From contig CP136061.1 of assembly GCA_032622095.1 (NCBI GenBank), forward strand, positions 55,439,762 to 55,503,761: a stretch of DNA of 64,000 nucleotides, in the 5' to 3' direction. This document shows, piece by piece, positions 1-64,000 of this stretch. A program made the position numbers and the translations under genes. Origin of the DNA: Siphonodentalium dalli (Eukaryota; Mollusca; Scaphopoda; Gadilida; Siphonodentaliidae). The first letter of the stretch is position 1. Each line of letters opens with the position of its first letter. The notes beneath the pieces were generated by a model. The model did not search any database, had not been told where the DNA came from, and saw only the letters and a program-made list of their open reading frames with translations.

Positions 1-140
1 TTTATGGTTCTTGTGAAATTCCCTTTATATTTTTCCACTGCAATATGACAATAACAGCCCAGCACATAACGTCATTTAGCACCGAAGAGGTTAAACTAAA
101 ATCCGTCATTGTTTGTTTAATTGTTTATCATCATTTAAGC

Positions 141-497
141 CGAGGGTGAATTTAGTGACGCTACCCCCGCACAGTGGGCTAGCTTCACCAAATTTACCCT
201 CTGGGAACCTCATTCTGCTTTGGCCCCAACTACTATGAGAGACCTAGGATCAGATTGAAGTTTCCCAGTTGAAGATGGTGATGTTCACGTTGAGGTGACT
301 AATGGGTGAACATCACCAACTTCAACTGAGGAACTTCAATCTGATCCTGGATCTCCCATAGAGTTGAGGTCTAAGCAGTATGAGGTTATGGTGATGCTAG
401 CCCACAGTGCGGGATAGCATCAATAAATTAACCCTCTGGGGACCTCATTCTGCAAATGACAGACACACTATTTGCAGGCTTGTATGGAGTCAAACCA
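141..497. repeat. Family B palindromic MITE, copy 1
   Basis: Two palindromic blocks containing GGTGAATTTAGTGA and its complement flank an inner inverted repeat (about 265-345, with GTGATGTTCAC and GGTGAACATCAC). The right end, GCAAATGACAGACACACT then TTTGCAGGCTTG, is the family terminus seen at other copies. No coding capacity. Confidence 0.8.
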
Positions 498-1159
498 GCT
501 CTGCCATTGCTGGATGTTGTTGAAATTGGTGCAATGCACTAAGCACCTTACTGACTGAGTCACTTGGGGTCCTCCATGGTCCACAATCTGGTATTCTAAC
601 TACAGAATTTTAATGCTGATCTGGTTGTCTTGGCACTGCAAAGTTAATCTGTCCATACATCTACGATTGTATGTTATATTACCCATTTCTCCTTACTGCT
701 GTGATTATCGGTTTTCGTTTTACCCCGCACTAAATTCTTCTTTTATAAAGATTCGTGCATCTATTTTTGTTCACAAAACCCCATTTTCTATAATTTACTA
801 CTGGTGTACATACTTGAATTAGCCTGTTTGTCCAGCTGTTTGCATGTCCACCTGTCAGGCGATTAGTTAGTCTATTCTCACAGAGATAAAGCACAGAAGA
901 AGCTATGCTTGTGTGATTTAGCTTGCTCGGACATGTCCTTGTTGTGTTATTGCACTTTCTGAATTAGAATTCTTTATGTCTGTAGATCTTATTTTGTACA
1001 CAATACTTGAATATGCATGACTACCCCATGTGAGCTCCTGTCCAAATGCACAGACCCCCACTCATGCTTTAAGTCCGATTGGGACAGTTATACCTCTTGT
1101 TGTACCCCCATGATCAAAGGAAATGATGGGTATTTACTGGATTACATGCACATCTGATC

Positions 1160-1620
1160 CTCTGTCCGTCTGAGCAGATATCTCAACCATTGGTTGTTGG
1201 ATCTCAATGAAGTATGTTATGGATGTTCACTACAATGAGGACATTCAATGGAGTGTTCAACCGTTGTTTTGGGGTTTTCCGTTATTCATCTGGAAATGTT
1301 AGTTTTTTTGTCCATCCGAGCAGATATCTCAACCATCGGTTGTCACATCTCAATGAAATTTGGTATAAATGTTCACTACTACGAGGACATTCAGAGGAGT
1401 GTTTAAATCGTTTTATTCTGGTTTTCCGTTCTGGAGTTATTCATCTTTGTTTAACTGGAAATGTTGCTTTTTTGTCCATCCGAGCAGATATCTCAACCAT
1501 AGGTTGTCGGATCTCAATGAAATTTGGTATGGATATTCACCACTATGAGGACATTAAATGGGGTGTTCAATTGTTTTGTTCGGGTTTGGTTATTTTGTCT
1601 GTCTATCTGAGTATCTCTGT
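1160..1620. repeat. Tandem repeat, about 146-164 bp, three copies
   Basis: The phrase GAGCAGATATCTCAACCAT recurs at 1172, 1318 and 1482, each followed by a diverged copy of the same 146-164 bp unit. The 154-codon open frame across it shows the same peptide theme repeated and has no family resemblance that I recognise. Confidence 0.8.
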
Positions 1621-1911
1621 GTTCAACATGGCAAAAACAAATTTCATGTTGCGTGTGGGCTTTGTATGTTATCTATAAACATTTTGAACGAGATAGGCTT
1701 GGCTCAATCCTGAAGTGGCCCAATTTTCTTACACTCAACATAAACTGTTACCTTGATGAAATTTTCTCATTTAAGCCTGTAGAAAATAAAAAGTGAATGT
1801 ACAGTGTATTTATCTGCTATTTGTGATTTTCTTCATCATATATTCGTTCTTGCCAAAATCTATCTAGAGAACTGTCTAGAAGTGTTTTTAATATTCTAAC
1901 CTTTATTTTAG

Positions 1912-2052
1912 TTGTCTGGTGATCTGGGATTCCCAGTTCGGCCGAAGGCAAATCTCACATTCTCTAAATGCCTGGAGATGAAGCTGCACGACCATATTGG
2001 AACCATTGCTAAAGTGGCTGAAGTCGCTGGTAAAGAATATGCCATAGAGCAG
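1912..2052 (+). CDS. DNAH1: Dynein exon 1 (window numbering): linker start
   Basis: Residues 1-47 of the visible protein. Acceptor TTTTAG, donor GTACAT, phase 0 to 0. It contains the conserved stretch around [13 protein letters not shown] that starts the DHC_N2 linker region. The preceding exon is outside the window. Confidence 0.9.
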
Positions 2053-5000
2053 GTACATGCAATCCTATATAATATCAACTGTTTTACATTCCAAAATAGC
2101 CATTATCAAGTAATGCATTTCAACTATTGGAAATTATGTAAAAATGTATTCTTGGCATGTTGTTCTCATTTTATCTAAACTTGTCTATTTACAGAAGTTT
2201 CAGCTTTTGGTAGAGATCCAAAACTAAGTTTGTAGAAACTGCATGTGTTTTGAGAGAATGCACATTTTTTGGATTGTGTCAATACGACACGGTCATGGTC
2301 CAAGCTTTAAAGGGACCATGAAGCCTGTATCTGATTTTTGTGCAAATATTTAGCATAATTTATTATTGATATATATACCGTACTGACCCGGCTCAAGGCC
2401 CATGCCCGTGTTTAAGCCCACCCATATCTTTTGGCCAAATTCCATGCACAGGGGTATATTCGAGTTTAGGCCCACCCCAAATTTTGTTCAATTTCAGCGG
2501 TGGTAAGTAAGTATTTTCTATCAGCTTGTAGACAGCAAAAAAGATTGACGAACTCGACAAATATAATATTTATATTAAAAACAGAAAAATTATACTTTGT
2601 AGGCAAGTGAGAATAATCAATAAAATAAAGTGAATCTTAAAATCTCATTTGTTTATTCAATTATACTTCCCGGGGAAACCAATCGTTAACAGACATCATA
2701 TCTGAAAACGCGATAAACATGAGTGCTTCAAAAGCCAAGCGCGTGCAAAACTAACCTGTCCAACCACGGTACTGTAAAAACATATTTTTCGTGTTCAGTG
2801 ACAACGTCGGTATGTTCCTACATGTGGCCAAACACAAAGAACTGGCTTCCTGGTTATGTAAACACAGTGTTAACACCATGGGTATAATAATGGGGCAGAA
2901 GGGGAACTTGTCATTCAACAACCATGCCTTCCAAACTATGTCAATGCGTTATACACTCGAAACCAAAATAAAGGTTATCGACATTAACATTTTTAAACTG
3001 CATTTTGTTCACGTTTTACAATATAAACAGTTTAGGAGCAATAACTCTAAATATTCAAACACATGCTGTTAGCAGAAATACATCGTCCTGTCTTTTGTCA
3101 ATACTGTTAATTAATTACACTCACTGGCTTTTGTTAAACAAGTAATTAGTCGCTATTGTAACATCCTCTATGTGGACAACGGATCACGAATAAAGCGCCG
3201 GGTTTATTATTCTAATCGGATTAAGTTTCAACATTGATATATTATTATATAGTATAGACTATAGATACGGGATTTACCGATAACCCACACTGTTTACAAA
3301 TTAGTCAAATGGTGTCATTTATCTGGAAGCCGGGTATATTTCCCGATACTCGGCGTTAGATCGGCTTTCATCTATTTCATCAGTTTTACTGTCTCGATTT
3401 CTTGGGATTTTTGGTTTGCAAAGGGCCATATCCGAGTTTAAGCCCACTTGTGTTTTTGAGCTCAAATAAAACAAAGGCCCCCTGGGCCTAAACCCGGGTC
3501 AGTACGGTATGGCAATAAGTGATTCTTGTTGCAGTATCTGATTAAAAGTGATAAATGATGAGAATTTTATGTTTAACACAACATGTTTTGAATTTTTTTT
3601 TAATCTCTTAACAACTTTTTTATATGGGTCTTCCTAGTTTTGAGTTTCAGCCTATTTCTATTAAACACATTTGTCTAAAATATTACCATATAAATTGGGT
3701 CATTTTGAAAAGTATAGTTATCACAAGCTTCTTGAAAATCTATACGGACCATGACTTTATAATTACACTAACAATGCACCTGATGATATTCTAGGCTCTA
3801 GACAAGATGGAAAAAGAATGGGATCCAGTTCAGTTTGAGATTCTCTCATACAAGGAGACAGGAACGTACATTATCCGAGCGTCTGAAGACACGTCACAGC
3901 TGCTGGACGACCATATCGTCATGACACAAAGCATGTCGTTCTCCCCATTCAAGAAACCATTCGAAGACAGAATCAGTAATTGGGAAAACAAACTGAGGAC
4001 AACTCAGGTATGTATTTTATATGGTACATGCAGGGTCTTAAAAAACCTGCAATAGCCTTGAACCTGACAAATGACCATTCAAGGCCTGGAAAGTGCTTGA
4101 ATAGTTTTATATGCACCGCTCGCTGAACTTATAATTTAAAGATTTAGAGCAAAAATAGAGCCAGAACTTCTCATGAAAAATTTAGAAAAACTTGCATATA
4201 AATGACCATCAAGAAAGACATTACACAGAAATATTCTTTCTATATTATTATTATTATAAATAATTTACATTTTATTATCTCCAATCAAGGGTCATGAAAA
4301 AAAACCATTTCAAAGAAATAGCCTTGAATTGCTTTGAATTTTAAAATTTAGGCCCTTCAAAAATTAAAATTGGCAAGTAATTGCCTTGACTTTTATCAGT
4401 CAAATTGACTTTTGGGATCCCTGCTTTATCATTCAATATTCAGTAAAGTCCAACACCGTACAAATTTACCCTGTGCCAATGCATTCTCTTATATATGCGA
4501 GTCGACCATAGGTCGCCTCGCATATATAAGAGAATGCATTGGCCTAACAATTTTTTATAATTTTTTTTAAATAAATGTTTCTAACAATTTTTAGGACATA
4601 AAATAAAAAACATCCATTACCCTGCAGGGAGTCCCACACATATATAGAAGCATATAGAAGAGTGTCGTCTGCTCATGTTTGTCTGGGGCTCTGTATGGGT
4701 GAAATTATAAAATTGTTAAAGAATACAAGAAAAAATTATTAAAATTGTAAAAAATTGTTAGGCCAATGCATTCTCTTATATATGCGAGGCGACCTATGGT
4801 CGACTCGCATATATAAGAGAATGCATTGGCACAGGGTAAATAAATCAATACAATTAAAATTGGCAAGTAATTGCCTTGAATTTTATCAATCAAATTGACT
4901 TTTGGGATCCCTGCTTTATCATTCAATATTCTATGTTCATTTGAAACACACCTAAGCGATTGAATGAATAGATTTCATCAGTCAGTTCTTGTAGTGTTTA

Positions 5001-8000
5001 GATGTTATTCGCTTACTTGTATGCTTGAATGGTCTACTGATAACAATATGTTGAATGCCAGGTATATAAATTATATACCTGGTATGAGATGTAGTATATC
5101 TGCCAACAAATGATTGTAGTTGTGCCTCTATTCACAGTTAAAGATAAATATTCACATTTGGTAGCTCTTATTTTTGCAAACTGAAAAGAACATAGTCTCT
5201 CTGATTGATGAAGTTAACACTTTCTATACTAAATACTCATTGACGATTAGTTCCCTTAGGAAATGTTCAGATGATAAGTTCAACAAATGACCATCATTGT
5301 TGAACTTATTATCTAAATATTTCCCTTCAATAGATATGAATCCTTCTGAACTTATATAATCTTTTCAACTGTATGTCTTCTGGTCATTTTTCCTGAAAAC
5401 CCCTCCAAAAGAATATAGACCATTCCGTTGTATACAATTATAACTGGGTGGGAGAATCCATTTAGTATAGAACGGGTTAAATTAGTGACGAAGACCTGTT
5501 TATTTAATAGGATGTGTTGGACGAGTGGCTCCAGTGTCAAAGGTCATGGCTGTATCTGGAACCTATATTCAGCTCAGAGGATATCAACCGACAACTGCCA
5601 GTAGAAAGTAAGCGATATCAGACGATGGAGAGAATCTGGAGGAAGTTAATGAAGACCGCCAGAGATAATCCACAGGTGAGTACCTTGATTACTTAATGGA
5701 GTTCTCATTTGGATTTAACCCTTCCATGACTGGAGCTTCCTGAAATTTTGTCAAAACCCTGTGCCAATGCATTCTCTTATATATGCGAATACGTTGGCCT
5801 AACAATATTTACCTTGACCTTGTAAGGCAGTGTATTAATTCTTTTATATATGTGAGGCTCCTTATGGAAGACTCGTATATGTAAAATAATGTACTGGCAC
5901 AGGATCTTTAATGCTGTACCAGCACAGCTCCAGTCATGAAAGATTAATGGAGTTTCTTTTTTGGTTTTAAAAGTATCATTTTAAATGGGCCATTCTTAGT
6001 TTATAGGGATGTTTAGGTACAGAATAAAATCATACAGTTTTAAAAACAATCAATAGAATCTATCCACCAATGCATTACATAGATCTAAATACAGAAACTT
6101 TTCTAATTGTCTAATTGCGTAGTACATGTAATTATACATTGTGTTTTGACCTTAAAAAAATCTGGATACTTTTGAAAATATTTGTATATATACCAATTGT
6201 ATATTAATATATATACCAATGGTACATAATATATAATATTCTATAAGACTACTCGATAACCAAAGTAATTCTTTATTTCAGGTTAACTCCCTTTGTCCTG
6301 GCAACATAACAGTTGATAATAACTCAAGTAATATGTTAGGTTACCTCCCTTTCTGAGATAACAGACTACTTGATAACTTGTGTCACTTTGTATTTCATAA
6401 TTTCAGGTTATCTCCCTTTGCCCAGACAACAGACTACTTGATAACCTGAGAGAATGTAACAAGTTACTGGAACAAGTGCAGAAGGGACTCAGCGAATACC
6501 TCGAGACAAAGAGAAATGCTTTCCCACGATTCTACTTCCTGTCTGACGACGAATTACTTGAGATCCTGTCTCAGACCAAAGATCCGACAGCAGTACAGCC
6601 TCATCTCAGGAAATGCTTTGAAAACATTGCCAAGGTAGAGCTTTTCGATGATTGGCAACAAGCCATATTTCCGGCTAAATCCTGAAGAATTACCCATAAT
6701 TCTGCTGTGGTTAAGGAGTCAATTATTTAGGGCATTAATGTATAATGCCATTAAACCTTTCATGACGGGAGCTAAGCTGGTTTAGCATTAAAGATCCTAT
6801 GCCAGTGTGTTCTATTATATATGCAAGTCTCCCATCGGTGCCTCGCATATATAAGAGAATGCACTGGCTTACACTGTCAAGGTAAATATTGTTAGGCTAA
6901 TGTATTCTCTGATATATGCAAGGCTCCCTATGGGAGACTCGCATATATAAGAGAATGCATTGGAGGGTTTTTGCAATATTTCAGGAAGCTCCAGTCATGA
7001 AACGGTTAACGTTTTAATCTTAATGACAACTTTCTGCGAATTTGTCAAATTTTTCAAACTCCCTTTGCTGACAATGAATGGTGGACATATTTGTCCCCAG
7101 AAAACGTTTATATGGGAAACGAAAAGTTTTAATCCACTTCTAAAGTACTTTATTTTATGCCTGTCCTTGAAGAGTACTTAAAATCAACTTCAAGTTGATA
7201 CTTTAACATGCTGCTGAATTTATTTATAAATGATAGCCCAAAGATATATTATTCATTGAGGATTGATCAAAAAGATAATATTCTTAGACAAAGGCCAAAA
7301 ATATATCAATTCTGTCACAGTATCAACACATGTTGTTTGTTTCATTTTTGATTTTGATTGATTACAATGTTAACTTTGTGATTTTGTTTTATTATATCTG
7401 CTTAACAAATAATAGTTATCCATAAGTAAATTCTAGTCATCTGAAAAGTTTTAATTTGCATGTATCTTCTGGTTTTCAATTGTTTAATTAGTATACTTTA
7501 TTTTAAGACATTCCGTCAAAAGTACAAATTCCATCTTCTCTCATACCAATATTGTGTATTTTTAGCTCCGTTTTGAAGATGATCTTAAGATTACTAAGAT
7601 GTTCTCTGGTGAGGGTGAGGAAGTTGAATTCCGAGAGTCGCTGTATCCTACAGGTAACGTCGAGGATTGGATGTTTGAGATTGAGAAATGTATGAAGGAG
7701 AGCTTACGGCAAATCATCAGGGATGCTCTCATAGATTACAAGAAGGTGAGATAACCCAATATACAACAGGAATTATTTTGTGAAATTGTTCCCCCCCCCC
7801 CCCCCAATTATATAATTATATATATTTAAATTACCCATTTCGCGGAGATAATTCAATATCCGGTTGATAATTCTTAAATTTGTTTACTATAAAAAATTCC
7901 TTAACATTGCCCACATTTTAGCCAAGTGTGTGGTCACATGACTATCAGCTGACCAGCTCAGACACCTGACTATCATCTGGTAAATATCACATGTTTTGCT

Positions 8001-11000
8001 AACCTGGTAACAGTGGTGGGTGGGTGGCGGAATTCCGCCAATCGCACAACAAGTTCATATGGGAGACTCACAGATATTATAGAATGCACTGGCACAGGAT
8101 CTTTAATGCTGCACCAGCGCAGCTCCCACCATGAAAGGGTTAAATGTGGTTTTGTTTTCAGATTCCAAGAACTGAGTGGGTGTTAAAGTGGCCGGGACAG
8201 GTGGTTATCGCATGCTGTCAAGCCTACTGGACTACAGAGGTCACTGAGGCCCTCGAGGTTGACAAACTTGCCGAACTCTATCAAGTGCTACTCAGTCAGT
8301 TAGATGACCTCCGAAGTCTCGTTAGACAGGATATATCAAGAATCGGCAGGATGACAATGTCCGCTCTGATTGTCATTGAGGTTCATGCCAAAGATGTAGT
8401 CTTTAAGATGGTGGAGGAGAATGTTAAGAGTGCTAACGCATTTGAGTGGATCAGCCAACTTAGGTAAGTATCTGATATTGATTGATCCTGGAACTAATCA
8501 ACAACCTTCAGACGATAAATTTTGATGTCCGTTATAGTGCTTACACACATGGGGCGTTTTTAAAAGACCTACGCTATTATACGCACTGGCAAGTTATATT
8601 TTTTAAGCACGTAACTTAAATGTGTTCAGAGTGCATATTTCTACTGAAAAGGGTTTAATTTGGTCAACCATCCACCATTCAATCAAGGTATTGCATGTGA
8701 ACAATGCTAATTAACTAAGTTGAATAAAAAAAAATTGCTAATTTTTATGGTTTCTGCATAACTTTAGTTATAATTAACGAAATTATTTCAAATTTGGTAC
8801 ATGAATCATTCTTATGAAAATACAGGACAAGTACGAACCTGCTTCACTCTGTTGAATTCTGAAAGAGTAAACACCCTATTTAGGGGCCTGCGATGCATCG
8901 AATCAAAATCGAAAGTACACTGCGCGTTTCTAGTAGCGGGCATAGATCGATCATTTTACCGATAATCCAAAGCATTTAGCACATCAAATTCTCAAAAATC
9001 CTGTGATACAATTGAATAAACTCCGATGTTGCCCTTTCAAAATGCATGGACCATCATACTGCAATTCGGTGCACATTGGGGACATCATCTCAGAATAGCG
9101 ATAACGCAACGCAGAATCCGCTAAAATGGGCGGAAGCTGAGAATTAATTATATATGGATCCGTTTTTCATTTGCGGTGTACTAGTAAATACCCGACATGG
9201 CGGAAATATAGGCATGTCTATTCTTCATTCCATCTTCTTTCTATCACTCATGTACATGCATGTCCATTTAAAAGCTTAGCTTCATAATATGCAGTGCACA
9301 TGAGAATATATAGACCATAATTTAGTCCGTAAATTGCCCAGCGGTTCTACATTTATAAGCAGTCCGTATTTTAGATCAGCTTAGACATGACGTAAGTTCT
9401 ATTTACGTCTGCTAGTGGGGAAACCCGGGAAATTAGGGAATAACTTTCACTATATATAGCGTATATCCATATAGCGCATAGCCATAGTTTTAGTTTGCAT
9501 GCATCGGAAGATGAATGGCAATCAACTTTAGTTATTATGAGTCTTTATGACAATTTATATCTTCATTTGAATCATCAAATATCTGATGAGTTGTGACTTT
9601 TGTTAATAACTAGACATGTACTTAGTATATAATTTATTTTAGACTACTAATATCGGGGTGGGCCATGGGTGACTGGTAAGACAAACACTGCAATATGACT
9701 GCCTCTCACGTGCATTTTATCAATATACCAAATGTATCATTGCTAATGCAATGTTCTGATAATGAGTGATAATCATTAATCTGGAATTCAAATTCATCGA
9801 CGATTGCGCGAAGAACAGATAAGAGTGACTGGGAGTGTAAAATCGAATAGCGTATCTGCGCATGCATATTTGAAATCGAGGTTTTCTCTCACATACAAGA
9901 CAAATGTCTTCTTGGCGAGATTGGACTCACCCTTTGTGCGCGAATCCGATAGTTCAAGTTATCTAAATTATTCACATAGCATCTCAGATGACAAATTACT
10001 TCTGTATATTGTCAAGAACAGATGTCGGGACATTCACATACAGGTCAGTTAAGTTATGCGGACCTCGTTAATAATTTTTACCTTGATTTTTCGCCCAATG
10101 TCCGATCTAATGGTCTACGTTTGCTGAATCGAATCAAATTGAATCGAATCGCGATTATGTATCCAAATCGAATCGAAAATTGAATCGAATTAATAATGCC
10201 CGAATCGCAGGGCCCTAACCCTATTTCACTCAGAATTTATGGATATTTGGTGTCCAGATAAAGATTTAGTTATTTTCACTATGAAATTCAGTTTTATTGT
10301 TTCTATACAGTTGATGTAACTAGAAAGCCACCTTTTCAGGGGATGTGCAGCTAAGTAGCCTTTTATCATTTCTATAATCCTTTTCCACAGGAGTTGCAAA
10401 AATGGTTCGAATTTTACTACCGTATACATGTGTGTGAGTTAATTTCATAATTTTTCTATCCACAGGTTATATTGGATTGATGAGAATATATTTATAAGAG
10501 CGGTGAATGCAGAGTTTGCATACGGCTATGAGTACCTTGGTAACACACTTCGATTGGTCATCACACCACTCACTGATAGGTAAATAAGACCCATGAATAA
10601 TTTTTTATTTCAGAAAACAATGGTTGACGTAAACAAATGTCTGTACTTTGGTTTATTTTTCCCATTAATCGCTGAGTTATGCCCCTTGGTTTGCACACAA
10701 AATGTCTGATTTAACCCTTTCAGTGCCAAGTCCGATTTTTGTATTAACCCATATTTCCTTGATCATTTTTCAAATTTATTGATTATAATAAATTGATACA
10801 TTGATGGAAAGAGCTCTTAGTTGATACAAAAATCGGACTTGGCACTGAAAGGGTTAACATTTTTGTACTAAAATTTACCTTTTTCAAGCCAAAATCAGAC
10901 CATGACAGAGTAAATGTCAGTAAATAAACTTCTTCTACCAGATAGCTATGATAGAACTATGTAGCTATGTATTTTTCCATTTTGCACTTTTAAAACCAGT

Positions 11001-14000
11001 ATTGACAACCCACATGATAATTTTAATAGAGAAATGTGAGAGGTTGTTAACCATCATATGAAAACTATACTGAATACATCAAAAGTTGTAGAAATTACTT
11101 ATACACACAAAAGCAAGCTATATGTATACAGGAAGTGGGAAATATTAATAGCTTATTAGATGAATAATTATACTAGCCACTGATTGATGAAAAACTATTC
11201 TCAAATGTTCAACATAAAAGTACAATGCAGTCTAGGTCACTATTTTTAAATGGACTACAACGACAAACTATAACATGTTATACTGTACATAAAACTGAGT
11301 CAAAACTAAAATACAAAGATCTTTCGGCAATTTGACTTGACAAGTTTAGTTTCGTCCATAAAGATATTTGTTATGTTTTCGGTTCACATTTTTCTCGGAA
11401 TTTGCAGGTTAAATATTTTGTAGAAATCTTAATGTCCATATAAAAAGATTTTGAAATTCCAAATGACAAACAGAAGGAAAATTTTGTTGATGATAGGTAA
11501 ATAAATGGTATCATAATAACTAGTGGAATTGCGTCCCTGTTATTGTAATGTGTTATCCTGCTTTGAGTGCGAGATATTGTGATTTTGTGACCTGCATTGT
11601 GACGTTTAAAGGGGTACTATACGCCAATTTCAATAAATTCCCAGTAACAATTGCGATCTAATATCAATATTATATTTTAAAATAACGTATTTGAGTCGAC
11701 GATGTCTACTGAAAAAGTTCCGGGTTAACAGGCTATCATAAAAGTCAAATTGAATTATTTAATATAAATGAATTTATGGCTGGAGTCATAAAATGGCGAA
11801 TTATACCATTACGAGTTACCGTTCTTGAAATTTCACATGTTGGGTGTCTTTTATCGACGGCCGTTTACGACGAACATTATTGAGTTGCGAACAAAACATG
11901 TTACATGCAAAAGGAAGTCCCGCTATAACCAATTTGGAAAAAAAGAGAAGAAACAAGATTCATAAAGTGTCAAGTATTTTATAGGGGGTGAGATTGTTCA
12001 ATGGAAGAGATTGCAGGCATCAATTGAACTTCCGGTTCATCCTGCAACCTGCGTCTTCTCCGGTGAAGGTCAAAAACATGGCATGTAGTTTGAAACGTAA
12101 TATTTTTATTTCCAAGATCAATATTTTCGTCGCTAAATTAGGTTTATACGAAACTCATATAACACGAACACAATCTAACTTGAAAGTTATGTCAATGGGA
12201 GTAAATAAAAAAATTGCCTATCTCTGTGTACAGTACCCCTTTAATGAAATTTTATAAAGTTTATTCTGTTCACTCTCAGGTGCTACTTAACATTGACTGG
12301 AGCTTTGCATCTCAAGTTTGGAGGTGCCCCAGCAGGTCCCGCTGGTACAGGAAAGACAGAAACAACCAAGGTACATAACTCTATTATAACTATATCTTAA
12401 CATATTATCAGAAATCAACTTGTTATCAATCATGACATATGGTCTTGCATCAGATTTATTATTAGTTCTAAACAAGTCAGGTGTGTTAAGTTTGATAGAC
12501 AATCTAAATTGACCCTCTGGTATAAATTGTTATGTGGTCATGACTGTTTTCAATTTTCTTTAAAGATGGATTATCTCTTTATATAACAATTTTGAAATAG
12601 TTTCGTGGGTATAAAATAATAAATATGAATTGAAGACTCGTCCGGAAACGCTTCTGTCAATTAATATTGATTTTATTTTGAAATATTTTATTATAAAATG
12701 AGATCATTAAGTGGGACATTTTATTGTTCTATTATTAGAACAGACCATTCAGGCGATACCATATAAATATAGAGATCATTAGGGTGTTCCCATAGCTATG
12801 CTCCGAATGTCAAATGTCCCAGATTGATAGTTGTATTGTTTTATTACATAGTTATAAGCGATGAGTAATTGAAGTTTATTTGTGACAAAATTACACAAAT
12901 AATATTTATGGTCTTTGTTAACAGCAACCACTATTGTTCGTTAGCTAAACAATCGCATGTTTTTAGACCATATTCAAAATATAATCAATATTAATCGAAA
13001 GAAGCATTTCCGAACATGGGTCTGCAATTCATATCTAATATTTTATACCTCGATAACTATATAACACATGTTTACAATGAGATAGACCATCTTTAATGAT
13101 GAATTTTACATGAGAACTCTATTTTTTTGCAGGATTTGGCAAAGGCTATGGCCATACAGTGTGTGGTATTTAACTGCTCAGATCAGCTCGATTTCATGGC
13201 TATGGGCAAATTCTTGAAAGGTCTGGCGAGGTATGCAAACTAAATTTCTATAAATAATTGTTAAATTTAGTTTCAAATGCAAGGCATATTTACCTGAAAT
13301 TGTTATTGTTTTATTGTTGCAGATTATTTTTAACTGATTTATTTCTGCAAAGGATTAATTTACTTACATGTAGAGTATGGCCTCATGTTAACCCTTTCAT
13401 GACGGGAGCTGCGCTGGTGCAGCATTAGCCCTTTCAGTGCCAAGTCCGATTTTTGTATCAACCCATATTTCCTTGATCATTTTTCAAATTTATTGATTAT
13501 AATAATGTGATACATTGATGGAAAGAGCTCTAAGAGAATTAAAGATCATGTGCCAGTGCATTCTCTTATATATGCGAGTCTCCCATATGGAGCCTAACAT
13601 ATTTAGGAGAATGCACTGGCTTACAAGGTCAAGGTAAATATTGTTGGGCCAATGCATTGTATTATATATGCGAAGCTCCAAATGGGAGACTCGCATATAT
13701 AAGAGAATGCATTGGCACAGGGTTTTCGCAAAATTTCAGGAAGCTCCAGTCATGGAAGGGTTAATTCACTTACTTGTAGAAAATGGTCTCATGTTAAAGG
13801 TCCCCTGTTCCGGACAACTTACTCAACAAACAGGGTTTATTATGAAATTCAGTTTGATGGCATGTTTGTTGTAGTATTCAAGAATGTGGATGTCCAATGA
13901 ATACTGTTTACATTCTTTGTGCATGGATGTACAGTAATGCTCTAAGTAATTGACTCCTTAACCACAGCAGAGTTATGGGTAACTTTTCAGGATTTAGTCA

Positions 14001-17000
14001 GAAATATGGCTTGTTGCCATTCATCGGAAAGCTCTCAGGGAGAGCTTTCTGATGAATGGCAACAAGCCATATTTCCGACTAAACCCTGAAAAGTTACCCA
14101 TAATTCTGCTGTGGTTAAGGTGTCGATTACTTAGAGCATTACTGTAGGCTTGTTGGAATAAGTTCCTTTCTTGTCTAATGAAAATTTTTGATATTTTCAG
14201 TGACAGCTTATTTCGTTTAGTTCGACCTTGTTTCAATTGTTCTTTGCATGACTAGTGAAAAACATTGACATTTTCAGCACTGGGTTCATAGGCTTTGTTT
14301 CAATAAGTCGTGCTTATGTCTAATGAAAACTGTTGACATTTTCAGCTCTGGAGCCTGGGCTTGTTTCGATGAGTTTAATCGTATTGACATTGAAGTATTA
14401 TCTGTTGTCGCTCAACAAATTACAACCATTCAGAAAGCTCAACAACAGAGGGTAAACAATTATGTCCATATATGGGCATCTCATGCTCATTGTCTCCTGC
14501 TTATATAGAGCATAGATCCCATCCGTCCATATATGGGCATCTAAATATTACTAAATGTCTTCTGCTTATAGTGCATCTCCATTCATAAATTGGTGTCTGC
14601 ACAGTCTGCATGATAGTTAATGTATTCTACTTATAGTACATCTCCTCCATCCATATATGGGCATCTTCATAATGCTTAGTTTTTCTGCCTATAGTTCATC
14701 TTCGCTTCATGTGCCTTCATTAACACAGATTCATATGAGTATTAAGGAGTGTTCAGAGGAATCATGTTGCATACTTATCATACTATGTATGGAAAATTTG
14801 AATATGTGCAATTTAGCTCAGGCAGTCAGATGGATGCATTTCGTCTTATACGATATGTCCATTAACCCATTTAACATTCTCAACACAAGAGATTCAATTT
14901 TCCAAATCCAACGACGGCAACACATATCTTAAATGGAATGGAAGCACGTTTGGGATTTCTTGTTTTTAAGAGATCCCTTTACATTTGGAACTCAGATGTG
15001 ATGTGCACCCATTGGGTACCTCGATTATGCATTGTGTTGTCTACCAATTTGGGGATATAGAGAAACTAAACTAAACAAGAAAAAGAAACTTTCTAAAAAA
15101 CTAAAAAAACTAGTTAATTTTATAATAATGATACTTTCCAGAGATAATGAGGCCTAAGCACAATGAGGTCTCTAGAGGGTGAATTTAGTGATGCTAGCCC
15201 ATTGTGACAAATAATTGCGCATTCCGACCATCTGAACACTTCTTTACTATATTTTCTATATTGTTACAGACATACACATAGTCATAGTATTTCAGCTCAT
15301 ATATTTACATACACCATTGTCTTCACATTTCAACATTTTTTCATCAAACTGAGGGATTCTAACATAAAATTATCCAAATTATTATAAGCAATTTATTTTC
15401 ATAAATACGTGCTAATGATGCTGGTTCCCGTAAATGTTGATGTTTATTTTCTTCCATATTATTTTCTATAAGCATACCTATAATAAAAATATAATCTTCT
15501 TTCTAGCAGGATCAAGCTTTGTGAAACCGCAATACACTGAGGACATTGGAAACCATGCACTTATATTCAAACTCTCTCGATAGAGTTATTTACTTATTTA
15601 TTTAATTCCTACTTTTTGTGCCTTAAATTATGCTGTGTTCTCAGGCCATTTTGCCAAAAGTACTTATTAAATTTTAAAATACTGCAAGCTACATTTGTAC
15701 AATTATCGCAGAATGACAGATTTGTAAGAACGGTTAACATTGTCACAATCAATTGTGTGGTGATGTTCAACTTGAAATTTAATTAAATCCTCAATGTTCC
15801 ATTTTCATCGAAAAATATTGTGAATAAACATTCACTAGTTCAAGTACTTGTCATTTTATTTGAAAAGTGTATGCCATTATTCTCAAGAATAATAATTGTT
15901 TGAGGCATAATTTTAAAGACATGGGGTGGTGTCTGAGAATACAGATTTTTTAATGGCCTCATGTAGGTAGTTTACATGCATAGCCACCATATTTCAAGAT
16001 TGTCTGCCCAACATACATAAGGCCATGCAAAGTCAATTTCTCAGGCGGCCATTATTTTCCAAACATAAGTTCATAAAAATTTAGTTCATAGTTTCCATGT
16101 GATTTATTTCGTCAAAAATCACCCAATACAGTGTCATTGACACATTTTTTATTGAGTTTTTGTACTCAAAACGTCGTGTTGTTTAACACATGGTTACAAA
16201 ATACAGTAATGAATCGGAAATTTGAATTGGGAAAACAGGTCTCAGTTCTGTTCAGTATGTATAAAAACGTACTGCAGTTATTTCAGACTGATTATAATGT
16301 TTTCTGACAAATCAAAAGCGAATGACGAAGTTATCTAACAATTACTCCTAAAGAGAATATTGAAGAAAACAAAATTCATAGGGAAACTATCTAGTTGCAT
16401 ATATACAATCACTCATCACACAGTTGACATTGAAATATGTCAATTCCAATTAAGCATTGTCAAAATAGCTCGAAATATTCAGACTCAAAGCGTTTCAATT
16501 TTCTTGAAGGATTTCTATTTTCCAAAATTTTATTTATGTGTTTGGAACTATCATTGAAAACAACTGAATGGATTATCCAAAGACAATACAAATAATTTTA
16601 GTTAGTTGGGCAATGCAAAGTCTATTTCCTGCTTCTGAGGCCCACACGCATGGTTATGAAACCTGCGCGTGCAACCTTGTTATTGCATTTGATGTCGGGG
16701 GGGGGGGGGGGGGGGGGGGGGGGGAAATTGTATACGGTACAAGATAATTGCAAAAAGTTTTTATACAAACATGGGTGGAAGTGAGATCGTACAAACCTGT
16801 TTCCCAGTTCTGATTTCCAATTCATAATAATTTATTGTTATTTGTAACTATGTTGTCAAGAATGTTTGATGAATGAGAATGCAATCTCAGTCAAAAATGT
16901 GACACCGGTAATATTGGTTGGGAAATTTTGAAAAAAATAAATCACACAGAATGATTCTATCTAAACATTTTACAGACATCTGTTACAGAAATATTGGCCA

Positions 17001-20000
17001 TGGGCAACTGAAATTAGACCCTGAGCTAGCTGATACAGAGATGGAATGTCTGATCATCAGCATGTCTTCCAGAAATAACAAATAAAATATAACAGCACTC
17101 ATGCACATTGGTTTCAAAATGTTTGGCCTGAGAAACTGGAAATTAACTGCATGGCCTTACTTTTGTACCAGCTCATGTGCAATCAATTCCCCATTCACCA
17201 TATAGACTCAGATACTGCCTGTCATTTCCACAAGCAAATTGCATGATAATATATACAAAATTTTCACATATTAATACATGAGATTTTTCAAAAATACGGT
17301 GACTCAAAATTATATATCATCACAATTGCACAAGTGAAAAAAGGAATTATTATAGTTATAGCGTCGGACAATCTTGGAATATGTATGTCTTGTCTTGCTT
17401 ATGCCAGGCCTCAGCTCAGAAGGAAACTTGCATGCCCCCATGTGTACCTTTAGTACAAGAGAAGACAGGCAGTGAGCACCCCCCCTGTCTCTTTTTTTGC
17501 CCCCTATATCAACATAGGTCCAAAACAGCATCAAAACAACTGATATCTCAAGCTGTTGTGGACTGATAACCGACAAGACTTGGTCCAAACACTGCACAGT
17601 CAATCACATAAATTGTTTGATGTTAGGGATTTTTAAACTAGGATCTACAACTTCAGGTTTTCTTTATAAATATTCACTTTTCCCTGATGATGCTGGAGAG
17701 TAGTGACTTCCTGTAAGCTGAGACCTGGCCTCTCTGTCATGACCTGGCTTCTCTATCATGTGGTAATACATGCATGCACCGTTTCCCTCTTTTTAGTCCT
17801 TCTCCCTTACTATGCTAATATATGCTTGAACTTTTATCCCGTTCTTTAGTTCTGGTGCTTGGGCTTGCTTTGATGAATTTAATCGTATAAACGTAGAAGT
17901 GTTGTCTGTAGTCGCCATGCAGATTATAACCATACAGAGAGCTGCTGAGGCTAAGGTATTCAAAATGTCCTTCTGTCTGTCTGTCTGTTTATGTGTATTT
18001 ATATGTACATGTCTTAAGTGTTGTTTACGTTAAACAGAAAATAAACATACTGCTCTTATGTGTTACCTGGCCATCGGTTTATGGCATGAGTGTGATGAAG
18101 TAAGGTTAGTATATGAGGCCAGATCATTTTGTGATCACAATTTAATGCAATTAAATGTTGGCTGTAACCAGTGTCAGCTCTGAGCTGAAATTTTTTTTGC
18201 GGATGAAAATACTTTTTGTCAAATTCTTTTAGAAGTTGCCAAACGATATCGATTTCTGCAATATTGAGTCATATGTTTCAACAATCACTGTTTGACGACT
18301 GTTGTTATCTTCGTTGACTTGCTGGATTTTTCTTTCAATCTTGTGTTGATGCAATCAGTGATAGCAATCTGCAAGCAGTCAAGTATTAATCCTTTCATGA
18401 CAGGAGCTGCGCTGGTGTAGCATTAAAGATCCTGTACCATGTATTATCTTATATATGCGAGTCTCGCATAGGGAGCCTTGTATATATAAGAGAATGCACT
18501 GGCTTACAAGGTCATGGCAAAAATTGTTTGGCCAATGTATTATATTATATATGCGAGGCTCCCTATGAGAGACTCGCATTTATAAAAGAATGCATTGGCA
18601 CAGGGTTTTCACAAAATTTCAGGAAGCTCCAGTCATGGAACGGTTAATAATTCTTGCCTGTCATTTAAATCGTAGAACAATAAAACCAATCACCGAACAA
18701 TAAAATTTGGGGATATAGAGAAACTAGACTAAAAAAGATAAAGAAACTCTCTAAAGAACTAAAAAACTTGTTAATTTGATAATAAAGATACTTTCCAGAG
18801 AAGATGAGCTCTAAGCAGCAGAATGAGCTCCCCAGAAGGTGAATTTAGTAATGCTAGCCCACTATCACTAAATTCCCCCTCTGGGGACCTCATTCTGCAA
18901 ATGTCCAGCACTATATTTTCAGGCCTATTCCTCGTAGCTTGAAATTCAATACAATTGACGCCACTGATTAGGATTTGTACAGAAAGCCCCCAATTAATCG
19001 ACTCCTTAACTCATCGGAAAGCTCTCCCTGTAGTAGAGAGTTCAGACAATGTAATGTCAAATCTCTCATCACCGGCAAATAATAAAAAAAATGTCTGTCT
19101 GTATATGTGTTTGTCTGTCATAATGTTACAGTGAGAGGCTAGATTTACTACTAACACATTACCATTAGGATTATCTGCAGGTCCTTCTCTATGTCTGTCT
19201 GTTATAGAAACCTGTTAAAAGCTAAGTATATATATGTTGTATAAATATCTAGCTGTCTGTTTCCCAACTATCTGTCATATTGCTCACATCAGCTCAAGAC
19301 TAGTCCAAGATTCCTTTGATGTAAACCAGCTATTGAAATAATGCTGATTTTCCATCGAAGTCCCATGTATATGTCTTTCAATAGCAGACTTTATGCCCAG
19401 ATCCGGTGGCGGGATGTTTTGTCACTTTTAATTGAGTTTGCCCCATGATGCTATATACACCTGAAAGAATGACATTTTACGGTCATAATGATGTATTATA
19501 ATCTTAACTTCATGTTAATTTGGGCATAGAATGTGCCGCGTAATTACAAGAACCTCAGTTTGTTTACATTTGATTGACACGGTCACTTCACAAGGTCAAA
19601 TGAGTTCGTATATATGTGAACGTTGTTATAAAATATATTTTTCACATTACATGTAATACTGCCAGTTGACAACTCTTGTGGAATTCAGAACAAATATAAT
19701 ATTTTCTATGGAATAGAATGGTTTTACTGTTACTGGGGATTTTAGGTGAGTGGTCAACAATGTTAAACCCAGGTATAGAAAGACTATTACATGGGACTTC
19801 GACGTAAAACCAGCATTATCTCAACAGATTTTACAAGGTGGTTTACATCGAAGGAAACTTGGACTAATTAAGTATTTACACACCACTAACAAACTGTCCA
19901 GAGAATCATATTGTCTCTTTCTCTGGTTTCTAAGGGAGCATTGCTTAAAATGGGAAAGATTAGATAACTCCAACTGTTAAATGGTTCATAAACCATGGAA

Positions 20001-23000
20001 GTAGCAGCACAGGAGTCAGAAGAGAAAAAAAAAATAACGCTCTTTTTAACAAATGGGACGTATTTTGTTATTGGTCTGTCTGTCCGTCTGTCAATCCATT
20101 CGCTGTTGGTTTACATATGATAACTTTAGTTAGTCTGTACTGAATGGAATGAAATTTGTTATGTGAGTTTAGTGGACCAAAATACAGGTCAAGATAAATG
20201 TTCCGTCCAACAAATTTCAACAGATTTATGGCCCTTTGTTTGATTTAACACGGCTTATTTTGTCATGCCTTAGCAATGCTCTGGTTTAAAATTTTTAGTT
20301 CCAACATTGTATAATACAAATTTAGACTTTAAAACACATCTAACTGGACATATTCTTTTACGTGAGCTGTTCAAAGCTTGTGTATTATACACATGTGTAT
20401 CCAGGAGATATACACAGGGAAATCTTGTTCATTATTTTGTAACGTTCGACAAGACATTGCCGGTGTATCTTCGTGTTGTGTGATTCGGCAATTGGTGGTT
20501 CGTATCAGTTGATAACACAATCATTGTCTTATAGGCATACATGACATGACCTTGTTATTAGAATGCAGGGGCGTTTCCATTGACTGTATGGTCTATGTAA
20601 CTATTATACCAGAAATACAAAATTTGATAGCGAAATAAAATGGGTGCAGTGCGTGTTCAGCTTAGGTTGAGTCGGAGGTAAGAAACCAGTGTCTATCTTC
20701 GCCAATGACCAACCTTCATGAAATGTGACCCCACAAGTACATCGGCGTTAATCTCAATGTCAACTCCCTATGTAAGAAAATGATTACCCTATCAACCAAA
20801 CATGCCATAGCAGACAGTATGGTCAGTCATGGGTTCACTCGCAATGGCTCAATGCACAAGCAATACTTCGCATGTGCATCTCTTGCGGCTATACATGTGA
20901 GTATAACACACAAGCTTGTACATTTCTCCATTAATCTCTTTCTAATGATCATTTCTCAATGTCACAAATGGTCCCATCATTATTTCTGATTATTTGTATC
21001 CTTTGTAGGTGGACAGGTTTATCTTTGAGGGAGTTGAGCTGGTATTGAAGCCATCATGTGCCGTGTTCATCACTATGAACCCTGGGTATGCTGGCCGTAC
21101 AGAACTTCCTGATAATTTGAAGGTAAATAATTCTGCTGGTGGCTCAGTCAGTAAAATGCATTAGGCCGTGATCAGCCGTCCAGCGATGGTGAAGCTGGTT
21201 CAATTCTCCATATGTGTGAATTTGCAATCCACGCTGAGTGAAGGTAACCTGATTCATATATCTGGGCAACTTTGTCAGTTATTAGTGGGTATTAGTGGTT
21301 TCTATGGGCAAAGAAGTGATTTCCCATTGAAATTAACTTTTCGCATGGTCCATTCCCCTATAAAAAAATTTGCAGTGTCATGTTGACGAGTGGCTGAAAC
21401 CAAGATAAATCACATTCAAAGCAAGTACCCGAATATCACATGATCAAAAGCTCATAATCTTTATATAATTGCTGTCTTATATCTTCATGAGAAAAAAAAC
21501 TGATTTTGAAATGAAAGTTCGGAAGATTTCCTATGTATGACTTGCTACGCCCCCTGAATGAGAAAAACTAAAAGTCTTGTTTTAAATTCACAGACCGCAA
21601 TGATGTCAACAATCTCAGCATACAATGCCCAAGTGGTTTCCTGTGGTTCACTGAGTTCTGCAGGCTCATTGTCCCATTTGAGACTTCACCTCAAATCAGA
21701 TACAATACACTGGACAACCACATGGTCATGGTCACATATGTGCATGTTATTGATCAGTGATCTAACTATGTTCTAACTGACATTGTCCATGCCCTCTTTA
21801 TTTCAGGCGTTGTTCCGACCAGTTGCCATGATGGTGCCAGACTATGCTCTCATTGCAGAAATCATGTTGTTCTCTTTTGGATTTTCTGAAGCCAGAGTTC
21901 TGTCAAAGAAAATCGTCACAACATTCAAGCTTTCCTCCGAACAGCTGAGTTCTCAGGTACAGTTTAATTGAAGGGACACATAATGTTTGCAACATAAAAG
22001 TTTAGGATAGCAGAAATGCAATTTAAATCGTTCACAATAATGAAGACAATTTTTGTCAAAATAAAATATAACTGACTGTTTTCATAACATTTAATCTTTA
22101 GATTCCAAGTGAACATGCATACAGCTATTTCAGAAAAAATTTAAAGAAGTATCAAATAATTTTGTGTATGGTGTCACTGGATGATCGCATATCCAGAATA
22201 TTTAATTATTATTACAGTACTTAACATAAAAGTGTGCAGTATTTTTCCAAATATATTCACCAACGGATTATATATTGGATACCCACCCTCCAAAGGGTTA
22301 AGACTTACCTGTTTAATTAATTTTTAAAATAAGTCTCTAACACTTACGACATGTTGTTTCTTGAATGGTTGCAAATATCTTTATCTGAATTCGATTGTTA
22401 AATGTTCTTACTAGTATGTGTTTCAGGACCATTATGATTTTGGTTTGAGAGCTGACATTCTGATTGGTTAATTCAATGTTCTTTTGTGTTTGAGGACCAT
22501 TTTGAATTTGGTATTAGAGCAGAATTCCGATTGGTTAATTCAATGTTCTTGTGTTTCAAGACCATTATGATTTTAGTATGAGAGCAGAATTCCGATTGGT
22601 TAATAAAATGTTCTTGTGTTTCAGGACCATTATGATTTTAGTATGAGAGCAGAATTCCGATTGGTTAATTCAATGTTCTTGTGTTTCAGGAATATTATGA
22701 TTTTGGTATGAGAGCTGAATTCCGATTGGTTAATTCAATGTTCTTGTGTTTCAGGACCATTATGATTTTGGTATGAGAGCTGTGAAGAGTGTAATCTCTG
22801 CTGCGGGAAATCTGAAGAGGCAATACCCAGATCTCGACGAGGTACATGTGAAAACCCAAACATTGTTCAAGTCCAATTCATTGGAAGTACTAAATAGCAT
22901 TCTAAAACTGTAATCGAGTTAACGGTAATATATATAGAGTTATCCCTCCTTCTCCTCAATAGAATGGTGTGCACGCGCAATCTGGGTGGGAACTACTTCT

Positions 23001-26000
23001 GTTATTGAGTCAAGGACTATCATGCATGTGCGAATAATTTGAATAACATGCCAGGTCACTGACCCGCTTTTAGCTAAATGGCTCAAACCAACAAAAAACA
23101 AGCATCATGTACTCTGCAGCGTATCCAACATGGGAAAATCTCGCTTGTAAGTCATTCCAAGGGAAAAACATGTTGAGAAAGAACGTCGTCAAGGCATCGA
23201 GAAAGTGAGTTTGTTCACGCCTGAAGCTAGCGCAAGGATAAGTGCGGAAAGTACAATGACAATTTTGTAGTTTCACAAATCATATGCACATAAGACAATT
23301 TCATCTCTTTGTCAGGGTTTATAACCTCACAGAGAGTAATATTCTTATAATTCACATCTAACAATTTCATCTCTTCACCAGGACTTGATTGCTTTACGAG
23401 CCATCAGAGATGTCAATGTGCCAAAGTTCCTGATAGACGATTTGAAGCTCTTTGAAGGTATTGTGTCAGATCTGTTCCCGAACATAAAGTAAGTGTATTA
23501 TCTGTAGAAAATGTTATTTGTCTGTATACGGAAATGTTTTGATAAATCCGAACTCCAAACTTCACAGTAACTTATCTTTATTGTAGGTTGTTTGTTGAAC
23601 TCATTGTCGAACATTTCCCAACAAGAAATAGGATTCCTTCTGCACTCTCTATTATCTGTCATCTGCTTAAATCTCCTGAAAATCCCTTCAGATGAATAAT
23701 AGACTATTCGGATGTATACTTTTATAACTGAGTGGGAGAATCCATTTAGTAAAGAAAGGATTAACACCCAAGGCTATTGCCATAAGGCTATCCATTGTAC
23801 AAGCCTGCAAATAGTGTGCCTGTCATTAGCAGAATGAGGTCCGCAGAGGGTGAATGTAGTGACAGTCTCTCGCAGGGCAGGCTAGCATCACCAAATTCAC
23901 CCTCTGGGGAACTCATTCTGTTCAGGCTTCAACTGCAATGGGAGACCTAATATCAGATTGCATTTCCCCAGTTGATGTTGGTGATGTTCACCCATTAGTC
24001 ACCTTATATTAATTATGCCTTTTACCTTCTGCAAATTAGTTGATATAGAAACTTCCCATAAGGGAAAAGTAACTGAAAAAAATGTCAATTTGAGACTATG
24101 TACACTTCCCAGAAGATGAGGCCTAAGCAGATTGAGGTCCCCAGAGGGTGAATTTTGTGATGCTAGCCCGCTGTGAAGGATAGCATTACTAAATTCACCC
24201 TCTGGGGACCTCATTATGCAAATGTTAGACACATTATTTGCACGCTTGGAATTGTACTTGTTAAATATGTTTAGATATCCAAACATATATTTAATTATCA
24301 AAAGGATTAATGTTCATTTCTAAAAATGATCAATGAAAATGTTAATTTTATTTAAAATATAAAGTTAATATTACTTGTTGTTTATATTTGTAATTTATTA
24401 TGATTCTGCCAGCAACTCAGTTTAGTAGGTTTCACATAGATATTTATGCAAATTTCAAGATAATTTGTCTAAAATAAACTATATTAATTGACAGAAATCA
24501 AAATATATCAAATAGAACATATCAAATAGAATTGTGGGTTAGCCCAACCACTTTCAATGAAAGAGCTATGATCTACAAAAGTAATCACTGAATGTATTAT
24601 AGCTTGCGCACACTCTTTATCTCTACAGAGAGGAACCAATCGACTATGGATCCCTGGATACTTCTCTCAGAAAAACATGCACCAAGCTCGGCATCAAAGA
24701 TGTCCCAGGTAGGTTGAAATAAAACGACTGTCTTAAATCTCAAAAGATGTCCCAGGTAGGTTGAAATAAAACGACTGTCTTAATCTCAAAAGATATCCCA
24801 GGTAGAAGAAAATAAAAATCATTTTCTTAAAGACGTATTAAGTGAATTAAACTTGCTATACCCACTGGAAGATTGTATCATTCAACATATAGTGCCAAAA
24901 ATATTGACGTCACCAATCAAACCATTTCGGAAAACACATCTGACCTATTTACAATTGTAAATATTTAATTTGGGACAAATTAATCATCGATATACTAACG
25001 GCAATGTTACTAATGAGAGTCGATGCATATAATTCACTCATAACTACTTTGAACAAGATCATTCTTTATTCCTATTCAATCACAAGGGCCCTGTGAATCG
25101 GGGGTTTGCAATCGAATCAAATTTTGAATCAAATCAGGGGTGATATTCATGCAAAGAAGGGTGATTCGAAAATATTAAAATCATATGATCGAATCAGCCG
25201 CCTGATTCTCACATCAATTGATTCTCGAAGCTTGACAGGGCCCTTGTATCGATCACCCCAGCAGATTGTTCCACAATAATGTAATCTCTTCACTTTATGT
25301 ACCATCTTTCTTTCATGACGGAAGCTGCACTGGTGCAGCATTAAAGATCATGTGCCAGAGCATTCTCATATATATGCGAATCTCCCATAGGGTGCCTCGC
25401 ACATATAAGCGAATGCACTGGCTTACAAGGTAAAGGTAAATATTGTTAAGCCAATGCATTCTCATATATGTGAGGCTCCCCATGGTAGACTCACATATAT
25501 AAGAGAATGCATTGGCACAGGGTCTTCGCAACATTTCAGGAAGCTCCAGTCATGACAGGGTTAAGTCTAATAATACATTATAGGACTATTAAAAAAAATG
25601 TTTACAGTGAAATATAGAAATATGAATTAATTGTTGGGTTATGTGTGAATATCAAAACCGAAGAACCCAAATAAATACCAGCACACACTATTTTCAGCAT
25701 CTGTTAATACTGTCCCTGATAGAACAATATCAGTTGCTTTTGTATGGTCTGTACACAGTACATAGCTTTCTTATACTGTCTGTCTGTCTCTCTCGATATG
25801 TTTAATTACACTAAATCAATTTTATTATGCATTTATATTTAATATATATTTATCAATACTCATGATGTTTATGTTTTAAATGAATAAACTAATTAGTTTG
25901 AATGTAATTTATTGTAGGCTTTATTCACAAATGTATTCAGCTGTTCGAGACAACGGTTGTTCGACACGGTCTCATGTTGGTCGGACCCACTGGATCTGGT

Positions 26001-29000
26001 AAAACTAAGGTACATTTAATCTGTTATCATAGTATCATTATACATATCCGATTTGGTCAATATTGATGTAAATATCTCTTCTTTCGATGTCTATGCACTT
26101 ATAACTAAACATTTTTAAGACAACTGTCAATCACGCCTCCAGTTGCAGAGGAACTTTATTTTCATTGGTCAGTCCATTGAGAGATATAAGACCATGATCG
26201 TTATCTTTACAAACAGGGGCTGATGTCCGAAAACAAGGTCATGGACCTGTGCTTTCTGGGAGAGTGACTCCATCATCAATCAATCACGATTAACTTTATC
26301 GACATATAACCTTCCAAAAGGGCTAGTTGAGCGACAACCAATTGTTTTTCAGTATTACATAAATTGACTGCTTGTGATGAAATTATAATTGAATATAAAT
26401 TCTGAATTAATTTTGTTTATGTATGCTTCCATTTTGGAAAAAATATGTACTCTGTGGAGTTGGTATTCAGGGATTTGAGCTTAAAAACAGTTTGTGAACT
26501 CTCCAGCAAGCCAAATTGTTCACTAACTGTATTCATGCTCGATTTCCCAAATATTCAACGAAACAGGGTTCATTTATCTCAATTGTAATTCAATCCTCCA
26601 AAACTTTTGAAAGAAAAGCACTTTTTAAAATCAACATTACATACTATAAAGCAAGATATCCTTTCTTCAGGGTAGCGGGATAACGTCGCAAGAGCTATAC
26701 TCTGACCTTCACCCCAAATTGGCATTTACGTTATATTCAACTAATTGACGGATCTCTTTCGGGTGGTTTTTAAGACACCAAAGTGGGCGGAAATTGCACA
26801 TACGGGTGGGTGGAGTCGATTTGTGAGTATAGATGCGCGCTATACGAGTATACCGTTAACTGAGGTCAAGGTCAGAGTATAGCTCTTGCGACGTTACCCC
26901 GCTTCCTTTCTTCAGTGATCAAACTCTGGGTACGTTCCTTGTGGTTATTGGTAACAGCACCAGAACAACATCCTGTTAACCGTATCTATAGTAAATAACT
27001 TTCCGGTTGACTTGATTACATGACTCCTCCTGGCAGCACAGTCACATATTTTATGCCTGTTGTTAAATACACCATGCTCCATTAAAAAAAAATTCTCCGG
27101 TCAGCGGCTGTTGCTGGTGAATCGAAAACTAAAGTTAGCAGCTCTCAGCCAATCAAAATTTGTGATTCAGCGACAAATATTCAACTTGATTTACATTATA
27201 ATTTATTGGGTTTCAGTGTTATGATGTGTTAATGAAAGCCCAGACAGCATTAAAGGGAGAGATGTCACCAGCCGGCATGCCGTTTGAGACAACAAACTCC
27301 TACATACTCAACCCTAAATCTATCACCATGGGTCAGTTGTATGGTGAATTCGATGCCATGACACACGAATGGTAAGCAATAAAAAAGATGGAAATCTAAT
27401 GTGTACAAGCCTTGAAAAACAGTGTCTGTCATTTGCAGAATGAGGTCCTCAGAGGGTGAATTTAGTGATGCTATACCGCACTGCAGGTTAGCATCACCAA
27501 ATTCACCCTCTGGGAATCTCATTCTGCTTAGACCATAACTGCTATATGAGACCTAGGATCAGATTGAAGTACCACAGTTGAAGTTGGTGATGTTCACCCA
27601 TTAGTCACCTTGATTATGCATTTTATCTTCTGCAAATTAGGGGATATAGAAACTGAACAGAAGGGAAAAAGTATCTAGAAACTTATGTTAATTTGATACT
27701 TCCCAGAAGATGAGGCCTAATCAGAATGAGGTCCCCAGAGTGTGAATTTAGTGATGCTTAATGAAAGTGGCATACCTGTCAATTACTAGTACCCTTACAT
27801 GAGGGATGTGCTTGAGAACAATGTATTTTTTTTTAATGGTGGTTTGTTAATGAAAGAATATATTTTCAGGACTGATGGAATTTTGTCCACGCTGATTCGA
27901 CATGGGTCTGCGGCCACTACCGAAGACAAACGATGGTATATATTTGATGGGCCGGTCGATGCCGTATGGATTGAAAACATGAACACTGTACTGGACGACA
28001 ACAAGAAGCTGTGTTTGAGTAGTGGAGAAATCATTAAACTCACTGATGTAGGTTATTCATATGGGTTAATATAGTACATAAAATATCATGCCACCAATCA
28101 TATTGATTGGGCTCCAGTTTTGCAAAATTAAAATCATGTGGGATGGATGGGTTAACATAATAAAAGATGATGAAAACACTACTAACTAGAAATTCAAATA
28201 AACATCTTTTTTAAACTATGGCCATACACACAAAATAGTTTGTTTCTCAGGGATTTTTTTTTTGAAAGTGATGAGGCAGTTATTTATATTTATTATTTTT
28301 TTCAAATTAATTTTGTGGTGAGGCAGGTATTTAATTATAAAGTATTTACTGGAATCCCATATTAAGCAGTAATACTGAATATGGGCAATATACTGAAGCA
28401 GGGAAGCTGACCATCATATATCCCCTTAATAATCTAGATTTGTAATAAAGTTGTATAGAGGAAACAGTTTGAGTTATTCACTCATGGCAGAAGATGTGGA
28501 AAATACATCGGTGAAATTTGATGTAACTCAGGGTGACCACCAGCCAGATCAAGCTTTATTGGAAGGAGTTCCACTGGACTACACATGAATTGATAATATT
28601 AAATCTCAACAATAATTTATGAAATAAAAGGTTTATTTTCTAATTAATCACAGACTTTCATAAAAATCTTGAAATTTGGAATAGTGCTGATCCACAAACC
28701 AGAGTGCATTACATACAATAGCCACACATTGCCGACCCACACTGTCAACGCTATCCTTTCGGAATCCCACTTTGTTTTCACCTAACCAGTCAATGAATGA
28801 ATTGCACAATTCGTCACATTTGTTTTTCACATTTGTCTTACTGGACAACACCACCTCCTTGCAACTTGTCATCAGCACCGAGAATACATCAACTACTTCT
28901 CCCGATTTCTTCTCTGGTACATCTTCTTTGGTCACTCGAATTTGAAAATATCGTCCGAAAAATTGCGTGACTTCAGAAAACATGATCATGATGTCTCCTG

Positions 29001-32000
29001 CAACTGTGTCAAAGTCCCCTGTTTTCGTTTTTGAAACAACCAGGTCAAAATCATCGTCAATGTCTTTCGTGGACATGAAATCATCAGCCATTTGAGGAAC
29101 AGTTTTTGATCTGTTGACTGATATAATTGTCCATTTGCCTTCCGACGCATTCTGCACGATACAAATGTTCACCAAAGTTGCCATTTTGTTATTATTTTAA
29201 ACAGGAAATTCGTCGAATTATCTGCCCTTGTTTGTGAATGTAAAGTCCGGATAGATTTGCAGTCCGGATAGATTTGCAGTTTGCGTAAAGTTTCAAGATG
29301 AAGTTATCGGTCTGGGGCGGGTTGGCATATGCGGTATTTATATATTTATTATTTACAGCTGCCAATAAATAAGGGGTAGCGCAGGTTTTTTTTGGGAGGC
29401 GGCTATCCCTGAGAAACGAACTATTTTGTGTGTATGGGCTATAGTTACTATTCGATTTCAAAGGGAGATGATTTCCAAGTCGATATTAGGCAATTTAAAA
29501 AAACAAATTTAAAACAGAAAATAATGTTTCTAATCCGGACACTAATACTATTACAGCAGCAAATTGTTTAAGTTTTGCATAAACCTGAACATGTGTAATG
29601 AACATAACCATCGGCAGCTCATGAAATATACCTTGGCTAAAAAAAAAATGCTGTCCTGCTTTCTTTTACGCATTAAAGATCCTGTGCCAGTGCATTCTCT
29701 ATATATGCGAGTCTCCCATAGGGAGCCTCGCATATATAAGAGAATGCACTGGCTTACAAGGTCAAGGCAAATATTGTTAGGCCAATGTATTCTCTTATAT
29801 ATGCGAGGCTCCCTATGGGAGACTCGTATATATATGAGAATGCATTGGAACAGGGTTTTCGCAAAATTCCAGAAGCTCCAGTCAAGGAAGGGTTAACAGG
29901 GCTAGCTATTACAGTCTTCATATATCAAATTTCAATGAAATTAAGATTCAGCTGCCCATTTATTTGTCACTATTTGCAGCATATGACGATGATGTTTGAG
30001 GTGCAGGATTTATCGGTGGCCTCCCCTGCCACTGTGAGTCGATGTGGTATGGTGTACCTCGAACCTAGTTACATCGGTCTCAGTCCGTTTGTGGAATGCT
30101 GGCTCAGGAAACTTCCCGAAGCCATCTATACACACAAGGAAAAGCTCCAGGAATTATTTGATACTTTCATGGAGGTCAGTATACATTTTTCCTGTTATCT
30201 CCAGCAAACAAAGTTTGGCGGGTGATATAGAAATGGGTTCTGTCCATCTGTCCGTAGCAACTTTGGAGCCCTCTATCTCAGTCATCATAGGTGATCTTTG
30301 GTATTCTCATGAACTGCCATGAGGGATGGGGCACAGCCATATGGGTGCCCAAATTTATAGGGGGGGGGGCTGAGACTTTTTTTGACATAATATAATCATG
30401 GATGTAACACTTATTGCAGAATATACCTTGTATATACACATATATACAACAAAATAGATCAAAATTAACCTTAAATATGAATAATTCAGGCTGAAATATG
30501 ATGAAAAATATTGCCACAATTTTCCCCTGAAAAAGCATTCAATTTGCCTGAAAATTGCTTGAATTTGACTGAAAATATCTCCATTTTGCCCGAATTTTGA
30601 GCTTTCAAAACATTTGGGGGGGGGCTGCCCTTCCAGCCCCTTGGCCTGTACGGCTATGGGAACAGGTTTCATCTATTGATTGGTGTTGCCTAGTTATTTG
30701 CATTGCTCTTTCAGTGAAAATGTGTCTGTGCCAACTTTATTTATCTGTAGCTCAGTCATTGTAGGTCATGTTTGAATTATATTTAGTATGTTTGAAGCAC
30801 ACGAGGCAGCATGAAGGGGACAATTTCTACACATAACAAGTTTTTTCCATTCATTTATTCTGAAGTTATGGCACTTAGAGTTTAAAATACGTCCGTGCCT
30901 GCAAATAGTGTGACTGTCATTTGCTTGAGGTCCCCAGAGGGTGAGTTTAATGAAGCTATCCTGCACAGTGGGCTAGAATCACCAAATGCACCCTCTGGGA
31001 ACCTCTTTCTGCTTTGGCCTCAATTGCTATGGGAGACCTAGGATCAGACAGAAGTTCCCCAGTTGAAGATGGTGATGTTCACCCATTTTTCAACTTGATT
31101 TTGTTTATCTTCTGCAAATTAGGGAATATAGAAACTTCCCAGATGGGGAAAAAATTTACTAAAACAATGTTAATTTGAGACTATAGATACTTCCCAGAAG
31201 ATGAGGCCTGAGCAGAATGAGGTCCACAGAGGGTGAATTTTGTTATGTGTGGGATAGCATCACTAAATCCTCCCGCTGGAGACCTCATTCTGCAAATGAC
31301 AGACACAGTATTTGCATGCTTGAATACGTCCATCTCTATCATCTCAGATCAAATGTAAATGATCTTTATTTATTTGCTTGTATTTTGTTTTAGCCGGCTA
31401 TTGAGTTTGTCAGATCCAACGTGAAAGAAATTGTTCCAACGGTGGATGCCAATCTCGTCTTCAGCTTGTTGAAACTCATGGACTGTTTTTTCAGTCCTTT
31501 TGTGCCAAAAGAGGTAGGTCTATTTTCTCTGTTCACTAATGGCTAGAGGTCTTGAAAGTGTCACATATATGACAAAATGCTGTATTGATTTTTTCGACAT
31601 ATATCATGTGTAAGATTAACGTTTTCAATGCTCTATATGTTAGAATTGGCATGTGTTTAACTCGATTTGTCTGACAGTGAAGAGGTCACATGTTAGTTTA
31701 AATTTTATATTACATCAACTAGCAAGACCATGCTCTTAGTTTCAAAGAATATTTTTTTAAATGTGAATGTAATTAAATTTTAATTGGCAGTATAACTTTA
31801 AGAGTAATTTATGTGTATATTCCATTATGTTAAGAATTTATTTATGCTTAGAATTTCCCAATTTATATCCATTCTGTGATAATACATGTATATTCATGTT
31901 ACTGATTTATCAGTTTCAATGACTGATTGAGTATTGATTGACTCATTGTAGGACCGTAAAAATGATGAGGGGGTATACATCTGATTTCTCCTAGATGAGA

Positions 32001-35000
32001 ATATATTTTATTTTTTATAGTTTCTTGGGCGACTTGGAATTCTTTGAATTTGATAGATGTGTGTGTTTTTTAGATGTGACTCTCCGACTGGACCTAGCTA
32101 TAGCGACTAAGTAGGAATTCTCTCTGAATGTTACACAAATTTATTTTATTTCACATCAAATTATTGGATTTTCACAGAAGAAATCACTTTTTCACTTTAT
32201 AAATTTTTATTCTGGTTGACAACGAAGACTTTGGGAGCAATGATAGATTATATAGTAAATCTCAATTAGGAAATAAGATGCCTTTATAAATTTTATTTAT
32301 AAAGCAGAACACGAGGCATGAACTGGATGTTGAATGTTTAAATATGGTTATACTCAAATTCTGGTTATGAAAAATTATTATGAGACACTACTAAACAAAA
32401 CTATAATACATGTAACTGAAGAATGACCCAATTATTTATATCCTGATTTTGGGGAGAATAAACAAAAACATCTGATTGCAAATATGGACTATCTATATTT
32501 AACCCTTTGGCGAGTAGAACGACATATATGTCGTCGATCGGTTGAGGAGTAGAACGACATATATGTCGTTTCAGGAAGTGTTATTTTATGTAGACATAAC
32601 TTCAATAAATCATCTGATTTATAAATGATTTGTATAGGAGTTATTTTGATTAATATAATGTCCCAAATGTATAAGTGCAATCGATTATGATAACACACGT
32701 TAAAAAAAAATGCACATAAATTAAACAAATTTTTGGACCCTTTTGACCCGAACTTGTTAATAATTATTGCTATGACGTTGACTTTAAATTTACTCATGAC
32801 GTCATGTATATAACGTTACAGATACTCTCCAAAGGGTTAAATGAATGTGATAACAAAATTGATAAAATTATATGTTGCAACTTATTATTGACATAAAATA
32901 CATTGTCGGTTTGATGTATTAAAAATATAAAATAAATTTTACTCTCATGTTGATAATTAGTTAAATAGGATACATATTCTGAATGTTATTGAAATTTTTG
33001 CATTTGCTTTCACCTATTTGTGTATATATGTTGTGTTTTCACATGTTAGATTTCACAATGAGTGCATATTATTTTGTGTGTCACATAATAGGTTTCACGA
33101 AGACGTGTGGTAAGGCTGCCACTTGCTAGCATGAGCATAACATATATAACATAGCTTCTATATAGCATGCTAAAGACATATATAAATCCCTATTCCCATT
33201 TCTTACTCCTGTTATTCATAATGGCATGAAGTATTGATCTTTAACCCACTTCCATTAATATTGAACCTGTTATAAATAATAATTAATATAGTGATGGAAT
33301 AAAAATAATCCAAATGCTGTAAATAGATAAAGTGACTCAAGAATATGAACTGGTTGACATTATCGTCCAAGTTTGCTGTGACGTGATGGTACATTGAGAA
33401 CCGATAGGTACGAGTTGTAGATCACGGCATGACAAATGAGTGTAATAACATTAACCCCTTTACAACACACTCTCATTCTACATTTACTTCACACCTGAAG
33501 ACTAGCTTACAGTATTCTAAAATTATTGTCAATATTACTTGATTTAATTGAACATGATTTGATTGTTGTACACCTCATAACAGTGAAAACCTTTTTCGTT
33601 CGAGTTGACATCGTCAAGAAAGTTGTTAATGTTATCGGCTGTATATTGTCCATGAACAGAACATTTTGCAAAAATAAAGCAATTTGTGTTCAATACAAAC
33701 CAGAACAGTGACAGTAGATGATTTTGATCTTTTTTAATTGTCTGGTATAAAGCAGGAAATATACTAGTTATTACGCCATCACTAACGTGATTATTCAAAA
33801 AAGTTTGCCGCTCTTATTATGACAATATAATAGAACACCTAAATCACAAAGTGAAAAGTAACGAAATTTTTTATTTTATACATTGATTTGAGAAATGGAT
33901 GTTGGTTTTATGCGTTCTATATTGTGTAGTTGCAGCCCTCAAAATTAGCTATCGCAAAAGGCAATGCCGTAGAAAAAGCCGTAGACACAAATATAGAATT
34001 TCATGCAATTCTAAAGCAATGCCGAAGAAGATAAATGCCGATTTCAAGGACTGTAGATGCAAGTTGATATGACATATAGTGTTGGAAGTTAAAACTGCTT
34101 CAATATTACAACATTTCAGAATTTGGAAATACAATGTCATGAGGTGTCCTAATACGTCATTTTATAACATAATTTTATATAAAAAAATGTATGGATACTC
34201 AGACAATCCATACTTGCTTCAAATATCTTAAGTATAATCGAACCCATTGATTTGAAATAGACGAAAAGTGTTTTGTGTCAAAATGGCACATATCTACAGT
34301 TTTCTGATTTATGATGTTAGTTGCCTTCCATTGAAGATGGTATATTTCTTCCAGGTCACAATTACAACAACAATATATTTATAATTCACATTTTCAAGAC
34401 AACAAATTGCTATTTTGTGCATAAAATACAGATAAAACTGAAGACGGGGTATATTATTTGTCTATAAAGGCAGAATAAAGTGGTTTATTTTGATCATAAT
34501 TTGTGGTTAATCTCTTAGCTGATCTGCAATTTCCTTGATTTGAGGGTGATAACAAGATAGAGTTCTCCTCCTTGGTATGCTCAGATCATTTTCGCATGGA
34601 TTTCTGTTCTAAAAATAGCCACTAAAACTGTCCCACTAATGTCATAAGAAATTCTAAATAAAATTGATATAAATTGATTGAAGCTTTTCCGGACATGTGT
34701 CATTGATTCATATCTATTATTTTATACCCTGGAATCTATATAAAACTTTCTGGGAAGAGATATACCATCTTTAACAATTCTTTAAAAACAGGCCAACATT
34801 CATTATTGAGAGTTTGTGAACTAGATATGTGTAGCTTGCATGATTGTGTACCCAATGATTTGTCTGATCTCTATACAAACTTGTATTGATCTATAAATAT
34901 ATCAATATCATGAATTGCTTCCAGGCAATGAATCAAACACTAATATTAATTAATATTCATGTTATTTCACATCCGAAGTTCCTTTTGTTAGGTTGAAACC

Positions 35001-38000
35001 AGTTTTCACAAATATAGAGTCACAGTATTATAGTGGCAATTGTTGCAAATTGAATACAATCTAGTTGCAAACTTTCCAGTATTCTAACAATTTAATATAT
35101 ATCGCACTAATTCCTTTATATCTTAACCAATCTCTTTCACATTGCACAACCTAATACTTTTAGATTCATATAGTTACTTATCAATAGAATATGAATTATC
35201 ACTAGTTTTCTTGCAGTTAACTCACTAATTAGTCATTGCAATCTGGGGCAAGAGGTCTTAGAATTTACAATAAGTGGCACAAAAGAAATACATGTATTGG
35301 TCGTGAGAAAACTTTCTTTACTTGCCATAAGCACTTATTTCTTCAGAGATACCCTGTCCATATACATTAAATCTCATTGTGGAAAATTTCCGACAGTTAG
35401 ACAGGTCCATAGTTCTATATGTAATTTATGTAGAGGTATATTAAAACATTCCAAGTAGAATATGTTTAACCAAATTTGTTGATATTTTTGTCAATTTCAC
35501 ACTTATGTGGACCTATTTTACCTCTGAAACTGGGCAGGAATATGAAAAACTTAAGATTAATAATTATAATTTGAGGCTTCAACCTGCCACAGACTTTTAT
35601 AGCTAACTATGGTCCATTGGGATTTTTATTTCTGACACTGGTTGGTATTTGACGTTTTGAACAAATGACAAAGATTTTCGTTTATTGCAGAGCTTAATTT
35701 TTAAGATTTCTTATTTGAATAAGGTTAATTTAGAGTATGTAAGCAATATTATGTCGATATGTGTGTTAACAGTCCTTCCCAGGAGATGGGAGCGAATTCT
35801 CACTTGTCCCTCTTGTCAAAATCTTTACTGTGATCGTTGATTCAATAATGAACTATTTGAAGGTATATTTAGAACCTTTCCCATATCTCAGTTAAGTTAT
35901 GGGTATGTGAAAGTGTAACTGGACACAGGTTTATCCCACAATGACATTTTATTTGAGAAAAACCCAACTTACGATTATATTACAGGCACAATTACACCTG
36001 TCTTCTGAATTGTGAGAGCAAATAAGTGCTCTTGCTGTATTTTCCTTGTGGGAAGGACTTGTAAAACAAAAAGAACGAAAGATTGGGCTGATTTGTCATT
36101 CTTTGCCTCAGTTGCATCATGCACCCTTTTATTAACCCTCTCTTCCTCTCACTCTTTTCTAACCCATTAGATTGTTGGAGTTACTGACAGTGATGAGTTT
36201 GTAAGTAGTGCTAGTACTGTAGTCATTATATGAATGTCACAGGGTTCCAACAGGGTTTGAAAAGCTGGAATATCCTTGAATCTGAAAAATGATTCTTCAA
36301 TGTCTGGAAAAAGATTTAAGCCTTCCATGACTGGCGCTTCCTGAAATTTTGCAAAAACCCTGTGCCAATGCATTCTCTTGTATATGCGAGTCTCCCTTGC
36401 ATATATAAGAGATTATATTGGCCCAACAATATTTACCTAAGACCTTGCAAGCAGTGCATTCTCTTATATATGCGAGGCTCCCTACCGGGACCTGGTTACT
36501 AGGTGTGATCACGTGTCGAATAGGTGGTTATCTTCTTTTTGTTTTTGCCGCCGCGAGTGTATGTTCCCTAGTGTTCATGTCGCTGGATCGGTACCTTGCA
36601 TTGATTGCAAGGATCTTTAAATAATGCTGCACCAGCACGGCTCCCATCATGAAAGGGTTAATTGCCATTCAAGGCCTTGAATAGCTGTGAAATTTGCATT
36701 GGACTCATTGTATGCGTAATTGAAGATCTTTAAAAACCATTAAAATGGCTATAAAATGGCCTCGGCTCTTGTTTTTCAAAATACTGAAATGGAATACCTT
36801 GGGGAAAACCTTGAAAAGTGTTGCAAATTGGTCTTTAATGGTCAAGAACTTTATCAGGTCTGAACTATGGGAACCTTGTGTTAGATGCTGTAAACTAACC
36901 GGGAGTTAAAGAATGATATTCTTTGTTACTTTCATTACATTTAACAGGAAATTATATTCATTGTTATTTTCGTTAAAATTTATGAAAATTTTATGAGAGG
37001 TTTTTATCATTTTATAATTTAGTTCAGCTGGTTACTCTTTATAACTACATTTGGGAATAAAAATGTTACTTCGTTTACTGTAATTTACTTCTGAAATATT
37101 CAGTATTAATCTTGACCAATATATAAGTACATGTTTCCACGATTAATATAAGGAAACATTTTGTATTGCAATTTCTACCAAGACGTATACAAAATGACCT
37201 TTAAATATTACCATTTGTTGACTTAGTATAGTACCATGATTTTTTGGAGTCATTGTATGTGTATGTGATGTAATATTATGATGCCTGTACTAAAAAGAAG
37301 CCAATAAGACCAGCTACACATTGAAAAGAGGATTTATTAGACTTAGTCCACCAAATATTAGCACAACTGATTCAAATTAACCCTTGATGTTGATGTATAG
37401 ATGAATATGATACATACAGTAATTCTCTAAATAATCATTTAACCACCATAACTCCTTTAACCACAGCAGAATTATGGGTAATTTTTCAGGATTTCAGTGA
37501 GAGCTTTCCGATGAATGGCATCAAGCCATATTTTCGACTAAATCCTGAAAAGTAACCCATAATTCTGCTGTGGTTAAGGAGTCGATTATTTAGGACATTA
37601 CTGTATATGCACCACCTACCAGTGTGTTTGTTTAATCCTCAACCTACTTTTATATTGAAAAAACCTTCAAATGATAACTATTCTGTTAGTAACAATCCAA
37701 ATTATTGTAGCTAATTGTGTTGCACTAGAGTGTGATAATAACACTAATATCAACAGTCATGAGATGTATTCATTTTCACGTTTATGAGTTACATGTAATT
37801 TAATGTTAGATAAATTAAAAATATTTTCATATGAAATATTTCAATTAGTCACGTCCTCCAATCTTGGTCGCATGGTTACTATTTTCAATGTTCGCATGGC
37901 AGCTCACTTCAAATAATTGAAACTGGTATAAAATCATCAGTATTTTACGTACACCCTGACATGATACTAAATATTGTTCTGAGTTACTGGTACAGAATGT

Positions 38001-41000
38001 CTCGTAAATGTAACCATAAAGAGCAAGAAGAATACAAAATTTTAGGATACTGTTGTGTCAAGAAAACAGACTTATTTAGTAAACATGTGACTGAGTTTGT
38101 AAACCCTGTTAGTAAACATGTGACTGAGTTAGTAAACATGTGACTGAGTTTGTAAACCCTGTTTAGGCTATTGATCATTTGAATTTGGCACTCATTCAGG
38201 ATAGTTTCAGACGGTTCTAATCAGTCTTTACTTTATACCAGGGAGAGAAAGCGCTACCTCAGGAGAAATTAGATCGGATTATTGAACTGTTGGAGCCGTG
38301 GTTTATATTCTCTCTTGTGTGGAGTATTGGTGCGACCGGGGGCAATGACAGCCGAAATAAGTTCTCAGAGTGGATGAGAAACAAAATTAAGGAACATGAT
38401 GTAAGTATCGACAATAAGAAGGACTTGGATGCAAATTCTTCTGAACATTTATTCTATCAATTTATGGTTGTGTAACTACTCTGATATCTTTAACCTTTTC
38501 TATACTAAATACTCATTGACTAGTAGTTATCCCATAGGAAATGTTCAGGTAATAAGTTCAACATAACAACCATTTATATACTTTTATAACTGAGTGGGAA
38601 AATCCATAGGTGCCTATTAATCGTGATGGGTGGGGATTTAGGTTGAAATTAATAATGATGATGCATTTTCACTCTATGTCTCAATGCTAAATAATAGTGA
38701 TAATTGGGAATTTTCTCCAAAATTAATAATCATGCTGACACTATTATTAGGCACATGAGAGTAGTATAGAAAGGGTTAAAAATACATATGTTAATATTTA
38801 TCTTTCGATTAGCTTCTTTTTCCTCCATTACACATCGGAACGATTAGCCAGATTCCAAACCCCAAATCTACTTAGCAACAAGCCATATCATTAATATTGA
38901 TGGCAACTGTGATTCATGTGATGTGGGTTATGGTATGATTCCCTTCGTTTAAAAAAACATTGATTTAAGCTGATAATTGGTAATAATTATTTCTTTTCTA
39001 TACATATATTATTTCAATCTAATGAGTCATTTCGATGGTAAGGACAAAAATATTTGAAAAGTCGGTTGCGTTATACAAAACGGGTATTGTTGTGATTTAG
39101 CTCATATGCCCAAACAGACATATTTTAGCACACTGAATCATTGTTAAGATAAGCTTTGAAGTGACATGTAATGTCAAATGTGTGATCAATATGAGTTGAC
39201 TTAATCAAATTTCTGTTACATTTCAGATTAAATTACCTTTCCCAGAGGGTGGCTTGATTTATGATTACAGACTAGATGATGCTGGCATCAGCGCGCCAGC
39301 CAATGATGAGGAAGACGAAGTTAAAAAAGACGTGAGTTGTCTGTCGAAGTCTGAAAAATTAATATGACAGTTAAAAGTCTGACAACTTGATTATACAACC
39401 TGTTTATTATCTCTATATAAATAAAGAGAGGATATCTAGTGTTTTTGAGTTTGAGTCTGGCTTATGAATGGGGGAAGCCTGACTATAAGTATGAGGTAAC
39501 AGACTATAGGGTACTTGTTCCGATTAATAATAGGATTCGCATTTAGCCCCTGCTGAATTGTGACGACTGCAAATTTTGTTTAGTAGGTTTCAATGAACAT
39601 TCAGCAAAATGCCACATGGGCAGCAGCTTGATCATATATAAAAATTCAATATCCCACTGTGTTCATCACACATAGTGTCCCTATATTCATCTGCCACTCA
39701 AATATGATGTATGTATTTATGTGGATTTTAAGTCAGATAATTACATTTGGAAGTGTCTGAGACACAAATAATCACCTGCAGCACTTCGCGGCCATGGGTG
39801 ATTATTTCACCTCAGTCACATCCCGCATAAATTATCGTTTACAGAACCACATATGCATGTGAATGTTGTGAATATTACCACACGAGTTTGTTGTGGCATC
39901 ACTCGTCAATCGTAACAAATGAAGGCAGGAATGTTCACCTCCTTCACAAGATGATGTGGTTCTGTATTCAGTACACACCAATATTCAATATCCCTTGTCA
40001 TTAAATAATTATTTTGTCTTGTTTTCATGCTAGCTAGTGATCTACTCAACATGATAAGAGGTTGAAATATTTTAGTACCATGACCAGCTGTTATTTAGGA
40101 CATCATTTAAATGTTTGGTTGTTATCAGAATTGCACTAGTTCACAAGCTGAAATTACCACAGACAACGTAATTGACCAAAATATATCAACAGGTGTGTAA
40201 TAAATATAGATCATATAATATTAGAATGTTTATCATTTTGTAGGTTTGTTGGAAGGGCTGGATGAGTGAGATGGCCGTGTTCGAGATCTCTCCCGAGACT
40301 AGATACTCTGACATCATCGTACCTACTATGGACACCATCAGTGCGTCGTACATCCTCGAGATGCTCCTCACCAATAACAAACCTGTAAGTTTGTTTTATT
40401 GTGATAAATTATGCACTTCATCACGATGGTTGTGTATTTAATTGGCAATTTAATCTGGAAACAGGTATGTTCGATCTCAGTTTTAAAAACGTATCGCAAT
40501 TATTTCGTACTGATTATAAATTTTTCCAAAATTAAAACCATGTTTCGGCCTGAGAAACAGGAAATTGACTTTTTGTGGCCTTATATCATCTTTCGGGCGG
40601 CATGTTATACCTTACTGACTCTGTTGTCAGCCTCTTTTCTTGGTGTCTGATGAACCTTTTTGCTAAATTTTGAGTTCTTTTTCCTCAGGTACTTTGTGTA
40701 GGTCCAACAGGTACAGGTAAAACTTTGACGATTGCTGACAAGCTGGCCCGAGGAATGCCGAAAGAATATCTCCCAGAATTCATTGTGTTCTCTGCAAAGA
40801 CCAGTGCCAATCAGACACAAGATCTCATTGACGGCAAACTTGATAAAAGGTCAGCTATATCAATTTCTATTCGGCAGCTTCCTTTCCAAAATTTACAAAA
40901 GAAAAATGGATATACTTGAACACATAACTCCAGGTCCATGGAACCCAGCAACTGCCCTGCTGATAATTTGCTACTGAAGCCTGCTTGCATTACTAGTATA

Positions 41001-44000
41001 GGAAAAACCATGTGCCTTGAACTTGTATGCAAAACATGCTACTTATTCCAACTTGATAACAATTTTTGGAAGTTTCTTAGCTTTACAAAATAACTAAACC
41101 ATGAAATTGGTAATCTAATTTGTCTACACTGGCAATTAATTCCCCAAATTATACTTAAAAATTAATTTATTTAGATTTGAGTGTATACTTAGGTGACCCA
41201 TGGGAGAGTAAGTAGTTCCTGTATTTTTGTTCTTTTTTTTATAAGATGACATGAATTGAATAATAACACCTTTATAGACTCATTCGTGTATAAAGCACTA
41301 TGCACTAATTAGTGCAGAAAGGTGTTATTATTCAGTTCCTGCCATCTTATAACTTGATGAAGACTCATATGGCTATACATATACATCATCATGTTTTTTT
41401 TGATTAAGGGAGTTCTTCATCTTCTCCTTGATATGATAACTCTGATAATTTTTTCAGACGTAAGGGTGTGTTTGGGCCACCCCTTGGGAAATATTTCCTA
41501 TTCTTCATTGACGACCTGAATATGCCAGCATTAGAGGTGTACGGAGCACAGCCACCTATCGAACTCATCCGACAATGGATGGACTTCAAAGGATGGTACG
41601 ACAGGAAGGCCATTGGTAAGATAAGGCCATATAAACTTAATAGTTTGTTTCTCACGGATTTTTTTTTTCAAAGTGATGAGGGAGGCAGTTATTTATATTT
41701 ATTATTTTTTTCAAATTAATTTTGTGGTGAGGCAGGTATTTATTTATAAAGTATTTACTGGAATCCCATATTAAACAGTAATACTGAATATGGGCAATAT
41801 ACCAAAGCAGGGAAGCTGACCATCATATATCCCCTTAATAATCTAGATTTGTAATAAAGTTGCATAGAGGAAACAGTTTGAGTTATTCACTCATGATGAT
41901 GTGGAAACTTCATCGGTGAAATTTGATGTAGCTCAGGGTGACCACCAACCAGATCAAGCTTTATTGGAAGGAGTTCCACTGGACTACACATGAATTGATA
42001 ATATAAAATCACAACAATAATTTATGAAATAAAAGGTTTATTTTATAATTAATCACAGACTTTCATAAAAATCTTGAAATTTGGAATAGTGCTGATCCAC
42101 AAACCAGAGTGCATTACATACAATAGTGAATAGCCACACACTGCCGACCCACACTGTCAACGCTATCCGTTTGGAAGCCCACTTTCACTTTGTTTTCACC
42201 TAACCAGTCAATGATTGAATGAATTAACTGCACAATTCGTCACGTTTGTTTTTCACATTTGTCTTACTGGGCAACACCACCTCCTTGCAACATGTCATCA
42301 GCACTGAGAATACATCAACCAGTTCTTCCAATTTCTTCTTTGGTCACTCGAATTTGAAAATATCGTCCGAAAACAGAAAACATGATGATCATGATGTCTC
42401 CTGCAACTGTGTCAAAGTCCCCTGTTTTCGTTTTTGAAACAACCAGGTCAAAATCATCGTCAATGTCTTTCGTGGACATGGAATCACCAGCCATTTGACG
42501 AACAGTTTTTGATCTGTTGACTGATATAATTGTACATTTGCCTTCCGATGCATTCTGCACGATAGAAATGTTCATCAAAGTCGCCATTTTGTTATTATTT
42601 TAAACAGGAAGTCCGTCGGAATTATCCGCTCTTGTTTGTGAATGTAAAGTCCGGATAGATTTGCAGTCCGGATAGATGTGCAGTTTGCGTAAAGTTTCAA
42701 GAATAAGTTATCGGTCTGGGGCGGTTTGGGATATGCGGTATTTATATATTTATTATTTCCAGCTGCCAATAAATAAGGGGTAGCGCAGGGTTTTTTTTCG
42801 GGAGGCGGCGATCCCTGAGAAACGAACTATTTTGTGTGTATGGCCTAATAATAGCTTTAACCCTCTCTTTACTAAATACTCATTGACGTGTAGTTCCCTT
42901 AGGACATTGCTCGCTGACCCCAACTTGCTTACTTTTTTGTGTAGATGCAACTTGCATCGAACCACAAGTATAACGTTGGAAATGGGTGCTTTATGCTCTT
43001 TTAATCTGCTTTTAATCTCGGTTGAGTGAAGATATCAGTAATGTATGTTACTTATTTGCTTGCATTCCATAAAGTATGGATGCAAATTGGTCTGACATTT
43101 TATGTGTGGAACGCTTTTGCGTTCCACACAAAATGTCAGACAACTTGCATCCATACTTTACAGAATGCAAGCAAATCAACATTTATTTCTTATAGGGAAC
43201 TACTCGTCAATGAGTATTTAGTAAAGAAAGTGTTGCTCAGGGTTATTGTGTTATTCTTGGCTTCTTAGAGACATGGTGCATGTTTATTATATATTAATTG
43301 GGTGTTGTTTATCAGGTTTTATTTATCAAATTCCACATTATATACCATTGGAAAGAAGAAACTCTGAAACATAGAACTTTACCGTAAATTTCGGTGGATA
43401 AGTCGCATCTTTTTGACCCAATTTCCCCTATTAAAATCATCCTGTGACTTATAGACCGGTAAGTCAATGAGGGACATATTTTCAGCCGAATTTTGAGGAA
43501 TGAACTGTGATCACAGGTAAACAACGGGACAAAATGCCGATGCAAACTAAATCCAACGCGATAAGATGATAGAATTCGGTACAAAAAAAAAAAAATAAGC
43601 ACCCCCATCTTCACTGTTTGTCTTTATTTTATTCCCTGTCCGACATGTTTAAAACATATTTATCTTATTACATGCATTAGTATCTGAGAATTCAACCACA
43701 AACAGCAGCAAATTCACCAACAGTGGGTGTCCTTGACCTGACTGTGTAACAATTCTGGACACGTGCACATTTGACCCACATTCAATGACTGCGGTGTGAT
43801 CGCTTTGATGTCTCCAGTGTTGCGACATAGTTTACTAGCTGCACATGGCTGCAAACTTCTACCAGATTACGTCACATCAGAATGTTTATTTAAAGCCCGG
43901 GAATGAGCATAATAAAAACCCTGACTCCAAATGCAAGTCTGGACAGCGTGTTCTCATATTTTAATGAGGCTTCAGTGCGAAGCCGCGAACTCCTGTTTAT

Positions 44001-47000
44001 ATTACATAAACATTATTTTATGATGTACGCTTAGGGTGCAAACATTTAATCCCCACGTTGAGTATATTTGACACTTAATACTTAAGAGTGCATTGCATCA
44101 CTATTAGCCCAAAGCGTTTTCATTCATGATCCACGACAATTAGGCGACAACTAAATTAACGATTCCATTATCCTAAAACAACAGTAAGCCGAGTCTCAAT
44201 TATATATTCCTATAAATGATAGGATATTTTGTGTCTTTCCTCATGCGGTAAATTTCTATATATATTCACATACTTCGATCATTATGGATAAACGTGGGAT
44301 TACGCGCAAATGTCAGAGTTACGAAACCAGATTTAAGTTGGAAGTTGTGAAGTTGCAGAACTTAACGGTAACCGTGCTGCCGAAAGACAGTATGGTGTCA
44401 GTGAGAAATTAGTACGAGATTGGAAGCGATCAAAGGACGTTTTAGCATTCTAACGCAAAATTAATAACTTTCTTCATTTCTGCTTCCCCCAAATGTGATG
44501 TGGGAATACTTACCAGTACAATACTTACCACTACACAGTCGCCGGCAGTGTTTTTGAAATTCCAGCATCTAAAAATGGGTGCGTCTTATACAAAGGTATT
44601 TCGCAAAGGGCAGGATTTGGGGTTGAAAAATGGGGGTGCGTCTTATACACGCATGCGACTTATCCACCGAAATTTACGGTATGGAAGTTATATGGTTGAA
44701 GTAAATATTAAACAAAACAAAAACCATGTTTTATCATGGAAGTGTGAATGATGATTTTGTGCATTTAGAGCGTGATCACTGTGCACTATGCTAACATTAG
44801 AAGCGTCATAACTCTATTTCATATCACGCAATGCAATGTGGTCGAAAAAAGGCGGTACGTGAAATATTGTTTATTAGATCTATACATCAACGATATAAAT
44901 CACTGTGGAACTTTTACATGTTTGTAGTAATTTAATTTAGTTTTTTTCTTTTTTTTACAGGTGATTTCCGTAACTTGGTTGACTGTAGCTTTGCATGCGC
45001 CATGGGGCCTCCTGGTGGAGGAAGGAATCCAGTCACACCACGTCTACTCAGACATTTTAATTATGTCGGCTTCACAGAGATGGAGGACCCAAGCAAAAAA
45101 ACTATATTTGGAACAATTTTCAAGTCATGGACAAGTAAGTTGTGGAAACCAAAACCATTTAAACATCTTTTTTGCTCTTGCAATTTTCTCAGTGGCTGAA
45201 AAATAGTGAAAATCGCTATTATTTATTTTCGATAATAAATGCATGACTTCAGGACAGTTACAATTAATAAAATTTTACATTTTACACTGTTTACAATTGA
45301 CAATTACCGGTATGATAGTCAGTATTAATTCTTTTGGTGATGCTTGAAAATCGACGAAATAAGATTACAGTGTGCCAGTAGTGATCTTTTATGGGTTGGC
45401 CAATTGAGAAGTGCAGAAACACATTGTTCTGATTGGAGCAGTGAATCGGCTTAAAGAAACAGTTTTATTATTGGAGTAGTGAATCGGCTTAAATCTTGTG
45501 GCAAGTTATGGTTATTCTGCCAAAATTTAAACCTCTTCTGCAACTTTATTGCAATTTTTTGGTGCCAAAAATGCACCCTTAACAATTATTAGGCCTTCAC
45601 TATTATTTGACAGTTGAGAGTACATTTCCATGTTTATTGACCAGTAGATATAGAATACATAGAGTACATGCAATTTGTCTGCTTTATTGTCTGGTTTTTT
45701 TTCCCATATTTTTCTCCCAAATTTTTCCAAAGACATATGTTTGTTACAGTGGGTAAATGAAAATCTGGCGGCGACATGTACAAAGCTTTTGTATTATACC
45801 CACATGTGTATCCATGGTATATACTCAAGCAATGATACATGGCATATACTCAAGTAATGATCCACGGTATATACTCAAGTATTGATCCACAGCATATACT
45901 CAAGTAATGATCCACAGCCTATACTCAAGTAATGATCCACGGTATATATTCAAGCAATGCACACGCGAATTACTGCTTGTGCCATTGTGCGTGTATCCAC
46001 GGCTGGCCTTACTGTATTCTATGGCATGATTGTTTGATAGAATCATAATTTGACTTTGAGAGAGATTAATGGTTTGTTTGGCCGAGGGGATGTTGCTGTT
46101 GGGTCACATTTCATGAAGGTTGGTCAATGGCGAAGATAGACACTCTTTTCTTACCCCGGACCCAACCTCAGCTGAACACGCACAGCTCCCATTGTTTTTC
46201 CCTTTATGGAATTTTGATTTCTGGTATACCAGTTACATAGACCATACAGTCAATATAAATGCCCCTGTGTTCTAATCACATTGTCACGGCATGCAGGCCT
46301 ATAAGACAATGATTGTGTTATCAACTGATACGTACGACCAATCGCCCAAAAAATGAGGATATATCGTCAATGTCTTGTCTTTACAAAAGAACCAACAAGT
46401 TTTGCTTGTGTATATCACCTGGATACACATATGTATTATACACAAGCTTTATACATCTCGCCATTGCATTTAATTTCCTGTGAATTATATTAACCTGTTT
46501 GAGTCCCACTTGCTCTGTTCTGATGAGTGAAATCTATAAAAATCCAGATCAGAAGTCAGAATTGGTCCAGTACACTGACAAGATGGTGGATACATGTATT
46601 GACGTCTACAACACAATCCAGACACAACTGCTGCCAACACCAGCAAAGAGTCACTACACATTCAATCTCCGAGATTTGTCTAAAGTATTCCAAGGCATGC
46701 TTATGGGAGATCCAAACAAAACTGTGGTACGTTATACTTATATATCCTATTTCATAATTTTGTTTTATATGAGCTTTATATTCATTGGTTGATTTGTGCA
46801 ACAGTTCAAACAACTCTTGGGTTGTGAAGGGTCATGTAGGGGTAATTTACATGTGTGACATCACAGGTAATACAATACTACCTTGTCATTGAAAATTTCC
46901 AGTCCATTTTTTTATAAAAAGTTTAATGTTGGTGATGGAAATTTTTTTCCATGATGGACGGTTCATATACAAGAACATTTTGTACTGGAGTTCTAGACGC

Positions 47001-50000
47001 TTCATACCAGGGGTTTGATGTTTTGTACAATGATTATTTTGACTATTTGTACCATAAAATATCATTGTCAATGTTATTAATCTGTTACTCACAACTCGCA
47101 TATGCCCAAATGGTCTGGTTTAACACAGGACAAATTATGCATACATAAGCTTATGAGTATTTATCTGATCATACAGAAAATTCTTTTCTTTTAACCCGAA
47201 ATGCCAGAGTTGGCTTATATACTTTGCATATTATATTATTAAATAGATTGATGCAAGACATCTCAAACAAATCCAACTGGTCTACATGGCCATTGGTTCA
47301 CTCAATGAAATGACTATGGGACAAATTGAAAACAATACATTGCGTCCAACAGACAGCTTGTGTGACCATTCACCTAAAGACTCATTAGAATACCTGGATT
47401 TATCCACCTGACATCGGACATTGTCACTTGCAAAACGGCCCAATGTTCTGTCATTAATATTTGAGCCCTACATTATGTTTGACATTATTTTTGTGAGCAT
47501 AACCACAAACGTTTCTCAATATATTTGTCAGGAATATGTTTACTATCTTGATTTGTATGCTTATCGCAGGCAATGAAGTCAGAAAATAAACCAAAAAAAC
47601 AAAAGCAAATTTTGTCACAAACAATATAAAGAATATGTTAAAATAATAGGTGTGCTGGCTATCGTCACTAAATTCGCACTCTGAATGTTTCTTAAGAGAA
47701 CTACTCGTCGATGAGAATTAGTAAAGAAAGAGTTAAAAAAATTATACTTTATTTGGAGGTTATGACTAATACTCAGTACCATGTAAACATAAAATTACCT
47801 GTTTAAATAGAGCAAAAACATATCGCCAGATCAAGCCTGATTATAGTGTGCCTGTCATTTGCAGAATGAGGTCCCCAGAGGGTGAATTCAGTGACGCTAT
47901 GCTGCATAGCGGGCTAGCATCACCAAATTCACCCTCTGGGGACCTCATTCTGTACGGCCTCATCTGATATGGGAGGCATAAACTCAGATTGAAATTCCCA
48001 AATGGTGAATATTGTGATGTACACCCATTGGGAACCTCGATTATGCAATGTGTCGTCTGGGAATACAATTTGGGAATATAAACTAAACTAAAAAAGAAAT
48101 AGAATCTGTGTGAAGAAGTTTCTATAGAAATTTTATTATAAAGAAACTTTCCAGAGAAGATGAGGCCAAAGCAGAATGAGGTCCCCAGAGGGTGAATTTA
48201 GTGATGCTAGCCTGCTGTGCGGGATAGTGTCACTAAATTCACCCTCTGGGGACCTCATTCTGCACCATATTTGCAGACCTGGTCATATTTGTTTATTGCA
48301 GAATGTGGAGGGATTGTTGAAGCTGTGGTATCACGAGAACTGCCGTGTGTTCCAAGATCGTCTGGTTAGCGATGAGGATAGGTCCTGGTTCAGTAATTTA
48401 CTCAAATCGAAAATGCAGACTGTGTTTAACCTGAAGTACGAGGACATTGTCACGCAGGAGCCGCTGATATTTGGAGACTTCATGGCATCGAATGTTGAAA
48501 ACAGACCATATATAGAGATCACCGACCATGACAAGGTATGTAGTATTTAGGATCATTTCCAGATGGGAGCTATCAAGTTTAACCCTTTACCCAACAGAAC
48601 GGCCCTGTGCCAATGCATTCTCTTATATATGCGAGTCGACCATAGGTCGCCTCGCATATATAAGAGAATGCATTGGCTTAACACATCAAAAATTATAAAA
48701 TTGTTAAAGAATGTAAGAAAAAATGGTAAAAAGTGTTTAAAAAAGATTTTTTTTAGGCCAATGCATTCTCTTATATATGCGAGACGACCTATGGTCGACT
48801 CGCATATATAAGAGAATGCATTGGCACAGGGCATAACTGTAACCATCACAATGTGGTCAAGGAGCCGGTTCCAATGATATCCATATTCGTATGGTTCTAT
48901 TGAGACAGACCGAAGATATTTTAGGCTGTTGAAGCTTTATTTGGCCGGTTTTGGCCGGTTTGTTGGGTAAAGGGTTAAATGATTTTTGATGAAAAACATG
49001 GCTGTCTGCAGCCGTCTTAATTGGATTTACTCTTGCCATTTGTTTGAAGGGATATTCAGCTAATAAGTTAAACAAATTAGAACTTATTAATTGAAGATTC
49101 CAGCTATTGAAGACCATTTTAATGGATTAACTTATATAGGAATCAGGGAGCTAAATGTGTTCCAGAGTCGGGGAGCGAGTACACCGTGGAATGCTAAAGG
49201 TGAAGGTAACTGAAGAATGACCTTCACCTGATACATGTGCCACGTTATTAAAGGATTACATCGTGTTTATTTGATTGTACATCATATCTAAATAATTTAA
49301 ACTGGTGAATTAATGGGGGAATGGATTTTTGTGAGTGGGAAATTGATTTAACTAGCTGCTGTAGTTGTGGGTTTTTCCAGAAATTTGGCTGTGGGATATA
49401 TAGCCCTGTCATACACTTGGGGATTTATTTTAAAAAGTAAACACATGACCTATGATTTTTCTTGCATTTTCGTGATCAACTGGTGTCAATCTAGCTTGGT
49501 AAACACCACTGGGATAGCCTGTAGGCTTCAATTCAGAGAATTCGGTCGAAACGTTAACACTGTCGCCTATGGGAAACCATTTAGTTCAGTGATTCCAACA
49601 CCTCTATCCTCTTTTACCAGACTCCAGTTCTCTCCCCTGATTCATGTATAGTTATTCCTCTTTGATAGATTCTGGCTGCAAGATTGTTATTCTTAAAGGT
49701 ACTGTTATCACACCAACAGTACATACTTAAAACCAGAATGTTTGCTCCATGCACTTATTATCTGAACATCATTATAAATGAATGAATGAGAATTCATAGG
49801 GTATTTCTCTGTCTGTTGTCTGTGTCTGCTTATGTTATCTGATCATCTCAGTAAAAGAAATACGGACCATACCAGTATATATACCATTAGAATTCAGTGG
49901 AAGATTCCATTCAGGATTCTATGGACTAAAAATTAGTCAATGGACCAAAGTTTTCAACTTATTATTTTTCATCCACAGATGGTGAAGGCTCTTGAGGAAA

Positions 50001-53000
50001 TGTTGGATGACTACAATCAGATCAACACGGCGCAGATGAATCTCGTGCTCTTCATGGACGCCGTCAAACATGTCAGTCGTATCAGCCGTGTCATTAGGCA
50101 GCCGTTTGGTAATGCCCTCCTTCTTGGTATGGGTGGAAGCGGCCGGCAGAGTTTAACTAGACTATCTGCCCACATGTAAGTACAACAAATCCCAAACTAA
50201 AAACACTTCTTTTTTATAATTCTTTTTTTTTGTCAGCTACATACACTGATGCTATTGTTTGATAAATAACTTTCTGGTATTAAATATTCAAATGGTATGA
50301 TCTCATAATTTGTTATATGTTTCTCTAAATATCAGCTGATTGCTTCTTTTTCTCCTCTTTTTTTTTACCTGGATCTCTAGTATTTGAATCAATTTCTATA
50401 TTTTAACTGGATCTGAATTCCATTTCTCTAATTCCTTTATTATTTTAATTCTAGATCTGAGTTTGACTGTTTCCAAGTTGAACTGGCAAAGAATTATGGA
50501 ATGACAGAATGGAGAGATGACTTGCGTAAAGTGATGATGAAGGCTGGACTAGAAAACAAATCTGTTGTGTTCCTGTTTAGTGATACTCAGGTAACTATGG
50601 AAATTTATGCTCATAAATATTATAGCCGTTAAATGTGGACCTCTACTTGCTCCTTTTTTGTACAGAAAGTCTTCATCCATAGAGGTTATAGAGACAATTA
50701 CCAGATCTGAATTTACACTTCATAAAATATTTTCAGGAGGTTGATTCGGGAGATTGGGGATATCATTGTTGTTGTTTTTTATGCTAAAAAGAATAAACTT
50801 TTATGTATAAAGCCAAATAGTAATATTGTTTGAGTCTCAGACACAACGCGTTGAAATATATGGCCCACTTTGGACGTTTTAGATAAATTTTTGATATTAT
50901 GACCAAAAAAAGTATTAAAAAAAAAATGTATATATTTTGGTATGTTTTACTAGCATGTCCATATGTATTGAGCATTAATTGCAAAATACATCAACTCTTG
51001 ACATATCTCTGAGTAATGTGTGAAGATTGACTATCATGTATACATATAGTGACATAGAAAATTAAGTAGATGACCACATTGAAGGAAATGATTAGCTGAT
51101 CATCACAGTCTGTGTACTAATTTTAACTTCATAACAATTGAAAAGCACTGGAGGAAATTTAGGATGACATGTTATAATGGAGAGGTGTCAATTAAGTTAT
51201 AGATAACAATTGTGATGTGAATAGTCAGGGGCATTAGAACATTATAGGTAATCCCTATGTCATACACTAGTAGCACAATGTAATTTTTATATCAGATTAA
51301 ATGAGAGTATATGCATAACAAAGTTCCCTCTACATTTTTTGTCTATTGCTTGACAAGGGAAGCTATAATAATCCATGCTTAATTTTGTGCACAAAAAATA
51401 AAAATAAAGTCCTCCCTTCCTCATTGATTCAGAAAAACAATTGTCTCAAACTCAATTTTTTTTTTTTAGGCCTAATATGCTGGTGAATTTGGTTTAAAAG
51501 ATATAACACATATCTCAACATGTCATCCCTTTATCATATAATTAAATCTACTTATATTAGAGCAAAACACACATGTTCATGTTGTCATACAGTAATGTCC
51601 TAAATAATCGACCCCTAAACCACAGCAGAATTATGGGAAATTTTTCAGGATTTAGTTGGAAAGGCTCATATACTTCAGGCATCACTTTTTAACCTTGACA
51701 GCAATTATAATCAGACTTGCTTGAATTTCAGAATAGAAAATTGTTGGGAAATAGCCTTGAATTCCAATTAATAGGTATAACCTGTGAGAATCATGCCTTG
51801 AGTACCAAATAATTTTCTGATTTGTCGATTGTGTTTTTCTTCAGATAAAGAGTGAGAGTTTCTTGGAGGACATTAATAACATACTGAATGCTGGAGATGT
51901 CCCTAACATCTATGCATTTGATGATTTGGACCAGATTTACTCTGCCATGAAACCGATCGTGATAGACGCAGGACTACAGGCAACAAAGACCAACCTGTTC
52001 TCACTGTACACAAAGCGAGTGAGAAACAACCTGCATACTGTTATAGCCATGAGGTGAGATTTCTACTCAATCTAACAGAGCTTCATACAGCAGTATTAAC
52101 CCTTTCATGATGGGAGTATTAAAGATACATTATCCTAATTAACGCTCCTAAATTACTATTTTCTTTGGCTTCGGGGGTAAAAAATATTTGATTCGAGTCG
52201 AGGAACCCACCCATCAAAGCTCAGAGTGATCAGATATAGATTTTTGAAGTTTTCTATTTCTCGCGATGTGCCATTATTTGTGGCCCAGAAAAACATCGTC
52301 AAACGGATGGTCTCAGACAAAATTGTGGATGAAGATGGATAACTCTAAAATCAAGTGGTAATACGGCCAAATTTTGTGATACTCAAGTCATAATACGGCC
52401 ATATTTTTCGTTGAACCAAATGTTGATAAATAACACGTTTTGGGAAATTTGATACCATAGTTGACAGTGGTTAGCATTATTTTGTTGCAATTAATCGATT
52501 CTGATAACTAAAAGCGTATTATGAAGAAATGTTGTTGTTGTATCTTGATGATATTGGGACCGTCTGATCAGATTGAGTCCCTTTAAATATTCTTTGCCAG
52601 TGCATTCTCTTATATATGTGAATCTCCCATAGAAAGGAGGCAGGTATTTATATATAAAATATTTATTCAAGTCGTATATATGGAGGTCCTGGTATCTGGT
52701 TCTATTACCCTTTGGAACCTCGATTAATCCAGGTTTTAGTCCTCGATTCAGGTTTAGAAACATCTTTTCTTGTTTTCCCTGATATATTTAACTTTTAAGG
52801 AGAGCGTCAAGTGAATATTGAATGTGGATTTTCATGCATATCTCCGAAGCTTAACCCTTTACCCAACAGAAGGGCCCTGTGCCAATGCATTCTCTTATAT
52901 ATGCGAGTCGACCATAGGTCGCCTCGCATATATAAGAGAATGCATTGGCTTAACACATTAAAAATTATAAAATTGTTAAAGAATGTAAGAAAAAATGGTA

Positions 53001-56000
53001 AAAAGTGTTTTTTTAGGCCAATGCATTCTCTTATATATGCGAGGCGACCTATGGTCGACTCGCATATATAAGAGAATGCATTGGCACAGGGCATAACTGT
53101 AACTATCACAATGTGGTCAAGGAGCCGGTTCCAATGATATCCATATTTGTATGGTTCTAACCGTTCTATTGAGACAGACCGAAGATATTTTAGGCTGTTG
53201 AAGCTTTATTTGGCCGGTTTTGGCCAGTTTGTTGGGTAAAGGGTTAATAGGCAAGTGCTAGTGGTTCTGGGTGTCACTGATATAATATTGAAAACAATCA
53301 ATATTGTACTATTTAATACATATTTGATGCTTTGTCAGCATGTTTGAATTGTTTATAGATTTACATATATGTTGAGATTTTTCAAAAGTAGGTACATTTT
53401 TTTTAACTCCAGACAACAATTCTAAAAAATAAATTTATAGCAAGATTTAATCATTTGCCTGAACAAACCACCAGTTAATTAAGTGTCATAACTATGTTCG
53501 AGGCGCACATTTATTGGTGACGCAGCGATCCCTGAGATACAAACTATTTTGTTTGTCTGGCCTAATAAGTTTCACAAGAAGCCTTAGGTTTATTGTAGAT
53601 CATATTATCTCAACATCCCTTCAAATGAATGAATGGGAATCAAGAAATTACTCATCAGGAATCTTCTTCAGATCTCTCTTATTTCTGTCTAGGCTGGTCC
53701 CTGTTTTTCGTAGTAACATTGTGTGAACCAACATCAGACTGATTTTTCTCTATTTCATTCAGTGCTCCCGTAATTATTATTATATATTTTTTTCAGTCCT
53801 CTGGGTGAGGTGTTTAGAGCCCGACTGCGACAGTTTCCAGCCCTCGTTAACTGTTGTACAATTGATTGGTTCAGTGAGTGGCCGGAGGATGCTCTGAGAT
53901 CGGTGGCTCTCAGGTTCCTTAGCGACATACCGGAGCTAGATAATAGTGACGCTGTCATCGAGGGAATGGTATGTTACAATTACATGTAGCTTCAATTTGT
54001 CCTCTGATTCAACACTAGTGTTCTATTATTTTGCAATTATAATGGCAGCAGCGTTCAATGTGCACAAAAAGATAATTTTCTTAAAATTATAATAGGGCTA
54101 GATATTAACTTTTTTGCATGGTACAGATAATCGAGGTGACTAATGGGTGAACATCACAAATTTCAACTGGAGAACTTTAATATGATCCTAGATCTCCCAT
54201 AGCAGTTGAGGCCTAAGCAGAATGAGGTCCCCAGAGGGTGAATTTGGTGATGCTGGCCCGCTGTGCGGGATAGCGTAACCAAATTCACCCTTTGGAGACC
54301 TCATTCTGCAAATTACAGACACACTCTTTCAAGGCTTGACAATCTCAAATGTGTTGAGTCCCTTTAACAGTTGTTGGTGTCTTCAGATTTGCAGTTCAGA
54401 TGAAAATTTATCTGTTTCAGGTTGTGATGTGCCAGGAAATCCACCAATCAGTGGCAGCCAACTCTGTAAAGTTTCTAGCCGAACTGTCAAGGCACAACTA
54501 TGTGACGCCAACAAGCTACCTCGAACTACTTGGATTGTTCTCCAAACTCATCGTCAAAAAGAAAACAGAACTGAACACAGCGAGGAAGAGACTGAAAACT
54601 GGTCTTGATAAGGTGTGTGGGATATATTCCTTAGAACATTATATAATTACTTCAAATGTGACCCGCCATATCAAATCCAGTCGGAAGTCGGGATTTTTTG
54701 TTTTTTTTTCCCTGTGCCAATGCATTCTCTTATATATGCGAGTCGACCATAGGTCGCCTTGCATATATAAGAGAATGCATTGGCCTAACAATTTTTTACA
54801 ATTTTAATAATTTGTTCTTGTATTCTTTAACAATTTTATAATTTCACCCATACAGAGCCCCAGACAAACATGAGCAGATGACACTCTTCTAGGTGCTTCT
54901 ATATATGTGTGGGGCTCCCTGCAGGGTAATGGATGTTTTTTTTTATTTTATGTCCTAAAAATTGTAAGAAACATTTGTTTAAAAAACATGATAAAAAATT
55001 GTTAGGCCAATGCATTCTCCTATATATGCGAGGCGACCTCGCATATATAAGAGAATGCATTGGCACAGGGTAAAAAAATCCCGACTTCCGACTGGATTTG
55101 ATATGGCGGGTCACAAATGTGCTTAATTCAGTGATCGTGAACAAATTCTTATTTCTTATCGAAATAGCCATGTATCGATCGGAATGGCACATTAAAATGT
55201 CCCTCATATGAACACGGGAGACTCACATATATAAGAGAATGCACTGGCATAGGAACTTCAATGCCGCACCAGCGTAGCTCTTGTCATGAAAGGTTTAATT
55301 CTGAAAATAACTGCTTTGAGTAAAATAAGTGACTAGCATGGGAACCTGCCATCCATTTTTAAGTTCAGTCAGAGTCATTTTACCAGAGTTATTGCCATTT
55401 TTTTTACACAGAATCGTACATCGTGGGACACATCTTTTGTCCGAGCCTGTATTCCGTCATTTTCCAGTCAATTTGTTTTAAACTTGGCACAGATGTCAAC
55501 CAGTATGGGAGCATGCGCACCTGCGGTTTTGAGTTCAATCAAAGTGATTTTAGTGGAGTTATTGCCATATTTTGACATAGAATCTTACATCCTGGGATGC
55601 TTCCTTTTATTATAATATCAAGCAAACATTCTTCACTCTCTTTTTCTCTTCTAGTTGCTGACAACTGCAGATGAAGTGGCTAAATTACAGGAGGAGCTGA
55701 ACACAATGAGACCCATGTTGGAGGAGGCCGTACAGGAGTCCATCACAACCATGGTTAAAATCGCTGAAGATACAGTAAGTAATAATCAAGTTTCACAACA
55801 CCATTCATAGCCCCATAGGCCCATCACAACCATAGTTAAAATTGTCGAGTAAGGGGCCACGATATTGTTATTACGCAAAGCAGAGCGCAATAGGCCTACA
55901 GTATTACAGGCTGTGTAAGTTGGCCATGTTTACGATGGTTGTTTGAAGTTTTATTGTCTATCATCCATTGCGGTACATATACAGTCTCTAATTAGTCAGT

Positions 56001-59000
56001 GGAATAAGTGCATCATAGACGGGTGAATTTGGAGTGTAATTTGAACTTAAACAATTGTTGTTTCTACCAGTTAACAAAAATAAACCCATGGTCCTTCGAA
56101 ATTTATAAATGCACACCATGGATACCACTTAAGATATCTATTTCAAGATTAAAACTGCACTATTTGCATCATATATTTTAAAGATTTTAGGGAAACTCAC
56201 CCAGCATTTGACCTCCACAATACCCCACCCCTGCCCAGAACACATACATTCAGACTCATATGGATACTGAGTCTATCGTATTCTCGCCAACTTTTCATTT
56301 CCCAGAAGGCTTGTGGTATTCCCCCGAATTATGTTCACATAGCGCTATGTTAATTGTTTCAATTGGACTCCTTTATCTTGGTGCACTAATAGTGAGATCT
56401 GATTGGTGCTACTGGCATGAAATCCCGGGGTTGGGAAATGAAAACTCTACGAAAGGTCATCCGAGTCACTATTTTATATGTGGGTATGTAGTTTACTCCA
56501 GAATGGACCCTACCATAAATGAAAACTATATGCCCCAAATAAAAATGTAATTCTTTTTTTGTCTTTCTTTGGTCTGCAATGAATATATACAACATGTACC
56601 TAGTTTTTGCTCCCATATTCTTCAAAATATTAGTGTTTTTCTAGCAACATCCGCTGCATCCCAACATTGGACTGGGAATTCTAAGTATAGAAAGGGTTAG
56701 TACAAGCAATTTATCTCAGCATTTCAGTCATACTTGTCTTTTATGCTTACAGAAAGTAGCAGAGGAAACCATGCAAGTTGTATCCAAGGAAGAGGCCGGG
56801 GCTACAGTGAAGGCAACAGAGACCCAGGCTATCGCCGATGATGCTCAAAAGGACCTCGACGAAGCTCTGCCAGCCCTGGTGCGTTATTTTTCTATTTATT
56901 ACTTTTAAATTATCATGAAATCTTAACTTCTAAAGTAATTTTAAAGTGATTATATCCCTTTCTTTACCAAATACTCATTGACGAGTAGTTGCCTTAGAAA
57001 ATGTTCACATAATAAGTTTATCATGGTCGTTTGTTGAACTTAATATCTTAACATTTCCCACTAATTAATAGAAATCCATCTGCACTTATATTTGTTTTCG
57101 TCCATCTGTCGTCTGCTTTTATTACCTGAACACCCTTCCAGGTTAATAATAGATCACTCCATTGTATACTTTTTAGTCGAGTTTTTTTCCAAAACTCGAC
57201 TTATAGTATGATGGGGGACGGTGGGCGGGCGGCGGACGGGCGGGCGGCGTGTTTTGCTTATAACTCAACCGTTTATTGACGGATTAAAAAATATTTTGGT
57301 GTGTGAGTACATATCCATGCACAAAAATCTGGTTCGTCTGCACACTTATTTCAGAGTTATGGCCCTTTGAATTTTCAGCTCGTTAGCGCGATAACTTCAA
57401 CAAACGTTATCCGATTTGATTGAAATTTGATATATAGGTGTCTCCCAAGAATATCTCGGATGAGTTCGAAAACCGGCCTGGTCCGATAAAATTTGATAGA
57501 GTTATGGCCCTTAATTAGTCATTTTTCACGAATTTTCAGCTCGTTAGCGCGATAACTTCAACAAACGTTATCCGATTTGATTGAAATTTGGTATATAGGT
57601 GTCTCCCAAGAATATCTCGGATGAGTTTGAAAACCGGCCTCGTCCGATAAAATTTGATAGAGTTATGGCCCTTAATTAGACATTTTTCACGAATTTTCAG
57701 CTCGTTAGCGCGATAACTTCAACAAACGTAATCCGATTTGATTGAAATTTGGTATATAGGTGTCTCCAAAGAATATCTCGGATGAGTTCGAAAACCGGCC
57801 TGGTCCGATAAAATTTTATAGAGTTATGGCCCTTAATTAGTCATTTTTCACGAATTTTCAGCTTGTTAGCGCGATAACTTCAACAAACGTTATCCGATTT
57901 GATTGAAATTTGGTATATAGGTGTCTCCCAAGAATATCTCGGTCGAGTTCGAAAACCGGCCTGGTCCGATAAAATTTGATAGAGTTATGGCCCTTAATTA
58001 GTCATTTTTCACGAATTTTCAGCTTGTTAGCGCGATAACTTCAACAAACGTTATCCGATTTGATTGAAATTTGGTATATAAGTGTCTTCCAATAATATCC
58101 TGGACGAGTTCGAAAACCAGCCTGGCCCAATAAAATTTGATAGAGTTATGGCCCTTAATTTGTCATTTTTCGTGAATTTTTAGCTCGTTAGCGCGATAAC
58201 TTCAACAAACGTCCTCCGATTTGTTTAAAATTTGGAATAGACATACTTGCCAAGAATATTTCGGACGAGTTCGAAAACCAGCCTGGCCCGATAAAATTTG
58301 ATGGAGGTATGGCTCTTAATTAGTCATTTTTCGATTTTACCTATTAATTAGTCTACCGATACTGATGCACACCAATTGGCGGTAGCCACTGGCGGTAAGC
58401 CACCGAAAACGAGACACAGCATCTCTGATGCCACCTCTTGTATAATTAACGTGAGAATACATTTGGTACAGAACGTGTCAATTCTCCTGTTCAATAGATC
58501 TTAATTGTCACCAATTCTGGTCTTGTTTGGTTTTTGTGATAGATCGATCTAATGAAAATAAAATTCTCCATCCCTTGCTAAAATCATTTTGGCTGAATTA
58601 CCTGAAAATTTAGACTCTTTTTATTGGCTGAACTTTAAATTCTACTCATTAAATTTAATTGTTGTTTTATGCAGGATGCTGCTTTGGCCAGTTTGAAATC
58701 GCTGAACAAGAATGACGTGGTTGAAGTGAGAGCCATGGCTCGACCACCTGATGGTGTCAGGATGGTCATAGAAGCTGTGTGTATCATGAAGTCCGTGAAA
58801 CCAAAGAAAGTTCCTGGTGAAAAGGTTTGTATATTTTATTGAGTAATGTGTAATCACTGTGCAAGTGAAAAATGTTTGTATATCATATTGGACATTGTAG
58901 TCACTGTTTGGACAAACTGTACCAAGTAAATAAAAATCTTTAAAAAAAACTAATGTTGCAATATAGATTTGCAGTTGAAATGATCATGCTAATATCCAAC

Positions 59001-62000
59001 CATCGAACTAATCTGTAGATTTTAATCGAAGAAGCAGGATTTGTATACTTTTATTATGTTCTAAACACCTAAGATGACACTGAGGCCCGTTTTATCCGTC
59101 GAGCCAGACACGGGTCGCGCCAGCCTAATTAGTGTGAAAATGACAATGTCCAAGATAGCGCGACTGGAGCACGACGTATAAAACCAACTGGCTCGTCAGA
59201 ATTTCTCTGGCACGACCCGACGTGCTACACGTCTGGTACCGACGTGCTACACGTCTGGGGCTCGACGCTGTTTTAGACGACGTGCTAAACACGGGTCGCG
59301 CTAAGATGATTCAGGGAAAGCCATCCCCCATTTAGGACCCCTTTGGTGGAGAGCATGCGCAATTTGAAGTTTTTGGCGTCATTACGTTATCTCTTGAGTC
59401 ATCCTAGCGCGACCCGTGTCTGGCAAGTCGTATAAAACAGCGTCGAGCCACAGACGTGCTAACTATTGGCCGTTGTAAATATGCATTGACGGCAATTGTA
59501 CGGTACTACGGGGACATGCATGTATCGACTGACAAAGGACGTTTCGCGAAAGTTGGGAATAAATATATTGCAGAGATATATATATTCGAAGGCTCAAGGG
59601 AAATGAATGACAAGATCCCGATTTTGAAACCAACGAAAGCGTAAATTATGAGATTCATGCACTGTATAGAGGGCCAGTTTATAGTGCATTGTCAGAGGAC
59701 ACTATCGCGGAAATGATTATAGCAGACGGCATTTTGTATCAGAAATGCTAAAATTGTTCGAAATATACGATTACAGCACGTGCCAGCTGGCTCGACGTAT
59801 AAATCAAACAAACGTAACACGAGCCAGAGACGCGCCAATGTCGAGCCAGGCGAAGATAGCGCGACCCGTGTTTGGCGCGACGTATAAAACGGGCCTGAGT
59901 CTAGCCTAAATATCCAAATTTACATTGTCTAACAATATTTAGATATGAAGTGCAATACCCCCTTCCTATTTGATCAAAATTGCTGGAAATTGTGTATTGC
60001 TACCTAACTCTTTTAACTCTTTTATGACTGGGGTTCCTGAAATTTTGCGAAAACCCTGTGCCAATGCATTCTCTTATATATATGATTCTCCCTCGCATAT
60101 ATAAGAGAATGAATTGGCCTAACAATATTTACCTTGACCTTGTAAGCCAGGGCATTATCTTATATATGTGATTATCCTTATGGGATACTTGCATATATAA
60201 GAGAATGTACTGGCTCAGGGTCTTTAATGCTGCACCAGCGGAGCTCCCATCATGAAAGGATTACAACAACAATGTTTTTTCTTGTAGCCTGGAGAGAAAA
60301 AGGATGATTACTGGGAACCTGGTAAAGGTTTGCTTCAGGATCCAGGAAGATTCCTTGAGAGTCTGTTCAAATATGACAAGGATAACATCCCAGATGATGT
60401 CATCAAGAAGATCCAACCGTACATCGATGACGAAAATTTTACACCTACAGCTATTGCCAAGGTAACATCATTGTAGATGTATATGTCTTTCATTATGTGA
60501 TATTGTGCCAAAAGCAGAAAGTTTGCAAGTATTCAATTAAAACAATAAATAAATACATTTTTTAATTCCTTTTTATATGTACCCATACCATGTATGGCAC
60601 ACACAATGTCATCGTCCGGATCAACCATCTGTCGTCGGCTTGTCTGTCTGTAAACACTTGTTATCCAACGCGATGTATCTTTCCAATGATCAGATTAGAA
60701 GAAAATTAACCCTCCCATTTAATAGACATACAGTATATGCTATCCAATGTAATCTCTAATATTTTCAATCTGATCATTCTCATATCTCACCTCTAGTTAA
60801 ATACTGACATCATGGGATCATTTGAAATTGATTACATTCTATTTGTGATATTAATATGAGATCATTATAAAGCCATATGATACACATGGCCTCTCATTTT
60901 ACTTCTTTCAAACAGGCATATGGTGTCTCTGTCTGTTGTCTGAGCTTATATTATCTGAACAACCCTACTACTAATGAAGAACAGTCCATTCCAAAATATA
61001 CTTTTAAAATATACGGTTCTCGTTTTACCATCGCGTCACATCAAACTTGTGCAATAAAATTAACCAGTTCACACACTTGTGTTGTTCTATCTATATATTG
61101 AACAATAATTATGGTCACATGTTTATTTCTAAGTTGTTCACATACATGTATGGTGCAATGATCACGTTTTACTATGCATGGTACAATAAACACTTTATAC
61201 TATGCATGGTACAATGAACACTTTATACTGTAGATGGTACAATAAACACTTTATAATATGCATGGTACAATGAACACTTTATACTGTAGATGGTACAATA
61301 AACACTTTATAATATGCATGATACAATAAACACTTTATAATATGCATGGTACAATGAACACTTTATACTGTAGATGGTACAATAAACACTTTATAATATG
61401 CATGGTACAATGAACACTTTATACTGTAGATGGTACAATAAACACTTTATAATATGCATGATACAATGAACACTTTATGCTTTGTATTGTACAGTAAACA
61501 CTTTATACTATGCATGGTACAATGAACATGTTATAGTATGAATGGTACAATGAATACTTTATACTGTGCATGCTACAATGAACACTTTATACTATTCCCT
61601 TGCTTTACTCATTCATATATAAGCTATAGCATTACAATTCTAAAGACCACTAAAGAACTATATTATAATATATTATGGAAATGGAAAGGCTTGAGTGAAA
61701 TAATGTCCAATTAAACCAAAATACCTGAACATACTTTTATAATATATTTTTTTATAACTTCCAGGTATCGAAAGCATGCACATCAATTTGCCAGTGGGCT
61801 CGAGCCATGCACAAATATCATTTTGTTGCAAGGGGCGTGGCTCCAAAGAGGGCAGCACTGAAAGCAGCTCAGGAGGAGCTGGAGGAGACTGTGAGAATAC
61901 TTGACAGCGCTAAATCGAAGCTACAGGCGGTGCAGGACGGAATCGCCACGCTGCAGGCCAAATATGATGACTGCGTGAGAAAGAAGGAGGAACTTGAGAA

Positions 62001-63723: not shown

Positions 63724-64000
63724 GTGAGTATTATCGCCATTGCCGAAAATAAATTATAAATGGCGAAAACAAAATGACGAAAAAAATGGCTAAATTGATT
63801 TCCTCTCAAATATGTCCATCAGGACATGGTGGCGATTATAAACACACCAGCATTCATCGGTCTAATAACATCACGCGCAGCTGACATCCGTACAACAAAA
63901 GCGTCGCCACCTCGTGTATGTTACACGATCCGATGTGCTTGGAGCAATTAGTAATATGTGTACATTTGTGTTGATTTCATGCAGTGTCAATGGCAGATGC
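63724..64000. other. Intron after exon 39 (cut by window)
   Basis: No exon or transposon terminus was recognised before the window ends. Confidence 0.7.

What the first reader, a model, noticed from the sequence alone, without database searches (positions are those of the whole stretch)
14346..17955. Mutually exclusive Walker B exons in the AAA1 motor site
Seen: two 106-bp exons with identical phases and good splice sites encode alternative versions of the AAA1 Walker B segment. They share 27 of 36 residues, and the changes fall mostly after the catalytic DE. Including both creates a frameshift and an early stop; skipping both also shifts the frame. Known: AAA1 is the main ATPase site of dynein. 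Inferred: the gene can make two motors with different AAA1 kinetics, perhaps for different cilia types or for sperm. I know of no described case in DNAH1.
Basis: partly seen in the sequence, partly recalled or inferred. Interest (0 to 1): 0.9.

Follow-up and report, generated by a model that had tools for sequence, protein, structure and literature searches.

The report
Alternative exons for DNAH1's ATPase site
An animal gene for a cilium motor (inner-arm dynein DNAH1) carries two interchangeable copies of the exon that encodes its main ATP-burning site, and both copies look preserved by selection, so the gene can probably make two versions of the motor, although no RNA evidence was available to prove it.

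Summary
Exon a (14346-14451) and exon b (17850-17955) are both 106 bp with the same phases and GT-AG ends. Either one joins 13230 to 21009 in frame. Including both, or neither, shifts the frame to early stops. The gene is DNAH1. Exon a matches mammalian DNAH1 at 35 of 36 residues. Exon b shares 76/106 bases and 27/36 residues with a. All nine replacements lie after the Walker B DE, and all ten residues invariant among this genome's other AAA1 Walker B exons are kept. dS is 1.1-2.7 and dN 0.18-0.20. A neutral copy would keep 27/36 residues without a stop in under 0.3% of simulations, even at very low divergence. Exon b is therefore an old, constrained coding exon, best explained as a tandem-duplicated, mutually exclusive exon. 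Joint use is policed by frame (and probably nonsense-mediated decay), not by short introns or U12 sites. No other dynein found in this 2.2-Gb genome shows a similar pair. The kind is known: muscle myosin MXEs, and one in the Schistosoma cytoplasmic dynein SmDHC1. I found no report at an axonemal dynein AAA1 site. Exclusive splicing, tissue specificity and changed kinetics are inferred; no RNA data or related animal genomes were available.

The parts
12287..12370 (+). DNAH1 AAA1 Walker A segment ([28 protein letters not shown]), constitutive
   Evidence: continuous ungapped match to mammalian DNAH1; coordinates
13133..13230 (+). Exon upstream of the pair ([32 protein letters not shown]), ends in phase 2
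14346..14451 (+). Exon a: canonical AAA1 Walker B exon ([35 protein letters not shown])
   Evidence: 35/36 identical to mammalian DNAH1; frame
17850..17955 (+). Exon b: alternative AAA1 Walker B exon ([35 protein letters not shown]), same length and phases
   Evidence: frame; dN/dS; neutral simulation; column test
21009..21122 (+). Exon downstream of the pair ([38 protein letters not shown]; sensor I), reads in frame after a or b

Best explanation
The DNAH1 gene underwent an old tandem duplication of its AAA1 Walker B exon. Both copies are kept and, most likely, exactly one is spliced into each mRNA, giving two full-length inner-arm dynein heavy chains. They are identical except for nine residues in the segment just after Walker B, the stretch leading into the hairpin and sensor I of the next exon. 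Shown: matching boundaries and phases, frame exclusivity, retention of every invariant Walker B residue, and protein-level constraint on exon b. Inferred: joint inclusion is discarded by frameshift and nonsense-mediated decay; a cell-type splicing factor picks the exon, helped by the modest donors; and isoform b has a tuned AAA1 cycle, not a dead one.
For: Both exons are 106 bp with identical phases. Single use is in frame; double use or skipping gives early stops. dS 1.1-2.7 against dN 0.18-0.20 between a and b. Simulated neutral copies with no stop and at least 27/36 residues: 0.22% at d = 0.3, 0.01% at 0.4, none of 20,000 at 0.55 or more. The replacements sit in columns that vary among this genome's other dyneins (mean entropy 2.17 versus 0.65 bits, no permutation of 20,000 as extreme). 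All 10 invariant columns are kept, and 7 of 9 new residues occur in a paralogue at the same column. Exon a is essentially mammalian DNAH1, so the changes accumulated in b. The intervening introns (1.1, 3.4 and 3.1 kb) and GT-AG sites leave frame as the only visible enforcement. Among 17 dynein Walker B exons found in the genome, only this gene shows an adjacent pair.
Against: No transcript data. No orthologous exon b could be sought in other animals. Exon b's donor is the weakest of those scored. Altered kinetics is untested: the changed positions are variable ones, so b might be functionally equivalent. On 24 codons a tree does not place a and b as sisters, as expected for saturated silent sites; origin by duplication of a rests on the identical boundaries and phase.
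Confidence: 0.82

Rival explanations
1. Exon b is a relic: an old duplicate no longer spliced productively, with all DNAH1 protein made from exon a.
For: No RNA evidence. Exon b has the weakest donor of the four scored, and exon a alone matches mammalian DNAH1.
Against: Under neutrality 27/36 identity without a stop is very improbable at the observed silent divergence. Changes avoid every invariant column. Both splice sites and the exact length are intact. Only a very recent loss of use would escape this.
Confidence: 0.08
2. Both exons are used in separate mRNAs, but the isoforms are functionally equivalent; the choice matters for expression control, with double inclusion lowering DNAH1 output through decay, not for motor kinetics.
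For: Replacements lie in columns variable among paralogues and 7 of 9 are residues found there. Double inclusion yields a premature stop.
Against: A pure off-switch would not need exon b's peptide to stay constrained. Long-kept tandem exon pairs are usually tissue-specific (PMC9741552).
Confidence: 0.25
3. Exon b came from another dynein gene inserted into the intron, not from duplication of exon a.
For: Over 72 nt exon b is about as similar to paralogue L015 (79%) as to exon a (76%).
Against: Exon b has exactly exon a's boundaries, length and phases, whereas the paralogous segments looked at, L015 and L009 among them, are cut differently. Silent sites are saturated, so similarity cannot decide.
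Confidence: 0.07

Closest known systems
[quoted passage not shown]
   Same: A dynein heavy chain with one pair of equal-length, homologous exons in mid-gene, with split codons at the exon ends
   Different: Cytoplasmic, not axonemal, dynein; the text read here does not say which protein segment the exon encodes
[quoted passage not shown]
   Same: Tandem-duplicated exons swapping short pieces of a motor ATPase domain, reported to adjust ATPase and velocity
   Different: Myosin, with many clusters per gene and biochemical support; here one cluster in a dynein and no biochemistry
Human tandem duplicated exon substitution events (PMC9741552) and the human MXE landscape (PMC5740500)
   Same: Homologous adjacent exons, mostly old, conservative replacements; frame incompatibility is a recognised way of excluding joint inclusion
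   Different: Supported there by RNA and peptide data; 'dynein' appears in the text of PMC5740500 only in a reference title

Membership tests
Mutually exclusive tandem-duplicated exons (MXE) | Adjacent, homologous exons of similar length and identical phases with splice sites | tested here: met
   106/106 bp, 27/36 aa, same phases, AG...GT on both
Mutually exclusive tandem-duplicated exons (MXE) | A single copy keeps the frame; joint inclusion or skipping does not give the protein | tested here: met
Mutually exclusive tandem-duplicated exons (MXE) | Splice-junction reads bridging each exon to both neighbours, and no productive a-b joins | not testable with these tools
   no RNA data held
Mutually exclusive tandem-duplicated exons (MXE) | Both copies under coding constraint | tested here: met
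Mutually exclusive tandem-duplicated exons (MXE) | Conserved pair in related species | not testable with these tools
   collections hold no animal genomes; the genome-contig hits are MAG contigs, seemingly protist dyneins, and viral contigs gave none
Axonemal dynein heavy chain DNAH1 | Best match DNAH1 among solved dynein heavy chains over AAA1 | tested here: met
   249 aa of AAA1 and following: 481 bits to DNAH1, next best 414
Catalytically competent AAA1 site in isoform b | Walker B FDEFNR and residues invariant among paralogues retained | tested here: met
   all 10 invariant columns kept in b; activity itself not tested

The most novel reading that the evidence does not exclude
An axonemal dynein tunes its main ATPase site by alternative splicing: DNAH1 isoforms a and b differ in AAA1 cycle rate and are deployed in different cilia or in sperm, a dynein counterpart of myosin's motor-domain exon swapping.
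Probability: 0.35. Interest if true: 0.75.

Novelty: new member of a known kind. Interest (0 to 1): 0.55.

Why it matters
If both isoforms are made, nature has supplied a matched pair of dyneins that differ by nine residues beside the AAA1 Walker B motif. That would be a direct way to ask how the primary ATPase of an axonemal dynein is tuned, and whether cilia and sperm of one animal use different motors from one gene. It would extend a regulatory principle well documented in myosins to the catalytic site of an axonemal dynein.

Tried and rejected
A third copy of the exon, or other duplicated exons in this gene: tblastn of about 30 DNAH1 exon segments against the window gave only the a/b pair, plus the tandem array noted in passing. 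RNA hairpins as selector structures: the large inverted repeat 13930-14146 and the palindromic repeats at 13542-13726 and 18439-18609 are dispersed repeats; the first look gave thousands of genome candidates for two of them, so they are not evidence of regulation. Short-intron steric exclusion and U12/U2 incompatibility: introns are over 1 kb and all sites GT-AG. Phylogeny of the 24-codon segment is uninformative. Exon b relatives in prokaryote genome contigs: only divergent dyneins in MAG contigs, apparently protist contamination; viral contigs: none. Identifying the animal by mollusc haemocyanin was inconclusive, with no control positive. Structure prediction was not run, because a model would not show kinetics and the tool returns no coordinates.

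Full report
Observation. Reading the window at the stated coordinates and joining the pieces reproduces the finding. The upstream exon ending at 13230, exon a (14346-14451) or exon b (17850-17955), and the exon at 21009-21122 read through in one frame with either a or b. With both, the frame runs into two adjacent stops seven codons into exon b. With neither, it stops after thirteen codons of the next exon. The exons are identical in length and phase (enter 2, leave 0). They share 76 of 106 bases and 27 of 36 residues. All nine replacements (D>N, I>V, Q>M, T>I, K>R, Q>A, Q>E, Q>A, R>K) lie after the catalytic DE.

Gene identity. The predicted AAA1 and following segment (249 aa from Walker A on, with exon a) matches mammalian DNAH1 without a gap at 481 bits, against 414 for the next dynein. 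Further dynein exons run on the + strand across the window. Exon a encodes the mammalian DNAH1 sequence with one change in 36. With exon b the match to DNAH1 falls (181 versus 198 bits) while matches to other inner-arm dyneins stay about the same. Exon a is therefore the ancestral form and exon b the divergent copy.

Is exon b real? Three tests say it is constrained as protein. Silent divergence between a and b is high (dS 1.1 to 2.7 by three methods) while dN is 0.18-0.20. A neutrally drifting copy of exon a almost never keeps 27 residues without a stop: 0.22% at 0.3 substitutions per site, none of 20,000 at 0.55 or more. The replacements concentrate in columns that vary among the paralogous dyneins of the same genome (mean entropy 2.17 versus 0.65 bits, no permutation as extreme), and all ten invariant columns are untouched. 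Residues such as RIN and AMQ have counterparts at the same columns in other dyneins. Isoform b therefore looks like a competent AAA1 site, not a dead one.

Uniqueness. In the 2.23-Gb genome, exon b's peptide finds 17 dynein Walker B exons on several chromosomes. Only DNAH1 has two side by side. No further copy lies in this gene within the window.

Mechanism. The introns (1.1, 3.4 and 3.1 kb) are too long for steric exclusion and all sites are GT-AG. The visible safeguard is the reading frame: joint inclusion puts stops upstream of later junctions, a classic decay substrate (inference from established knowledge; the same class is described for human MXEs, PMC5740500). Both donors lack G at +5 and score lower than their neighbours', which fits regulated exons but is weak evidence from a matrix quoted from memory and few sites. 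Which factor chooses, and where, is unknown. The residues that differ lie in the stretch between Walker B and the hairpin before sensor I, placed from general knowledge of the AAA+ fold; a mild change of the AAA1 cycle is the most natural effect but is untested.

Known context. Mutually exclusive tandem exons are a well-described class. Muscle myosin genes use them within the motor domain (PMC3912159), and one is reported in the cytoplasmic dynein heavy chain of Schistosoma (PMC3228551). Searches of the held library found no report for DNAH1 or any axonemal dynein; the main survey of dynein evolution (10.1093/molbev/msw213) is not held. I file this as a new member of a known kind, at an unusually central site.

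Limits. Exclusive splicing is inferred from sequence.

Noticed in passing
window 22417-22780: A 65-bp tandem array (5.6 copies, 90% match) repeats the 3' splice site and first codons (GACCATTATGATTTTGGTATGAGAGC) of the DNAH1 exon that begins about 22755, leaving several decoy acceptors just upstream of the real one.
   Followed up: partly
window 13930-14146: A near-perfect 107-bp inverted repeat with a 3-nt loop about 200 bp upstream of exon a. It belongs to a MITE-like family with thousands of candidate sites in the genome, at 93-97% identity among those scored over full length.
   Followed up: partly
window 13542-13761 and 18390-18644: Two copies of a dispersed palindromic repeat family flank the exon pair, one in each outer intron, and could in principle pair across both exons. 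The family has thousands of genome candidates.
   Followed up: partly
L017 (C5:102432826) and L018 (C5:102298842), with L011 (C5:102610348) nearby: Two near-identical dynein Walker B exons 134 kb apart on one strand, with a related dynein nearby, suggest tandem dynein genes. Their Walker B reads ASLDEFNRIDVAVLSSIAEQ, replacing the usual CF before DE.
   Followed up: no
L030-L048: Several bacterial MAGs in the genome collection carry dynein heavy chain contigs, probably protist contamination (rumen and pond samples).
   Followed up: no
window 16697-16725: A poly-G run of about 29 bases inside the intron between exons a and b.
   Followed up: no
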